A stretch of 64,000 nucleotides of DNA from Micromonospora sp. WMMD1128 (lineage in GTDB: Bacteria > Actinomycetota > Actinomycetes > Mycobacteriales > Micromonosporaceae). Below the pieces are notes generated by a model, which had not been told where the DNA came from, did not search any database, and was given only the letters and a program-made list of their open reading frames with translations. The DNA is taken from positions 5,544,001 through 5,608,000 of the forward strand of contig NZ_CP114902.1 of NCBI RefSeq assembly GCF_027497235.1. The letters are read 5' to 3'. A program made the translations under genes and the position numbers. Below are positions 1 to 64,000 of the stretch, one piece after another (the stretch's first letter is position 1; every line of letters begins with the position of its first letter).

Positions 1-897
1 GTGGTGCTGAAGCCGGCCGAGACCACCCCGCTCACCGCGCTGCTCTTCGCCGAGATCTGCCAGCAGGCCGACCTGCCGGCCGGCGTGGTCAACATCGTCA
101 CCGGCGCCGGCGACACCGGCCGGGCGCTCGTCGAGCATCCGGGCGTGAACAAGGTCGCGTTCACCGGCTCCACCGAGGTCGGCAAGGCCATCGCGCGTGC
201 CGTCGCCGGCACCCGCAAGAAGCTCACCCTGGAGCTGGGCGGCAAGGCCGCCAACATCGTCTTCGACGACGCCCCGGTCGACCAGGCGGTCGAGGGGATC
301 GTCAACGGCATCTTCTTCAACCAGGGCCACGTCTGCTGCGCCGGCTCCCGCCTGCTGGTCCAGGAGTCGGTCGCGGACCAGGTGCTGGAAGCGCTCAGGT
401 CCCGGATGGCCCGGCTGCGGGTCGGTGATCCGCTGGACAAGAACACCGACATCGGCGCGATCAACTCGGCCGAGCAGCTCGCCCGGATCCGCGAGCTGTC
501 CGACGCCGGCGCCGCCGAAGGCGCGCAGCGCTGGTCGCCGCCGTGCGAGCTGCCCGACCGCGGCTTCTGGTTCGCGCCGACCATCTTCACCGGCGTCACC
601 CAGGCGCACCGGATCGCCCGCGAGGAGATCTTCGGCCCGGTGCTGTCCGTGCTCACCTTCCGCACCCCGGCGGAGGCCGTTGAGAAGGCCAACAACACGC
701 CGTACGGCCTGTCGGCCGGGATCTGGACCGACAAGGGTTCCCGGATCCTGTGGGTGGCCGACCGGCTGCGCGCCGGCGTGGTCTGGGCCAACACGTTCAA
801 CAAGTTCGACCCGACGTCGCCGTTCGGCGGCTACAAGGAGTCGGGCTACGGTCGCGAGGGCGGCCGGCACGGGCTGGAGGCGTACCTCAATGTCTGA
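1..897 (+). CDS. Aldehyde dehydrogenase, C-terminal part (5' end outside window)
   Basis: This is an NAD(P)-dependent aldehyde dehydrogenase that would oxidise an aldehyde to an acid or acyl product in the cytoplasm. The visible 298 residues start inside the NAD-binding domain (VLKPAETTPL), so roughly 180 N-terminal residues lie left of the window; the GTG at base 1 is not a real start. The general base Glu is in LTLELGGK (about visible residue 78) and the nucleophilic Cys is in FFNQGHVCCAGSR (about residue 112). The closing PFGGYKESGYGREGG and ALEAY-like end are typical. It overlaps the next dehydrogenase-like gene by 8 bases, so the two are translationally coupled. In actinobacteria such pairs often follow deoC, which would fit acetaldehyde from deoxyribose breakdown; that is inference because deoC is not in view. 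Confidence 0.93.
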   Translation: MVLKPAETTPLTALLFAEICQQADLPAGVVNIVTGAGDTGRALVEHPGVNKVAFTGSTEVGKAIARAVAGTRKKLTLELGGKAANIVFDDAPVDQAVEGIVNGIFFNQGHVCCAGSRLLVQESVADQVLEALRSRMARLRVGDPLDKNTDIGAINSAEQLARIRELSDAGAAEGAQRWSPPCELPDRGFWFAPTIFTGVTQAHRIAREEIFGPVLSVLTFRTPAEAVEKANNTPYGLSAGIWTDKGSRILWVADRLRAGVVWANTFNKFDPTSPFGGYKESGYGREGGRHGLEAYLNV

Positions 898-1714
898 GCG
901 GGTCGCGGTACGCAAGACGTACAAGCTCTTCATCGGCGGGAAGTTCCCGCGCAGCGAGTCGGGACGGTCGTATCTGGTGCAATCCGCGAACGTGTCGTTG
1001 GCCTCCCGCAAGGACGCGCGGGACGCGGTGGTCGCCGCCCGGGCCGCGGTGAAGGGCTGGGCCGGGGCGACCGCGTACAACCGGGGTCAGATCCTCTACC
1101 GGGTGGCCGAGATGCTTGAGGGCCGGCGCGAGCAGTTCGTGGCGCTCGGCGTACCCGCCGACGAGGTCGACGCCGCGATCGACCGCTGGGTCTGGTACGC
1201 CGGATGGTCCGACAAGCTGCCGCAGGTCTACGGCGGGGCGAACCCGGTGGCCGGCCCGTACTTCAACCTGTCCGCGCCGGAGCCGACAGGCGTGGTGGCG
1301 GTGGTGGCCCCGGAGGCGCCGGCGCTGCTCGGCCTGGTGAGCGTGGTCGCCCCGGCGATCGTCACCGGCAACACCGTGGTGGTGGCCGCCTCCCCGGCGG
1401 CCCCGCTGGCGGCGGTGACCCTGGCCGAGGTGCTGGCCACCTCCGATCTGCCCGGCGGCGTGGTCAACATCCTCACCGGGCGGCTGTCCGAGACGGTGCC
1501 GACGCTCGCCGCGCACATGGATGTGAACGCGATCGACCTGACCGGTGCCGCCGACGCCGAGCTGGCGGCGGAGCTGGAGGTCAAGGCCGCGGAGAACCTC
1601 AAGCGGGTGCTCCGGCCGGCTCCGGCCGACCACGACTGGTACGCCGACCCGGGCGTCACCCGGATGACCACGCTCCTGGAGACGAAGACCGTCTGGCACC
1701 CCAAGGGCGTCTGA
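890..1714 (+). CDS. Aldehyde dehydrogenase-like protein lacking the catalytic domain
   Basis: The 274-residue protein matches only the N-terminal coenzyme-binding half of the aldehyde dehydrogenase family (usual length about 480). The family landmark NTVV(L/V)KPSE is altered to NTVVVAASPAAPL, losing the NAD-binding Lys. LTGAADAELAAELEVKAAENL replaces the FTGST segment only loosely, and the Glu of LELGGK and the catalytic Cys are absent. The ATG sits inside the last codons of the complete dehydrogenase upstream. It probably acts as a structural or regulatory partner rather than an enzyme. A simple truncated pseudogene is the alternative, but the reading frame is clean and the C-terminus (KTVWHPKGV) looks like a genuine end. 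Confidence 0.8.
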   Translation: MSERVAVRKTYKLFIGGKFPRSESGRSYLVQSANVSLASRKDARDAVVAARAAVKGWAGATAYNRGQILYRVAEMLEGRREQFVALGVPADEVDAAIDRWVWYAGWSDKLPQVYGGANPVAGPYFNLSAPEPTGVVAVVAPEAPALLGLVSVVAPAIVTGNTVVVAASPAAPLAAVTLAEVLATSDLPGGVVNILTGRLSETVPTLAAHMDVNAIDLTGAADAELAAELEVKAAENLKRVLRPAPADHDWYADPGVTRMTTLLETKTVWHPKGV

Positions 1715-1724
1715 CCCCTCTCTA

Positions 1725-1737
1725 CTACGGGGGGTAG
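1725..1737. promoter_or_regulatory. Putative BlaI operator
   Basis: An imperfect dyad CTAC-N5-GTAG lies about 10 bases before the BlaI start codon. It resembles the CTAC/GTAG palindromes bound by BlaI/MecI repressors in mycobacteria, so autoregulation of the blaI-M56 pair is likely. The assignment rests on position and motif only. Confidence 0.45.
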
Positions 1738-1746
1738 GATTGGGGG

Positions 1747-2292
1747 GTGACTCGGCTGGGGGACCTTGAGCGTGCGGTGATGGACGTGCTGTGGGATTCG
1801 GCGTCCGCCACGCCGGACGGCGTGACCGTGCGCGAGGTCGCCGACGCCCTGGACGGGCGTGAGCTGGCGTACACGACCGTGATGACCGTGCTCGACCGGC
1901 TCGCCGGCAAGGGCATGGTGCAGCGCGAGCGGGAGGGGCGGGCCTGGCGTTACCGGCCCGCCGCCACCCGGGAGGCGCACATCGCCCAGCTCATGCTCGA
2001 CGCCCTCGACCTGGGTGGCAGCCGGGACGCCGCGCTCGTCCGCTTCGCCCGCTCGGTGACCGGCACGGAGGCGGACGTGCTCCGCGCCGCGCTCGCCGCC
2101 GAGGCGGCCGAGGCAGGCCCGCACACCGGCGCCCGATCCCGCGCCGCAGGGCCGGAGGCGGCCGAAGCAGGCCCCCATACCGGCGCCCGATCCCGCGCCG
2201 CAGGGCCGGCCGGCGCCGAGGCCGGGCTGACCGGACGGGTCGAGGATGCGCGGCCCGCCGGGCCGGCGCTCGACGAGGCGACGGACCGGTAG
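1747..2292 (+). CDS. BlaI/MecI/CopY family transcriptional repressor
   Basis: The N-terminal ~85 residues form a BlaI-type winged helix (GDLERAVMDVLWD, then AYTTVMTVLDRLAGKGMVQRE as the recognition region), the fold that represses beta-lactamase or stress genes until cleaved. The middle (AHIAQLMLDALDLGGSRDAALVRFA) is the dimerisation segment. The protein is 181 residues, longer than the usual ~120-130, because of a low-complexity tail containing two copies of an 18-residue repeat. GTG start with a G-rich leader. The downstream M56 metalloprotease is the usual BlaR1-like partner. Confidence 0.9.
   Translation: MTRLGDLERAVMDVLWDSASATPDGVTVREVADALDGRELAYTTVMTVLDRLAGKGMVQREREGRAWRYRPAATREAHIAQLMLDALDLGGSRDAALVRFARSVTGTEADVLRAALAAEAAEAGPHTGARSRAAGPEAAEAGPHTGARSRAAGPAGAEAGLTGRVEDARPAGPALDEATDR
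2101..2208 (+). repeat. 54-bp tandem duplication inside the blaI tail
   Basis: Two adjacent 54-bp units (breakpoint at 2154/2155) differ at only three positions and encode an 18-residue repeat (EAAEAGPHTGARSRAAGP) twice. The unit length is a multiple of three, so the frame is kept. Two of the three differences change a residue or codon slightly, suggesting a fairly recent duplication. Confidence 0.9.
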
Positions 2293-2302
2293 GGCGACCG
2301 CC

Positions 2303-3208
2303 GTGGCGTACGCCGTGCACTTCGCCGCGACCGTCCTGGCCTGCTGGCTGACCGCGCAGGTCCTCGCCGCCGCGCGCTGGACGTGGCGGGCGCCTCGGGT
2401 GGCGATCGTCTGCTGGCAGGCGGTCGGGTTGGCGCTCGGGCTCTCCGCCATGGGGCTGCCGATGGCGGTCGGGCTCACCGCCTACGACCGGCCGACCGGG
2501 AGCGCGCTGCTGGCGCTCGCCGACGACCTGACCCACGGCACGCTGCCGGCCGGCGTGGGCGCGGCGCACCTCGGCCTGGTCGGGGTCGGCTTCGGTATCG
2601 GCGCGGTGCTGCTCACCACGACCGTGCGCGCGGTGCACGGCGCGGTACGCGCCCAGCGCCGGCATCGGGAGCTGCTCAGCCTGGTGGCGCGGCGCGACCC
2701 GACGGTGCCCGGCGCGCTGGTGCTCGACCATCCGAGTGCGGCGGCCTACTGCCTGCCCGGGGTGCGGCCCCGGGTGGTGGTCAGCGCCGGCACTGTCGAC
2801 CTGCTCGACCCGGCGGAGTTGGCGGCGGTGCTGGCCCACGAGCGGGCGCACGCGCAGGAGCGGCACGACCTGGTGCTGCTGCCGTTCACCGCGTTGTGTC
2901 GGGCGCTGCCCTGGTTCCGCTGGGTGCGCGACGCGCACGCCCGGGTGGCGCTGCTTGTCGAGATGCGCGCGGACGACAAGGCCCGGGAGTTGCACGCGGA
3001 GGAGCCGCTTGCCGGCGCGCTGCGCCGGTTCGCCGCCGCCGGGCACCGGGTCACGCCGGCCGGCACGCTCGGCATCGGCGACCGTGACCTGGACGTACGG
3101 GTGCAGCGCCTGCTTGTCGCGGACCGTCCGCCCCGGGTGCTCGGCGCCGCCGCGTTGGCCGTTGCCGCCACCCTGGTCGCGCTGCCGATCTCCCTGTTCC
3201 TCAGCTGA
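2303..3208 (+). CDS. M56 family (BlaR1-like) membrane zinc metalloprotease
   Basis: A 301-residue integral membrane protease. Hydrophobic segments lie near residues 2-22, 32-58 and 86-106, and the zinc motif HERAH (HExxH) is at about residues 179-183 after the typical ELAAVLAHE context. A last hydrophobic helix closes the C-terminus. It lacks the extracellular penicillin-binding sensor domain of BlaR1, like most actinobacterial M56 proteins. I chose the GTG at 2303, just after the blaI stop and behind an AGGGCG box, over the ATG at 2246, which would add an Arg-rich stretch overlapping blaI. It probably cleaves the BlaI repressor in response to an unknown envelope signal. Confidence 0.85.
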   Translation: MAYAVHFAATVLACWLTAQVLAAARWTWRAPRVAIVCWQAVGLALGLSAMGLPMAVGLTAYDRPTGSALLALADDLTHGTLPAGVGAAHLGLVGVGFGIGAVLLTTTVRAVHGAVRAQRRHRELLSLVARRDPTVPGALVLDHPSAAAYCLPGVRPRVVVSAGTVDLLDPAELAAVLAHERAHAQERHDLVLLPFTALCRALPWFRWVRDAHARVALLVEMRADDKARELHAEEPLAGALRRFAAAGHRVTPAGTLGIGDRDLDVRVQRLLVADRPPRVLGAAALAVAATLVALPISLFLS

Positions 3209-3240
3209 TTCTGGCGCCGCCCTCGCGCGCGTCCTCGGGC

Positions 3241-3291
3241 GTTCAAGCGGGGCCCGTTCCTCTACCGCAGGCGTTAAGCGGGGGCCCCGCC
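3241..3291. repeat. Two GTTAAG/GGGGCCC dispersed elements
   Basis: Two direct copies of a GTT(A/C)AAGCGGGG(G)CCC motif (at 3241 and 3272) lie just after the M56 gene. The same motif recurs after several other genes in this window. It is GC-rich and partly self-complementary, so it could act as a terminator. Confidence 0.6.
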
Positions 3292-3305
3292 TTCGGTCTG
3301 TATGG

Positions 3306-3333
3306 GTAGATAGCCTACGTGTAGGGTGGCTAC
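3306..3333. promoter_or_regulatory. Tandem GTAG-N5-CTAC dyads at the cyd promoter
   Basis: Two copies of GTAG-N5-CTAC (3306-3318 and 3321-3333) are spaced 15 bases apart, 32-59 bases before cydA. The first, GTAGATAGCCTAC, differs at one base from the GTAGAAAGCCTAC dyad in front of padR at the other end of this cluster. This suggests PadR control of the cyd operon. BlaI, which also favours CTAC/GTAG palindromes, is the alternative. Confidence 0.5.
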
Positions 3334-3364
3334 GACAAGAGAGCCAACCTGTGGGAGGACGGCC

Positions 3365-4612
3365 ATGGACCCCCTGCTCCTCGCCCGACTTCAGTTCGCC
3401 ACCACCACCTCGATCCACTTCCTCTTCGTGGTGGTCACGCTCGGGTTGGTCACCCTGCTGGTCGGGCTCCAGACCGCCGGCTACCTCACCGGCAAACCGG
3501 TGTACGAGCGGCTGACCCGGTTCTGGGGCCAGCTCTACGTGATCAACTATGTGCTCGGGATCGCCAGCGGGATCGTCATGGAGTTCCAGTTCGGGCTGAA
3601 CTGGAGCGGCCTGTCGCGCTACGTGGGCAACGTGTTCGGCGCGCCGCTGGCCATCGAGACGCTCGTCGCGTTCTTCCTGGAGTCCACGTTCCTCGGCATG
3701 TGGATCTTCGGGTGGCACCGGCTCCGGCGCGGCGTGCACCTGGCGCTGCTCTGGGGCGTCGCGCTCACCGCGTACGCCTCGGCGTTCTGGATCATGGTGG
3801 CGAACGCCTGGCTCCAGCACCCGGTCGGCTACGAGGTACGCGACGGCGTCGCCCACCTGACCGACTTCGGCGCACTCGTCACCAACCCCACGTTCGGCTT
3901 CGCGTTCGGCCACGTGCTGTCGGCGAGCCTGGTCACCGGCGGCCTGCTGATGGCCGCGGTCAGCGCCTGGCACCTGCTCCGGCGTACCCCCGATTTTCTG
4001 CTCTTCCGCACCTCGCTGCGGCTCGGCCTGGTCACCGCGGCGGTCGCGGTCAGCGCGTTGCAGGGTTTCGGCTTCGCCCAGTTCGGCCCGGTCGGCCAGC
4101 TCCAGCCGACCAAGTTCGGCGGCGGCCCGGACCGGGACGCGACGGTCGCCGACTGGACCGCGCGGTTCGGCCCCGGCGACTGGACCCCGCCCGCGCTGTC
4201 CAGCGTCGGCCTCGGCTTCATGATCCTGATCGGCTTCGCCCTGGGCTGCGTCTGGCTCCTGCTGCCGCTGCTGTGGCGCGACTGGATCATCCGGCTGAGG
4301 TTCCCGCTCCGGCTGGTCCTGGTCGGGCTGCCGCTGCCGTTCGCGGCGGTGCTGCTCGGCTGGATCGCCCGGGAGGTGGGCCGCCAGCCCTGGGCGGCGT
4401 ATGGGCTGCTGCCCACCTCGCAGGCCGTGTCGCCGGTGTCGCCCGGGCTGATGCTCACCTCGCTGATCGGATTCGGCCTGCTGCTCGGCGCGCTCGCGGT
4501 CACCAACTGGGTGCTGCTGGCCCGGCACGCCGCCCGGGGTGCGCTCGACCCCGCCCTGGGCCGCCCGCCCGCGCCCGACACCGACCCCGACCGTCAGCCC
4601 GTGTTCGCCTGA
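3365..4612 (+). CDS. cydA: Cytochrome bd ubiquinol/menaquinol oxidase subunit I
   Basis: Membrane quinol oxidase subunit carrying the three haems of the high-affinity terminal oxidase bd. The 415-residue length and short periplasmic loop put it in the short-Q-loop class typical of actinobacteria. Visible marks: TTSIHFLFVV with His18 (haem ligand near the N-terminus), FGFAFGHVLSASLVTGG with the second axial His, and the quinol-site motif GRQPWAAYGLLPT. About nine membrane segments are evident. The ATG at 3365 follows GGGAGGAC. It is first in cydABDC, 11 bases before cydB. Confidence 0.97.
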   Translation: MDPLLLARLQFATTTSIHFLFVVVTLGLVTLLVGLQTAGYLTGKPVYERLTRFWGQLYVINYVLGIASGIVMEFQFGLNWSGLSRYVGNVFGAPLAIETLVAFFLESTFLGMWIFGWHRLRRGVHLALLWGVALTAYASAFWIMVANAWLQHPVGYEVRDGVAHLTDFGALVTNPTFGFAFGHVLSASLVTGGLLMAAVSAWHLLRRTPDFLLFRTSLRLGLVTAAVAVSALQGFGFAQFGPVGQLQPTKFGGGPDRDATVADWTARFGPGDWTPPALSSVGLGFMILIGFALGCVWLLLPLLWRDWIIRLRFPLRLVLVGLPLPFAAVLLGWIAREVGRQPWAAYGLLPTSQAVSPVSPGLMLTSLIGFGLLLGALAVTNWVLLARHAARGALDPALGRPPAPDTDPDRQPVFA

Positions 4613-4623
4613 GGGAGCCCGCC

Positions 4624-5703
4624 GTGGAACTCGCCTGGTACGCCCTGCTCGGCCTCTTCTTCGCCGCCTACCTGGTGCTCGGCGGCTACGACTACGGCGT
4701 CGCCCTGCTGCTGGCCCGGCACCCCACCGGTCCCGGCGGAACCGCCCTCAGCGCCACCACCTCCGGCGGAACCGCCCCCGACGCCACCGCCGGGGGCGGG
4801 ACGACGGGCCGGCGCGCCGCGCTCACCGCCGTCGGCCCGTTCTTCCTCGGCAACGAGGTGTGGCTGGTGGCCTCGGTCGGTATCCTGTTCGGCGCCTTCC
4901 CCACCCTGGAGGGCGAGCTGCTCTCCGGCTTCTACCCGGTGGTGCTCGGCGCGCTGACCGGGGTGGTGCTGGTGACCGCCGGCGTGCAACTGCGCGGCCG
5001 GGCGGGCGGCGAGGCGGCCCGGGCCGGCTGGGACCGGCTCGTCGTGGCCGGCGGCGTGCTTGCCGCGCTGGGTTGGGGCGCGCTGCTGGGCGGCCTGCTC
5101 CAGGGGGTGCCGCGCGCCGCCGACGGGCACGTGGCCGGCGTCGGCCACGTGGTCACCCCGTTCGTCGCCGCCGCCGGGCTGACGCTGCTCGCGCTCGTCG
5201 CGGTGCACGGTGCGACGTTCCTCACGCTCCGGCTGCCGGCCGGCGACACGACCGCGCACGCCCGCCTGGCCCGCGGCCTGGTGCCCGCCGCGCTCACCGC
5301 GGTCGCCGCGGCCACCGTCCTCGGCCTGCTCTCCGACCGGGTACGCGCTGCCGTGGCGCGGCCGGCGATCGCCGTACTCCTGCCGTTGGCGCTGGTGGCG
5401 GCGTTGCTGGTGGCCCGCGCGGCGCTGCGCCGGGGTCGGGCCGGGGTGGCCTTCGTGGCCACCGCGGCGGCGCTGGCGCTGCCCGCCCCGCTCGTCGGCG
5501 CCGCGCTCTGGCCCCGGGTCCTGGTCTCCACCACCGACCCGGCGACCTCGCTCACCGTCGCCGAAGCGGCGGCGAGCCGCCCGACGCTGGCGCTGCTGGG
5601 TTGGCTCGTGCTGCCGCTCGTGCCGGCCCTACTAGGCTTTCAGGCGATGTGCTGGTGGGTGTTCCGGGGACGGATCGACGGCAGGGCGCCGGTGTACTGG
5701 TGA
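4624..5703 (+). CDS. cydB: Cytochrome bd oxidase subunit II
   Basis: Partner membrane subunit of CydA, 359 residues with about nine transmembrane helices. Family marks are GGYDYGVALLL (usual GFDFGVG) near residue 21 and FFLGNEVWLVA near residue 76. Between them sits an extra Gly/Thr/Ala-rich stretch of about 25 residues containing a repeated GGTA(L/P)-type unit, absent from ordinary CydB proteins. GTG start after a GAGGGAG box. Its stop overlaps the cydD GTG (GTGA), so subunit and maturation-factor synthesis are coupled. Confidence 0.95.
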   Translation: MELAWYALLGLFFAAYLVLGGYDYGVALLLARHPTGPGGTALSATTSGGTAPDATAGGGTTGRRAALTAVGPFFLGNEVWLVASVGILFGAFPTLEGELLSGFYPVVLGALTGVVLVTAGVQLRGRAGGEAARAGWDRLVVAGGVLAALGWGALLGGLLQGVPRAADGHVAGVGHVVTPFVAAAGLTLLALVAVHGATFLTLRLPAGDTTAHARLARGLVPAALTAVAAATVLGLLSDRVRAAVARPAIAVLLPLALVAALLVARAALRRGRAGVAFVATAAALALPAPLVGAALWPRVLVSTTDPATSLTVAEAAASRPTLALLGWLVLPLVPALLGFQAMCWWVFRGRIDGRAPVYW

Positions 5704-7382
5704 ACCGCCGTCCGTTCGACCCACGTCTGCTGCGCCGGGTCCCCGCGGCCCGGCGCGACCTCGCCGTGCTCGCGCTGCTCGGGGGCGCGACCGCACTGCT
5801 CGTGGTCGCCCAGGCCACCGCACTGGCCACGCTGCTCGCCACCGCGCTCGACGGGCGGCTGCACCGGCCGGCGCTCGCCGGTCTCCTGGCGGCGGTCGCG
5901 GCCCGGGCGCTTGTCGCCTGGGCGCAGGGCACGGTGGCGGCGCGGGCCGCCGCGACGGTCAAGGCGGCGCTGCGGGCGGATCTGCTGCACGCGGTCGGCC
6001 GGCACGGTCCGACCTGGGTCGCCGGCCAGCGGGCCGGGCAGCTCGCCACGCTCGCCGGTCGCGGGCTGGACGCGCTCGACGCCTACTTCACCGGCTACCT
6101 GCCGCAGCTCGTGCTGAGCGTGACCGTGCCGGCGGCGGTGCTGGCCCGGATCGTGTTCGCCGACTGGAGCTCGGCGCTGATCATCGCGCTCACCATCCCG
6201 CTCATCCCGATCTTCGGGGCGCTGCTCGGCTGGCAGGCGCAGGCCGCCACGGAACGGCAGTGGCGGCGGCTGTCGCTGCTCGGCGGGCACTTCCTCGACA
6301 TGGTCGCCGGGTTGCCCACGCTGCGCGCGTTCGGCCGGGCCCGGGCGCAGGTCGACGTGGTGCGCCGGATGGCCGACGGGCACCGCGCGGCCACCATGCG
6401 GACGCTGCGGATCGCGTTCCTGTCCGCGCTGGTCCTGGAGCTGGTCGCCACACTCTCCGTGGCGCTGGTGGCGGTGCCGGTCGGGCTCCGCCTGCTCGGC
6501 GGCGGGATCACGCTCTCCACCGCGCTGCTGGTGCTGCTGCTCACCCCGGAGGCTTACCTGCCGCTGCGAGCCGCGGGCAGCCGGTTCCACGCCAGCATGG
6601 AGGGGCTCACCGCGCTGGACGAGGCGCTCACCCTGTCCGCGACCGACCCCGCCACCGGGCCCGCCGGCGACCACCGTCCGGCTCCGGACGGCCGCGGCGA
6701 GATCCGCTTCGAGGGCGTGACCGTCGCGTACGACCGGACGACCGCGCTGCGCGACGTCACGCTCACCATCCGGCCCGGCGACCGGGTGGCGATCATCGGG
6801 CCGAGCGGCGCGGGCAAGAGCACGCTGCTCAACCTGCTTCTCGGCTTCGTCGCCCCGACCGCCGGCCGGATCACCGTGGACGGCGTCGACCTGGCCGGGG
6901 TGGACCTCGACGCCTGGCGTCGCGAGCTGGCCTGGGTGCCGCAGCGGGCGCATCTGTTCGCCGGGTCGCTTGCCGACAACATCCGCCTCGGCGCCCCGGA
7001 CACGGCCGACGACACGCTTGCCGCCGCCGTCTCCGACGCGGCGCTCGACGAGGTGGTCGCCGCGCTGCCCGACGGACTCGACACCCGGCTCGGCGAGCGC
7101 GGTCACGGCCTGTCCAGCGGGCAGCGGCAACGGATCGCGCTGGCCCGGGCGTTCCTCCGCGACGCCCCGGTGGTGCTCCTGGACGAGCCGACCGCCCGCC
7201 TGGACAGCGCCAGCGAGGCGGTGGTCCTGGACGCCACCCGGCGGCTGGTCGCCGGCCGGACCGCGCTGCTCGTCGCGCACCGGCCCGCGCTGCTCGCCGA
7301 CGCCGACCGGATCCTGCGGGTCTCCGACGGCCGGGTCACCGAGCTGCACCCGACGGCCACCGGCACGGCGGTGACCCGATGA
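5700..7382 (+). CDS. cydD: ABC exporter CydD (cytochrome bd assembly)
   Basis: Half-transporter that with CydC exports cysteine/glutathione-type thiols or haem-related compounds needed to assemble cytochrome bd. The 560 residues comprise a six-helix membrane domain (about 1-310) and an ATPase domain with Walker A GPSGAGKST, signature LSSGQRQR, Walker B VVLLDEPTARLD and a switch His in LLVAHRP. It begins inside the cydB stop. Its last bases are the first copy of a small duplication reaching into cydC. Confidence 0.95.
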   Translation: MNRRPFDPRLLRRVPAARRDLAVLALLGGATALLVVAQATALATLLATALDGRLHRPALAGLLAAVAARALVAWAQGTVAARAAATVKAALRADLLHAVGRHGPTWVAGQRAGQLATLAGRGLDALDAYFTGYLPQLVLSVTVPAAVLARIVFADWSSALIIALTIPLIPIFGALLGWQAQAATERQWRRLSLLGGHFLDMVAGLPTLRAFGRARAQVDVVRRMADGHRAATMRTLRIAFLSALVLELVATLSVALVAVPVGLRLLGGGITLSTALLVLLLTPEAYLPLRAAGSRFHASMEGLTALDEALTLSATDPATGPAGDHRPAPDGRGEIRFEGVTVAYDRTTALRDVTLTIRPGDRVAIIGPSGAGKSTLLNLLLGFVAPTAGRITVDGVDLAGVDLDAWRRELAWVPQRAHLFAGSLADNIRLGAPDTADDTLAAAVSDAALDEVVAALPDGLDTRLGERGHGLSSGQRQRIALARAFLRDAPVVLLDEPTARLDSASEAVVLDATRRLVAGRTALLVAHRPALLADADRILRVSDGRVTELHPTATGTAVTR

Positions 7383-7464
7383 CGGCCGAGCGGGCCGTGC
7401 TGCGCCTGACGGCCCTCGGTGCGGCGGTGACCCGATGACGGCCGAGCGTGCCGTGCTGCGCCTG
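7366..7464 (+). repeat. Near-perfect direct repeat at the cydD/cydC junction
   Basis: A 43-bp segment covering the end of cydD and the first codons of cydC (7366-7408) is repeated 56 bases later (7422-7464) with one mismatch. A 13-bp spacer lies between the copies. Each copy carries the same ATGA stop/start junction, so cydC now begins at the second copy and the first has become a short ORF. Confidence 0.92.
7379..7438 (+). CDS. 19-residue ORF created by duplication between cydD and cydC
   Basis: The ORF starts with the ancestral cydC-like sequence MTAERAVLRL, then ends with AAVTR, the same five residues that end CydD. It overlaps cydD by ATGA at its start and cydC by ATGA at its end. It is probably a relay that passes ribosomes on from cydD to cydC rather than a functional peptide. 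Nothing proves it is translated. Confidence 0.35.
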   Translation: MTAERAVLRLTALGAAVTR

Positions 7465-9243
7465 GCCCGGCCGTACCTGGGCCGGCTGCTGGGCGCCGGC
7501 CTGCTCGCCGCGGCGACCGAGCTCGCCGGGCTGGCGCTGATGGCCACCGCCACCTGGCTGCTGATGAGCGCCGCCGGCCGGCCACCGCTGGACCGGCTCA
7601 CCGTGGCGATCGTGGCGGTACGGGCGCTCGCGGTCGGCCGGGGCGCGTTCCGCTACACCGAGCGGCTCGCCGGGCACGACGCCGTGCTCCGCATGATCAC
7701 CGACGTCCGGGCCCGGGTCTTCGCCACGCTCGCCGCCCGGCGCGACGCCGCCGACCGGCGCACCGGGGACGCGCTGAGCCGGTTGGTCTCCGACGTGGAG
7801 GCGGCTCAGGATTTGCTGCTGCGGGTGCTCGTGCCGGGGGCAGCGGCGGCCCTGGTCAGCCTGCTCGCCGTCGCCGGCGCCGCGCTGATCTCGCCACCGG
7901 CCGCCGGCGTGCTCGCGATCGGCCTGCTGGTCGCCGGGGTGGCGCTGCCGGCGCTTGCCACCCGGCTCACCCGCCGGGCCGCCGACGAGGTGGCCCCGCT
8001 GCGCGGCGCGCTCGCCGTGGACGCGGTCGACCTCACCCACGGCGCCGCCGACCTGGCCGCCTTCGGCGCGACCGGCGCCGCGCTGGCCGCCGCCCGGCGA
8101 CGGGCCGAACGGCTGGCCCGGCTGGAACGCCGGCTCGCCGCGACCGGCTTCGCGGTGGACGCGGCCGGGGTGCTCGTGGGCGGCCTCACCGCCGCCGCGG
8201 TGGTGGCCGTGGCGCTGCGCGCCGGGGTGGGCGGGGTGCTCGTGGGCGTCCTCGCGGTGGGCGCGCTGGCCGCCGTCGAGGTGGCCCTCGCCCTGGTCGC
8301 GGCGGCCCGGCAGCGCACCCAGCTCCGGGCCGGGCTGGCCCGGGTGGCCGACCTGCTCACCGAGCCCGCCGCGCCACCGCCGGACGCCGCGCCGCTTGCG
8401 GACGCCGCACCGCCCGTGGACCCCGCGCCCCCGGAGGACACCGCACCGCCCGTGGACGCCACCGCGCCGCCGGCGCCGGGCGGTCATGACGTGCGGTTCG
8501 AGCAGGTGACCGTCCGCTACCGGGCCGGTGCCGCGCCCGCCCTGGCCGGGTTCGACCTCGACCTGCCGGCCGGCCGCCGGGTGGCCGTGGTGGGACCGAG
8601 CGGCGCGGGCAAGAGCACGCTTGCCGCGGCGCTCACCGGCGCGGTCCGCCCGGACACCGGCCGGGTCACCGTCGGCGGCGTGCCAGTGGCCGACCACCCG
8701 GCCGACCGTCTACCCCGGACGGTCGGCGGCCTGTTCGCCGAGGCGTACGTCTTCCACGCCACCGTGCGGGAGAACCTGCTGCTCGGCCGCCCGGACGCCG
8801 GTGCGGCGGACCTGGCCGCCGCCACCCGGGCGGCCGGGCTGCTGGACTGGGTACTCGACCAGCCGGACGGTTGGGAGACAGTGGTCGGCGAGCAGGGCGG
8901 GCAGCTGTCCGGCGGGCAGCGGCAGCGGCTGGCGCTGGCCCGGGCGTTGCTTGCCGCCCCGCCGGTGCTGGTGCTTGACGAGCCGACCGAGGGGCTCGAC
9001 CCGACGGCGGCCGACGTGGTGCTCACCTCCGCCCTGGCCGCCGTCCCGGCCGGGCACTCGGTGCTGCTGATCAGCCACCGGCTCAGCGGCCTGGCCGGGC
9101 TGGACGAGATCGTGGTGCTGGAGGACGGCCGGGTGACGCAGCGCGGCCGGCATGACGAGTTGGTGGCGCGCTCCGGCTGGTACCGGGAGCAGTGGCTGCG
9201 CCAGGAGACCGCCGAGCGCGGCTATCTCGCGCTGACTCCCTGA
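7435..9243 (+). CDS. cydC: ABC exporter CydC (cytochrome bd assembly)
   Basis: Second half of the CydDC exporter, 602 residues. The membrane domain spans about 1-300. The ATPase domain has Walker A GPSGAGKST, signature LSGGQRQR, Walker B VLVLDEPTEGLD and HRLSG. The two domains are joined by an unusual ~40-residue Pro/Ala/Asp linker with repeated AAP.D and PPVD units. The start is fixed by the ATGA junction described for the duplication. The next gene follows after 55 bases in the same direction, so it may belong to the operon. Confidence 0.94.
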   Translation: MTAERAVLRLARPYLGRLLGAGLLAAATELAGLALMATATWLLMSAAGRPPLDRLTVAIVAVRALAVGRGAFRYTERLAGHDAVLRMITDVRARVFATLAARRDAADRRTGDALSRLVSDVEAAQDLLLRVLVPGAAAALVSLLAVAGAALISPPAAGVLAIGLLVAGVALPALATRLTRRAADEVAPLRGALAVDAVDLTHGAADLAAFGATGAALAAARRRAERLARLERRLAATGFAVDAAGVLVGGLTAAAVVAVALRAGVGGVLVGVLAVGALAAVEVALALVAAARQRTQLRAGLARVADLLTEPAAPPPDAAPLADAAPPVDPAPPEDTAPPVDATAPPAPGGHDVRFEQVTVRYRAGAAPALAGFDLDLPAGRRVAVVGPSGAGKSTLAAALTGAVRPDTGRVTVGGVPVADHPADRLPRTVGGLFAEAYVFHATVRENLLLGRPDAGAADLAAATRAAGLLDWVLDQPDGWETVVGEQGGQLSGGQRQRLALARALLAAPPVLVLDEPTEGLDPTAADVVLTSALAAVPAGHSVLLISHRLSGLAGLDEIVVLEDGRVTQRGRHDELVARSGWYREQWLRQETAERGYLALTP

Positions 9244-9298
9244 GTCCTCCGGGGATTTCCCCGACGCGGGCGCTCGCCCACGGTGGCAGGCTGGTCCC

Positions 9299-9988
9299 AT
9301 GCGGGTGGATCAGGGGGTACGGGTCGAGGACCGGCTGCGGGAGTTGTCCGGGCGTCTGCACGGGCCGGCCCGGCTCAAGGCCGATCTGCTGACCGAGGCG
9401 CGGCACGCGCTCGAGGACGCCGCCGAGGCGTACCGGGAGGGTGGTCTGCCGCGGGCGGAGGCCGAGCGGCGGGCGGTGGCCGAGTTCGGCAGCGTCGCCC
9501 AGCTCGCGCCGGGCTTCCAGGCCGAGCTGGCCGCCGGCGCGCTGCGCGGGCTGGCGCTGCGCACGCTCGCGGTGGCGGTGGTGCTGATGGCCGCCGGTGA
9601 CCTGACCTGGCACGGGTCGAGCTGGAGCGCCGGCCCGCGACCGCCGGCGGCCTACCTGCTGCTCTCCACGTCGATGCACGGTATCTGGGGGGTGGTCGCC
9701 GGGCTGGCGCTGGCCGGGCTGGTGCTCGGCGCGCTCGCCGCCCGGCGGGATTCGCCCTGGCTCGTCCGGTCGGCCCGGGCGGTCGGCTTCGGGTTGACAG
9801 GTGGGCTGCTGGTCGGCGCGCTCGCCGGTGGTGCCCTGTTCGGCTGGTCGGTCCGCTTGTGGGACGCCGCGTTGACCTGGCCCCCGATGATCATCGGGGC
9901 GGTGGTGGCGTCGGCGGCCTGGTTCTCGCTGGCCCGGTCGGCTCGCTGGTGGCTGCTCAGCGCACGCCGGCCACGGGTGGCCGGTTAG
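9299..9988 (+). CDS. Membrane protein with N-terminal permease-prefix-like domain
   Basis: 229 residues. The first ~75 form a charged helical domain (RLRELSGRLHGPARLKADLL, then EAERRAVAEFGSVAQLAPGFQ) resembling the permease prefix domain often encoded next to PadR regulators. Four hydrophobic segments follow (about residues 85-100, 118-142, 155-180 and 195-212). The function is unknown. It follows cydC by 55 bases, which suggests co-transcription, and it faces padR, the usual genetic partner of this domain. Confidence 0.75.
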   Translation: MRVDQGVRVEDRLRELSGRLHGPARLKADLLTEARHALEDAAEAYREGGLPRAEAERRAVAEFGSVAQLAPGFQAELAAGALRGLALRTLAVAVVLMAAGDLTWHGSSWSAGPRPPAAYLLLSTSMHGIWGVVAGLALAGLVLGALAARRDSPWLVRSARAVGFGLTGGLLVGALAGGALFGWSVRLWDAALTWPPMIIGAVVASAAWFSLARSARWWLLSARRPRVAG

Positions 9989-9998
9989 CTCGCGGCCC

Positions 9999-10064
9999 GC
10001 AGGCCCGAGGGGCCGGGTATGCGGGACCGAGGGGCCAGGTACGCAGGCCCGAGGGCCGGGCCCG
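9999..10064. repeat. Three imperfect 22-bp tandem repeats between convergent genes
   Basis: Three units of the form GC(A/G)GG(C/A)CCGAGGGGCC(G/A)GGTA lie between the convergent membrane-protein and padR genes. Each unit contains complementary GGCCC/GGGCC pieces that could fold into hairpins. Terminator function for both genes is plausible. Confidence 0.6.
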
Positions 10065-10077
10065 CGGGTCGGGTGGG

Positions 10078-10419
10078 TCAGGCCGGCGCGACAGGTGGTT
10101 CGTCCGCGCCGAGGAAGCGGCCGACGGTGGCGCTGAACTCCCGCCAGCCGGCCCGTTCCCCGGCGAGTGCCCGGCGGCCCGCGTCGGTGAGCTGGTAGGT
10201 GCGGCGTTCCCGGCCGTTGACCGTGCTCCATGTGCTTGCGACCAGGCCGGCCCGCTCCAGCCGGCGCAGCGCCGGATAGATGGTGCCGGTCGGCAGATCG
10301 AGCGTGCCGCCACTGCGCGCCCGCAGCGCCTCGATGATCGCGTAGCCGTGCTGCGCGCCCTGCTCGAGCACCGCCAGCAGCAGCGCGTCGAGATGTCCGT
10401 GCAGCGCCTGCGCCTTCAT
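10078..10419 (-). CDS. PadR family transcriptional regulator
   Basis: 113-residue PadR-type winged-helix repressor (MKAQALHGHLDALLLAVLEQ, then GYAIIEAL, GTIYPALRRLERAGLV, and YQLTDAGRRAL). The C-terminal helix is short, as in subfamily 2. It lies convergent to the permease-prefix membrane protein and directly behind a GTAG-N5-CTAC dyad that also occurs at the cyd promoter. It is therefore probably autoregulated, and may govern cydABDC and the membrane protein. Confidence 0.92.
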   Translation of the reverse strand: MKAQALHGHLDALLLAVLEQGAQHGYAIIEALRARSGGTLDLPTGTIYPALRRLERAGLVASTWSTVNGRERRTYQLTDAGRRALAGERAGWREFSATVGRFLGADEPPVAPA

Positions 10420-10421
10420 GT

Positions 10422-10434
10422 GTAGAAAGCCTAC
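10422..10434. promoter_or_regulatory. PadR autoregulatory operator candidate
   Basis: The dyad GTAGAAAGCCTAC lies two bases before the padR start codon on the minus strand. Twelve of its 13 bases match the first dyad before cydA. Confidence 0.55.
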
Positions 10435-10565
10435 TTGTCCGGGCTTCGGGACGCCACCGGGGTGGGGTTCCCGTGCGCGACCGGTCGACCACTAGGGTAT
10501 GTGCGCAGAGTCACTCGGCGGCGCGACGCCGCCGGGTGGGCACCCGAACGCACACGGAGGTCAGC

Positions 10566-11507
10566 GTGGCCCGCCAGTCGCCCCAACGGCCCGACGCCGA
10601 CGAGCCCGAGCTCGACGACACCGCGTCGACCGCAGCAGACGAGGTCGAGGCCGACCGCCCGGCCGCGGATCGTGCCCTCTGGGACGAGGTGCGGATCGAC
10701 CCGGTGGAGATCGCCCTCCCCGCCGGCACCGGCTTCACGCTGCGGGCCTACCGGTCGGCGCGCGAGCTGACCCCGACCGACGTCGCCGAGCGCGACCAGG
10801 ACGACCCCTTCCTGGCCCGCCGCCAGGTCGTCGAGACCGAGGACGACGAGGAGGTGGTGATCCTCGACGAGGAGTTCGCCGCCCTCTCCGCCGAGGAGGA
10901 CGACGAGGACGGGAAGAGCACCCGCGGAAAGACCGCCGACGCCGACGCCGACGCCGACCCGGCCGAGGAAGCCGAGGAAGCCGACGACGAGAAGGACGAG
11001 GACGAGGACGCCGCGGGCGACGAGGAGGTGCCGGTCTTCCTCACCCACAAGGGCCGGCTGCTGCTGTTCAAGACCCCCGAGTCACTTGTGACTTTCATCC
11101 GTTCCGGTGCGCCCACCGACCTGTCCCAACTGGACAGCTGGAATGAACTGTCCGAACGGCTGGAACCGGCCGACGTCGCCCCGCTGGACGACGACACCTA
11201 CGAGCTCGATCTGGTCGTGGAGAACCTGCGCGGCGGGCACGACGCATGGGATCCCGCGCTCCTGATCGAAGCCGGCGAGATCGCCCGTGACCTGGCGTAC
11301 GCCCTGCGGCTACCGGCCGTACTCGACATGCTCTCCGCCGGCTCCAGCCTGGACGATCTGGACGAGGCGCTGCGCGCTTCCGTCAACGGCGGAGTCGGTG
11401 GTTTCCTGGGCCGGCGGCGGCTGAAGAAAATCGGGGCACAAACCGCAAGTTTGGGTTGGCGCACCATTGTCGGCAAGATCTCTGCCGTCGTGGACTGGCG
11501 CGACTGA
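10566..11507 (+). CDS. Acidic protein of unknown function
   Basis: 313 residues, start GTG after ACGGAGG. The N-terminal half is very acidic and low-complexity, with runs of Asp/Glu and an (AD)n stretch around residues 125-165, so it is probably disordered. The C-terminal half (from VPVFLTHKGRLLLF onward) is a folded mixed domain with hydrophobic helices (ARDLAYALRLPAVLDMLSAG) and a basic end (GRRRLKKIG). I recognise no catalytic motif. It lies 64 bases before the transposase-like gene in the same direction, suggesting an operon, and diverges from padR. Confidence 0.7.
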   Translation: MARQSPQRPDADEPELDDTASTAADEVEADRPAADRALWDEVRIDPVEIALPAGTGFTLRAYRSARELTPTDVAERDQDDPFLARRQVVETEDDEEVVILDEEFAALSAEEDDEDGKSTRGKTADADADADPAEEAEEADDEKDEDEDAAGDEEVPVFLTHKGRLLLFKTPESLVTFIRSGAPTDLSQLDSWNELSERLEPADVAPLDDDTYELDLVVENLRGGHDAWDPALLIEAGEIARDLAYALRLPAVLDMLSAGSSLDDLDEALRASVNGGVGGFLGRRRLKKIGAQTASLGWRTIVGKISAVVDWRD

Positions 11508-11571
11508 CCCGGAGCGGGGAGCATCAGTCTCTGGCAGAACAAGACCTGTGTCCCGGGAGGAGGACGACGCT

Positions 11572-14010
11572 GTGGCGCTCGTGCGCGTGTACTGCGGTCT
11601 GGCCTCGGCAGATCCGGCCGACCGAACGGCTTCGGCCGAAACGACGCTGACGTCCGCTGTGGTCGACGACGCAGGCCGTCTGCTGCATGTCTGTGAGATC
11701 GGGGACGAGCCCGCCGGCTACGCCCGGTTGGTCGCGCTGCTGGTGGAGCGCTCCGGTGGGCCGAGCGGCGCGGCCATCGCCGCGGACAGCGACGACCACA
11801 CCGTCACCTCACTGCTCAGCGCCGCCGGCCGACCGCTGGCGATCGCGGACGACGACTCGGTCGACGACTTCGCCGAGCGTTTCGCCGACGACGACTCGCT
11901 TGAGGAGATGCAGTCCTCGCCCGCCGAGCGTCGGGCGGTCGGGCTGGCCCGTGCGTTGCAGGCCGGAGCGTTGTCCGCGGTGACCCTCCCGGCGCCCCGC
12001 GACCTCGCCGGCTACAAGCAGGTCCTGTCCGCGCACGCGGCACTCGCCAGCGGGCGGCATTCGGCGGCGGTGACGCTGCGCGAGGTGCTCCGCGAGCTCT
12101 ACCCGGCCGCGCTGCGCGCGTACCTCGACCCCGCCGAGCCGGTCGCCCTGGCCGTGCTCGACGCGCTGCCCGAGCCGAGCATGCTGACCGGCGCCATCGG
12201 CCGCGGCCGTGACCTCGGCGCGACCATCGACGCGGTGGCCGCGCAGCTCGCCGCCGAGGGCCTGGCCGACGCCGACACCGTGACCGAGGCGGTGACCGCG
12301 CTGCGGGTCGCCGTCTCCGAGACGCCCCGACGGGCCACCGTCAACCGGGTGCTCACCGCCGCCGTCGCCGAGACCGTTCGGCAGGCCGTCGCCTCCGTCC
12401 GGGCCTGCGACGCCGGCTGCGACGCGCTCGTGGGTGCGCTTGCCGAACGCGCCACCCCGGCGCCGGCCGCCGGCCGCCGGGCCGCCGCCCGCCGTGGTGA
12501 GCAGGTCGACGAGCTGACCCCCACGGCACCCGCCGGGCTGCGCCCGGTGCGCGCGCCCGAGCCCGCGCCGGCCGCCGAGCCGACCGGCCGGCGCAGCCGC
12601 CCCGAGCCGGACCTCGACGCCACCGATCCGGGCCGCCGCCGCCCCCAACCACACCCCGACGCCACCGATCCGGGCGGCCGGCGCAGCCGCCCCGAGCCGG
12701 TCCCCGGTGGCCGGCGCAGCCGCCCCGAGCCGGTCTCCGGCCCGGCCGCCTCGGCCTCCCCCCGTCCGCTCGGCCCGCCGCCGGTCGCGCCCGCACCGGT
12801 CGCACCACCGCCGGTCGCCCCGAACCCGGTCACCCCCGTCGCCCCGGCGGCGGCGCTGGGCCGGCCGACCGCCGCATCCCCGAGCCGCCCCGAGCCGACC
12901 GGCGTGCCGCTGCCGTCGCGGGTGGACGGGCCGACCAACCGTCCGGTCTCCGCGCCGCCCCCGCCGCCGCCCGGGATCACGCCGATCCCGCCGTCCCAGC
13001 GCGGCGTCGTGCCGCCGGCCGAGGCCGGCGAGCCGTTCCGCCCGACCCTCACCACCGCGGCGATCAACAAGGCCCGGGCCGAGCGGCAGCGCACGGTCAT
13101 CCCGCCGCGCCCGAAGACCACGCCGGAGCCGCCGACGGGCGGGTTCAGCGCCACCGACCTGAGCATCCCGGTGCCGAGTTCGCGTCCCCCGGCGCCGGAG
13201 GCCCCGCCGGGATCCCGCGCCAACTGGCCCCTCGTCAACAACGGCGAGGACCAGGCCGACCGGGAGCGGGAGGCGCCCGCCTACCCCTACGGGCGGGGCG
13301 TGGACGCGCCGAGCGACCCGGGGCGGGTCACCCCGCCGTGGCTCGCCGACGACCTGCCGCAGGAGCCGCCGATGCTGCGGCTCGTCGAACCGCCGCCGCT
13401 TGCCGACCGGGCACTGCGCAGCGAGCTGGACCGGCCGACCGAGCCGGGCCTGGACACCCCGCCACTGCGGCTGGTCGACCGCGGCGACGCCGGCCGGACT
13501 GTCGCCCGCGCCGAGCTCCCCCCGCCGCTGGAGCGGCGTCCCGCGCCGAAGGAGCACCGGCCCCCGCCGGTTTCCGACGAGGGCGACGGCGACCTGCTGA
13601 TTTTCGCGCAGGCCAGGTCCGCCTGGTTCGTCGGGCACGGCGACGAGGCCGACCTGGAGTGGACGTCCACCGCGGACACCGGCTGGCAGGCCGCCGAGCA
13701 GGCAGCCCGCCCGGCGGTCGGCTCGGAGACCAAGGCCGGCCTGCCCAAGCGGGTGCCGCAGGCCAACCTGGTGCCGGGCTCGCCACTGCGCGAGGAGCGC
13801 CCTCTACGGATCGTCCGCAACGCGGCCAGTCTCGCCGAGAACACCACCGGCTACTTCCGGGGTTGGCGGCGCGGGCAGGAGATCGGCGGTTTCGCCGTCG
13901 GCGGTCGGCCGGGCCGGGAGGCGGCCGGCGGTTGGGACTTCAGCCGGGACACCGGCGACCGCGACGACGAGCGGGAATTCGAATACCGCTCTGCGGGCTA
14001 CCGGTCCTGA
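11572..14010 (+). CDS. IS110-transposase-like domain fused to Pro-rich region and Cvn-kinase-type tail
   Basis: 812 residues, GTG start behind GGGAGGAGG. Residues ~1-290 follow the layout of IS110-family (DEDD, RuvC-fold) transposases: a first strand, VVDDAGRLLHV and EPAGYARLVALL, then an IAADSDD strand, a GRPLAI strand, a long helical part with LREVLRELYPAAL, and a terminal helical segment. The acidic catalytic residues expected in GIDWA, VExxxG and KSDPGDA are not present, so nuclease activity is unlikely. Residues ~290-680 are Pro/Arg-rich and probably disordered. Residues ~683-765 (SAWF, then ADTGW, then GLPKRVPQANLVPGS, then GYFRGWRRG) match the tail of the conservon kinase 3 kb downstream. 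No terminal repeats flank it. The IS110 reading is my own pattern match and needs structure-based confirmation; a nucleic-acid-binding scaffold is the best guess. Confidence 0.65.
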   Translation: MALVRVYCGLASADPADRTASAETTLTSAVVDDAGRLLHVCEIGDEPAGYARLVALLVERSGGPSGAAIAADSDDHTVTSLLSAAGRPLAIADDDSVDDFAERFADDDSLEEMQSSPAERRAVGLARALQAGALSAVTLPAPRDLAGYKQVLSAHAALASGRHSAAVTLREVLRELYPAALRAYLDPAEPVALAVLDALPEPSMLTGAIGRGRDLGATIDAVAAQLAAEGLADADTVTEAVTALRVAVSETPRRATVNRVLTAAVAETVRQAVASVRACDAGCDALVGALAERATPAPAAGRRAAARRGEQVDELTPTAPAGLRPVRAPEPAPAAEPTGRRSRPEPDLDATDPGRRRPQPHPDATDPGGRRSRPEPVPGGRRSRPEPVSGPAASASPRPLGPPPVAPAPVAPPPVAPNPVTPVAPAAALGRPTAASPSRPEPTGVPLPSRVDGPTNRPVSAPPPPPPGITPIPPSQRGVVPPAEAGEPFRPTLTTAAINKARAERQRTVIPPRPKTTPEPPTGGFSATDLSIPVPSSRPPAPEAPPGSRANWPLVNNGEDQADREREAPAYPYGRGVDAPSDPGRVTPPWLADDLPQEPPMLRLVEPPPLADRALRSELDRPTEPGLDTPPLRLVDRGDAGRTVARAELPPPLERRPAPKEHRPPPVSDEGDGDLLIFAQARSAWFVGHGDEADLEWTSTADTGWQAAEQAARPAVGSETKAGLPKRVPQANLVPGSPLREERPLRIVRNAASLAENTTGYFRGWRRGQEIGGFAVGGRPGREAAGGWDFSRDTGDRDDEREFEYRSAGYRS

Positions 14011-14135
14011 CCCGAGCCGCCCCGCAGGGTGTTCCTGCCCACACCCGGACAATTTGACGCCGCCGCTTGTCGGCCGGGAGCATACCCGGCGGACCAGCGG
14101 CGGCGCGTGTTCGCCGTGGTGGGAAGGCGACTCCA

Positions 14136-15356
14136 ATGGCGACACCGGCATTCGACTCCACCGTGCTCACCCGCCGGGGCGTCCTCACGGCCGCAGCCGG
14201 CAGCCTGCTGCTCGCCGGATGCGGCCCGCAGGGTCAGCGGCCGGACGAGGGCGCGGCCAGCGGCGCACCCGGCGACCAGGACATGGTCGTCGGCGCCAGC
14301 CTTGAGCTGAGCGGTCGCGGCGCGGCGCTCGGTCTGGTCCAGCGGCGGGCCCTGGAGATCACGGCGGAGTCACTGAACCGCTCCGGGATCCCGGTCGGGA
14401 ACCTGCTCCGGTCGATCCGGCTGGAGATCCGCGACAACGGCAGCGACCCGCAAGTGGCCGCCCGACACGCCGCCGACCTGACCCGGACCGGGTCACACGC
14501 CCTGGTCGGTGGCGTCCTCGGGGAGACCGCCACCGCCCTCGCGTCGGCCGCCCAGCAGCTCAAGACGCCGTTCCTGGCGCTCGGCCACGCCGACCACATC
14601 GTGCTGCCCCTGGCGGACCGCACGTTCAGCTTCAAGCTCACCCCCGACGGCGCCGACGTGGCCCGTCGGATGGTGGACCTGCTCGAATCACAGCGGATCC
14701 GGCGGGTGGTCCTGCTGGCCGGGGACGGCCCGCACGGCGACTCGGGCGTACGGGCGGTACGGGAGGCCCTCGGCGCCAGCACCATGGACCTGGTGCGCAC
14801 GCTACGCCTCCCGGAAACCGGGCGGAGCTTCCGTGCCGCCGCCGGGCGGGCGACCGCCGGGGACCCGGACGGCGTCATCGTCTGGAGCACCGCGCCCGAC
14901 TCCGGTGCGGCGGCCCGGGAACTGCGGCGGGCCGGGCACCGCGGCCCGCTCTTCTTCGACCCCGGCGCGGTCGTGGACGACACACTCAGCCGCGCCAACG
15001 CGAAGGCGGTCGAGGGGGCGTACGCCGTGCACCCGGCCTGCCTGGGCGGTTCCGCGCTGACCGCCACCAGCGGCGCGCAGGTGGCCCGGCGGGACTTCGA
15101 CTACCGCTACACCCAGCGCCACGGCACCTCGGTCGGCTTCGCCCCGTACGCCGCGGACGCCCTCCACCTCCTCGCCGCGTCGGCGCGCGGGGCGACGAGC
15201 CTCGACCGTGGCCGGTTACGGGCCTTCCTGCAGACGCAGATGGTCGAGGGCATCGCCGGCGGGTACGCGTTCACCGCCGGCCACCACGGGGGCATGGAGG
15301 CCGACTCGCTCGGCGTCTACCGGGTGTCCCAGGGCAGCTGGACCCGGTACGCCTGA
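14136..15356 (+). CDS. Tat-type lipoprotein, periplasmic-binding fold (LivJ-like)
   Basis: 406 residues. The N-terminus has a twin-arginine signal (LTRRGVLTAAAG) and lipobox LAGC, so the mature protein should be lipid-anchored outside the membrane at Cys29. The body is a type-1 periplasmic-binding protein of the branched-chain amino-acid class (VVGASLELSGRGAALG, IRDNGSDPQVAARHA, LVGGVLGETATALA). No permease or ATPase gene is nearby, so it is probably a sensor or scavenging protein. It lies between the transposase-like gene (125 bases upstream) and the convergent conservon, and may feed ligand information to it. ATG start after GGGAAGG. Confidence 0.85.
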   Translation: MATPAFDSTVLTRRGVLTAAAGSLLLAGCGPQGQRPDEGAASGAPGDQDMVVGASLELSGRGAALGLVQRRALEITAESLNRSGIPVGNLLRSIRLEIRDNGSDPQVAARHAADLTRTGSHALVGGVLGETATALASAAQQLKTPFLALGHADHIVLPLADRTFSFKLTPDGADVARRMVDLLESQRIRRVVLLAGDGPHGDSGVRAVREALGASTMDLVRTLRLPETGRSFRAAAGRATAGDPDGVIVWSTAPDSGAAARELRRAGHRGPLFFDPGAVVDDTLSRANAKAVEGAYAVHPACLGGSALTATSGAQVARRDFDYRYTQRHGTSVGFAPYAADALHLLAASARGATSLDRGRLRAFLQTQMVEGIAGGYAFTAGHHGGMEADSLGVYRVSQGSWTRYA

Positions 15357-15403
15357 CCGTCGTACCCGGGACGCTCCGCGGGTGAACGCGGTGACGAACA
15401 GCA

Positions 15404-15441
15404 GGAAGCGCCCGGTGGCCCCACGGCCATCGGGCGCTTCC
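15404..15441. terminator. Bidirectional terminator hairpin
   Basis: An 11-bp perfect stem (15404-15414 with 15431-15441) and 16-base loop lie between the convergent lipoprotein and cvnD genes. It can serve both directions. Confidence 0.7.
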
Positions 15442-15450
15442 GCGCGTCGG

Positions 15451-16065
15451 TCAGGCGGGTGCGACGGCCCGCGAGCGCCGCATGGTGAGCACGTACTCGA
15501 CAAGCGAGATCAGCACGTGCTTCGTCGACTCCCGGTTACGGGCGTCGCAGGGCACCACCGGCACGTCACGGGAGATCGCCAGCGCGTCCCGGACGTCCTG
15601 CGGGTCGTGGTACTGCATGCCGTCGAAGCAGTTGATGGCGATCAGGTAGGGCAGCCGCCGGTGCTCGAAGAAGTCGATGGCGGCGAAGCAGTCGGCGAGC
15701 CGGCGGGTGTCGACCATCACCACCGCGCCGATGGCTCCCCGGACCAACTCGTCCCACATGAACCAGAACCGCGTCTGACCCGGCGTACCGAAGAGGTACA
15801 GGATCAGGTCACGGTCGATCGAGATACGACCGAAGTCCATGGCCACCGTGGTCGTCGTCTTGCCCGGCACCTGCCGGGTGTCATCGACGCCCACACCCGC
15901 GGAGGTCATGATCGCCTCCGTGGTCAGCGGCGTGATCTCGGAGACCGAGCCGACCAGCGTCGTCTTGCCGACGCCGAACCCGCCGGCGATAACAATCTTC
16001 GCTGACGTCACGCGCCCGCTCGGCACCGGCGCCCGGTGCGACATGTCAGAGCCTGCGAAGTCCAC
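15451..16065 (-). CDS. cvnD: Conservon GTP-binding protein (CvnD)
   Basis: 204-residue small GTPase of the MglA/Ras-like conservon class, the output switch of Cvn systems, acting at the membrane face. The P-loop GGFGVGKTT is at about residues 28-36. The G3 region is LYLFGTPGQTRF, and NCFD replaces the usual NKxD. I chose the GTG at 16065 (MDFAGSDM) because CvnD proteins usually begin MDF; it overlaps cvnC by 20 bases. An ATG at 16044, just past the cvnC stop, is the alternative. Confidence 0.93.
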   Translation of the reverse strand: MDFAGSDMSHRAPVPSGRVTSAKIVIAGGFGVGKTTLVGSVSEITPLTTEAIMTSAGVGVDDTRQVPGKTTTTVAMDFGRISIDRDLILYLFGTPGQTRFWFMWDELVRGAIGAVVMVDTRRLADCFAAIDFFEHRRLPYLIAINCFDGMQYHDPQDVRDALAISRDVPVVPCDARNRESTKHVLISLVEYVLTMRRSRAVAPA

Positions 16066-16423
16066 TCAGCACCCTCTCCAGCAATTCAGTGCCCACCGCG
16101 TCGTCGGAGTCGTCCAGAATGGTCGGCTCGTGCACCGCGACCAGGCCATCCGTCGCCATGTCGGCGATGAGCACCCGGGCCACGCCGAGCGGAAGCTGCA
16201 TCCGCGCCGCGATTTCGGCGAGCGACTGCACACGTCCGTCACACAACGCGGCGATGTACTGGTGTTCGCGACCTTGACCCCCGTTGCCGGTGGCCACTGC
16301 TCGGCCGCGCACCGTCGTCTCGACGAGCGCCTCCAGGGCGATTTCGAGCCGGGGACGGGTACGACCACGGGTCACGGCGTACGGCCGCACCAACGCTCCG
16401 GTTGGTTCGTCACGATCCGCCAT
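16046..16423 (-). CDS. cvnC: Conservon DUF742 protein (CvnC)
   Basis: 125 residues with the DUF742 layout: ALVRPYAVTRGRTRP near the start, a winged-helix-like middle (SLAEIAARMQLPLGVARVLIADMATDGLVAVH) and the conserved end LLERVLSGLRRL. In conservons this protein links the roadblock protein to the GTPase; its DNA binding is unproven. Start ATG at 16423 with GGGAGGTGA just upstream. The ATG 30 bases earlier has no ribosome site. It overlaps cvnD. Confidence 0.92.
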   Translation of the reverse strand: MADRDEPTGALVRPYAVTRGRTRPRLEIALEALVETTVRGRAVATGNGGQGREHQYIAALCDGRVQSLAEIAARMQLPLGVARVLIADMATDGLVAVHEPTILDDSDDAVGTELLERVLSGLRRL

Positions 16424-16523
16424 GTGGCCGTTCACCTCCCTCGTACCCGGCACCGGCTCGCCCCGGTGACATCCGTCGCTGTCCTCGTTGTTTCCGCTCC
16501 TGACCCACCGGCCAGCGCGTCAT

Positions 16524-16928
16524 TCAGCCCATCATCCCCACAGCCGCGCGCGGCTGTGGCGTCAGGGCATCGCCCACCCGGTCGACGAGCAGGGCCATCT
16601 CATACCCGACCTGACCCACGTCGCAGCTCCGCGCCGCGAGCACCGCGAACGACGAGCCGTCGGAGATGGACATCAGGAACAGGAAGCCGTTGTCCATCTC
16701 GACGACTGTCTGCAGCACCGCCCCGCCTTCGAAGCACCGCGCCGCGCCCTGGGTCAGGCTGACCAGACCCGAGGAGATGGCCGCGAGCTGGTCGGCGCGG
16801 TCCCGCGGAAGGTCACGGGACGAGGCCAGAAGCAGGCCGTCGGCCGAGACCGCGACCGCGTGCGCCACCCCGGGCACCCGGTCGGCGAAGTTGGCGAGCA
16901 GCCATCCGAGATCCTGCGTAGTAGTCAT
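16524..16928 (-). CDS. cvnB: Conservon roadblock/LC7 protein (CvnB)
   Basis: 134-residue roadblock/LC7 domain protein ([29 protein letters not shown], then [16 protein letters not shown]), the GTPase-activating or adaptor partner of CvnD. Its ATG overlaps the cvnA stop (ATGA), so it is coupled to the kinase. A 100-base gap precedes cvnC. Confidence 0.94.
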
Positions 16929-19900
16929 CCTTGTTGCTCCTTCTGCCCGCTCCCGGCCACCGGGCCTGAGCCAGACTGCGAGGACTGCTGCCCGCCCGGA
17001 GTGCCCTCCGGGCCGGTCGTGTTGCTGTCGGTGGGGTGGTTGCGGCCCCGCTGGACACCTCGATGGTAGGCCGAGAGCAGACCCCGTACGGCCTCCGGCG
17101 TCCGCCGCTGCACGGTCGGCGCCGGCTTGTCGATGCTGCCCGGCACGAGCTGTGCCATCGGCGTTCGCTTCGGCAGGCCCTTCTGGGTGGTCTCCGCGAC
17201 CGGGACCTCGGTGGCCGCCGAGGCGGCCCGCCAGCCGTCGTCGGCCGCGGTCTGCCATGGCGAGGACTGCTGCGGTGCGGGCTGCTGCGGCGACGTCGGC
17301 TGCCGGGTGGGCAACCCTCCGGCGTACGCGGGACGGCCGTTGCCGTTCGCCGCCCGGTTGTCCCGCGGCGCTCCGCCGGCTGTCGGAGTCTGCGCCATCG
17401 GTGTGTTACCTGTCGTCGCGGATGTCTGCGGTACGGGCCGGCCGGCGGTGTCCACCTTGGCGAACTGCTGGGTGGGGGCGCCGTTCGCCGGCGCGGCCTG
17501 CGCCGGTGCCGTCGCCGGCGCCTCGTCGTTCGGCCCCGGTCGGCGGGTGCGGAACCAGGCGGACTCGAGCTCCCGGAAGATCGGCAGCTCCATCGTCTCG
17601 TCCGCGTACCGCTGGCGGTTGCCGGCCGGCTGCGGTGCGGCGGGTCGCGCCGCGGGGGCCGGCGTCGACGGCGCGGCGGCCGGTTGGGCGGCGGCGGTCG
17701 GCTGCGGAGCCGCCGCCTCCGGAGCCGCCGGCTGGGTCTCGGCGCGCGGGACCCGGGGCAGCTCGGTGGTCATGTCCAGGCTGGCGGACTGCCGCTCCGG
17801 CGTCGCCGGAGCCGGGGCCGGCTCGGCCGGGGCGACCGGCGGCCAGACCGGCGGGGCGCCCACGTGCGGCGCGGGAGCCGGGCGCGACGGCAGTTGGCCG
17901 GCCGGCGGCGCGGACACCGGGAAACCACCGGCGGGCTGGCCGGAGGTCGGCGCGGCCGACACCGGCCGGGTCGGAAGTGGGTTGCCCGAGACCGGCGCGG
18001 CCGAGACCGGGCGGCCCGAGTACGGGTCGTCCGCCCCCGGGCGGCCCGAGTACGGGTCACCCGAGACCGGGTGACCGGAGACCGGCGCGGCCGAGACCGG
18101 ACGGCCCGAGAACCCTGGGAACGGGGTGCCGGACACCGGCGGCAGCGGCGGCGCGGACACCGGCGGGACCGGCGGCGCGGACACCGGCGGCGGATTGTAC
18201 GGCCGGGCCTCGGGGCTGCTGGGCAGCTGCCGTGGGATGGTCGGCTGCTGGCCGCCGGTCGCCGGGTCGCCCTCGCCCGGGTGACGCCGCTGGGGCAGCG
18301 GGTCGATGGACTGGCCGTTCGCCGACCGCGGCGGGTAGCCGTCACCGCCGCTCGGGTTCGCCCCGGTCAGGTCGGACCACGCCGGCATGGCACGACCGGC
18401 ACCGGCGTTGGCCGGGGTGCCGGCGCCGTTGCGGTGGCCCGGGTCGAAGGACCGGCCGCCGAGCGTGACCTGGTTGCCGGAGGCGCCGGGGTGCGACGGC
18501 GGCGGGGTGTGCGGGCCGTTGCCGAGCGCGGCCAGTGCGCCGAAGGCAGGTGCCGGGCCGGCGCCGAAGGCCGGCGCCGGGCCGCCCTGCTGCGGGCCGG
18601 CGGCCGGGAGGGCCGGCCCAGGCATCCCGCGACCGGCCAGGGCGCGCGGCACCAGGACCGTGGTGGGCAGCGTGACGTCGGCGACGGTGCCCCGGTCGGC
18701 GGCCGGCCGCAGCTCGACCTTGACGGCGTGCCGGGCCGCCAGCCGGGCGACCACGACGAGGCCCATCATCCGGGAGACCGCCACGTCCACCTGCGGCGGC
18801 GTGGCCAGGCGCTCGTTCAGGTCGTGCAGCTGGTCGGCGCTGATGCCGATGCCGCGGTCCTCGACGTAGAGCGAGGCACGGTCGCCGACCCGGCGGGCCT
18901 CGACCATGACGTGCGAGTCCGGCGGGGAGAAGGCGGTGGCGTTGTCGAACAGCTCGGCGACCAGGTGCACCAGGTCGTTGACCGCGTGCGCGGCGACCTC
19001 GATGTCCCGGTCGATCACGCCGAACTCGATCCGGGTGTAGTGCTCGACCTCGGACTGGGCGGCTCGGAGCACGTCGATCAGGGCGGCCGGCTCACGCTGC
19101 ACGCGGGTGGAGTCCGCGCCGGCGAGGACCAGCAGGTTCTCGTCGTTGCGGCGCATCCGGGTGGCCAGGTGGTCGAGCTGGAACAGCTCGGCCAGGCGGT
19201 CCGGGTCCTCCTCGCCGCGCTCCAGCCGGTCGAGGTGGCCGATCAGCCGGTCGACCAGGATCTGCGAGCGGCGGGCCAGGTTGACGAACATGGTCGCGAC
19301 GGAGGCGCGCAGGGCGGCCTGCTCGGCCGCGGTCCGGACCGCCTCCAGGTGGACCGCGTTGAACGCCTCGGTCACCTGGCCGAACTCGTCCTTGCTGCGT
19401 ACCGGCAGCGGCTCGGCGATCTGGTTTGCCAGCTGCACCGGGGAGAGCTGGCCGGTCACCTGCGGGTCACGCAGCCGGGCCACCGCCTGCGGCAGGCCGT
19501 ACTGGGCCACCGAGAGGGCGCCCTGACGCAGGTCGCGCAGCGAGCGGGCCATCGAGCGGGCGACCAGGTAGGCGAAGAGGATGGCCAGCAGCAGCATGGT
19601 GAGCAGCAGGCCGGTCTCGAGGAACACCTGGCGCTGCGTGTCCGAGCGGAGCTCGTCGGCCCGCTGGACCACGTTGCTGTCGAGCCGTGACTCGACCGCG
19701 CGGAGCAGCTTGGCGTTGCCGACCATGGCCTGGTCCCACTGGTCCGGCCCGAACGGCGCGTTCGCCATCGAGCCGCTGTTGTTCGCCGACATGAAGCCGG
19801 TGAGGTTGTCCGCCTTGCGCAGGTCGGGACCCTCGACGGTCTGGTCGAAGAACTCGGAGTCGGCGGGGGTGGCGACGGACCGGAAGGTCGCGAGCGCCTG

Positions 19901-20623
19901 GGCCTGGGCGGTGCCGCTGGCGATGAACTGCTCGCGCAGCGCCGGACTGTACTGGTTCTGGGTGAGCGCCTGGTGCACGACCACCCGGCGCTGGGCCAGG
20001 TATTCCTTCTGCCGGGCCACCGCGGCGGCGGCGCGCATCCGGTCGCTGAGGTCGTTGTCGCCGGCGAGCTGGGTGGCCGAGTCGCGGATCGACAGCAGGT
20101 CGTTGATCAGGCGCTCGTACGCCTTCTCCGCCTCGTCGATCTTGAGCTTGCCGTTCAGCACCTGGCTACGGGTGGCCGGCAGGTCCTTGAGCTGGTCGTC
20201 GATCTCGTTCAGCCGGACCTCGAAGTTGCGTGGCAGGTCACTGATCTCGCCACGCTGCCGCGAGTAGGGGCCCTTCGCCTGGTCCACCCGCTGGTTGGCC
20301 CGGTTGTACGCCTCCTGGTACTGCGCCCGGGTCTGGGTCTCCCGCGCACCGAGGAAGAGCACCGAGCCGACCCGCTCGTCCTGCATCGTGTCGGCCAGGT
20401 CGCCCGAGTATCCGATCAGGCTGGCCAGGTCACCGGCACGGTTGGCGCTGTTGAGCGTCTCCAGGTGGTCGACCAGACCGCTTGTGCCCACCACGACCGT
20501 GGCGATGGTCGGCACGATCATGATCAGACCGAGCTTGGACCAGATCGGCATGTCGCGCAGCCGGCTCGCCGGCCGGCTCAGCCGCGACAGGAAAGAGCCC
20601 GCCGTCGTTGGCCGTTTGCTCAC
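16925..20623 (-). CDS. cvnA: Conservon sensor histidine kinase with NIT sensor (CvnA)
   Basis: 1232-residue membrane sensor kinase. The first transmembrane helix is at about 31-50, the extracellular nitrate/nitrite-sensing (NIT)-type helical domain about 55-330, the second helix about 335-355, then a HAMP-like linker and kinase core. The H-box-like segment is [20 protein letters not shown] with His485. The ATPase N-box is [12 protein letters not shown] (557-568) and the G-box EDRGIGIS. A Pro/Ser-rich region with many [13 protein letters not shown] repeats runs from about 660 to 1110, ending with the [15 protein letters not shown] tail motif. The length is at the long end for the class. It heads the cvnABCD cluster. 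Confidence 0.93.
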
Positions 20624-20815
20624 GTCACCGCCCTCGCAAAACCGCGTCCGACGTCACCTGCGGGCAACGCCGAGCGTCCGACCCGGCGGGTCGGACCTCC
20701 GAGATTCCATCACGCCGCCCGGTAAAGAGAAAGCCCAGGTTGTCCCTCACCGAAGGTGTGATGAGATGTTGATGCAATTTGATAGCAATCTGTCCGGCCG
20801 GAGTCACTGAAGGTT
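20624..20815. other. Divergent upstream region of cvnA and uridine-kinase-like gene
   Basis: The gap includes an AT-richer stretch (about 20730-20800) suitable for promoters of the flanking divergent genes. I see no clear dyad or riboswitch in it. Confidence 0.4.
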
Positions 20816-21421
20816 ATGGATCATCCGCACCGCGTCGTCCTCCTCGCCGGGCCATCCGGCTCGGGAAAGTCGTACATAGCACACCGAACCGGGCTTCCGG
20901 TGCTGTGTCTGGACGACTTCTACAAGGACGGCGATGACCCTACGTGCCCGCGACGAAACGGACAGGTCGACTGGGAGTCTCCCTTGTCCTGGGACGCGGA
21001 CACGGCGGTGGAAACCATTGCCCGATTGGCCCGGGAGGGCAAGGCCGAAGTGCCGGTTTATGCGATCGGCGCGGACCGGAGGGTGGCTACCCGGCCATTT
21101 GTCGTCGACGGATCGCCGATCTTCGTGGCCGAAGGGATCTTCGCGGCCGAGATCGTCGCCGAGTGCCGACGCCGTGGGCTGCTCGCCGGGGCGTACGCGC
21201 TGCGCCGCCCGCGCGGCGCGACGTTCCTGCGCCGGCTCGCCCGGGACCTCGCCGAGCAACGCAAGGCGCCCCGGGTGCTGGTCCGGCGCGGAATCACCCT
21301 GCTGCGGGCCGAACCGGCCGTGCTGCGCCGGCAGACCGGGCTCGGCGCGGAGGCGGCCCGGGCCCGGGAGGTGCTGCGCGGAGTGGCCGCCCTGCTCGCC
21401 GGCCACCCGCACCGGTCGTGA
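20816..21421 (+). CDS. Uridine-kinase-like P-loop protein
   Basis: 201-residue P-loop kinase of the uridine kinase/phosphoribulokinase type. Walker A GPSGSGKS is at about 12-19, the substrate-region motif LDDFYKDGDDP follows, and FVAEGIFAAEI holds the strand and acidic residues. It would phosphorylate uridine/cytidine or a related small molecule in the cytoplasm. Its stop codon abuts that of add (TGATCA), so the convergent genes share no spacer. Its place beside a nucleoside salvage cluster supports the call. Confidence 0.8.
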   Translation: MDHPHRVVLLAGPSGSGKSYIAHRTGLPVLCLDDFYKDGDDPTCPRRNGQVDWESPLSWDADTAVETIARLAREGKAEVPVYAIGADRRVATRPFVVDGSPIFVAEGIFAAEIVAECRRRGLLAGAYALRRPRGATFLRRLARDLAEQRKAPRVLVRRGITLLRAEPAVLRRQTGLGAEAARAREVLRGVAALLAGHPHRS

Positions 21422-22498
21422 TCAGCCGATCAGCTTCGCGTACGCCGGCTTGATCACCTCATCGATGATCCGCAGACGCTCGTCGAACGGGATGAAGGCG
21501 CTCTTCATCGCGTTGATGGTGAACCACTGGAGCTCCTTCCAGCCGTAGCCGAACGCCTCCACCAGCAGCGCCATCTCCCGGGACATCGAGGTGCCGCTCA
21601 TCAGCCGGTTGTCGGTGTTGACCGTCACCCGGAAGCGCAGGTCGCGCAGCAGCCCGATCGGATGGTCGGCGATCGACGCCGCCGCGCCGGTCTGCACGTT
21701 CGACGACGGGCACAGCTCCAACGGGATCCGTTTGTCCCGCACGTACGCGGCCAGCCGACCCAACGCGGGCGGGTTGCCCGGAACGATGTCGTCGACGATG
21801 CGGACGCCGTGGCCCAGCCGGTCCGCGCCGCACCACTGGATCGCCTGCCAGATCGATGGCAGCCCGAACGCCTCGCCGGCGTGGATGGTGAAGTGGAAGT
21901 TCTCCCGCTGGAGGTATTCGAACGCGTCCAGGTGCCGGGTGGGCGGGAAACCGGCCTCGGCGCCGGCGATGTCGAAGCCGACCACGCCGGTGTCCCGGTG
22001 CCGCACGGACAGCTCGGCGATCTCCTGCGAGCGGGCCGCGTGCCGCATCGCGGTGAGCAGGGTGCCGATCCGGATGGGCGTGCCCGCCTCGCCGGCCAGC
22101 GCGCTGCCCTCCCGGAACCCGGTGACCACCGCCTCGACCACCTCGTCCAGGGTCAGGTTCCGCTCCAGGTGCTGCTCGGGCGCGAACCGGACCTCGGCGT
22201 AGACGACGCCGTCGGCGGCCAGGTCCAGCGCGCACTCCCGAGCCACCCGGCGTAACGCCGGCGCGGTCTGCATCACGGCCACGGTGTGCGCGAACGTCTC
22301 CAGGTAGCGCTCCAGCGAGCCGGAGTTCGCCGCCTCGGCGAACCAGCGACCGAGCGCTTCCGCGTCGGTGGTGGGCAGCTCGTGGTCGGCCTCGGCGGCC
22401 AGCTCGACGATCGTCGCGGGCCGCAGGCCGCCGTCGAGGTGATCGTGCAGCAGCGCCTTCGGGACCTTGACGATGTCCTCGTACGAGATTGCGACCAT
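21422..22498 (-). CDS. add: Adenosine deaminase
   Basis: 358 residues. Zinc-binding HDHLDGG (His18, His20), the substrate region [10 protein letters not shown] with catalytic Glu, [11 protein letters not shown] and NTDN (the Asp zinc ligand and active-site Asp region) are all visible. It converts adenosine or deoxyadenosine to inosine in purine salvage. The downstream end abuts the convergent uridine-kinase-like gene. The ATG follows a short leader; a PPOX/F420 protein gene lies 34 bases upstream in the same direction. Confidence 0.95.
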
Positions 22499-22532
22499 GC
22501 CCAGACCCTAGTCACCGATGGTGCCGGCCGGG

Positions 22533-22952
22533 TCAGGGCCGCCAGCCGTACACCCGCTCGACCGCCAGGCGCAGCACCAGGCGGCCGTCGGCGACCATGG
22601 CGGCCCGGTAGTCCGCCCAGTCGGGATGCTCGCCGCGGATCCGGCGATAGACCTCGACCAGCTCCTCGACCGTCGCGTCGTCGGTCGCGGCGGCCGGCGA
22701 GGTCAGCGTCACAGTGCCCTCGGCCACCGCGTACGCCCCGCCGTCGGCGGTGGTCACGTGGAAGCTGGCCCGGGGGTCGCGGCGTAGGTTGCGCACCTTC
22801 GCCCGGTCGCCCGTGGTGGAGCACCGGATCAGGCCCGGCTCGGCCAGGTAGTCGAGGTTGGAGAGCTGGGGGCGGCCGTCGCGGCGCAGGGTGGCCAGGA
22901 CCCCGCGACCGTGTGATCCGAACAGTTCCCACAGTCGCTCACTGGTTGCCAT
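22533..22952 (-). CDS. PPOX-class F420-dependent oxidoreductase-like protein
   Basis: 139-residue split-barrel flavin/F420-binding protein (RGVLATLRRDGRPQLSNLDYLAEPG, then KVRNLRRDPRASFHV, ending ERVYGWRP). This matches the actinobacterial PPOX class, which often uses coenzyme F420 to reduce small molecules. The substrate cannot be read from sequence. It is oriented into add and diverges from the methyltransferase gene with a 47-base gap. Confidence 0.88.
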   Translation of the reverse strand: MATSERLWELFGSHGRGVLATLRRDGRPQLSNLDYLAEPGLIRCSTTGDRAKVRNLRRDPRASFHVTTADGGAYAVAEGTVTLTSPAAATDDATVEELVEVYRRIRGEHPDWADYRAAMVADGRLVLRLAVERVYGWRP

Positions 22953-22999
22953 GCCTCAATCTAGATCCGTCGTCGGGCCGCAGGAATAGGATCTTCGGC

Positions 23000-23866
23000 G
23001 TGGCCGATCCCACTCTGCTCCCGTCGGTGCTGGCGCGGCTGCGCTGCCCGGTCTGCGGCGAGCCGCTGGCCGAGACCACCGCCGGCACCACCCGCGCGCT
23101 GCGCTGCCCGCGCCGGCACAGCTTCGACACCGCCCGGCAGGGATACGTCAACCTGCTCGCCGGCCGGGCCCCGCACAGCGGGGACAACGCGGAGATGGTC
23201 GCCGCCCGGGCCGACTTCCTCGCCGCCGGCCACTACGACACCGTGGCCGCCGCACTCGCCGCCGCCGCGACGGCGGTCGCGCCCGACGACCCGTACCCCC
23301 TGGTGGTGGAGCCCGGCGCCGGGACCGGGCACTACCTCGCCGCGGTGCTTGCGGCGCTGCCGGACGCCGCCGGCCTGGCCCTGGACGTCTCCAAGCCGGC
23401 GCTGCGTCGCGCGGCCCGGGCGCACCCGCGGGCCGCCGCCGCGCTCGCCGACACCTGGCAGCGGCTGCCCCTGGCCGACCGGTCCACCGCCGTGCTGCTG
23501 AACGTCTTCGCGCCGCGCAACGGCCCGGAGTTCCACCGGGTGCTCGACCCGGACGGCGCGCTGCTTTTGGTCACCCCGACCCCCGACCACCTCGGCGAAC
23601 TGGTCGAGGCGCTCGACCTGCTGCGGGTGGACCCGGCCAAGGCCGACCGGGTCGCCGGCAGTCTGGGCGGGCACTTCGTCGAGGAGTCCGCCACCGAGCA
23701 CCGGGCCCGGCTGGCGCTGACCCGCACCGAGGTCACCACGCTTGTCGGAATGGGTCCCAGCGCCTGGCACGCCGACCCGGAACGGCTCGCCGCGCGGATC
23801 GCCGCGCTGCCCGAGCCGACGCCTGTCACGCTCGCCGTCCGGCTCGGCACACACCGCCCCCGTTAG
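23000..23866 (+). CDS. RlmA-like 23S rRNA (guanine-N1) methyltransferase
   Basis: 288 residues. The N-terminal zinc finger has CPVC (about 16-19) and CPRRH (about 36-40). The SAM-binding motif VVEPGAGTGHYLA and a DVSKPALRRAA acidic loop follow, with VLLNVFAPRNGPEF as the later motif. This is the RlmA/TlrB/MyrA family, which methylates G745 or G748 of 23S rRNA; some members give macrolide resistance. GTG start. Its stop overlaps the convergent DUF4272 gene by 4 bases. Confidence 0.85.
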   Translation: MADPTLLPSVLARLRCPVCGEPLAETTAGTTRALRCPRRHSFDTARQGYVNLLAGRAPHSGDNAEMVAARADFLAAGHYDTVAAALAAAATAVAPDDPYPLVVEPGAGTGHYLAAVLAALPDAAGLALDVSKPALRRAARAHPRAAAALADTWQRLPLADRSTAVLLNVFAPRNGPEFHRVLDPDGALLLVTPTPDHLGELVEALDLLRVDPAKADRVAGSLGGHFVEESATEHRARLALTRTEVTTLVGMGPSAWHADPERLAARIAALPEPTPVTLAVRLGTHRPR

Positions 23867-24543
23867 GTCGACAGGTCGACCTCTTCCCAGCCCGGCGGCT
23901 CGTCGTGGTACGGCCCACGCAGCACCACCGCCCACTCCAGCGCCCACCGGCGCTGCCCGATCGCGTTCGCGTCCACGAGCCCGGGCAGCGCCTGGCCGGC
24001 CCGCTCGGTCTCCAGGTAGGCCCAGTCCAGGCAGTAGTGCAGGTCGAGCAGGGCGGCGGCGTCGGCGGGATGCTGCGGAGCGGCCAGGATGCGGGCCCGC
24101 CACTGCGGGAACGTCTCGCCCGTGACCAGGTTCGGCATCCGCTCGACCAGGCGCTCGTCCACCGGCACGGTCGGGTCCAGTTGCTTGGCCAGGCCGAGCA
24201 CCCAGGCAAGCGAGAAGAGCGCGTCGTGGTGCAGCACGAACGAGCGGTGATCGCCCCGGCCGCCCATCACGAACTGCCACTCCGGCGGCGTCACCATCTC
24301 CACCAGGTGCGACTCCAGCAGCCAGCCCATCGCCGCCTGCGCGGGCATCCCGAAGCAGCGGGCCAGGATCACGTGCAGCACCGCTATCCGGGCCTCGATA
24401 TCCGGCGTCGGGCGTAGCTCGATCTCGTCGCCCGGCTCCCAGACCAGCGGGAACTGCGGCGGCGGCAGCGGAAGACCCAGCCGGGACAGCTCGTCGAGGC
24501 TCGCCTCACGGACGGCCCGGGGGTCGGGAGCGGATACGCGCAA
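23863..24543 (-). CDS. DUF4272 protein
   Basis: 226 residues of the DUF4272 family, function unknown. Visible segments are RVSAPDPRAVREASLDEL, RIAVLHVILARCFG, RSFVLHHDALFSLAWVLGLAKQLD, LLDLHYCLDWAYLE and RRWALEWAVV. The start is the TTG at 24543, because AAGGA sits 6 bases upstream and the protein then begins at the conserved RVSAPDPRAV region. It lies downstream of deoA in the same direction. Confidence 0.78.
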   Translation of the reverse strand: MRVSAPDPRAVREASLDELSRLGLPLPPPQFPLVWEPGDEIELRPTPDIEARIAVLHVILARCFGMPAQAAMGWLLESHLVEMVTPPEWQFVMGGRGDHRSFVLHHDALFSLAWVLGLAKQLDPTVPVDERLVERMPNLVTGETFPQWRARILAAPQHPADAAALLDLHYCLDWAYLETERAGQALPGLVDANAIGQRRWALEWAVVLRGPYHDEPPGWEEVDLST

Positions 24544-24640
24544 GGTCAGTCCTTGTCTGCTCGCCTCGGCTCGTTGCCGGTCGGTCCCCCTGGCCTGCGA
24601 GGATAGCGGCTCCGACCGGGCCGGCACCATGGCCGGCCGG

Positions 24641-25921
24641 TCACCCGATCCGTTCGATGACAAGCGGCGTGCCGGCCGGGGCCGTCGGCGCCACCCGGAC
24701 CGCCAGGCGTGCCTCGTCGAGCGCGGCCGGAATCCGCTCGGCGTGCTCGGCGCGCAGCTCGAACAGCGGGTCACCCACGCGCACCTGGTCGCCGGGGCGT
24801 TTGTGCAGCACCACGCCGGCCGGGATGCTCACCGGGTCCTCCTTGCGGGCCCGCCCGGCGCCGAGCCGCCAGGCGGCCACCCCGATCGCGTACGCGTCGA
24901 CCTCGGTCACCCAGCCGTTCTCCGCCGCGGTGACCAGCTCGACCTCGTTCGCGGTCGGCATCGGGGCGTCCGGGTCGCCGCCCTGCGCCCGGATCATCGC
25001 GCGCCACGCGTCCATGGCCCGGCCGTCGCGCAACGCGGCGGCCGGATCGGTGTCCGGCAGGCCGGCGGCATCGAGCATCTCCCGGGCCAGGGCCAGCGTC
25101 AGCTCCACCACGTCGGCCGGGCCGCCACCGGCCAGCACCTCCACCGACTCGGTCACCTCGACCGCGTTGCCGACGGCCCGGCCCAGCGGGGTGGACATCT
25201 CGGTGAGCAGGGCAACCGTGCGCACCCCGTGCGCGCCGCCCAACTCGACCATGGTGCGGGCCAGCTCGCGGGCGTCGTCGGCGTTCTTCATGAAGGCGCC
25301 GGAGCCCACCTTGACGTCGAGCACCAGCGCGCCGGTGCCCTCGGCGATCTTCTTGCTCATGATCGAGCTGGCGATCAGCGGAATCGCCTCGACGGTGCCG
25401 GTGACGTCGCGCAGCGCGTACAGCTTGCGGTCGGCCGGCGCGAGCCCGTCACCGGCCGCGCAGATCACCGCGCCGACGTCGCCGAGCTGGGCGATGAACT
25501 CGTCGTTGGTGAGCGCCGCCCGCCAGCCCGGGATCGACTCCAGCTTGTCCAGCGTGCCGCCGGTGTGGCCGAGCCCGCGGCCGGAGAGCTGCGGGACCGC
25601 CGCGCCGCACGCCGCGACGAGCGGGGTCAACGGCAGGGTGATCTTGTCGCCGACGCCGCCCGTGGAATGCTTGTCCACGGTCGGTCGGGCCACCGACGAC
25701 AGGTCCAGCCGCTCGCCGCTGGCGATCATCGCGGCGGTCCAGCGGGCGATCTCCGGCACGGTCATGCCACGCAGCAGGATCGCCATCGCCAGCGCCGACA
25801 TCTGCTCGTCGGCCACCAGCCCCCGGGTGTACGCGTCCACCACCCAGTCGATCTGCCCGTCGCTCAGCTCACCCCCGTCCCGCTTCGCCCGAATGACGTC
25901 AACCGCCGTAAAAGCACTCAC
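24641..25921 (-). CDS. deoA: Thymidine/pyrimidine-nucleoside phosphorylase
   Basis: 426 residues. Phosphorolysis of thymidine or deoxyuridine to base and (deoxy)ribose-1-phosphate. Motifs are KHSTGGVGDKITL (phosphate-binding) and SGRGLGHTGGTLDKLES, the family signature, plus KVGSGAFMKN. I chose the second GTG (25921, MSAFTAVDVI) as the start. A GTG one codon earlier and a TTG at 25933 are alternatives and the ribosome site is weak. It follows cdd after a strong hairpin. Confidence 0.94.
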   Translation of the reverse strand: MSAFTAVDVIRAKRDGGELSDGQIDWVVDAYTRGLVADEQMSALAMAILLRGMTVPEIARWTAAMIASGERLDLSSVARPTVDKHSTGGVGDKITLPLTPLVAACGAAVPQLSGRGLGHTGGTLDKLESIPGWRAALTNDEFIAQLGDVGAVICAAGDGLAPADRKLYALRDVTGTVEAIPLIASSIMSKKIAEGTGALVLDVKVGSGAFMKNADDARELARTMVELGGAHGVRTVALLTEMSTPLGRAVGNAVEVTESVEVLAGGGPADVVELTLALAREMLDAAGLPDTDPAAALRDGRAMDAWRAMIRAQGGDPDAPMPTANEVELVTAAENGWVTEVDAYAIGVAAWRLGAGRARKEDPVSIPAGVVLHKRPGDQVRVGDPLFELRAEHAERIPAALDEARLAVRVAPTAPAGTPLVIERIG

Positions 25922-25985
25922 CACAAGATCCAATCAGTAATAGCGCGTGCGTGGTCCACCCGACCCGCGAACGGTGACCACGTCA

Positions 25986-26057
25986 GGCCTGGGCCGACCG
26001 TGCCCGGCGGAGGGATCAAGCCTGACCGCCCGGAGCCGGGCACGGTCGGCCCAGGCC
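25986..26057 (-). terminator. 23-bp perfect hairpin between cdd and deoA
   Basis: Arms 25986-26008 and 26035-26057 are perfect inverted repeats with a 26-base loop, between two genes read in the same direction. It could partially terminate the transcript or stabilise the upstream message. Its arms share GTGCCCGGCGG with the hairpin before cdd. Confidence 0.7.
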
Positions 26058-26063
26058 CCCACC

Positions 26064-26765
26064 TCAACCCCAGCGAACCGGAATCTCCGTAGGAGGCTCA
26101 CCCTCACCGGCCCAGAAAATAGCGCCGGACGCGTCCACCACGACCACGCGCGGCGTCCGCGCCAGCCCCCACTCGATCGCCCCGGTGGGATCGTCCCAGG
26201 TCGGGCCCTCCTCCAGCACACCGGTCTCGGCGCCCTCGGTGTCCCCCGCCGACCGCTCCCAGTACGCCGTCCAGACCTGCTGGCCGTCCGACAGGTCGGG
26301 GTGCACGAACACGGTGCCCCGGCCCCGCCAGGCGGCCAGCCGGTCCGGCACCACGGGCACCGGGTGCTCGCCGGTCACCGCCTCGATGTCGGCCACGTCG
26401 AAGGCGTGCGGCAGCAGCTCGGCCATCCGCAGCGGGGCGCCCTTCGCCTCGACCAGGCACTCCGGCCCGCCCTGCTCCCAGAGCAGCTGCCGGCACCTGC
26501 CGCACGGCATCAGTGGCTCGCCGGTCGCGTCGACGCAGGACAGCGCCACGATCCGGCCGCCGCCGGTGGCGTGCAGCGAGGAGACCACGCCGCACTCGGC
26601 GCAGAGCACCACGCCGTACGCGGCGTTCTCCACGTTGCAGCCGACCACCACGCGGCCGTCGTCGACCAGGGCGGCGGCCCCGACCGGGAACTTCGAGTAC
26701 GGCACGTACGCGTGCCGCATCACCTCGGTGGCGGCGGCCCGCAGCCGCTCCCAGTCGATCTCCAT
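26064..26765 (-). CDS. cdd: Cytidine deaminase with C-terminal extra domain
   Basis: 233 residues, while ordinary Cdd is about 130-150. Residues 1-140 are the deaminase: CAECG (Cys55, Glu57 proton shuttle) and PCGRC (Cys88, Cys91) bind the zinc, and FPVGAAAL and GCNVENAAYG complete the fold. Residues 141-233 (VFVHPDLSDGQQVWTAYWERS, then EEGPTWDDPTGAIEWGLART, then FWAGEGEPP) look like a separate small actinobacterial protein fused on. Start ATG at 26765 with GGGAG upstream. Part of the nucleoside uptake and salvage series. Confidence 0.9.
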   Translation of the reverse strand: MEIDWERLRAAATEVMRHAYVPYSKFPVGAAALVDDGRVVVGCNVENAAYGVVLCAECGVVSSLHATGGGRIVALSCVDATGEPLMPCGRCRQLLWEQGGPECLVEAKGAPLRMAELLPHAFDVADIEAVTGEHPVPVVPDRLAAWRGRGTVFVHPDLSDGQQVWTAYWERSAGDTEGAETGVLEEGPTWDDPTGAIEWGLARTPRVVVVDASGAIFWAGEGEPPTEIPVRWG

Positions 26766-26824
26766 CACGACTCCCATTCTGCCCAATTCACGCCGATCGG
26801 TCGCGGGTGTGGTCGGAGACAACG

Positions 26825-26853
26825 GTGCCCGGCGGGTCTGTCCCGCCGGGCAC
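26825..26853 (-). terminator. Hairpin after the nucleoside permease genes
   Basis: A 12-bp perfect stem (26825-26836 with 26842-26853) and 5-base loop sit between the second permease and cdd, about 60 bases before cdd. It may separate transporter and enzyme expression. Confidence 0.65.
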
Positions 26854-26869
26854 GGTGCGTCGCGGGCGG

Positions 26870-28156
26870 TCAGCCCTTGACGTACGGCTTGCCGTCGGCG
26901 GCCGGCGCCCGGACCTTGCCGACCAGCCCGGCCACCGCCAGGATCGTCGCCAGATAGGGCAGCATCGCCAGGAACTGGTCCGGAATGCTGCTGCCGATCG
27001 CGCCCAGATAGGTGGCGAGCTGGTCGGCGAAGCCGAAGAAGAGCGCCGCGAGCAGCGCGCCGGTCGGGCTCCACCGGCCGAAGATCAGCGCGGCCAGAGC
27101 GATGAAGCCCTTGCCGCCGATCATGTTCTTGGTGAACGAGTAGAGCGCCAGCGTGTACGACGCCCCACCGACGCCGGCCACCAGACCGGCCATGATCACA
27201 TTTCGGTAGCGCAACCCGAGCACCCGCACGCCGACCGTGTCGGCGGCGGTCGGGTGCTCGCCCACCGAGCGGGTCCGCAGACCCCACCGGGTCCGGAACA
27301 GCGCCAGGTGGATGACCAGCACCAGCAGCAGGCCGAGGTAGAGGAAGATGTTGCCCCGGAACAGCGCCGGACCGAGCAGCGGGATGTCCTTCAGCAGCGG
27401 GATCTCCCAGTTGCTGAACCGGGGCGCGCTGTTGTACTTCTCCGCGTCGGTCGCCATCAACCGCTCGTAGAGGAAGCCGGTGACGCCGACCGCCAGCAGG
27501 TTGAGCACGATGCCCATGACCACCTGGTCGACCAGGTAGCGGATGGCGAACACGGCGAGCAGCAGCGAGATGAACGCGCCGCCGATCGCGGCGGCCACCA
27601 GGCCCACCCAGACGTTGCCGGAGATGCTGCCGAACAGCGCGCCGGAGAACGCGCCCATCAGCATCTGGCCCTCGATCGCCACGTTCACCACGCCGGAACG
27701 CTCACAGAGCACCCCGGCCAGCGCGCCGAAGGTCAACGGCAGCGCCAGGATGAACGTCCCGCGCACCACGTTGACAAGCGGCATGAAGTTGCGCCCCTCG
27801 GGCGCGGCGGAGACCTGCCAGCACAGGAAGCTCAGCACGAAGGCGACCAGCCCGGCGCCGAGCAGCAGCGTGAACCAGCGCTTGGGCACGCCGGCGAGGA
27901 GGGCGGCTCCGGCCGCGGCGGCGACGACCCCGAACAGGATCGCGCCGACCGTGCCGTTGATCGCCAGGGCGGCCCCGCCCTCGGTCTCGCTGAGCGTGAA
28001 GCGGGCCTGCTGGTCGGTGGCGAGCGCGCCGAACAGCACCGTCGCGAGCACGCCAAGCGCCAGCAGGACGGCGCCGGCCTTCCGGGCGCGCGTCCAGAAA
28101 CCCTCGTCGACCGCGGTGACCGCGACGTCCGGGACAGCGGTGGTGGACATGCTCAC
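26870..28156 (-). CDS. ABC nucleoside transporter permease, second subunit
   Basis: 428-residue inner-membrane permease of the NupQ/YufQ class, about ten membrane helices with a short cytoplasmic N-terminus. GVVNVAIEGQMLMGAF is the family region (ordinarily NIGIEG) and GLRTRSVGEHPTAADTVGV marks the conserved loop. It overlaps the preceding permease by 4 bases. With its partner it forms the channel of the purine/pyrimidine nucleoside importer. Confidence 0.9.
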   Translation of the reverse strand: MSMSTTAVPDVAVTAVDEGFWTRARKAGAVLLALGVLATVLFGALATDQQARFTLSETEGGAALAINGTVGAILFGVVAAAAGAALLAGVPKRWFTLLLGAGLVAFVLSFLCWQVSAAPEGRNFMPLVNVVRGTFILALPLTFGALAGVLCERSGVVNVAIEGQMLMGAFSGALFGSISGNVWVGLVAAAIGGAFISLLLAVFAIRYLVDQVVMGIVLNLLAVGVTGFLYERLMATDAEKYNSAPRFSNWEIPLLKDIPLLGPALFRGNIFLYLGLLLVLVIHLALFRTRWGLRTRSVGEHPTAADTVGVRVLGLRYRNVIMAGLVAGVGGASYTLALYSFTKNMIGGKGFIALAALIFGRWSPTGALLAALFFGFADQLATYLGAIGSSIPDQFLAMLPYLATILAVAGLVGKVRAPAADGKPYVKG

Positions 28157-29511
28157 CAGCCCTTCGCGAGGCTCGTCTGCAGCCGGGCGGCGCGGGCCGC
28201 CCGGAGCTGGAAGATCGCCTTCACCAGGGCGGGCGCGGCGATGAAGATGACGATGAGGGCCTGGAGCACGGTGACCAGCTCAAGCGAGATCCCGGAGTAC
28301 GACTGCATCCGGTTGCCGCCGGCCTGGAGCGCCCCGAACAGCAACGCCGCCAGCAACACCCCCCACGGTTTCACCCGGCCCAGCAGCGCGACCAGGATGC
28401 CGTCGAAGCCGATCTGCGCGACCACGAGCGGGGTCAGCGCGGTAGCGGTGGAACCGAGCACCATGTTCGAGCCGCCGAGGCCGGCCAGCAGACCGGCGAC
28501 GACCATCACCAGCACGTACGTCTTGGTCACGCTGATGCCCGCGGTGCGGGCCGCGTCCGGGTTGGCGCCCACCGCGCGCAGCTCGAAGCCGAGCGTGGAG
28601 CGGTTGAGCAGCCACGCGACGAACCAGGTGGCAAGCACCGCGAGCAGGATGCCGGCGTGCACCCGCAGGTTGTCGCCGAGCAGCCGGGGAAGTTGCGCGG
28701 AGGACTCGACCGGCTTGCTGATCGCGTCCGACCGGTTCGGGTTCTGCACCCCGTTCTGGACGATGATCCAGGACAGGAAGTAGACCGCCACGTAGTTGAG
28801 CATGATCGTGTTGATCACCTCGTGGGCGCCGGTGCGTGCCTTGAGGATGCCCGGTACGAAGCCCCAGAGCGCGCCGCCGAGCGCGCCGGCGATCAGCGCC
28901 ACCAGCAGGTGCACCCCGGGCGGCAGCGGCAGCGCGAAGCCGGCGACGGCGGCCAGGATGACACCGATGGTCGCCTGGCCCTGGGCGCCGATGTTGAACA
29001 GGCCGCCGCGGAAGGCGAGCGCCACCGACAGGCCGGTGAACACCAGCGGCGCGGCGTAGGTGAGCGTCTCCGAGATCGGACCCATCGCGGCGGTGAAGCC
29101 GACCGCGTCCGGGTCGAAGATCGCACCCTTGAACAGGTTCGCGTACGCCTCGCTGACCACGTTCCAACTCGCGTTCAGCGCGTCCGCCGGGCGGGCGGTG
29201 ATGTAGCCGTAGGTGGCCAGCACGTCCGGGTCGGAAACGATGATCAGCACGGCGCCGACAAGCATGGCGAGCACGACCGCGAGCACGGTGACGGTCACCG
29301 TGTTGGCGGCCCAGAGGTTGTCCAGGAAGAGCCGGCCCAGGCTGGGCCGGGCCGGCTCGGCCGGCGGCTGCTTCGTCGCGGTGGTGGTCGCCGGTTGCTC
29401 GGTGTCGCCGGACGGCGCGGTCGGCGTCGCCCGGGCTTCGGCGCGCGCCTCCTGCGACTCGGTCGCCGGCTCCTTGTCCGGGGAGCCCGACGCCGGGTTC
29501 GGGTTCGTCAT
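28153..29511 (-). CDS. ABC nucleoside transporter permease, first subunit
   Basis: 452 residues, NupP/YufP-like permease. A 70-residue Thr/Glu/Pro-rich N-terminal cytoplasmic extension precedes the helices (first at about residues 74-94). Family marks are [16 protein letters not shown] and [18 protein letters not shown]. Its ATG overlaps the stop of the ATPase gene (ATGA). It is 4-base overlapped with the second permease, so the three are co-translated. Confidence 0.91.
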
Positions 29512-31157
29512 GCCTCGTCCTCGTTACTGGGGCCCTCGGGGGCCGGGGCGGCGTCGCCCGCGTTCGGGGTCGCGGCGTCGCCCGCGTTCGAGGGCGTGGC
29601 CGCGGTGTCCGGGGTGGCGGCGTCGCCCGCGTTCGGGGGCGTGGCCGCGGTGTCGGGGGTGATGCCGGCCATCAGCAGGCCGATCTCCTCGCGTGGGGTG
29701 TCCGGGCCGACGATGCCGATGACCCGGCCGCGGTACATCACCGCGATCCGGTCGGCCAGGCCGATCACCTCGTCCAGCTCGCTGGAGACCACCATGACCG
29801 CGGTGCCGGCGTCCCGCTCCCGGACCACCTGGCTGTGGATGAACTCGATCGAGCCGACGTCCACGCCGCGGGTGGGTTGGGCGGCGATGAGGAGCTTCAG
29901 CGGCCGGGACAGCTCCCGGGCCACGATCACCTTCTGCTGGTTGCCGCCGGAGAGCGTGCCCACCGACGCGTCCGCCGACGAGGTGCGGACGTCGAACTGG
30001 TCGATCCGCTCCTTCGCCGACTTCGCGATCTCGTCCGGCTTCAGCGACAGGCCCCGGCCGAACGGCGGGCGGTCGTAGATGTCAAGCACCAGGTTCTCCG
30101 CGACGGAGAACTCCTTGACCAGACCGTCGACGCTGCGGTCCTCGGGCACGTAGCCGACGCCGGCACGGAGCACCTTCTTGGTGGACCAGCCCTTCGTCGA
30201 ATCGCCGTCGAGGCGGACCGTACCGGCGAGCGTCGGGCGCAGCCCCATGATCGCCTCGATCAGCTCGGTCTGTCCGTTGCCCTGCACGCCCGCGACGCCG
30301 AGCACCTCACCGGCGTACACGGTCAGGTCGACGCCGTCGACGGCGCGTACCTGCCGGTCGTCGTCGACGACCAGGCCGGCGACCTCCAGGACCGGCCCGC
30401 CCGGCTGGGCGGGCTGCTTGTCCACGGTCAGCCGCACGTTGCGGCCGACCATCAGCGCGGCCAGCTCGTCCCGGCTGGCGCTCGGCTCGGCGGTGCCGAC
30501 CGTCCGCCCGCGCCGGATCACGGTGATCCGGTCCGCGATCGCCTTCACCTCGCCCAGCTTGTGGGTGATGAACACGATCGACTTGCCGGCGGCCTTGAGC
30601 GACCGCATGACGGTGAGCAGCTCGTCGGTCTCCTGCGGGGTGAGCACGGCCGTCGGCTCGTCGAGGATGAGCAGGTCGACGTCGCGGGTGAGCGCCTTGA
30701 CGATCTCCACCCGCTGCTGGATGCCGACCGGCAGGTCCTCGATCACCGCGTCCGGATCGACCCGGAGGTTGTACCGCTCGGAGACCTCGGCCACCTCACG
30801 CCGGGCCCGGCGGCGGTCCAGGAGGCCGGCGAAGGGCACCGTGACCCGCTCGGCGCCGAGCATCACGTTCTCGGCCACGGTGAAGACCGGCACCAGCATG
30901 AAGTGCTGGTGCACCATGCCGATCCCGGCGGCGATCGCGTCCGACGGGCCCCTCAGCTTCAGCGGCTTCCCGTCGACCAGGATCTCGCCCTCGTCCGGCT
31001 GGTAGAGCCCGTAGAGCACGTTCATCAGGGTCGACTTGCCGGCGCCGTTCTCGCCGAGCAGGGCGTGGATCTCTCCAGGCTCCACCGTGAGGTCGATGTG
31101 GTCGTTGGCGACCAGATCACCGAACCGCTTGGTGATGCCGCGCAGTTCGAGTCTCAG
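29508..31157 (-). CDS. ABC nucleoside transporter ATP-binding protein (fused twin ATPase)
   Basis: 549 residues with two ABC domains, as in nucleoside and sugar CUT2/BMP systems. The first has GENGAGKST and a typical signature region; the second uses [10 protein letters not shown]. The C-terminal ~50 residues are a repeated [14 protein letters not shown] tail, which is not part of the usual family. No ATG/GTG is well placed; the best start is a CTG at 31157 preceded by a perfect AGGAGG at a 5-base spacing, giving [17 protein letters not shown] at 31274 is the alternative but lacks a ribosome site. Confidence 0.9.
29551..29664 (-). repeat. 45-bp tandem repeats in the ATPase tail
   Basis: Two 45-bp units (29575-29619 and 29620-29664) plus a shorter 24-bp part-copy lie in the 3' end of the ATPase gene and encode the [18 protein letters not shown] tail. 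The in-frame unit length suggests length variation between strains. Confidence 0.8.
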
Positions 31158-31237
31158 CGCAACCTCCTGGAGTGCGAGCGATGGTGCCGCGTAGCGACTG
31201 CCACGCGGCCACCACGCCGGGTGGGCGATCAAGGTGA

Positions 31238-31287
31238 CCGGCCGCCCCGGGCGCGGGGTTCGGACCCCGTACACCCGGGACGGCCGG
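31238..31287 (-). terminator. Hairpin between BMP lipoprotein and ATPase genes
   Basis: An outer 7-bp stem (31238-31244 with 31281-31287) surrounds an inner 6-bp stem with a TCGG loop (31254-31269). It lies between the highly expressed binding protein and the ATPase, a usual place for partial termination that sets the protein ratio. Confidence 0.6.
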
Positions 31288-31352
31288 ATCGTGCTACCTG
31301 GCGCCCGCCGGCCCCGCTGCCGATGATCTCACCGTGGCGGGCGGCGGAGCGG

Positions 31353-32441
31353 TCACTTGGTCGGCTGGGCCTTCGAGGTGACCGTGATGGTGCCGGCGGA
31401 GATGTCCGCCTTGATCTTGTCGACCTCGGCCTTCAGGTCCGCCGGGACCTTGCTGTCGAAGTCGTGGTACGGCGCGATCGAGACGCCGGAGTTGGCCAGC
31501 GTGCCCACGAAGCCCGGGGTGGACTGGAGCTTCTCGCCACCGGCGGCCTTCAGCACGGCCTCCTTGACGGCCTCCGGGATGTTCTTGACGACCGTGGTCA
31601 GGATCGCGGAGCAGTCCGGGGTGCTCTCGCAGCCGTCGACGTCCACCCAGACGACCGAGTACTTGCCGCCGGAGGCCTTGGCCGCGGCGGTGGTGCCGAG
31701 GCCGGAGCCGCCGGCGACCGGCATGACGATGTCGGCGCCCTGGGCGACAAGCGCGTCGGAGACCTTCTTGCCCTCGTCCTGCTTGACGAAGTCGTTGGTG
31801 AAGGAACCCTTCTGGGTGGCCTTGTCCCAGCCCAGCACCTGGACGTTCTTGCTCTTGGCCTTGTTGTAGTAGGCCACGCCGTCGGCGAAACCGTCCATGA
31901 AGATGGTGACCGGCGGGATCGGCAGGCCGCCGTAGGTGCCCACCTTGCCGGTCTTGCTCATCCCGGCGGCCAGGTAGCCGGCCTGGAACGCGGCCTGCGC
32001 GGTGTCGAACTGCATCGGGTAGACGTTCGCCACGCCTGGGTTGGCGTCCACGATCCCGAACTGCTGGTTCGGGTTCGCCGCGGCGGCCTTCTTGGTGGCG
32101 TCCTGCATCAGGCCACCGACGGCCAGGATGAAGTCGCACTTCTGGTTGACGAACCCGGTCAGGTTGACCTCGTAGTCCGCCTCGGCCTTCGACTGGACGT
32201 TCTTGATCTCGATGTTGTCGTTCTCCTTCTGCGCCTCCTGAAGGCCCTTCCAGGCGGAGGTGTTGAAGGACTTGTCGTCGATACCGCCGACGTCGGTCAC
32301 CATGCAGGCGCTGTACTTCTTGCCGCCGGTGTCACCGGCGTCGTTGTTGTCGTCGGGGGCCTCACCACAAGCGGCGGCGCCCAGCACGAGGCCACCCGCC
32401 ACGAAGGCGGAGGCGATCCGCATCCCACGCACAGAGCGCAA
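31353..32441 (-). CDS. BMP-family nucleoside-binding lipoprotein
   Basis: 362 residues. Signal peptide with basic start (MRSVRGMRIASAFVAGG) and lipobox ending at Cys25 (GAAAC). The BMP-family body has ACMVTDVGGIDDKSFNTSAWKGL, TYGGLPIPPVTIFMDGFADGV and DIVMPVAGGSGLG. It captures nucleosides outside the cell for the ABC permeases. The TTG at 32441 has AAGGAG upstream; the ATG at 32423 is an alternative. It heads a long minus-strand series including the transporter, cdd and deoA. Confidence 0.93.
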   Translation of the reverse strand: MRSVRGMRIASAFVAGGLVLGAAACGEAPDDNNDAGDTGGKKYSACMVTDVGGIDDKSFNTSAWKGLQEAQKENDNIEIKNVQSKAEADYEVNLTGFVNQKCDFILAVGGLMQDATKKAAAANPNQQFGIVDANPGVANVYPMQFDTAQAAFQAGYLAAGMSKTGKVGTYGGLPIPPVTIFMDGFADGVAYYNKAKSKNVQVLGWDKATQKGSFTNDFVKQDEGKKVSDALVAQGADIVMPVAGGSGLGTTAAAKASGGKYSVVWVDVDGCESTPDCSAILTTVVKNIPEAVKEAVLKAAGGEKLQSTPGFVGTLANSGVSIAPYHDFDSKVPADLKAEVDKIKADISAGTITVTSKAQPTK

Positions 32442-32590
32442 GACGTCTCCTTCCCATTGCCGACCGCGTCGTGCGCGGTGGCAGCCCTTGCGCCGGCCTG
32501 CGGTGTGCCGCCGGCGTCCCACGTTACGGACGGGAGCGTACGCCCGCGCCCACCCACCGGCCGACAATCGTGCACGACTGTTGAGCGTCC

Positions 32591-32606
32591 GTTACCCCGG
32601 TGTAAC
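32591..32606. promoter_or_regulatory. Inverted repeat upstream of the BMP gene
   Basis: GTTAC-N6-GTAAC lies about 150 bases before the BMP start. It may be an operator for the nucleoside uptake series; no regulator is next to it. Confidence is low, as only five bases per arm are complementary. Confidence 0.35.
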
Positions 32607-32699
32607 CCTTGCGTGGGGCAGATCACTAATCGGGCTGGTAGGCGTGCGCGCACGTGTCCCGAACGTCCGCTTTCCGGGACCTTCCGGGTGCCCGGCGGC

Positions 32700-33041
32700 C
32701 TATCGCCAGAACACCGCGACCGCCGCGTTGAGCAGCGTCAACCCGATGATCGCGAGGAAGTGGCCACGGTGCACGGACTCCCGCTTACGGGAGAAGAAAA
32801 CCATGACGAAGATGAGCAGCGCGAGCACCAACTTGGTAACAAGCTTCGCCGGGGCCGGCTCGTCGCCGTCGCGCAGGGGCGCGGACAGTCCGAGACCGGT
32901 CAGGATCTGGATCACCGACCCCCACAGCATGGCCGCGTTGATCCGCAGGCGACCGGTGACGTACTGGGCGATCCCGCCGCCGAGCAGCAGCGCGAAACCG
33001 ATCAGATGGACGTAGAGAAGGATCAGTCGAAGAGCTTCCAC
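32700..33041 (-). CDS. Small integral membrane protein, function unknown
   Basis: 113 residues with four hydrophobic helices (from LRLILLYVHLIGFALLLGGG through LVLALLIFVMVFF to FLAIIGLTLLNAAVAVFW) and short charged loops. I recognise no catalytic motif. The GTG at 33041 is preferred because GAGAGG stands 9 bases upstream; the ATG at 33050 would directly touch that site. It lies upstream of the BMP gene in the same direction. Confidence 0.7.
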   Translation of the reverse strand: MEALRLILLYVHLIGFALLLGGGIAQYVTGRLRINAAMLWGSVIQILTGLGLSAPLRDGDEPAPAKLVTKLVLALLIFVMVFFSRKRESVHRGHFLAIIGLTLLNAAVAVFWR

Positions 33042-33154
33042 GCCGCCCATCCTCTCTCATCAACGACGCCGTGTAGTAGTGGGGCCGGCGAGGTGCCGTC
33101 ATACCGTGACCTCCGCCGGCACCACCTACCTCGCCGGCGCTCACACGGGCTCAG

Positions 33155-33205
33155 GTGTTAAGCGGGGGCCCCTGCTATGCAGAATGCGTTAAGCGGGGCC
33201 CCTCC
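33155..33205. repeat. Two GTTAAGCGGGG(G)CCCCT dispersed elements
   Basis: Two direct copies (from 33155 and 33186) follow the glycosidase gene. The second contains the TAA stop codon of that gene. The same motif occurs after the M56, galK and tatD genes. Confidence 0.7.
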
Positions 33206-35000
33206 TTGCACGCCAGAGCTGGAAGGTGGGGCCGTCGGCGGGGAGGGGGGCGTTCGGGTGCAGCGCGGGCGCGCCGCCGTAGATGTTGTCGGCGGCGGGC
33301 AGGCCCGGCAGATGCACCGGGACGCCGGGGGCGCGGCGGGCCAGCGCCAGCACCGTGCCGGTCGGCGCCTCCCGGAGGAAGACGAGCGTGTCCGCGTCGG
33401 CGTACACCCACCGCAGGCCGCCGTGCCGCAGCGCCGGCTCGTCGCGGCGCAGCGCCAGCAGTGACCGGTACGCCTCGAACGTGCGCCGGTCCCAGCTCTC
33501 CGGCCGGTGCCACGGCATCGGGGTACGCGACCCCTCCCCGTTCGTGCCGGTGAGCCCCAGCTCGTCACCGGCGAAGACCACGGGCGTGCCGGGCATGGTG
33601 GCGAGCAGCCCGGCGGCCACCTCCTGCCGGGCCGCGTCGCCGACCACGGTGCGGATCCGGGCCGAGTCGTGCGAGCCGAGGAGCTGCCAGGAGTGCGTGT
33701 ACGACCGCCAGGACACCAGCGACCGGTAGGCGTTCATGGTGGCCAGCACCGCGTCCGCGTCCCGCCGCCGCACCCCGCCGGGCGTGCCGAGGAAGTTCGG
33801 CACCGGATCGTCGCCGGCGCGCAGCCAGGACCACACCGGGTCGGTGAAGCCGACGTAGTTCATGGTCCCGTGCCAGCCGTCGCGGTCCAGGTCACCGGTG
33901 TGGTCGTGGCCGTGCTCGGCGAGCAGCAGCGCGTCCGGCCGGGTCTGCGCGACCACCTCGCGGAGCAGCCGCGCCACCTCGTGGGTGTACGCGTCCGCGC
34001 CCCGCCGGCCGGTCATGTTCGCCACGTCCACCCGCCAGCCGTCCAGCCCGTACGGCGGGCGCAGCCAGCGGCGCAGAAGCGAGTCCTCGGCGGTGGCGAA
34101 GCGGTGGCGCAGCTCCGCGCTGCCCCAGTTGAGCTTCGGCAGCGACGTGACCCCGTTCCACGACTCGTAGTCGGAGCCGGGGAGGTCGAAGTAGTACAGC
34201 TCCCGTTCCGGCGCGTGCACGTCGGAGACGGCGTCGGTGAACCACGTGTGGGCGTCGCCGGTGTGGTTGCTGGTGATGTCGCCGACCAGCCGCCAGCCCC
34301 GGGCGCGTACCGCGTCGGCGAGCCGGACCAGCGCCGCGTCGCCGCCGAGCAGCGGGTCGACGGTGTCGAAGCTTGATGCGTCGTACCTGTGGTTGGAACG
34401 GGCCGGGAAGATCGGCGTGAGGTAGACCGTGTTGACGCCGAGGCGCTCCAGGTGGTCCAGGCGCTCGGTGATCCCGTCGAGGTCGCCGCCGTAGAACTGG
34501 CGGGACGTCTCCGGGCCGCGCCCGATGACCGGCGTGTCCCAGTCGCACGGAATGGCCCAGTCCGGCGCGGGGCGGCCGTCCGCGGCGGCGGAGCGGGCGA
34601 ACCGGTCCGGGAAGATCTGGTAGATCACCGCGTCCCGGGCCCAGGCCGGCGGCGGCGCGTGGCTGACCAGCTTGAAGTCGCCGTGGTCCGGCACGTCGTG
34701 GCCGGCCGTGCCGGCCGCGTTCAGCCAGCGGGCGCCGGCGGCGCCGTCGAGCAGGAAGCGGTAGTTGCTGACCGGGTTGCGGACCTCGACCTCGGCCCGC
34801 CACCACACGTCGCCGCCGGCGGTGCGGTCGACCACCGCCGCGGCGAAGCGCGGCTCGCCGTCGCCGGTGGTGCGCAGGTACACCTGATCGACGCCGGCGC
34901 CGACGGGCACCCGGACGAACACGGGGACGGTCTGCCCGAGCGCGGGCTCCTGCTCCGGCACGTAGGTGGCGGATCCGTCGTGGTGCGGCTGGAGGGACAT
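33189..35000 (-). CDS. GH13 alpha-amylase-type enzyme (maltodextrin/neopullulanase-like)
   Basis: 603 residues, no signal peptide, so cytoplasmic. An N-terminal beta-domain (about 1-125) precedes the (beta/alpha)8 barrel (VIYQIFPDRFARS). The catalytic residues are visible in GWRVDVAN (nucleophile Asp), LLAEHGHD (acid/base Glu) and GSHDSAR (third Asp). It would cut imported maltodextrins for the Mal transporter next to it. The last residues (RARRGPA) and the TAA stop are encoded by the downstream dispersed repeat, so the C-terminus may have been rewritten by that element. Starts ATG. Confidence 0.9.
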   Translation of the reverse strand: MSLQPHHDGSATYVPEQEPALGQTVPVFVRVPVGAGVDQVYLRTTGDGEPRFAAAVVDRTAGGDVWWRAEVEVRNPVSNYRFLLDGAAGARWLNAAGTAGHDVPDHGDFKLVSHAPPPAWARDAVIYQIFPDRFARSAAADGRPAPDWAIPCDWDTPVIGRGPETSRQFYGGDLDGITERLDHLERLGVNTVYLTPIFPARSNHRYDASSFDTVDPLLGGDAALVRLADAVRARGWRLVGDITSNHTGDAHTWFTDAVSDVHAPERELYYFDLPGSDYESWNGVTSLPKLNWGSAELRHRFATAEDSLLRRWLRPPYGLDGWRVDVANMTGRRGADAYTHEVARLLREVVAQTRPDALLLAEHGHDHTGDLDRDGWHGTMNYVGFTDPVWSWLRAGDDPVPNFLGTPGGVRRRDADAVLATMNAYRSLVSWRSYTHSWQLLGSHDSARIRTVVGDAARQEVAAGLLATMPGTPVVFAGDELGLTGTNGEGSRTPMPWHRPESWDRRTFEAYRSLLALRRDEPALRHGGLRWVYADADTLVFLREAPTGTVLALARRAPGVPVHLPGLPAADNIYGGAPALHPNAPLPADGPTFQLWRARRGPA

Positions 35001-35044
35001 GGTGCGGCCTTTCGCGTCGTACCGACAGGGAGTGGGGCGGGCAC

Positions 35045-35075
35045 CCGCCGCGGTCGGTTCACCCGACCGCGGCGG
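35045..35075 (-). terminator. Terminator-type hairpin between malG and the GH13 gene
   Basis: A 13-bp perfect stem (35045-35057 with 35063-35075) and 5-base loop follow malG on the minus strand. It could end or weaken malEFG transcription before the glycosidase. Confidence 0.75.
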
Positions 35076-35141
35076 TCCGCCCGAGAACCGCTCCGGTGTA
35101 CGCCGACACGACGCCCTTGCCGCAGCGTGAGCCGAGGAGGC

Positions 35142-36026
35142 TCAGCCCTTGACCGCTCCGGAGGTGAGGCCGGAGACGATGTAGCGCTGGAGCAGTTGGA
35201 ACACCAGCACCGTGGGGATCGCGGTGAGCAGCGTGCCCGCCGCGAACATCCCGAAGTTGTTGTTGCGTTCACCGGCCACCAGGCCGTACATGCCGACGGC
35301 GAGGGTCTTCGACTCGGTGTCGGTGAGGAACACGTTGGCGATGATGAACTCGTTGATCGACCCGATGAACGCGAGCAGGCCGGTCACCGCCAGGATCGGC
35401 GCCACCAGCGGCAGCATGATCCGGAAGAACACCTGCACGTGCGAGGCGCCGTCCATGGTCGCCGACTCGTCCAGTTCCTTCGGCAGCGTGTCGAAGAAAC
35501 CCTTCATCAGCCAGGTGTTGGCCCCCAGCGCGCCACCCATGTAGAGCAGGAACAGGCCCCACGGGGTGTTGAAGCCGATGCCCGGATAGAGATCGGTGAT
35601 CGTGGTGAAGATCAGGAAGATCGCCACGATGGCCAGGAACTGCGGGAACATCTGGATCAGCAGCAGCGTGAGCAGGCCGACCCGCCGCCCGGCGAACCGC
35701 ATCCGGGAGAACGCGTACGCGGCAAGCGCCGACAGGAAGATCGACGCGAAACTGGCCACGCCCGCCAGCAGCAGCGAGTTGAGGAACCAGTGGCCGAACG
35801 CGGTCCGGTCGAACAGGTTGGTGAAGTTCTCCAGCGACGCCCCGGTCGGCAGCAGCTCGGTGGAGGAGAGCGTGCCGAGCGGGTTGAGCGCCGCGGAGAT
35901 CACGAACATGATCGGGAAGAGGCTGAACAGCACCGCCAGCACCCCGACCAGATGCCGCCAGCCCACCTGCGCGAACCACCTGTTGCGCGACCGACGGGCG
36001 GCCGGCGTTTCCGCGATGCCTGTCAC
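35142..36026 (-). CDS. malG: Maltose/maltodextrin ABC permease MalG
   Basis: 294-residue inner-membrane permease with six predicted helices and the cytoplasmic EAA loop ELDESATMDGASHVQVFF. Its GTG overlaps the malF stop (GTGA). It pairs with MalF to import maltodextrin. No MalK-type ATPase gene is in the cluster, so a shared MsiK-type ATPase elsewhere is likely, as in Streptomyces; that is inference. Confidence 0.93.
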   Translation of the reverse strand: MTGIAETPAARRSRNRWFAQVGWRHLVGVLAVLFSLFPIMFVISAALNPLGTLSSTELLPTGASLENFTNLFDRTAFGHWFLNSLLLAGVASFASIFLSALAAYAFSRMRFAGRRVGLLTLLLIQMFPQFLAIVAIFLIFTTITDLYPGIGFNTPWGLFLLYMGGALGANTWLMKGFFDTLPKELDESATMDGASHVQVFFRIMLPLVAPILAVTGLLAFIGSINEFIIANVFLTDTESKTLAVGMYGLVAGERNNNFGMFAAGTLLTAIPTVLVFQLLQRYIVSGLTSGAVKG

Positions 36027-37651
36027 GAGTACACCTCCTCCTGCTTGCGGGTGCGCCGGAAGCTGATCGCCGACACCGTCGCCACGATCGCGAAGATGAA
36101 GATCGAGACGGTGGCGGCCAGGCCGTACTCCGCGCCCTGCGCGCCGAACGCCAGCCGATAGGTGTACGTGATCAGCAGGTCGGTGGCGCCGTTACGCGGG
36201 TTGTCCGGCGCGAACGGCCCGCCCTCGGTGGTGAACAGGATCGCGTTGACGTTGTTGAAGTTGAACGCGAACGACGCGATCAGCAGCGGCGAGAGCGCCA
36301 CCAGCAGCAGCGGCAGGGTGACCGCCCGGAACGACTGCCAGGGGCTGGCGCCGTCGACCGAGGTGGCCTCGGTCAGCTCCCGCGGGATGGCCTGGAGCGC
36401 GCCGGTGGCCACCAGGAACATGTACGGATAGCCGAGCCAGAGCTGCACCAGCAGCACCGCGATCCGCGCCGACCAGGTGCCGCCGAACCAGTCGACGTCC
36501 AGCCCGAACAGGTTGTTCAGCAGGCCGAAGTCCGTGTTGAACATGTCCCGCCAGACCAGCAGCATCGCGAACGACGGCATGGCGTACGGGAGGATCAGCA
36601 GCACCCGGTAGACGTTGGTGCCCCGCATCCGGTGCGAGTGCAGCGCGAGCGCGATGGCCATGCCGAGCAGGAACGTGAGGCCGGTGGAGCCGATCGCGAA
36701 CGCGAAGTTCCAGGCCAGCGTGCCGAAGAACGGCCCGGAGATGTTCGGGTCGGTGAGCACCGCGCCGAAGTTCTCCAACCCGACGTTCACCTTCCAGCCC
36801 TGGGTGAGCCGTTCCCCGTCGGCGGCGACGAAGGAGCCGACCTTCTCGTCGGCGGTCCACGTCCGGCCGCTCTCGCTGTCGGTGACGCAGTCGCAGCCCG
36901 CGTCGTACGCCCGGGCCGCCTTGCCCTCGTAGGCCCGGGTGAGGCCGTTGGAGCGGATGGCGCCGGCGTCGGTGGGCACGATCAGCGCGGTGACGGCGTC
37001 GCTGCGGCTGCTGGCCTGCCCGATGTTCAGCACGGTGTAGCCGTCGGCCGCGGTGATCCTGCCGCTGAGGCTGCTGACGGTGACCGCGCCGGCGTCGAGC
37101 GGACGCAGCCCGCCCGCGTCGCCGGCGAAGACCTCCTTGCTCTTCGGGTCACTGAGCAGGAAGACCAGGGCGCCGGTCGCCGGGTCGCCCTTCGTGGCGA
37201 TGGTGAGGGCGTACTCGGTCGAGCCGGGAACCTGTTTCACCGAGGACGTCTGGATGGCGACCACCGCGTCGGCCTTGCTGCCCCGGTGGCCGTCACCGTA
37301 GTTCGTGAACGCGGTGCTCGCGGTGAACAGCACCGGGAGGATCTGGAAGGCGACGAGGAAGAGCGTGCCGGGGACCAGATACTTGGCCGGGATGTGTCGG
37401 CGGCCCAGGTAGAGGTAGAACAGCGCGACGGTGGTGGCGACCAGGGCGGCCAGCCCGATCCAGTGCTCGGCCTCGACGAGCGGGAACGCCGCCCAGATCG
37501 CGATCCCGGCCACCAGGCCGAGCAGGACCACCTTGACGACGAGGCCGGTCGCGGTGATCGGCGCGTGGTTCCGCGCGGTACGGGACGTGCCCGGGGCGGG
37601 CTCCCGGCCCGGGGTCCGCCTGGACCCCGGGCCGGACAGCGGCGCGCTCAT
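36023..37651 (-). CDS. malF: Maltose/maltodextrin ABC permease MalF
   Basis: 542 residues with the enlarged periplasmic P2-type domain that distinguishes enteric-like MalF (the stretch after FTASTAFTNYGDGHRGSKADAV to about residue 290). The C-terminal helices carry the EAA motif LTEATSVDGASPWQSFRAV. The ATG overlaps the malE stop by one base (TAATG). A charged 45-residue N-terminal tail precedes the first helix. Confidence 0.92.
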   Translation of the reverse strand: MSAPLSGPGSRRTPGREPAPGTSRTARNHAPITATGLVVKVVLLGLVAGIAIWAAFPLVEAEHWIGLAALVATTVALFYLYLGRRHIPAKYLVPGTLFLVAFQILPVLFTASTAFTNYGDGHRGSKADAVVAIQTSSVKQVPGSTEYALTIATKGDPATGALVFLLSDPKSKEVFAGDAGGLRPLDAGAVTVSSLSGRITAADGYTVLNIGQASSRSDAVTALIVPTDAGAIRSNGLTRAYEGKAARAYDAGCDCVTDSESGRTWTADEKVGSFVAADGERLTQGWKVNVGLENFGAVLTDPNISGPFFGTLAWNFAFAIGSTGLTFLLGMAIALALHSHRMRGTNVYRVLLILPYAMPSFAMLLVWRDMFNTDFGLLNNLFGLDVDWFGGTWSARIAVLLVQLWLGYPYMFLVATGALQAIPRELTEATSVDGASPWQSFRAVTLPLLLVALSPLLIASFAFNFNNVNAILFTTEGGPFAPDNPRNGATDLLITYTYRLAFGAQGAEYGLAATVSIFIFAIVATVSAISFRRTRKQEEVYS

Positions 37652-38904
37652 TACTTGATCTGACCCTGGATGGTCTTGCCGGCGGCCGTGATCGTCCTGG
37701 CCGGGTCGGCGCCACCGATGACGGCGGCCTCGGCCTTGCCGAACGGGTCCCAGATCGCGGCCATGGCCGGGATCGCCGGGAGCACCTGGCCGTTCCTGCC
37801 GGCCTCGGAGAACTTGGCCAGGTCCGCGTCCTCGCCCTTGACCTGGTCGAAGGCGGCGGTCAGCGCCGGCGGGCGCGGCTCGGCCCGGTACAGCGCGACG
37901 GCCAGCTCGGGCTTGGTCACGTAGTTGGTGACGAACTCCTGGGCCAGGGCCTTGTTCTTGCCCTTGGCGGCGACGTAGAACGCCTGGACGCCCACGAACG
38001 GCTGGGCCTCCTTGCCGCCGGCGAAGCCGGGGACCGGGGAGATGTCGTACTTGATGCCGGCCTTCTTGGCGTCGGCGACGGCCCACGGGCCGGAGACCAG
38101 GAAGGCGCACTTCTTGCCGGTGAAGGTGGAGATCGAGTTCTCCGGGGTGATGGACCGCTTCAGCGCGCCCTCGCCCTTCTCGCCGAGCTTCGCGATCTTC
38201 TGGAACGCGGCGATCGACTCCGGCTTGCCCACGCCCAGGTCCGTCGGGTCGTAGTCGCCGTTGGCGGCGGTGCCGAACAGGTAGCCGCCGGCCGAGGAGT
38301 ACAGCGGGTAGATGTGGTACGCGTCGCCGTTCTGGCCGGACTGGAGGCAGAGGATCTCGCTCGCCTTCTTCTGCGCCTTGAGCTTCTTGCCGGCGGCCAC
38401 CAGGTCCTCGATGGTCTTCGGCGCCTCGGGGGCCAGCTCGGTGTTGCGGATCAGCGCGACGTTCTCGGTGGCGTAGGGCACGCCGTAGAGCTGACCGTTG
38501 AACGTGACGGCCTTGATCGCGGTCTCGTTGAAGCCGCTCTTCTGCTCGGCCGGGAGCTGGACCGGGTCGATGGCGCCGTTCTGGACCAGGTTGCCGATCC
38601 AGTCGTGCGCGCCGACCACGACGTCCGGGCCGCTGCCCTGCTGGGAGGCGGTGACGAAGTTGGTCTGCAGGTCCTTGGAGACGGCCTGGACCTCGACGGT
38701 GACGCCGTTCTCCGTGCCGAACTCCTCGGCGAACGGCTTGAGGGCGGCGGTGCGCTTGTCGTCGGCCCAGATGACCAGCTTGCCGCCGGTCGCCTTGCTG
38801 GCGGACTGCTCGGCGGCCGGTTTGTCGCTGCCGCTGTCACCACAGCCGGACGCGGCGAGCGCCAGGCCGAGGGCGGCGACCACACCCGCGGTACGGATGC
38901 GCAT
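37651..38904 (-). CDS. malE: Maltose/maltodextrin-binding lipoprotein MalE
   Basis: 417-residue solute-binding lipoprotein; lipobox at Cys21 (AASGC). Family stretches KLVIWADDKRTAALKPFAEEF, FVTASQQGSGPDVVVGAHDWIG and CAFLVSGPWAVADAKKAGIKYDISPVPGF are clear. The ATG at 38904 is preceded by AGGAG; an ATG at 38922 would insert MTTGVP before the signal. It heads malEFG and is divergent from the LacI regulator. Confidence 0.95.
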   Translation of the reverse strand: MRIRTAGVVAALGLALAASGCGDSGSDKPAAEQSASKATGGKLVIWADDKRTAALKPFAEEFGTENGVTVEVQAVSKDLQTNFVTASQQGSGPDVVVGAHDWIGNLVQNGAIDPVQLPAEQKSGFNETAIKAVTFNGQLYGVPYATENVALIRNTELAPEAPKTIEDLVAAGKKLKAQKKASEILCLQSGQNGDAYHIYPLYSSAGGYLFGTAANGDYDPTDLGVGKPESIAAFQKIAKLGEKGEGALKRSITPENSISTFTGKKCAFLVSGPWAVADAKKAGIKYDISPVPGFAGGKEAQPFVGVQAFYVAAKGKNKALAQEFVTNYVTKPELAVALYRAEPRPPALTAAFDQVKGEDADLAKFSEAGRNGQVLPAIPAMAAIWDPFGKAEAAVIGGADPARTITAAGKTIQGQIK

Positions 38905-39029
38905 CGGTACTCCTGTCGTCATGGCGGCACGCCGGGGGAAGGGCTACCGCCAGTGGAAGATCTCTGAAAGTTCTTGCTGACCGGCGCGGGGATGCCGCGC
39001 CGCCGGTCTCGCATGTTGCGGGGACGTTA

Positions 39030-39075
39030 GCAAGAGGTTGCATGGAATGGAAGGGCTTGCAGAGACGTACGCAAG
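39030..39075. promoter_or_regulatory. CTTGC/GCAAG operator region between malE and LacI regulator
   Basis: Two dyads lie in the shared promoter region: GCAA-N4-TTGC (39030-39041) and CTTGC-N10-GCAAG (39056-39075). Matching half-sites recur before the second GH13 gene. They are likely the sites of the divergent LacI/MalR-type repressor. Confidence 0.6.
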
Positions 39076-39102
39076 ACTTTGCCGTTGAGCTACAGTGCGG
39101 CC

Positions 39103-40173
39103 ATGCGCGCTCGACTGTCCGACATCGCCCAACAGGCCGAAGTCAGCGAGGCCACGGTGTCGCGGGTGCTCAACGACCGCCCCGGAGTGGCCCCGGAGAC
39201 CCGGCAGGCCGTCCTCACCGCCCTCGACGTGCTCGGCTACGAGCGCCCGGCCCGGCTGCGCAAGCGCAGCGCCGGGCTGGTCGGCCTGGTCGTGCCCGAG
39301 TTGGACAACCCGATCTTCCCGGCGTTCGCCCAGATCATCGAGTCCGCCCTCGCCCCCACCGGCTACACGCCGGTGCTGTGCACGCAGACCCCCGGCGGCG
39401 TCCGCGAGGACGAGTACGTGGAGATGCTGCTGGACCGTCAGGTCTCCGGCATCGTCTTCGTCTCCGGCCTGCACGCCGACACCGCCGCGGACCACGACCG
39501 GTACCGCACGCTGATCGCCCGGCCGCTGCCGATCGTCATGATCAACGGATACGCGCCGGGCATCCCCGCGCCCTTCGTCTCCTGCGACGACCGGGAGTCC
39601 GCCGAGCTGGCCGTCGCCCACCTGGTCGCGCTGGGGCACCGACGGATCGGCCTGATCACCGGCCCGGACCGGTTCGTCCCGGTGCAGCGCAAGGTCGCCG
39701 GCTACAAGGCCGCGATGCGGCGCCTCACCGACATCTCCGACGACGACCTGACCGAGCTGACCGAGCTGTCCCTGTTCGGTGTGGAGGGTGGCGAGGCCGC
39801 CGCCGGCCGGCTCATCGAGCGCGGGGTGACCGGCCTGGTCTGCGGCTCGGACCTGATGGCGCTCGGCGCGATCCGGGCGGCCCGCCAGCGCGACCTCTCC
39901 GTCCCCGGGGACATCTCGGTGGTCGGGTACGACGACTCACCGCTGATGGCCTTCACCGACCCGCCGTTGACCACCGTGCGCCAGCCGGTCGCGGCCATGG
40001 CGGTGGCGGCCGTGCGGGCCCTGGTCGACGAGATCAACGGCCACCCCGCCCCGAACTCGGAATACCTGTTCCGCCCCGAGCTCGTGGTACGCGGCTCCAC
40101 CGCCGTGGCCCGCCCCACCACCTCCCCCAGGCACCAGCGCCCGACCTCACCCACCCTGGCCATACCCGCCTGA
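39103..40173 (+). CDS. LacI-family maltose regulator (MalR-like)
   Basis: 356 residues. The N-terminal HTH (RLSDIAQQAEVSEATVSRVL, then PETRQAVLTALDVLGYERPA) is the LacI headpiece; the rest is a periplasmic-binding-like sugar sensor with the closing VVGYDDSPLMAFTDPPLTT. Position between malE and the GH13 gene, with CTTGC dyads at both promoters, indicates it represses maltodextrin uptake and hydrolysis. Start ATG at 39103, where the headpiece begins. Confidence 0.92.
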   Translation: MRARLSDIAQQAEVSEATVSRVLNDRPGVAPETRQAVLTALDVLGYERPARLRKRSAGLVGLVVPELDNPIFPAFAQIIESALAPTGYTPVLCTQTPGGVREDEYVEMLLDRQVSGIVFVSGLHADTAADHDRYRTLIARPLPIVMINGYAPGIPAPFVSCDDRESAELAVAHLVALGHRRIGLITGPDRFVPVQRKVAGYKAAMRRLTDISDDDLTELTELSLFGVEGGEAAAGRLIERGVTGLVCGSDLMALGAIRAARQRDLSVPGDISVVGYDDSPLMAFTDPPLTTVRQPVAAMAVAAVRALVDEINGHPAPNSEYLFRPELVVRGSTAVARPTTSPRHQRPTSPTLAIPA

Positions 40174-40204
40174 CCCCCCACCCCCACCCCGGCGCCCGGC
40201 GTCG

Positions 40205-40263
40205 GTGATCATGAAGTTAGCGGCGACATTTCGGACGGTGGTCGCCGCCAACTTCATGATCAC
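40205..40263. repeat. 23-bp inverted repeat with 13-base loop
   Basis: Arms 40205-40227 and 40241-40263 match at 22 of 23 positions (the one difference is G-U compatible). It lies 31 bases after the LacI gene, and neither neighbour's promoter is close. It may be a terminator or a dispersed palindrome; its sequence (GATCATGAAGTT arm) is unlike the other hairpins in the window. Confidence 0.75.
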
Positions 40264-40361
40264 GCGGCGGATGGCGTGGGGTGCGGGGTGGCGGGGTGTC
40301 TCGGGATGCGGGACTCGCGCCGAGGGTTAACGCGTCGGCCGGGAGGTGATCGGAGTCATTT

Positions 40362-40390
40362 CTTGCGCAAGGAATGCTTGACTCTTGCAG
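40362..40390. promoter_or_regulatory. MalR-type sites upstream of the GH13 gene
   Basis: The perfect palindrome CTTGCGCAAG (40362-40371) is followed by CTTGCAG half-site material at 40384-40390, shortly before the alpha-glucosidase gene. It matches the CTTGC/GCAAG pattern of the malE/LacI intergenic region. Confidence 0.6.
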
Positions 40391-40444
40391 CGTAGGCGCG
40401 GCATTCTGCTCAGACACGCCACCACAGAACGGGAACCGCCGCCG

Positions 40445-42079
40445 ATGACCTCCGCCCCCGCACCCACGCCGCTGACCTCCGACGACGACTGGTGGCGCAC
40501 CGCGGTCGTCTACCAGGTCTACGTCCGCAGCTTCGCCGACGCGAACTCCGACGGCGTCGGTGATCTCCAGGGCATCCGGCACCGCCTGCCCTACCTGCGG
40601 GACCTGGGCGTGGACGCGCTCTGGCTCACCCCCTTCTACACCTCGCCGCAGGTCGACGCCGGCTACGACGTGGCCGACTACCGCGACGTGGACCCGCTCT
40701 TCGGCAACCTGACCGACTTCGACGAGATGATCACCGACGCCCACGCCCTGGGCCTGCGGATCATCGCCGACCTGGTGCCCAACCACACCTCGAGCGCGCA
40801 CCCGTGGTTCACCGCGGCGCTCGCCGCCGGCCCGGGCTCGCCGGAACGCGAGCGCTACCTGTTCGCCGACGGCAAGGGCGAGCGGGGCGAGCTTCCCCCG
40901 AACGACTGGGAGAGCATCTTCGGCGGCCCGGCCTGGACCCGCGTGGCCGGCGGGCAGTGGTACCTGCACCTGTTCGACCCGGCCCAGCCCGACCTGAACT
41001 GGCGTCACCCCGAGGTGCGGGCCGAGTTCGAGGACATCCTGCGGTTCTGGCTCGACCGCGGGGTGGACGGCTTCCGGATCGACGTGGCCCACGGGATGAT
41101 CAAGGCCGAGGGCCTGCCGGACGTCGGCTTCAGCTCGATGACCACTGGCCGGCGCCAGTCGGAGCTGCTCGGCAAGGGCCGGCTCCCCTACTTCGACCAG
41201 GACGAGGTGCACGACATCTACCGCTCCTGGCGGCCGATCCTGGACAGCTACCCGGGCGGCCGGATGGCGGTCGCCGAGGCGTGGGCCGAGACGCCGCAGC
41301 GGCTGGCCCGCTACATCGGCCCGGACGAACTGCACCAGGCGTTCAGCTTCGACTTCCTCGACGCCACCTGGTCGGCCGACTCGTTCCGCAAGGTGATCGA
41401 CACGGCGCTCGCCGAGTCGACGATCGTCGGCGCGCCGACCACCTGGGTGCTCTCCAACCACGACCGGCAACGCCACGTCACCCGGTACGGCGACGGCGAG
41501 GTCGGCCTGCGCCGCGCCCGGGCCGCCGCGCTGCTGATGTTCGCGCTGCCCGGCTGCGCCTACGTCTACCAGGGCGAGGAACTGGGCCTGCCGGAGGTGC
41601 TGGACATCCCCGACGAGCTGCGTCAGGACCCGGCGTTCCGGCGCACCGGCGAGAGCCGGGACGGCTGCCGGGTGCCGATGCCGTGGAGCGGCGAGCTGGC
41701 CCCGTACGGCTTCGGGCCGGACGGCAGCGAGCTGAGCTGGCTGCCGGCCCCGGCGACCTGGCGGGCCCTCTCGGTGGCCGCCCAGACCCACGTGGCCGGC
41801 TCGACGCTTGAGCTCTACCGGGCGGCGTTGCGGATCCGGGGTGCGCACCCGGCGCTGGCCGACCTGGGCGGCGTCACCTGGCTGGAGACCGAGCCCGGGG
41901 TGCTGGCGTTCCGCCGCGCCGCCGGCGGCACCGACCTGACCTGTGTGGTCAACCTCAGCGGCGCCGACGTGACGGTCGCCGGCCACGGCCGGCCGCTCGT
42001 CGCCAGCGCCGACCTCACCGAGCGGGGCGACGGGCACGTCCTGCCGGTGGACGCGGCTGCGTGGTTCGAACGGCGTTGA
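40445..42079 (+). CDS. GH13 alpha-glucosidase
   Basis: 544 residues, no signal peptide. The barrel begins AVVYQVYVRSFADANSDGVGDLQG, with the oligo-1,6-glucosidase/alpha-glucosidase type region DLVPNHTS. Catalytic residues are in DGFRIDVAHGM (Asp), VAEAWAE (Glu) and LSNHDRQRH (Asp). It would release glucose from imported maltodextrins. ATG start. The CTTGC/GCAAG sites upstream tie it to the LacI regulator. Confidence 0.94.
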   Translation: MTSAPAPTPLTSDDDWWRTAVVYQVYVRSFADANSDGVGDLQGIRHRLPYLRDLGVDALWLTPFYTSPQVDAGYDVADYRDVDPLFGNLTDFDEMITDAHALGLRIIADLVPNHTSSAHPWFTAALAAGPGSPERERYLFADGKGERGELPPNDWESIFGGPAWTRVAGGQWYLHLFDPAQPDLNWRHPEVRAEFEDILRFWLDRGVDGFRIDVAHGMIKAEGLPDVGFSSMTTGRRQSELLGKGRLPYFDQDEVHDIYRSWRPILDSYPGGRMAVAEAWAETPQRLARYIGPDELHQAFSFDFLDATWSADSFRKVIDTALAESTIVGAPTTWVLSNHDRQRHVTRYGDGEVGLRRARAAALLMFALPGCAYVYQGEELGLPEVLDIPDELRQDPAFRRTGESRDGCRVPMPWSGELAPYGFGPDGSELSWLPAPATWRALSVAAQTHVAGSTLELYRAALRIRGAHPALADLGGVTWLETEPGVLAFRRAAGGTDLTCVVNLSGADVTVAGHGRPLVASADLTERGDGHVLPVDAAAWFERR

Positions 42080-42173
42080 GCCGGGTAACCCGCCATCGAC
42101 CTGGCCGTCCGTTGTGCCCCGCGCCGACGGGCGGCTGGGCTGCCGACCCCTTGTGGTGGGGGGTGAGGTGGCG

Positions 42174-42205
42174 CCGGCCCCCGGGAGTCCGCTCCCGGGG
42201 GCCGG
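42174..42205. terminator. Bidirectional terminator
   Basis: A 14-bp perfect stem (42174-42187 with 42192-42205) and TCCG loop lie between the convergent alpha-glucosidase and the following minus-strand gene. Confidence 0.8.
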
Positions 42206-42230
42206 TGTCCATGCTCGACCGTGTCCGAGG

Positions 42231-42674
42231 TCAGCCGCCCTTGGCGGTGAGCAGCGCGGCGATCCGGGCGAACCCGGCCCGGACCTCGTCGGAGTCGGGC
42301 GGGTTCGCCGGCTGCGGCTCCGGCTGACGCTCGGCGGCCAACTCCAACTCGTCGTCGATGACGTCCTCGAAGTCGCCGTAGAGATCCGCCTGGTCGATCT
42401 CGGCGGCCTCGTCCGCGGCGGCGATCTGGGCGGCGGCGATCTCGCCGCGGATCTCCTCCGGCGTCAGCGCCGGCAGCAGCGGCTCCACCACCGCCATCAA
42501 CTGTTCCTCGGCCACCACCGCCTCGGCCAGCGCCAACGCGTGCGGACGCTCGTACGGCCCGCAGACCACCGGCTCCCACTCGTCCTCGGCGGCGAGCGGG
42601 CCGAACGTGATGATCCACGGCAGGCCCAGCATCGGCGAGTCGTCCGGCAGGTCCAGTGTCACGAGTGCGCCCAC
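42231..42674 (-). CDS. Conserved-type protein, function unknown
   Basis: 147 residues from the chosen GTG (GALVTLDLPDDSPMLGLPW). A short N-terminal globular part (about 1-60, rich in Pro, Trp and Tyr) is followed by an acidic helical stretch (IAAADEAAEIDQADLYGDFEDVIDDELELAAE) and a helical end (EVRAGFARIAALL). No known motif is visible. The start is uncertain; an ATG at 42776 exists but would overlap the neighbouring YihY gene. It lies 88 bases downstream of YihY in the same direction. Confidence 0.65.
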   Translation of the reverse strand: MGALVTLDLPDDSPMLGLPWIITFGPLAAEDEWEPVVCGPYERPHALALAEAVVAEEQLMAVVEPLLPALTPEEIRGEIAAAQIAAADEAAEIDQADLYGDFEDVIDDELELAAERQPEPQPANPPDSDEVRAGFARIAALLTAKGG

Positions 42675-42762
42675 GCGCCCATCATCGTCGTTCCGCGCCC
42701 ACGCGGGGAGCGCAATCCCCCGACTCTCCCCGCTCAGGCGACCGCGCCCGGCCGCGCGGTGC

Positions 42763-43704
42763 TCATCCCCCGCCACCCGGGGTGCCCGGATCGGTCTCCT
42801 CGTCGAGCACGTCCGCCTCCACGTCCACCTCCCGCGCTCCGCCCTCGGCCAGGTCGACCACCCGGCCGTACCGACTGGTGGCGGCGAGCGCCGCGCCGAA
42901 GAGCACCAGTTGGTTGAGCAGGTAGAGGTAGAGCAGCAGGCCCACGGCGGTCGCCACCACCGTGTACGCCGGGTTCCGCTCGGTGCGCACCACGTAATAG
43001 CGCCCCACGGTGTTGAGCAGGGTGATCCCGACCGCGACCATCAGCACCGCCGGACGTAACCGCCGCCGGCTCATCCGCAGCCGGGGCACGGCCAGCAGCA
43101 GCGCGGCGGCGAGCACGGCGTTGACGAGCACGCTCAGCGCCGCGCTGACCGTGGTCAGGCCGACCGAACCGGTGCTGCGCAGCAGGAAACGCAGCAGCGA
43201 CTCCAGCGCGTCGACGGCGGCGACCGAGACGAAGAGCAGCACGAAGACCGCGACAAGCACACCCAGATCGACCAGGCGGCGCACCACGATGTTGCCGGGT
43301 TGCTGGTTGAAGCCGTACATCAGCCGCTGCGAGGAGCGGATCGCCTCCACCCACCCGATCCCGGTGAAAACCAGGATGACCAGGCCGACCACGCCCACCG
43401 TGCCGCTGCTCTCGGAGATCTGCGCCGGGTCGAGGAAGGGCAGGTTCTCCCGGAGGAAATCGGCCGCCGCGCGGCTGACGTCCTCGTTGTCCCGCAGCAC
43501 CGCGCCGAAGATCCAGTACGCGACGAGCGCGAGCGCGAACACGGCGAAGAAGCCGTAGTAGGCGATGGCGGCGGCGAGCCGACCGGCGAGCAGGTCGGCG
43601 TAGAGCGTCCCGGCCTGCCAGAGGTGGTCGAAGACCGGTGAGCGACCGCGGGCCGCGTCGATCCGGCGCCCCGCCGCCGCCTCGATCCGGCCGAAGACGT
43701 TCAC
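42763..43704 (-). CDS. YihY/BrkB-family membrane protein
   Basis: 313 residues with six to seven membrane helices, of the YihY (virulence factor BrkB/RNase BN-like) family. The region LAAAIAYYGFFAVFALALVAYWIFG is the family marker; YGFNQQPGNIVVRRLVDLGVL and LLNQLVLFGAALAA are later landmarks. Its function in the envelope is not known. The C-terminal tail (VEADVLDEETDPG) is acidic. GTG start behind GAGGA. Confidence 0.9.
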   Translation of the reverse strand: MNVFGRIEAAAGRRIDAARGRSPVFDHLWQAGTLYADLLAGRLAAAIAYYGFFAVFALALVAYWIFGAVLRDNEDVSRAAADFLRENLPFLDPAQISESSGTVGVVGLVILVFTGIGWVEAIRSSQRLMYGFNQQPGNIVVRRLVDLGVLVAVFVLLFVSVAAVDALESLLRFLLRSTGSVGLTTVSAALSVLVNAVLAAALLLAVPRLRMSRRRLRPAVLMVAVGITLLNTVGRYYVVRTERNPAYTVVATAVGLLLYLYLLNQLVLFGAALAATSRYGRVVDLAEGGAREVDVEADVLDEETDPGTPGGGG

Positions 43705-43760
43705 CCCGTCATCCTCGCCGATCACCGCCCCCGGCGGAGGAGGCCCGGCCGGTCGGGTGT

Positions 43761-44312
43761 TCAGCGCCCGCCGCCGAGCCGGAAGTCGCGGCGGGGCTGC
43801 CACCGGGTCGCCCCGCTGTGCGAGAAGAGCGTGAACGCCTCCACCTCGAACAGCGCGGAGAAGTCGGCCAGGTCCTCGTACGCCTTGTCGAGCACCTCGG
43901 GCGGCACGTCCTGGGCCACCGTCACGTGCGGGTGGTAGGGGAAACGCGTCTCGCGGCGCAGCTCGGGGGCCGAGTTGATGGCGGAGGCGAGCAGTTCGCA
44001 CTCGCTGATCCCGGCGGCCACCGTCACGAAGACCACCTGGGTGACCGGCCGGAACGTGCCGGTGCCGCGCAGGTGCAGGGTGAACGGCAGGTGGGCGGCG
44101 GCCACCCGGGCCAGGTGTTCCTCGACCGGGGGCAGCGCGCGTACCGGTATCTCGGTGGGCCCGAGCAGGGTGACGTGGGCCGGGACGGCCTGCGGGTCGC
44201 CGGCCTCCACCCGGCGGCGGGTGAGCAGCCCGCCCCACGGCTCGGGGATGTCGACCGCGATCCCGATCTGGATCGTGTCCTCGCTGTTGGGCGCCGCGTC
44301 ACTGCCCGCCAC
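43761..44312 (-). CDS. 2'-5' RNA ligase family protein (2H phosphoesterase)
   Basis: 183 residues with the two catalytic HxT motifs of the 2H superfamily: HVTLLGP (about residue 50) and HPHVTVAQ (about 130). Such proteins process cyclic phosphates or ligate RNA. The GTG at 44312 is preferred because GGAGGGAGG is upstream; an ATG at 44348 would add about 12 residues. It lies 59 bases downstream of trpS in the same direction. Confidence 0.83.
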   Translation of the reverse strand: MAGSDAAPNSEDTIQIGIAVDIPEPWGGLLTRRRVEAGDPQAVPAHVTLLGPTEIPVRALPPVEEHLARVAAAHLPFTLHLRGTGTFRPVTQVVFVTVAAGISECELLASAINSAPELRRETRFPYHPHVTVAQDVPPEVLDKAYEDLADFSALFEVEAFTLFSHSGATRWQPRRDFRLGGGR

Positions 44313-44371
44313 GTCGCGTACCCTCCCTCCGGCCACCGCCTGCGTCACCGTCTCCGCTCCACCCCGGGCCG

Positions 44372-45430
<1,059 letters not shown>

Positions 45431-46465
45431 TCATGACGGGCCGGCGGGTCGGACGGGTACGGGCGGGAGCGGGCCGCTGACCTCGCGTCGGGGCTCGGGC
45501 AGCCGCAGCGTGGAGACCGCCAGGCGGGACACCCGCCGACCGTCGAGCGCCAGCACCCGCAGCAGAAAGCCCTCCGGATCGGTGACGTCCGATCCGCCCG
45601 TCGGGTCGACCGCCACCGGCACCTCGTCGCCGGTCACCGGCAGCCGGCCCAGCGCGGCCATCACGTACCCGCCGACCGTCTCGTACGGGCCGGCGGGCAG
45701 CGGCACGCCGGTGCGCTCGGCGAAGTCGACCAGGTTGAGCCGGCCGTCGACCACGGCGGGCAGACCCGCGGGCTCCGTCCCGGGCGGGGCGTGACCCTCG
45801 TCGTAGATCTCCCCGACCAACTCCTCGACCAGGTCCTCGCAGGTGACGATGCCGGCGGTGCCGCCGTACTCGTCGACCACCACGGCCAGGTGGTGCCCCT
45901 CCCGGCGCATCTCGGTGAGCGCGGCGAGCACCCGTTTGCTGCCCGGCAGCCGTTTCACCTCGCGGATCAGCTCACCGACGGCGACCGTGCCGGCCGGCTC
46001 CGGGTGCAGCAACACGTCCCGCAGGTGCACCAGGCCGATGACATCGTCAGGGGTGCCGTCCACCACCGGGTAGCGGGTGTGCGGGTCGTCCCGGACCAGC
46101 CGCTGCGCCTGCGCCATGGAGTGCCCGGCGGAGAGGAAGACGACCTCGGTGCGAGGCACCATCACCTCGCGTACCAGCCGCGCGCCGGCCGCCAGCACCT
46201 CGTCGATGATCCGCCGCTCGTCCGGGTCGAGCACGGTGTTCGCCGCGACCAGGTCGCGCAGCTCGGCCTCGCTGATCCGTTCCCGCCCGGCGGTCGGACT
46301 CGCCCCGAGCAGGCCGGTGACCAGGCGGGTGGCGCCGTCGGCGGCCCGCACCACCAGGCGGGCCACGGCCCGGGCCAGCGGACCGGGTTCGCGTCGGGGC
46401 CGCCCCGGCGGTCGTCGCCGGGGCCCGGGACCACCCGCTTCCCGCATGACAAGCATGGTAGACAT
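45431..46465 (-). CDS. CBS-domain protein with CorC/HlyC C-terminal domain
   Basis: 344 residues. The CBS pair starts VREVMVPRTEVVFLSAG and includes DDVIGLVHLRDVLLH and HHLAVVVDEYGGTAGIVT; the CorC/HlyC transporter-associated domain ends the protein. It has no DUF21 membrane domain, unlike HlyC-type homologues of about 430 residues, so it is soluble or peripheral. An N-terminal ~40-residue basic stretch precedes the fold. Start uncertain between ATGs at 46447, 46456 and 46465. Confidence 0.82.
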   Translation of the reverse strand: MSTMLVMREAGGPGPRRRPPGRPRREPGPLARAVARLVVRAADGATRLVTGLLGASPTAGRERISEAELRDLVAANTVLDPDERRIIDEVLAAGARLVREVMVPRTEVVFLSAGHSMAQAQRLVRDDPHTRYPVVDGTPDDVIGLVHLRDVLLHPEPAGTVAVGELIREVKRLPGSKRVLAALTEMRREGHHLAVVVDEYGGTAGIVTCEDLVEELVGEIYDEGHAPPGTEPAGLPAVVDGRLNLVDFAERTGVPLPAGPYETVGGYVMAALGRLPVTGDEVPVAVDPTGGSDVTDPEGFLLRVLALDGRRVSRLAVSTLRLPEPRREVSGPLPPVPVRPAGPS

Positions 46466-46621
46466 CGACCGCCGACGACCCGCCCCGATGTTCGGATCTG
46501 TTCGGCCCTGATGGTTTGTGGTGGAATGAAGTGACGCGCACTCGACCGCCGTCCCAGGCGTCCCGGCCGTAGGGTGATCACGGACGGCCGACACGGACGC
46601 GGCCAGGCAGGAGGACCCGAC

Positions 46622-47608
46622 GTGAAACTGCTCGTCACCGGCGGCGCCGGCTACATCGGCAGCGTGGTGACCCGGATGCTGCTCGACCACGGCCACCAGG
46701 TGACGGTGCTGGACGACCTGCGCACCGGCCACCGCGAGGCGCTCGCCCCCGAGGCGACCCACGTCGACCTGCCCGTGCACGAGGCCGCCCGGGTGCTCAC
46801 CCCCGACGCCGGGTTCGACGGCGTGCTCCACTTCGCCGCCCTGATCGCCGCCGGTGAGTCGATGATCCACCCGGAGCTCTACTGGGACACCAACACCGTC
46901 GGCTCGCTCGCCCTGCTCGACGCGGTCCGCGCCGCCCGGGTCCCGCGGATGGTCTTCTCCTCCACCGCCGCCGTCTACGGCAACCCCACCGAGCTGCCCA
47001 TCCCGGAAACCGCTGTCAAAGCCCCCACCAACACCTACGGGGCGACGAAGCTGGCCGTCGACATGGCGCTCACCTCCGAGGCGATCGCGCACGAGCTGGG
47101 TGCCGTCTCGCTGCGCTACTTCAACGTCGCCGGGGCCTACCTGCGCGACGGGCAGGCCATCGGCGAACGGCACGACCCGGAGACGCACCTCATCCCGATC
47201 GCGCTCGACGTGGCCGCCGGCCGGCGCGAGAAGCTCCAACTCTTCGGCGACGACTACCCCACCGTCGACGGCACCTGCGTCCGCGACTACATCCACGTCG
47301 AGGACCTGGCCCGCGCCCACCTGCTCGCGCTCGACGCGGCCACGCCGGGCCGCCACCGGATCTACAACCTGGGCAACGGCAACGGCTTCACCAACCGCCA
47401 GGTCGTCGACGTGGTCCGCGAGATCACCGGGCACCCGCTGCCGGTCGAGGTGGCGCCGCGCCGCGAGGGCGACCCCGCCGAACTGGTCGCCTCGTCCGCG
47501 CTGGCCCGCGACGAGCTGGGCTGGGTGCCGGCGAAGCCGACCCTCCAGGACATGGTCGGCGACGCCTGGGCGTTCTACCGCGAACACATCGCGGGCGCAC
47601 GCCCATGA
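46622..47608 (+). CDS. galE: UDP-glucose 4-epimerase
   Basis: 328 residues. The Rossmann motif GGAGYIG is at 7-13, and Tyr139/Lys143 in NTYGATK are the catalytic pair. The substrate-region segments SLRYFNVAGAYLRDGQAIGE and VRDYIHVEDLARAHL are present. It interconverts UDP-galactose and UDP-glucose. GTG start. Its stop overlaps the galK ATG. Confidence 0.96.
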   Translation: MKLLVTGGAGYIGSVVTRMLLDHGHQVTVLDDLRTGHREALAPEATHVDLPVHEAARVLTPDAGFDGVLHFAALIAAGESMIHPELYWDTNTVGSLALLDAVRAARVPRMVFSSTAAVYGNPTELPIPETAVKAPTNTYGATKLAVDMALTSEAIAHELGAVSLRYFNVAGAYLRDGQAIGERHDPETHLIPIALDVAAGRREKLQLFGDDYPTVDGTCVRDYIHVEDLARAHLLALDAATPGRHRIYNLGNGNGFTNRQVVDVVREITGHPLPVEVAPRREGDPAELVASSALARDELGWVPAKPTLQDMVGDAWAFYREHIAGARP

Positions 47609-48762
47609 GCGGCGACGTCGCCGTCCGCGCCACCGCCGGCTTCCGGCAGCGGTACGCCAGCGAGCCGGCCGGCCGCTGGGCGGCTCCCGGGCGGGTCAAC
47701 CTGATCGGCGAGCACACCGACTACAACGACGGCTTCGTACTGCCCTTCGCGCTTCCGCTGCGTACCGTCGTCGCCGCGGCACCCGGCCCGGACGGGCGCT
47801 GGACGGTCTGGTCGGAGCTGGACGACGAGCCGGTGGAGTTCGACGCCGAGGCGGCCGACGAGCCCGGCCGGGTCGAGGGCTGGGCCGCCTACGTGGCCGG
47901 CGTGGTCTGGGCGCTGCGCGCCGCCGGCCTCGACGTACCGGGCGCGCGGCTCGCCGTCGCCTCCGACGTTCCGGTCGGCTCCGGGCTCTCCTCGTCGGCC
48001 GCCATCGAGTCGGCGGTGCTGGCCGCCCTGGTCGACCTCGGCGGGCTGGACCTGCCCGCCGAGCGGTGGCCCCGGCTCGCCCAGCGCGCCGAGAACGACT
48101 ACGTCGGCGCGCCGACCGGGATCATGGACCAGTCCGCGGTCATCCGGGGCCGGGAGGGGCACGCCCTCTTCCTCGACTGCCGCACCGAGGAGATCGAGCA
48201 GATCCCGTTCGACCTGGACGCCGCCGGGCTGGCCGTGCTTGTCGTCGACTCGCGCGCGCCGCACCGGCACGCCGACGGGGAGTACGCCGCCCGGCGGAAG
48301 AGCTGCGAACGAGCCGCCGCGACACTCGGAGTGGCCGCCCTGCGCGACGTGCCCACCGCCGACCTCGACGCGGCGCTGGCCCGCCTCGACGACGACGAGA
48401 CCCGTCGCCGGGTCCGGCACGTGGTCACCGAGAACCAGCGGGTGCTCGACACCGTCGCGTTGCTCCGCGCCGACCGGGTCCGCGAGGCCGGGCCGCTGCT
48501 GACCGCCTCCCACGCTTCGATGCGCGACGACTTCGAGATCACCGTCCCGGAGATCGACGTCGCGGTCGAGGCGGCGCTGCACGCCGGGGCGTACGGCGCG
48601 CGGATGACCGGCGGCGGTTTCGGCGGCTGCGTGCTCGCCCTGGTCGACGCGGACGCCGCCGACACGGTGGCCACCGCCGTCCGGACCGCGTACGCCGAGC
48701 GCGGCTTCCCCGCCCCCGGCACCCTGACCGTCCTCCCCGCCGGCGGCGTCACCCGGTTGTAA
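47605..48762 (+). CDS. galK: Galactokinase
   Basis: 385-residue GHMP kinase that phosphorylates galactose at C1 in the Leloir pathway. The signature GRVNLIGEHTDYNDG is at about 29-43, the ATP-binding loop is GSGLSSSAA (about residue 130), and the late GHMP loop is RMTGGGFGGCV. ATG overlaps galE. The TAA stop is immediately followed by the dispersed hairpin. Confidence 0.96.
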   Translation: MSGDVAVRATAGFRQRYASEPAGRWAAPGRVNLIGEHTDYNDGFVLPFALPLRTVVAAAPGPDGRWTVWSELDDEPVEFDAEAADEPGRVEGWAAYVAGVVWALRAAGLDVPGARLAVASDVPVGSGLSSSAAIESAVLAALVDLGGLDLPAERWPRLAQRAENDYVGAPTGIMDQSAVIRGREGHALFLDCRTEEIEQIPFDLDAAGLAVLVVDSRAPHRHADGEYAARRKSCERAAATLGVAALRDVPTADLDAALARLDDDETRRRVRHVVTENQRVLDTVALLRADRVREAGPLLTASHASMRDDFEITVPEIDVAVEAALHAGAYGARMTGGGFGGCVLALVDADAADTVATAVRTAYAERGFPAPGTLTVLPAGGVTRL

Positions 48763-48808
48763 GGCGGGGGCCCTTCTTAACACCCGTGTGTTAAGAAGGG
48801 CCCCCGCC
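48763..48808. terminator. 21-bp perfect hairpin after galK
   Basis: Arms 48763-48783 and 48788-48808 pair perfectly with a 4-base loop, immediately behind the galK TAA and followed by a short A-rich run. It serves as a terminator for galEK and for convergent cysN. Its sequence belongs to the GTTAAG-GGGCCCC family seen elsewhere in the window. Confidence 0.85.
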
Positions 48809-48820
48809 TATCAAAAAACC

Positions 48821-50125
48821 TCAGCCGCCTTCGACGATCATGCCGGCGGCGACGGTGCGGTTGGTGGTTTCGTCGATGATGATGAAGCCGCCGGTGGTGC
48901 GGTTGCGGCGGTATTCGTCGGCGAGTAACGGAACGGTGGTGCGGAGTCGGATCCGGCCGATTTCGTTGAGTTTCAGGTCGGTGGCGGTTTCGTCGCGGTG
49001 CAGGGAGTTGATGTCGAGGCGGTAGTGCAGGTCGCGGACGATCGCCCGTGCGGTGCGGGTGGTGTGTTTGATGGCGTATCTGCCGCCGACGTGGAGGGGG
49101 CGGGTTTCGTCCATCCAGCAGATCATCGCTTCGATGTCCTGGGCGACCATGGGGGCGTTGTTGGGTCGGCAGATCATGTCGCCGCGGGAGATGTCGATCT
49201 CGTCGGTGAGGCGGACGGTGACTGACATCGGGGGGAACGCCTCGTCGACGGGGCCGTCGGCGGTTTCGACGGCGGTGATGCGGCTGGTGAACCCGGACGG
49301 CAGGACCATCACCTCGTCGCCGGGTTTGAGGACGCCGGAGGCGACCTGACCGGCGTAGCCGCGGTAGTCGGTGACGGTGGTGGACTGCGGGCGGATCACG
49401 TACTGCACCGGGAAGCGGACGTCGACGAGGTTGCGGTCGGAGGCGATGTGGACGTGTTCCAGGTGGTGCAGCAGCGACGGCCCTTCGTACCAGGGCATGT
49501 TGTCGGAGCGGGTGGCGACGTTGTCGCCTTGCAGCGCCGACACCGGGATCACCGCGAGGTCGGGGGCGTCGAGTTTCGCGGCGAACGCGGTGAACTCGTC
49601 GGCGATCCGCTCGAACACCTCCTGCGACCAGTCGACCAGGTCCATCTTGTTGACACACAACACCAGGTGCGGCACCCGCAACAGCGAGCACAGGAACGCA
49701 TGCCGCCGGGACTGCTCCACCAGACCCTTACGGGCGTCCACCAGGATCAACGCCAAATCCGCCGTCGACGCCCCGGTCACCATGTTCCGCGTGTACTGAA
49801 TATGCCCCGGCGTGTCGGCGATGATGAACTTCCGCCGCGGCGTGGCGAAGTACCGGTACGCCACATCGATCGTGATGCCCTGCTCCCGCTCCGCCCGCAA
49901 GCCGTCGGTCAGCAACGCCAAATTCGTGTACTCGTCGCCCCGCGCCGCGCTGACCGCCTCCACCGCCGCCAACTGGTCACTGAACAACGACTTCGTGTCA
50001 TACAACAACCGACCGATCAACGTCGACTTACCATCATCGACGCTCCCGGCGGTCGCGAACCGCAGCAGGTCCATCGGCCGCGCGGCGGTCTCACCGTCGG
50101 CCGGGGCCAGGGTGTCGACGCTCAT
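48821..50125 (-). CDS. cysN: Sulfate adenylyltransferase subunit 1 (GTPase)
   Basis: 434-residue EF-Tu-like GTPase that drives ATP sulfurylase. G1 GSVDDGKST is at about 28-36, then DTPGHIQYTRN (G3) and CVNKMDL (G4), followed by beta-barrel domains. It has no fused APS kinase (CysC). It is linked to cysD by a one-base TGATG overlap. The usual reduction genes (cysH, cysC) are not in this window. Confidence 0.97.
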   Translation of the reverse strand: MSVDTLAPADGETAARPMDLLRFATAGSVDDGKSTLIGRLLYDTKSLFSDQLAAVEAVSAARGDEYTNLALLTDGLRAEREQGITIDVAYRYFATPRRKFIIADTPGHIQYTRNMVTGASTADLALILVDARKGLVEQSRRHAFLCSLLRVPHLVLCVNKMDLVDWSQEVFERIADEFTAFAAKLDAPDLAVIPVSALQGDNVATRSDNMPWYEGPSLLHHLEHVHIASDRNLVDVRFPVQYVIRPQSTTVTDYRGYAGQVASGVLKPGDEVMVLPSGFTSRITAVETADGPVDEAFPPMSVTVRLTDEIDISRGDMICRPNNAPMVAQDIEAMICWMDETRPLHVGGRYAIKHTTRTARAIVRDLHYRLDINSLHRDETATDLKLNEIGRIRLRTTVPLLADEYRRNRTTGGFIIIDETTNRTVAAGMIVEGG

Positions 50126-51036
50126 CAGAAGTAGCCCTCTCGCTTGCGGTCCTCCATGGCGGCCTCACTGACCCGATCATCACCCCGGGTCGCACCCCGC
50201 TCGGTGATCCGCGTCGCGGCCACCTCCTCGATCACCTTCTCCACCGTGTCCGCGTCCGAGCGGACCGCCGCCGTGCAGGACGCGTCACCCACCGTCCGGT
50301 ACCGCACCTGGGCGGTGAACGGCTGCTCACCGGCGCGGGCCCGGAAAAACTCGTTCACCGCGTAGAACATCCCATCCCGCTCGATGACCTCCCGCTCATG
50401 CGCGAAGTAGATCGACGGCAGCGGAATCCCCTCCCGGGCGATGTAGTGCCAGACGTCCAACTCCGTCCAGTTGGACAACGGGAACACCCGAATCGACTCA
50501 CCCGGATGATGCCGCCCGTTGTACAACGACCACAACTCCGGACGCTGGTTCTTCGGATCCCACTGCCCGAACTCATCCCGGAAACTGAACACCCGCTCCT
50601 TCGCCCGCGCCTTCTCCTCATCCCGCCGGGCGCCACCGAAGAGCGCGTCGAACCGATGCTTCTCCACCGCGTCCAACAACACCGGCGTCTGGATCCGGTT
50701 CCGCGTACCGTCCGCCGCCTCACGGACCAGGCCCTTGGTCAACGCCTCCGGCACACTCGCCACGATCAACTGCAACCCCAACTCGGCCACCCGCTGGTCC
50801 CGGTAGTCGAGCACCTCGGGGAAGTTGTGCCCCGTGTCCACGTGCATCACCGGGAACGGGATGTTGGCCGGGGCGAACGCCTTCTGGGCCAACCGCAACA
50901 TCACGATCGAGTCCTTACCACCGGAGAACAGCAACACCGGCCGCTCCATCTCCGCGACCACCTCACGCATCACGAAGATGCTCTCCGCCTCCAACTCGTC
51001 GAGCTGCGACACCTGGTACGCGGCGGGGGCCGTCAT
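50125..51036 (-). CDS. cysD: Sulfate adenylyltransferase subunit 2
   Basis: 303 residues, the catalytic ATP pyrophosphatase half of ATP sulfurylase: sulfate plus ATP to adenosine-5'-phosphosulfate. The PP-loop is LLFSGGKDSIVML (about 34-46). ALFGGARRDEEKARAKERVFSFRDE is the sulfate-site region. Translationally coupled to cysN. It follows cysQ by 80 bases on the same strand. Confidence 0.97.
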   Translation of the reverse strand: MTAPAAYQVSQLDELEAESIFVMREVVAEMERPVLLFSGGKDSIVMLRLAQKAFAPANIPFPVMHVDTGHNFPEVLDYRDQRVAELGLQLIVASVPEALTKGLVREAADGTRNRIQTPVLLDAVEKHRFDALFGGARRDEEKARAKERVFSFRDEFGQWDPKNQRPELWSLYNGRHHPGESIRVFPLSNWTELDVWHYIAREGIPLPSIYFAHEREVIERDGMFYAVNEFFRARAGEQPFTAQVRYRTVGDASCTAAVRSDADTVEKVIEEVAATRITERGATRGDDRVSEAAMEDRKREGYF

Positions 51037-51116
51037 GACACGAACTCGATTCGCTCGGAACCGTACATCGGGAATCCAGACCTTTCCGGTCGGAGTCGTG
51101 AAGAAGAACGCTCAGG

Positions 51117-51941
51117 TTACCCGGAATGCCGCTGCAACGCTGCAAGCAACCGACTCGCGAGATCCTTGCGGCAGACCAGCAGATCCGGTAGGCGCGGGTC
51201 GGCCTCGTTGTATTTCAGCGCAGAACCGTCGATCCGGGAAGCATGCAGTCCGGTGGCCGTCGCCACAGCGACCGGAGCGGCGGAGTCCCACTCGTACTGG
51301 CCGCCCGCGTGGATGTACGCGTCGACCTCACCGGTGACCACGGCGGCGATCTTCGCGCCCGCCGAGCCCATCGGAACCAGATGAGCGCCGACGTCCTCTG
51401 CCAGATCGGTCAGGAAAACCGGCGGACGGCTACGACTGGCCGCCAACCGGATGGTCCGCACGCCGCCCGCCGACCTCGACTCCACGGGCATCGGCGGGTA
51501 CGCAGGCGGGTAGTCCGTGCCCACCACCCGGTGCTGCGCCGGCAGGCCCACCGCGCCCGCCACCAGGCCGTGCGGCGTGGGCGCCCGCCGCGACCAGAGC
51601 GCCACGTGCACCGCCCAGTCCGCGCGCCCCTCCTCGGCGTACTCCCGGGTGCCGTCCAACGGATCGACGATCCACACCCGGTCCGCGGCCAGTCGGGCCG
51701 CCGCCTCGCCGCCCGCCCCGGCCACCCGCGAGCCCGCGTCCTCCTCCGACAGCACCGCGTCCGCCGGGCGCCACTTCGCCAACTCGGTCCGGATCAGGTC
51801 GTGCGAGACCTTGTCCCCGGCCGATCGCAACGCCTCCGCGTCCCCGAAGCCCACCTCCGCGCGCAGGTCCACCAACGCCTGCCCGGCCCGCGACGCCAGC
51901 CAGCGGGCGAACGCGCCGTCGATCACCGGAGGACTGCCCAT
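51117..51941 (-). CDS. cysQ: 3'(2'),5'-bisphosphate nucleotidase (CysQ-like)
   Basis: 274 residues of the inositol-monophosphatase fold. The metal-binding motif WIVDPLDGTREY and the second, GGQYEWDSAAPVAVA, mark the family. In sulfate assimilation it removes 3'-phosphoadenosine-5'-phosphate. The gene lies directly before cysD and cysN, which supports the cysQ identity over a plain inositol monophosphatase. Confidence 0.9.
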   Translation of the reverse strand: MGSPPVIDGAFARWLASRAGQALVDLRAEVGFGDAEALRSAGDKVSHDLIRTELAKWRPADAVLSEEDAGSRVAGAGGEAAARLAADRVWIVDPLDGTREYAEEGRADWAVHVALWSRRAPTPHGLVAGAVGLPAQHRVVGTDYPPAYPPMPVESRSAGGVRTIRLAASRSRPPVFLTDLAEDVGAHLVPMGSAGAKIAAVVTGEVDAYIHAGGQYEWDSAAPVAVATATGLHASRIDGSALKYNEADPRLPDLLVCRKDLASRLLAALQRHSG

Positions 51942-52017
51942 GGTGTCACCGCTCCTCTCGCCGGCCTTCGCTCACCTCGCGCAGGCGCAGACTACCGGCC
52001 GGCTCCGGAGACGCCGG

Positions 52018-52608
52018 TCAGGCCCCGTGGTACAGGTTCTGCGTCGGCTCCACACCCTTGGTGACCACCGACTCCACCACGTCCGCCGCGCGATCCACCA
52101 GGAACTCCAGCTCCTTGCGCTCGGCCGAGGAAAAATCCGAGAGTACGAAGTCCGCCGGATCCTGCCGACCCGGCGGCCGCCCGACCCCGAAACGGACCCG
52201 CACGTAGTCCTTCGTGCCGAGGGACTTCGACATCGACCGCAGGCCGTTGTGGCCGCCCTCGCCCCCACCACACTTCACCCGCACCTGCCCGTACGGGATG
52301 TCCAGCTCGTCGTGCACCGCGATCACCCGGCCCGGCGGGATCTTGTGGAACTGGGCCAGGCCGGCGACCGGGCCACCGGAGAGGTTCATGTAGGTAAGCG
52401 GCTTCACCAGCACCAACTTCGGGCCGCCGAACCCCAGCCGCCCCTCGGCGGCCTCGGCCACCGCCCGCCGGTGCCGGCCGAACTTCGCGCCCACCCGGGC
52501 GGCCAACAGGTCGGCCACCATGAACCCGACGTTGTGCCTGTTGTTCGCGTACTCCCGACCGGGGTTTCCCAGGCCGACCACCAGCCACGGCCCCGCCTCG
52601 TCCGTCAC
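52018..52608 (-). CDS. pth: Peptidyl-tRNA hydrolase
   Basis: 196 residues. [19 protein letters not shown] contains the catalytic His and Asn; [11 protein letters not shown] and HDELDIPYG are the other conserved blocks. It releases peptides from stalled peptidyl-tRNA. GTG start. It lies downstream of rplY on the same strand, a common actinobacterial pairing. Confidence 0.97.
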
Positions 52609-52649
52609 CCCGACGCCCCTTCCCGCTCGCTACCCGCCCCGATACGCCG

Positions 52650-52681
52650 ACAGGCGCCCCCGGACCCCCGGGGACGCCTGT
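52650..52681 (-). terminator. Hairpin between rplY and pth
   Basis: An outer 7-bp stem (52650-52656 with 52675-52681) encloses a GC-rich inner stem. It ends the rplY message or weakens read-through into pth. It resembles the hairpin before the ABC-F gene. Confidence 0.6.
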
Positions 52682-52700
52682 CGCACAGCCTGCGGACCGG

Positions 52701-53396
52701 TCAGGCCCCGGTCTTCGCCTCGGCCGGAGCCTCTTCGCCCTCGGCGGCCGGAGCGCCCTCCGGAGCCTCGGCGGTCTCCTCGCCGGCGCCGGCCTCGGCC
52801 TCCTCGGTGGCCTCCTCGACCTCCGGGAGGGTGGCCTCAAGCTGCTCGGCGGTCGGGGCGGCGGTCACCGAGGCGACCGGCAGCTCCGCGTCCACGGCCA
52901 GCTCGACACCGGTCGGCAGCTCGACATCGCCGGCGGTGACCACGGTGCCCGCCTCGGCACCGTCGATCGACGCCTCCAGGTGGTCCGGCACCTTGGTCGC
53001 GTCGGCGGTCACCGACAGGGTGTCGTGGTCGTGCACGATCAGGGTGTCCCGCGCGGCCTCACCGGTCAGCTGGACCGGAACCTCGACGGTGACCTTCTCG
53101 CCCCGGCGGACCAGGAGCAGGTCCACGTGCTCGAAGGAGTCCCGGATCGGGTCACGCTGGATCGCCTTCGGCAACGCCAGCACCTGGGTGCCGTCGCTGA
53201 CCTCGATCGCGAAGAGCTGGTTCGCGCCGCCCTTGCGGATCGCCGCGGCGAACTCCCGCGCCGGCAACGCGATGTGCGTGGGCTTCTCGCCGTGGCCGTA
53301 CAGCACGGCTGGCACCTTGCCGGCCCGGCGGGTACGACGGGCACCACCCTTGCCGAACTCGGTGCGGGGCTCGGCGCTGATCTTTACCTCGGACAC
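52701..53396 (-). CDS. rplY: Ribosomal protein L25, general-stress (CTC) type
   Basis: 231 residues. L25 domain at about 1-95 (EVKISAEPRTEFGKGGARR, then KVPAVLYGHGEKPTHIAL) and the second TL5/CTC domain to about 185, binding 5S rRNA. A Glu/Ala-rich acidic tail of about 45 residues (EEVEEATEEAEAGAGEETAE) follows; such tails are common here but variable in length. GTG start behind AGGAG. Confidence 0.95.
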   Translation of the reverse strand: MSEVKISAEPRTEFGKGGARRTRRAGKVPAVLYGHGEKPTHIALPAREFAAAIRKGGANQLFAIEVSDGTQVLALPKAIQRDPIRDSFEHVDLLLVRRGEKVTVEVPVQLTGEAARDTLIVHDHDTLSVTADATKVPDHLEASIDGAEAGTVVTAGDVELPTGVELAVDAELPVASVTAAPTAEQLEATLPEVEEATEEAEAGAGEETAEAPEGAPAAEGEEAPAEAKTGA

Positions 53397-53679
53397 GGGG
53401 AAACTCCTGATGCTTCGCTGCGGCGGCTTGTCGTCTGGCGGTGCTGGGCGAGGGGCTCGCTGGGGCTCAAGGTCATGAACGACCGCCCGGAGCACCGCGT
53501 CGATGACGGCGCCTCCGCGCGGTGCTATTCAGCAGCCCGCCGGGCACCCTCGCCGTGGCAACCGGACCAGTCTACCCGAGCGGATTCCGGGCTCTCCGGC
53601 AGTCCCCGTATCACCGTCCCGTCCGGCGCGCCGGGCCACGGCCCGGCCGCCGGACGACACCGGCGGCCGAACCCGACGA
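53397..53679. other. Upstream region of rplY, downstream of prs
   Basis: 283 bases between prs and rplY, GC-rich with some internal complementarity (CGGCCGCCGG-type pieces). It should hold the rplY promoter. I see no riboswitch or clear operator. Confidence 0.35.
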
Positions 53680-54660
53680 TCAGCTCAGACCACCGAAGAG
53701 GGTGGTCACCGAACCGTCGTCGAAGACCTCCCGGATCGCCCGGGCCAGCAGCGGGGCGATCGACAGCACAGTCAACTTGTCGAGCTGCTTCTCCGGCGGC
53801 AACGGCAGCGTGTTCGTCACCACGACCTCGCTGATCGGGCTGTTCTTCAACCGCTCGGTCGCCGGATCCGACAACAACGCGTGGGTCGACGCGACCACGA
53901 TCTCCGCCGCCCCCGACTCCTTCAGGATGTCGGCCGCCTTGGAGATCGTGCCACCGGTGTCGATCATGTCGTCCACGATCAGGCACACCCGGCCCTCGAC
54001 CTCACCGACCACGCGGTTCGCCACCACCTGGTTCGGCTTCATCGGGTCACGCGTCTTGTGGATGAACGCCAACGGGCAGCCACCCAGCCGGTCCGTCCAA
54101 CGCTCGGCCACCCGCACCCGACCCGAGTCCGGCGCCACCACCGTCATCGGCCGACCCGCATAGCGGTGCTCGACGTACTCGGCCAGGATGTCCATCGCGA
54201 ACAGGTGGTCCACCGGCCCGTCGAAGAAGCCCTGGATCTGCGCGGTGTGCAGGTCGACGGTGAGGATCCGGTTCGCGCCCGCGGTCTTCAACAGGTCGGC
54301 CACCAACCGCGCCGAGATCGGCTCCCGGCCGCGATGCTTCTTGTCCTGCCGGGAGTACGGGTAGAACGGCAACACCACGGTGATCCGCTTGGCCGAACCA
54401 CGCTTCAGCGCGTCGACCATGATCAGGGTCTCCATGACCCAGGTGTTCACCCCGTGCGTCACGGACTGCACCACGAAGGCGTCCGACCCACGCACCGAGT
54501 CCTTGAACCGTACGAAGATCTCACCGTTGGCGAACTCGTACGCGTCGGTGGGCGTCGGCGCGACGCCGAGCACCTCACCGATCTCCTTGGCCAGCTCCGG
54601 AAAACCCCTCCCGGAAAAGAGCATCAGGCTCTTGCGGTTCTCGGCGACGATGCTGCCCAT
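53680..54660 (-). CDS. prs: Ribose-phosphate pyrophosphokinase
   Basis: 326 residues. PRPP synthase for nucleotide, histidine and tryptophan synthesis. Motifs: TVDLHTAQIQGFFDG (metal/ATP), VVAPDSGRVRVAERW and the PRPP loop CLIVDDMIDTGGTI. ATG start. It follows glmU by 116 bases on the same strand. Confidence 0.97.
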   Translation of the reverse strand: MGSIVAENRKSLMLFSGRGFPELAKEIGEVLGVAPTPTDAYEFANGEIFVRFKDSVRGSDAFVVQSVTHGVNTWVMETLIMVDALKRGSAKRITVVLPFYPYSRQDKKHRGREPISARLVADLLKTAGANRILTVDLHTAQIQGFFDGPVDHLFAMDILAEYVEHRYAGRPMTVVAPDSGRVRVAERWTDRLGGCPLAFIHKTRDPMKPNQVVANRVVGEVEGRVCLIVDDMIDTGGTISKAADILKESGAAEIVVASTHALLSDPATERLKNSPISEVVVTNTLPLPPEKQLDKLTVLSIAPLLARAIREVFDDGSVTTLFGGLS

Positions 54661-54776
54661 GGGCCCGTCTGCTCCCGTGTGTCGGTGGTGCCCGGCGGCG
54701 GTGGAGCCGGGGACTGTTCGGTTGCAGTATCCCCCGGGTTCACCGGTCCACCCACGGCCCGGCCGTCCCCGTGGAT

Positions 54777-56240
54777 TCAGTCACCTTCGCTTGCCGCGCC
54801 GCCCGGCTCCGACGCACCCTCACCGGACCGACGCGCCGCCTCCGCAGCCGCCGAATCGGGCCGCTTGCGCAGTACCCAGCCCTCCACGTTGCGCTGCTGG
54901 CCCCGCGCCACCGCCATCGCGCCCGCCGGCACGTCCGCGACGATCACCGAGCCGGCCGCGGTGTACGCGCCGTCACCCACCCGCACCGGAGCCACGAACA
55001 TGTTGTCCGCCCCGGTGCGCGCGTGACTGCCGATCGTGGTGTGGTGCTTGCGCACCCCGTCGTAGTTGACGAAGACCGTGGCCGCGCCGATGTTGCTGTG
55101 ATCACCGATCGTCGCGTCCCCCACGTACGACAGGTGGGGCACCTTCGAACCCTCCCCGATCGACGCCTTCTTGGTCTCCACGAACGTGCCGACCTTCGCC
55201 TTGCGGGCCAGCCGCGACTCCGGCCGCAGGTACGCGTACGGCCCGACGCTCGCCTGCGGGCCGACCTCGGCGCCCACCGCGTGGCTGCGTACCACCCTCG
55301 CGTCCTCGCCCACCACGGTGTCGACAAGCGTGGTGTCCGGGCCCACGAGCGCGCCCGCGCCGACCACCGTGGCGCCCTGCAACTGGGTGTTCTGGTCGAT
55401 CACGGCGTCCCGCTCCACGGTGACCGTCACGTCGATCCAGGTGGTGTGCGGGTCGAGAATGCTCACCCCGGTGCGCATCCAGCCCTCGTTGACCCGGTCG
55501 CGCAACAACTGGCGCAGCCCGGCCAGCTCCACCCGGTCGTTGCAGCCGAGCGTCTCCACGTGGTCGGGCGCGCAGTGCACCACCACCGGCTCGCCCGCGT
55601 CCCGGAGCAGGGCGAACACGTCGGTCAGGTATTCCTCGCCCTGATCGTTGTCGGTGGAGAGCTTGCCCAGCGCCTCCCGCAGCCGGGCCACGTCGAACGC
55701 GTAGATGCCCGCGTTGATCTCCCGCAGCGCGCGCTGCGCGGGCGTGGCGTCGCGCTCCTCGACGATCTGCTCGAACCGCCCGTGCGCGTCCCGCACGATC
55801 CGCCCCAGACCGGCCGGGTCCGGGACCTCGGCGGCCAGCACGGTCGCCGCCGCCGCGCCCCCCTCGTGCGCCTCGACCAGGGCCTCGACCGTCTCCGGAC
55901 GCAGCAACGGCACGTCTCCGTTGATCACCACGACGGTGCCCGTCGCGTCCGGCGCCGCGTCCAACGCGATCCGGACCGCGTGCCCGGTGCCGAGCTGACG
56001 CTCCTGGAGCACCGGGACGGCCGTCGGGGCGACCTCGGCGAGGTGTGCCCGCACCTGGTCGGCGCCGTGGCCGACCACCACCATCGTGTGGTCCGCGCCC
56101 AACGGCCCGGCGGCGGCCAGCACGTGACCGAGCAGGGTACGGCCGAGAAGGGGGTGCAGCACCTTGGGCACGGACGACTTCATCCGCTTGCCCTCACCGG
56201 CGGCGAGCACGACAACGGTGCGGAGGTGGGGCTGGGGCAC
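54777..56240 (-). CDS. glmU: Bifunctional GlmU (uridylyltransferase/acetyltransferase)
   Basis: 487 residues. The pyrophosphorylase domain (about 1-235) starts VVVLAAGEGKRMKSSVPKVL; the acetyltransferase part is a left-handed beta-helix of hexapeptide repeats ending in VARGQQRNVEGW. It makes UDP-N-acetylglucosamine for cell-wall and mycothiol synthesis. A ~25-residue charged tail (KRPDSAAAEAARRSGEGA) is extra. GTG start. Its promoter region abuts the tRNA-Gln gene. Confidence 0.96.
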   Translation of the reverse strand: MPQPHLRTVVVLAAGEGKRMKSSVPKVLHPLLGRTLLGHVLAAAGPLGADHTMVVVGHGADQVRAHLAEVAPTAVPVLQERQLGTGHAVRIALDAAPDATGTVVVINGDVPLLRPETVEALVEAHEGGAAAATVLAAEVPDPAGLGRIVRDAHGRFEQIVEERDATPAQRALREINAGIYAFDVARLREALGKLSTDNDQGEEYLTDVFALLRDAGEPVVVHCAPDHVETLGCNDRVELAGLRQLLRDRVNEGWMRTGVSILDPHTTWIDVTVTVERDAVIDQNTQLQGATVVGAGALVGPDTTLVDTVVGEDARVVRSHAVGAEVGPQASVGPYAYLRPESRLARKAKVGTFVETKKASIGEGSKVPHLSYVGDATIGDHSNIGAATVFVNYDGVRKHHTTIGSHARTGADNMFVAPVRVGDGAYTAAGSVIVADVPAGAMAVARGQQRNVEGWVLRKRPDSAAAEAARRSGEGASEPGGAASEGD

Positions 56241-56356
56241 GACGTGGCTCCCGTCGGTATGGCGACAGTCTCGCGGTCATGCTAACCACGCGACTCGCCC
56301 CAATTCGCATCCGGCCGCACAAACGCCGTCCACCCGGGGTGAATTCGGCGAGTGAG

Positions 56357-56428
56357 CTGGGGTGCCTGGATTCGAACCAGGAGCTCAAGGCTCCAAAGGC
56401 CTGCGGGTTGCCGTTACCCCACACCCCA
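56357..56428 (-). tRNA. tRNA-Gln (anticodon UUG)
   Basis: 72-nt cloverleaf. Acceptor stem TGGGGTG/CACCCCA, T-arm CCTGG-TTCGAAT-CCAGG, D-arm GGGT-N7-ACCC and anticodon loop CTTTGGA are all visible. The anticodon stem has one mismatch (27C-43U). CCA is not encoded. The codon is CAA. Confidence 0.93.
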
Positions 56429-56443
56429 TTGCCATGTCAAGAC

Positions 56444-57304
56444 CTACGGACCAGCCTCCTCGGCTTCCCCGTCCGCGATCCGGAACAGCTCGGAGATCAT
56501 ACCTTCGATCCGCCAGTAGAGCGCACGGCTGCGCGGCACAGTGATCACGAGGCAGCCGTGATAGGTGTCTCCGGTGTTGCGCCGCATCGTTGTCGGGTTG
56601 TGCCGCTTCAGCGCGGTGCGGCGGAACCGTTCCAGTGGCAGCCGCAGCCGCTGCGCCCACCAATCGACGGCAGCCTCGGCATCAGCCGACTCATGGATGC
56701 TTACCCGGTAGGTCGGCACCGCCCGATCGACGCCGCAGACTTCGAGGAAGCGTAGGAACAACGCCAGCAGACCGGGGTCGGTGTTGACGAACTGCATCGT
56801 CACCGGTCGCCGCCACGGCTTGGACTTGGCCCCCTCGCACCAGTAGATCGCCGCGCCCAGCACCAGCAGGTCCCGTTCGCTGAGGCCACCCACCACACCG
56901 GCAGCTCTGGCCTGCTCGGCGGCCTGCGCCGCGTCCCGCGACTCCCGGTACGCGCTCCAGCGGGCCTCCGTCATCACCTTCGAGTGCGCGCGACGCCGCT
57001 CGGCCGTCGCCGCGTCCGGATCCAGCGGCAGGTGGCGCACCCACTGGTAGGCCGTCGACTTCGCCACCCCGAGCTGCTCCGCGATCTGGTTCACCGACCG
57101 GCCGCCCTTCCGCAGACGCACCGCCTCGGCGCGGTCGTCGTCCCGAGCGCGGGGTCGACGGGTCCATTCGGGAGGGGGAATTCCGCGCAGCATCGCGTAG
57201 ACCCTGTCCCGACCGATGCCCAGCCGGGCCTGGATCTCCGCCACGGAGAGCTGTTCTTCGACGCGTAGACGGCGCGCCTCGATGGCAAGTGGATCGGTCA
57301 CCAC
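56444..57304 (-). CDS. Two-HTH protein with LAGLIDADG-like segment
   Basis: 286 residues. Two DNA-binding HTH units are visible (LSVAEIQARLGIGRDRVYAM at about 19-38 and RSVNQIAEQLGVAKSTAYQW at about 69-88), followed by a region with LLVLGAAIYWCEGAK (about 146-160) and MQFVNTDPGLLALFLRFL (about 170-187). This resembles a LAGLIDADG homing-endonuclease half, with Glu157 a candidate catalytic acid. A solitary regulator or nuclease is equally possible. It lies 16 bases past the tRNA-Gln gene, transcribed toward it. Start GTG at 57304 or the next codon. Confidence 0.6.
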   Translation of the reverse strand: MVTDPLAIEARRLRVEEQLSVAEIQARLGIGRDRVYAMLRGIPPPEWTRRPRARDDDRAEAVRLRKGGRSVNQIAEQLGVAKSTAYQWVRHLPLDPDAATAERRRAHSKVMTEARWSAYRESRDAAQAAEQARAAGVVGGLSERDLLVLGAAIYWCEGAKSKPWRRPVTMQFVNTDPGLLALFLRFLEVCGVDRAVPTYRVSIHESADAEAAVDWWAQRLRLPLERFRRTALKRHNPTTMRRNTGDTYHGCLVITVPRSRALYWRIEGMISELFRIADGEAEEAGP

Positions 57305-57378
57305 ACGAAATTAGAACAGGTGTACGACAACGCAACGACCGGTCGGCCGGTGCGGCCCGGGCCTGGCAGGATGGGCGG

Positions 57379-58044
57379 GTGACCGACGTTCCCGGCAGCG
57401 ACCGCAGTCGGCGGCGGGCTGTCCCGGCGACCAAGCCCTCCCGGGTACGCATGTCCGCGACCCAGCGGCGCGAGCAGTTGATCTCGATCGCCCGGCAGAT
57501 CTTCGCGGAGCGCGGGTTCGACGCCACCTCGATCGAAGAGGTGGCGGCACGGGCCAAGGTCTCCAAGCCGGTGGTCTACGAGCACTTCGGCGGCAAGGAG
57601 GGGCTCTACGCGGTGGTGGTGGACCGGGAGGTCCGCTCACTGTTGGAGCGGATCACCACGGCGTTGACCGCGGGCCACCCGCGCGAGTTGCTGGAGCAGG
57701 CCGCGCTGACGTTGCTGACCTACATCGAGGAGGAGACCAGCGGGTTCCGGGTGCTGGTCCGCGAGTCGCCACTGATGTCCGCGACGGGCAACTTCAGCAG
57801 CGTGATGAACGACGTCGCACACCAGGTGGAGCACATCCTCGGCGCGGAGTTCCACAGCCGGGGGTACGACCCGAAGCTGGCGGAGCTCTATTCGCAGGCG
57901 CTCGTGGGCATGGTGGCGCTGGCCGGGCGCTGGTGGCTGGAGGTGCGCAAGCCGCGCAAGGAGACGGTGGCGGCGCATCTGGTGAACCTGGCCTGGAACG
58001 GCCTGTCGCACCTGGAGTCGAAGCCGGGCCCGATCAGGAGTTAG
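57379..58044 (+). CDS. TetR-family regulator
   Basis: 221 residues. A ~28-residue basic leader (DRSRRRAVPATKPSRVRMSA) precedes the TetR HTH (FDATSIEEVAARAKVSKPVV, then YEHFGGKEGLYAVV). The ligand domain has no recognisable ligand motif. GTG start. It is divergent from the two-HTH gene and its 3' end overlaps that of the DUF4383 gene by 11 bases. Confidence 0.9.
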   Translation: MTDVPGSDRSRRRAVPATKPSRVRMSATQRREQLISIARQIFAERGFDATSIEEVAARAKVSKPVVYEHFGGKEGLYAVVVDREVRSLLERITTALTAGHPRELLEQAALTLLTYIEEETSGFRVLVRESPLMSATGNFSSVMNDVAHQVEHILGAEFHSRGYDPKLAELYSQALVGMVALAGRWWLEVRKPRKETVAAHLVNLAWNGLSHLESKPGPIRS

Positions 58045-58510
58045 GGCCCTCGGCGACCGGGTGGTAGCGGCGGCGACGCTCCTCCTCGGCGTGCTCCGGC
58101 GGCCCGACCTTGTCGTAGAGGCCGGTGGCGAGCAGGATCAGCCCGAACAGCATGGACACGACGACTGTGGACATGGAGAAGTTCAGGAAGTTCGCCGACG
58201 TCTGCAGCACGGCCATCATCAGGATGCCGGTGACCAGGAAGACCACCCCGGCGGTGAGGTTCATGTAGTGCCCGAGGTTGTCGCGGCGGGACGCGCCCAC
58301 GATCAGGACCGCGCCGAAGACCACCGAGACCAGCGAGAAGGCCAGGTTGGTACGCAGCCCGAGGGCGGTGCTGCCGTCCCGCCCGAACAGCCCGTCGCCC
58401 CAGGTCTCGAACACGCCCCAGACGCCGAAGACCAGGATGTAGAGGCCGATGAGCCCGGACAGCACCCGGTAGAACGGTCGCGCGGGGTGGTTCACCGGGA
58501 AGTGCGCCAT
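58034..58510 (-). CDS. DUF4383 membrane protein (first of pair)
   Basis: 158 residues, four helices, with the DUF4383 start MAHFPVNHPARPFYRVLSGL. The C-terminal tail EHAEEERRRRYHPVAEGPNS is charged. It is a tandem paralogue of the next minus-strand gene. Function unknown. Confidence 0.85.
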   Translation of the reverse strand: MAHFPVNHPARPFYRVLSGLIGLYILVFGVWGVFETWGDGLFGRDGSTALGLRTNLAFSLVSVVFGAVLIVGASRRDNLGHYMNLTAGVVFLVTGILMMAVLQTSANFLNFSMSTVVVSMLFGLILLATGLYDKVGPPEHAEEERRRRYHPVAEGPNS

Positions 58511-58585
58511 GCTGCCCTCCAACCGTGGAGACCGATTCGGGGCAATTGTCACCCGAGCCACCCGCCTCCGTCCCGGAAAGACGCC

Positions 58586-58616
58586 GACGGCCCCGGCGCG
58601 GCGCGCCGGGGCCGTC
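58586..58616 (-). terminator. Hairpin between the two DUF4383 genes
   Basis: A 14-bp perfect stem (58586-58599 with 58603-58616) and 3-base loop. It ends or reduces transcription from the upstream paralogue. Confidence 0.75.
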
Positions 58617-58629
58617 GGGTGGTTCGGGA

Positions 58630-59085
58630 TCAGAGCACCAGGCGGGCCTTCTGCCAGGCCTCGTGCTCGTCGTCGCTGCCGACCTTGCCGTACATGCCGA
58701 CCACCAGGAGCACGAGCGACAGGGTCAGGACCACGATCACCGTCATGATCGAGAAGTTGAGGACGTTGGCGTCGGTCTGGAGGAACGCCAGCGCGGCCAG
58801 GCCGATGACCATCAGGGTGTACGCCATCCACTGGTTGACCGCCACGTCGAGGTTGCGGCCGATCACCACGCCGACCAGGATCACCACGCCGAGCAGCACC
58901 GACAGCAGCGAGAAGCCCATGTTGGTGCCCTGGCCGAGCACCTTCGTGTCGTCCTGGGCGAAGAAGTCGTTGCCGGCGCTGGCGATGACGCCGAGGGCGC
59001 CGAAGACGACGAAGTACAGACCAACGAGCCCGCCGATCGCCCGGAAGATCGGCCGCGCGGGGTGGTTGACGGGGGTGTGGGCCAT
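58630..59085 (-). CDS. DUF4383 membrane protein (second of pair)
   Basis: 151 residues, start MAHTPVNHPARPIFRAIGGL, with four helices. The pair share the MAH-PVNHPARP start, LNFS-type loop and G(M/L)Y(G/D)KVG end, so they arose by tandem duplication. The shorter C-terminus (DDEHEAWQKARLVL) differs. Confidence 0.85.
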   Translation of the reverse strand: MAHTPVNHPARPIFRAIGGLVGLYFVVFGALGVIASAGNDFFAQDDTKVLGQGTNMGFSLLSVLLGVVILVGVVIGRNLDVAVNQWMAYTLMVIGLAALAFLQTDANVLNFSIMTVIVVLTLSLVLLVVGMYGKVGSDDEHEAWQKARLVL

Positions 59086-59169
59086 CTCTGCGTCTCCAAA
59101 GACCGAACGGGTGAGAGTTTCCGCTGATTGTCCCCGACGGCGGTCAGTGACCCCGCACACCCCCCACTC

Positions 59170-60969
<1,800 letters not shown>

Positions 60970-60986
60970 TGGCTCACCTTTCACAC

Positions 60987-61021
60987 GACTCAGGCGCCCC
61001 GGGGTCCGGGACGCCTGAGTC
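60987..61021 (-). terminator. Hairpin in the ABC-F leader
   Basis: A 10-bp perfect stem (60987-60996 with 61012-61021) lies between the ispE stop and the ABC-F ribosome site, only about 10 bases from the latter. It is either an ispE terminator or an attenuator of the ABC-F gene. Confidence 0.65.
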
Positions 61022-61035
61022 AAGGGTACGGGGCG

Positions 61036-61989
61036 TCAGACGATGCGGGCGCCGTGCACGGGCCCGTGCGCGACCCGTACCTCCCGGCACACCCCGGCGG
61101 CGGTCAGCTCGTCGGCGATCCGCCCGGCGTCGGCCTCGTCGGCGGCGAGGAACACGCAGGTGGGCCCGGAGCCGGAGACGATGCCGGCGAGCGCGCCGGC
61201 GGCCTCGCCGGCCTTCAGTGTGTCGGCGAGCGCCGGGCGCATGGTCAGCGCGGCGTCCTGGAGGTCGTTGCCGAGGGAGGCGGCGAGCACCCGCGGGTCG
61301 CGTTGGCGCAGCGCGCCGAGCAGCGCGTCGGTGCTGCCCAGCGGCGTGCCGGCGGCGCCGGTGTCGCGCAGCCGGTCGAGTTCGCGGTAGGCGGCCGGGG
61401 TGGAGAGGCCGCCGTCGGCGATGGCCACCACCCAGTGCCAGGAGGTGGGGCGGGCCAGCACCGGGCTGACCGCCTCGCCCCGGCCGGTGCCGAGCGCGGT
61501 GCCGCCGTGGATCAGGAACGGCACGTCGGAGCCGAGGTCGGCGGCGATGCCGGCCAGTTCGTCGCGGGACAGGCCGGTGCCCCAGAGCGCGTCGCAGGCC
61601 ACGAGCGCGGCGGCGGCGTCGGCGCTGCCGCCGGCCAGCCCGCCGGCGAGCGGGATGTGTTTGCGCAGGTGCAGCCGGGCGTGCGGGGCGACACCGGCGT
61701 AGCCGGCGAGGGCGTGCGCGGCGCGCAGCGCCAGGTTCGTGTCGTCGAGAGCCAGCTCGCCGGCGCCCTCACCCTCCATGGTGAGCGTGAGGGTGTCGCC
61801 GCGGCGGGCGGTCAGCTCGTCGTAGATGGAGATGGCGTGGTAGACGGTGTTCAGCTCGTGGTAGCCGTCCCGGCGCAGCGGCCCCACCCCGAGGTGCAGG
61901 TTGACCTTGGCGGGCACCCGCACCTTGACCGGGCCGCTGGCCCCGCGCCGCTGACCGTCCTCGTCCTCCGGTCGCCAGGCCTCGGTCAC
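61036..61989 (-). CDS. ispE: 4-diphosphocytidyl-2-C-methyl-D-erythritol kinase
   Basis: 317-residue GHMP kinase of the MEP isoprenoid pathway. Motif 1 is VRVPAKVNLHLGVGPLRRDG, the ATP loop is PLAGGLAGGSADAAAAL, and motif 3 is GIVSGSGPTCVFLA. GTG start. Lies between rsmA and the ABC-F gene, the usual actinobacterial rsmA-ispE order. Confidence 0.95.
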   Translation of the reverse strand: MTEAWRPEDEDGQRRGASGPVKVRVPAKVNLHLGVGPLRRDGYHELNTVYHAISIYDELTARRGDTLTLTMEGEGAGELALDDTNLALRAAHALAGYAGVAPHARLHLRKHIPLAGGLAGGSADAAAALVACDALWGTGLSRDELAGIAADLGSDVPFLIHGGTALGTGRGEAVSPVLARPTSWHWVVAIADGGLSTPAAYRELDRLRDTGAAGTPLGSTDALLGALRQRDPRVLAASLGNDLQDAALTMRPALADTLKAGEAAGALAGIVSGSGPTCVFLAADEADAGRIADELTAAGVCREVRVAHGPVHGARIV

Positions 61990-62072
61990 CGGGTGAGCTC
62001 CCGTGGGCGCGGGCGGATGTCGAACGGCTTCTGCACGGTCAGCTCCTCGGCGGGTCGGGCAACGGCGCCAGC

Positions 62073-62942
62073 CTACTGGGCGGCGGCGGAGCCGTCCGGG
62101 GCCGACGCGGCGATGGCGGCGAACTGCTCGACGGTGAGTGACTCGCCGCGTGCGCCCGGGTCCACGCCGGCGGCGGTGAGCGCGGCGGCGGCCCGGTCCG
62201 CGCCACCGGCCCAGCCGGCCAGGGCGGCGCGCAGCGTCTTGCGGCGCTGGGCGAACGCGGCGTCGACGACCGCGAACACCGCCGTGCGGGGTACGTCCGG
62301 CCGGGGCGGCTCGCGGCGGGTGAACGCGACCAGGCCGGAGTCGACGTTGGGTACCGGCCAGAACACGTTCGGCGGGACCTTGCCGGCGGCCCGGGAGCGC
62401 GCGTACCAGGCGAGCTTGACCGAGGGGATGCCGTACACCTTGGAGCCGGGTCCGGCGACGAGCCGGTCGGCGACCTCCTTCTGCACCATCACCAGGCCGT
62501 GCCGCAGGGTGGGCAGTTCGGCGAGCAGGTGCAGCACCACCGGCACGGCCACGTTGTAGGGCAGGTTCGCCACAAGCGCGGTGGGCGCCGGGTCGGCCAG
62601 GTCGGCGGCGGTGACCCGCAGCGCGTCGGCGGGGTGCACGGTGAGCCGGCCGGCGTCCGGGCCGGCGAACCGGGCGGCGGTCTCCGGGAGCGCGGCGGCG
62701 AGCGCCGGGTCGAGTTCCACGGCGTGCACGTGCGCGGCGACCGGCAGCAGGGCCAGGGTGAGCGAGCCGAGGCCGGGGCCGACCTCCAGGGCCACGTCGT
62801 CCGGGGCGAGGCCGGCGGTGGTGACTATCCGCCGCACGGTGTTCGGGTCGTGCACGAAGTTCTGGCCGAGTTTCTTGGTCGGCGTGACGCCGAGCCGCGC
62901 GGCGAGTTCCCGGATCTCCGCCGGGCCGAGGAGTCCGGTCAC
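62073..62942 (-). CDS. rsmA: 16S rRNA dimethyladenosine transferase (RsmA/KsgA)
   Basis: 289 residues. SAM motif [14 protein letters not shown] and the catalytic [11 protein letters not shown] define the family; [12 protein letters not shown] and [14 protein letters not shown] are further marks. It dimethylates the 3'-terminal helix 45 of 16S rRNA. GTG start. It is followed by ispE 83 bases later. Confidence 0.96.
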
Positions 62943-62958
62943 GCCCCGTAGCGTAAGC

Positions 62959-63024
62959 GCCCCCGCTTCGCGGTAAGGCGGGGGCCCTTGTTAACGCCCG
63001 GCGTTGTGGCGGGGGCCCCGCTTA
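62959..63024. repeat. GTTAAG-GGGCCCC dispersed elements between rsmA and tatD
   Basis: An 8-bp stem (62959-62966 with 62978-62985), then GTTAAC and another GGGGCCCC-TTAAC copy, end at the tatD TAA. The stop codon of tatD lies inside the element. Confidence 0.7.
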
Positions 63025-63912
63025 ACACCACGGGCCGAAGGCGCGCTCACCGTTGGTGGAGATGGCGGCGCACAACTCGTCAAGATCAACCCCAGTGGTG
63101 TCGGCGAGGAAGCGGACGGTCAGCGGGATCAGGTACGACGCGTTCGGCCGTCCCCGGTGCGGCATCGGCGTCAGGTACGGCGCGTCGGTCTCGACGAGCA
63201 GCTGCGCGGGCGGGGTGCCGGCGGCGGCCTCCCGCAGCGCGACGGCGCTGCCGAAGGTGACCGTGCCGGCGAAGCTCAGCAGGTGCCCGCGGCGGACGCA
63301 CTCGCGGGCGAAGTCGGCGTCGCCGGAGAAGCAGTGCATCACCACGGTGTCCGGCGCGCCCTCGTCGTCGAGGATCCGCAGCACGTCGGCGTGCGCGTCG
63401 CGGTCGTGGATGACGAGCGCCTTGCCGTACCGCTTGGCGATGGCGATGTGCGCCCGGAAGCTCGCCTCCTGCGCGGCCCGCCCGTCGGCGCCGGTGCGGA
63501 AGAAGTCCATGCCGGTCTCGCCGACGCCGCGCACCCGGTCCCGCCCGGCCAGCGCCTCGATCGCACGCAGCGCCTCGTCCAGGTCGTCCAGGCGGGGCGC
63601 CTCGTTGGGGTGCAACGCCACGGTGGCCAGCACCGCCGGGTACCGGTCGGCGACGTCGGCGCCCCACCGGGACGACTCGACGTCCACGCCGACCTGGACC
63701 AGGCGGTCCACGCCGACCCCGGTGGCGACGGCGATCGCGGCGGCCACCGGGTCGCCGCCGTCGCCGCCCGGCGGCGAGCCGTACTCGCCGACGGTGATGT
63801 CGAGGTGGGTGTGGCTGTCCGGCACGGGCACGGGCAGCGGCTCGGGCGCGGGCGGGAACTCGCCGGCCCGGCGGGCGGCGCGCTGCTTGCGGGTCTCGGT
63901 CTGCTCGGTCAT
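63022..63912 (-). CDS. tatD: TatD-family metal-dependent hydrolase
   Basis: 296 residues. DSHTHLDI (His-x-His), GVGETGMDF (metal Glu), VIHDRDAH, MHCFSGDADF and VETDAPYLTP are all visible, so the metallo-hydrolase is complete. It is a 3'-5' DNA/RNA nuclease or deoxyribonuclease type. The ATG at 63912 (MTEQTETRK) was chosen over an upstream ATG. Its stop is inside the neighbouring repeat. Confidence 0.94.
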   Translation of the reverse strand: MTEQTETRKQRAARRAGEFPPAPEPLPVPVPDSHTHLDITVGEYGSPPGGDGGDPVAAAIAVATGVGVDRLVQVGVDVESSRWGADVADRYPAVLATVALHPNEAPRLDDLDEALRAIEALAGRDRVRGVGETGMDFFRTGADGRAAQEASFRAHIAIAKRYGKALVIHDRDAHADVLRILDDEGAPDTVVMHCFSGDADFARECVRRGHLLSFAGTVTFGSAVALREAAAGTPPAQLLVETDAPYLTPMPHRGRPNASYLIPLTVRFLADTTGVDLDELCAAISTNGERAFGPWC

Positions 63913-63982
63913 CGCGGCCAGCATCACACACCCGCCACCGTCCGTTCACACGCACCACATCTGGCCGGCTTAGCGTCTCCCG

Positions 63983-64000
63983 GTGACCGTCACTGACCGG
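63983..64000 (+). other. Possible start of a divergent gene at the window end
   Basis: A GTG at 63983 opens a frame (VTVTDR) that runs off the window. Only six codons are visible, so nothing more can be said. Confidence 0.2.

What the first reader, a model, noticed from the sequence alone, without database searches (positions are those of the whole stretch)
11572..14010. Domesticated IS110-like transposase, catalytically dead, in a signalling locus
The N-terminal ~290 residues follow the strand/helix order and landmarks of IS110 DEDD transposases (VVDDAGRLLHV, EPAGYARLVALL, LREVLRELYPAAL, then the terminal helical block). The acids expected at the catalytic positions are replaced (GLASAD for GIDWA, IAADSDD for IETD, SSPAERRA for KSDPGDA). 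The gene has its own ribosome site, no flanking repeats, and a Pro-rich C-terminal half found in no transposase I know. This suggests a transposase RuvC-like fold recruited for another job, such as nucleic-acid binding or scaffolding.
Basis: partly seen in the sequence, partly recalled or inferred. Interest (0 to 1): 0.85.

Follow-up and report, generated by a model that had tools for sequence, protein, structure and literature searches.

The report
Dead transposase fused to signalling tail
A gene that databases call a transposase is a dead jumping-gene enzyme domain that one bacterial family has kept for a long time, joined to the tail of a neighbouring signalling kinase, so it is probably a signalling part and not a mobile element.

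Summary

In diverged genera the gene is followed at once by a roadblock gene of its own. In 36 of 41 loci it faces a convergent cvnABCD. The upstream gene is a SatS-type chaperone homologue that in other families of the order stands without this gene or a conservon nearby.

Best reading: a dimeric pseudo-transposase scaffold presenting CvnA-type tails to roadblock proteins. Origin well supported; function inferred.

The parts
11572..14010 (+). The gene (called T here), 812 aa; alternative start GTG 11548
11578..11991 (+). Degenerate RuvC/RNase H-like domain derived from IS110 (D,E,D,D positions read A,D,A,R)
11992..12462 (+). Helical domain equivalent to the IS110 coiled coil; fold like Nop5 and Nop56/58
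12478..13584 (+). Pro/Arg-rich linker (25% Pro over residues 301-655), probably disordered (inferred from composition)
13585..13878 (+). CvnA-type C-terminal tail: LLIFAQARSAWF (13594-13629), GLPKRVPQANLVPG (13738-13779), YFRGWRRGQ (13852-13878)
10473..11507 (+). Upstream gene U, single-domain SatS-type chaperone homologue (relatives are named DNA primase in records); true start not settled
14136..15356 (+). Periplasmic binding protein (PF13458); found in 11 of 41 loci
15451..16065 (-). cvnD, small GTPase (PF03029)
16046..16453 (-). cvnC, DUF742 (PF05331)
16524..16928 (-). cvnB, roadblock/LC7 (PF03259)
16925..20623 (-). cvnA, sensor histidine kinase (NIT, HAMP, HATPase_c) with the same tail

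Best explanation
T is a host gene made by joining the RuvC-like and coiled-coil part of an IS110 transposase to the C-terminal tail of a conservon sensor kinase (CvnA). It cannot transpose by itself. Most likely it works as a soluble dimeric scaffold: the coiled coil dimerises it, the long Pro-rich linker acts as a tether, and the two CvnA-type tails dock roadblock proteins (its own co-translated partner in diverged genera, the neighbour's CvnB in Micromonospora), thereby steering or buffering the CvnA-CvnB-CvnD GTPase pathway. Shown by computation: the kinship of both ends, loss of catalytic residues, purifying selection, synteny, and coupling of T with a roadblock gene in diverged genera. 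Inferred: dimerisation, tail-roadblock binding and the effect on signalling. My confidence is about 0.93 for the origin and about 0.4 for the mechanism.
For: N-terminal half from IS110: PF01548 at E <= 1e-3 in 6 of 38 orthologues (16 of 38 at E <= 1), hhalign 99.5%, best PDB matches ISCro4/IS621, Tnp domain absent from the alignment with four true IS110s and no Pfam match to it in the full protein, 18 T rows apart from 13 IS110s with support 100/100. Dead: no acid at the D11 position in 268 sequences, 7 of them gapped. Constraint. Tail from CvnA: a profile of T tails alone matches 34 of 36 ORFs that have the CvnA kinase core, at E 4e-23 to 7e-15, and none of 418 shuffled or reversed controls; the two misses are pieces of one split gene whose tail lies on a third piece. 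Outside the family no listed match covers both ends (capped). Signalling link: roadblock gene directly downstream in 16 of 41 loci, in 8 of them with a possible start overlapping the T stop by 4 nt; convergent cvnABCD in 36 of 41. Scaffold rather than nucleic-acid binder: acidic shift, Tnp domain lost.
Against: No binding or expression data. The second roadblock gene is not seen beside T in 25 of 41 loci, the window included, and is not close to CvnB in the tree. Five loci have no conservon within the stretch fetched, though all five genomes hold DUF742 genes elsewhere. The window's CvnA has its own NIT sensor, so it has no obvious need of an accessory input. What the CvnA tail does is unknown to me. 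U is as constant a neighbour as the conservon, so T could serve U's pathway instead. A strict tail motif is missing in 5 of 227 database relatives.
Confidence: 0.6

Rival explanations
1. T is the nucleic-acid-binding output of the conservon: the dead RuvC plus coiled coil still binds RNA or DNA, as Nop5 and IS110 do, and the tail couples this to the GTPase.
Against: The Tnp domain is missing; mean net charge of the helical part is -2.7 in 41 T against +6.9 in 10 full-length IS110s, and of the whole N-part -12.9 against +1.1; helical matches at this Z may be only a common arrangement (tool note).
Confidence: 0.22
2. T belongs to U: a SatS-type chaperone and T act together in protein export or folding, and the conservon is only a neighbour.
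Against: In the 10 fetched of 11 strong U matches from other families of the order, no T-like, tail, roadblock, DUF742 or GTPase gene is found in 12-18 kb around U; tail and roadblock coupling point to the conservon.
Confidence: 0.13
3. T is still a working IS110 recombinase or part of a mobile element.
For: Database name 'transposase'.
Against: Catalytic D11 lost, Tnp/serine domain absent, one place in its own genome, 64 nt between U and T in the window, no bracketing repeats.
Confidence: 0.01
4. The IS110 resemblance is chance or convergence on a common fold.
Against: Direct searches, Pfam on diverged orthologues, profile-profile and fold evidence agree on IS110.
Confidence: 0.02

Closest known systems
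IS110-family transposase (IS621, ISCro4)
   Same: RuvC-like fold, coiled-coil domain, sequence homology over about 210-250 residues
   Different: No D11/D102/D105 equivalents in the window protein, no Tnp/serine domain, only 64 nt upstream of it, not mobile as far as tested; long Pro-rich linker and CvnA tail instead
Conservon sensor kinase CvnA (actinobacterial G protein systems)
   Same: C-terminal tail with the SAWF and GLPKRxPxAxLVPG motifs; in diverged genera followed by a roadblock gene
   Different: No NIT, HAMP or HATPase part; an IS110-derived domain in its place
Conservon accessory proteins CvnE/CvnF
   Same: Extra protein encoded at a conservon
   Different: CvnF is a GAF protein and CvnE of cytochrome P450 type, and they go with CvnA proteins lacking a sensor (PMC13343842); T is neither, and the window's CvnA has a NIT sensor
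Nop5/Nop56/Nop58 of box C/D RNPs
   Same: Inactive RuvC-like domain (PMC12045711) followed by a helical domain of similar fold
   Different: T lacks a domain after the helical part other than linker and tail; no sequence link was tested

Membership tests
IS110-family transposase | RuvC/RNase H-like domain of IS110 type | tested here: met
IS110-family transposase | DEDD catalytic acids (IS621 D11, E60, D102, D105) | tested here: not met
   D11 position: A 220, T 35, V 4, S 2, gap 7 of 268; E60 position D in 249, E in 3; D102 position D in 16; D105 position D in 21
IS110-family transposase | Tnp domain with catalytic serine | tested here: not met
   homology ends before it, Pro-rich linker follows; no Pfam match to it
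IS110-family transposase | Non-coding region for bridge RNA at the element's end | tested here: inconclusive
   U stop to first conserved T codon 40-132 nt in 35 of 40 loci, 160-310 nt in 5; no Rfam match in 9500-17500, but whether Rfam holds a bridge-RNA model was not checked
IS110-family transposase | Mobility, several copies | tested here: not met
   one place in own genome; U upstream in 40 of 41 loci. Some genomes have more than one match (up to 7); those extra matches were not read, except L071, a true IS110
CvnA sensor kinase | Histidine-kinase core | tested here: not met
   no such Pfam or NCBIfam match for T
CvnA sensor kinase | CvnA C-terminal tail | tested here: met
CvnA sensor kinase | Roadblock gene directly downstream | tested here: inconclusive
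   yes in 16 of 41 loci, no in 25 including the window
SatS chaperone (gene U) | SatS C-domain fold | tested here: met
SatS chaperone (gene U) | Chaperone activity in export | not testable with these tools
   none

The most novel reading that the evidence does not exclude
A new class of G-protein-signalling component: a transposase-derived pseudo-enzyme that stands where the kinase half of a CvnA-like protein would be, keeps its roadblock-docking tail, and makes a second, kinase-free input (or a decoy) to the actinobacterial GTPase switch. It would be, as far as my searches go, the first IS110 recombinase turned into a signalling scaffold.
Probability: 0.4. Interest if true: 0.78.

Novelty: new variant of a known kind. 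Interest (0 to 1): 0.64.

Why it matters
Many genomes carry this family-wide gene under the name 'transposase', so it is easily filtered out as mobile DNA. It is a case of exaptation of a recombinase from an RNA-guided family with a clear record: outgroup loci with the upstream gene but without it, true IS110 relatives, and diverged genera with a partner gene. It separates the CvnA tail from the kinase, which makes the role of that tail, and how roadblock proteins are recruited in conservons, directly testable.

Tried and rejected
Pfam and NCBIfam on the window protein alone found nothing significant; only diverged orthologues hit PF01548. phmmer of the window protein against PDB sequences gave only chance-level matches; the profile gave ISCro4 at E 0.29, not significant, with acetyl xylan esterase rows at similar values. 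I expected the partner roadblock gene to be a copy of the neighbouring cvnB; the tree puts it in its own clade (99/83) away from CvnB, so a simple local cvnA-cvnB duplication is not supported; one long-branch paralogue (L134) is of unsure place. The first roadblock tree lacked paralogues on the minus strand through my script error; one search corrects it. Charge and tree used one badly cut IS110 row; one search mended that; one search drops three truncated or shifted IS110 rows (L033, L038, L041) from the charge count, leaving 10 of 13. The tree still holds those three rows. In one search the printed 'scores' are E-values, so the domain ranges printed there are unreliable; searches use bit scores. 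In one search two of my four motif patterns were too strict to be useful. One search counts U in 39 loci because it misses one overlapping case; one search gives 40. Bracketing repeats and known RNA families were looked for and not found. Literature: searches found no paper; others listed none whose title or shown abstract start describes an IS110-derived signalling protein or this gene, but 49 and 81 show only 12 of 81 and 10 of 309 papers, and the library holds only open-licence PMC papers.

Full report
What was checked. The ORF at 11572-14010 (+) is open over 812 codons. GTG 11572 follows a ribosome-site-like gggaggagg; several database homologues start eight codons earlier, at the equivalent of 11548. 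The protein has 861 homologues at E <= 1e-3, of which 120 are listed; NCBI names many of those 'transposase'. A search with its first 293 residues matched 197 of 200 sampled genomes of its family, its own included; G038, G113 and G163 had none. I looked closely at 40 fetched loci plus the window, chosen by me for spread, about half of them among the weaker matches; the other matches, and second matches in some genomes, were not read one by one.

It is dead. In 268 aligned sequences (41 loci plus the 227 database proteins listed; these overlap in part and are not independent) the D11 position is A 220, T 35, V 4, S 2, gap 7, never an acid. The E60 position is D in 249 and E in 3; the D102 position is D in 16 and the D105 position D in 21. 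In IS621 mutation of any of the four abolishes recombination (passages). Yet the domain is under strong purifying selection: NG86 dN/dS against seven relatives is 0.07-0.18 (RuvC), 0.13-0.35 (coiled coil), 0.22-0.63 (linker), 0.06-0.23 (tail). Eighteen T rows separate from 13 IS110 rows with support 100/100. The helical part has lost positive charge (mean -2.7 in 41 T against +6.9 in 10 full-length IS110s; whole N-part -12.9 against +1.1), which speaks against simple retention of nucleic-acid binding.

The C-terminal end is CvnA's. A profile made only from T tails matches 34 of the 36 ORFs with the CvnA kinase core, plus two tail-only ORFs that are pieces of CvnA genes cut by a stretch end or split (L081, L100), and no other of 4,835 ORFs apart from the 41 T; E-values for CvnA run from 4.2e-23 to 6.7e-15, and none of 418 shuffled or reversed controls match. 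The two misses are the other pieces of the split L100 gene. The shared block carries L.IF....SAWF and GLP[KR]R.P.A.LVPG. In this genome the CvnA tail as query matched, besides T, five ORFs at E below 1, CvnA itself included, the weakest at 0.017. In a class-wide scan with the full-length T model (296 genomes, 112 with a match; only three candidates per genome were scored), the listed matches outside the family lie either in the IS110 part (model positions up to about 290) or in the linker-tail part (from about 370 on), and none covers both; the list was cut. The fusion therefore looks specific to this family, which by the contig lengths above includes Stackebrandtia and relatives of Glycomyces.

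How it probably works. CvnA and T share only the tail, and both sit with roadblock genes. The plainest inference is that the tail docks roadblock proteins. T would then be a kinase-free, dimeric carrier of that tail, able to compete with CvnA for CvnB or to bring a separate roadblock to the GTPase; U may keep its long chain in order. Dimerisation, docking and effect are inferences. Published accessory proteins CvnE/CvnF are of other kinds and go with CvnA proteins lacking a sensor domain (PMC13343842; abstract, passages, sections 6 and 15), whereas the window's CvnA has one; T is therefore not simply a further member of that set.

Verdict. The finding is real and better than stated as to origin; function is open. 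It is a domesticated transposase (known kind) in a new setting with a new architecture.

Noticed in passing
window 10473-11507: Gene whose relatives are named DNA primase in records is a single-domain SatS-type chaperone homologue by fold and sequence.
   Followed up: yes
L072-L086, L088: A distinct roadblock/LC7 clade linked to T in diverged genera, not seen beside T in the window's clade.
   Followed up: partly
G000:C1:5700013-5700477 (L202): The only PF01548 match in the window's genome lies on a short ORF of 163 aa, apparently a truncated IS110.
   Followed up: no
window 14136-15356: Periplasmic binding protein gene between T and cvnD in 11 of 41 loci, never together with the second roadblock gene; a possible ligand partner of CvnA.
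   Followed up: no
L100 (11879-15914): CvnA is split over several ORFs in this locus, a possible frameshift or sequencing error.
   Followed up: no
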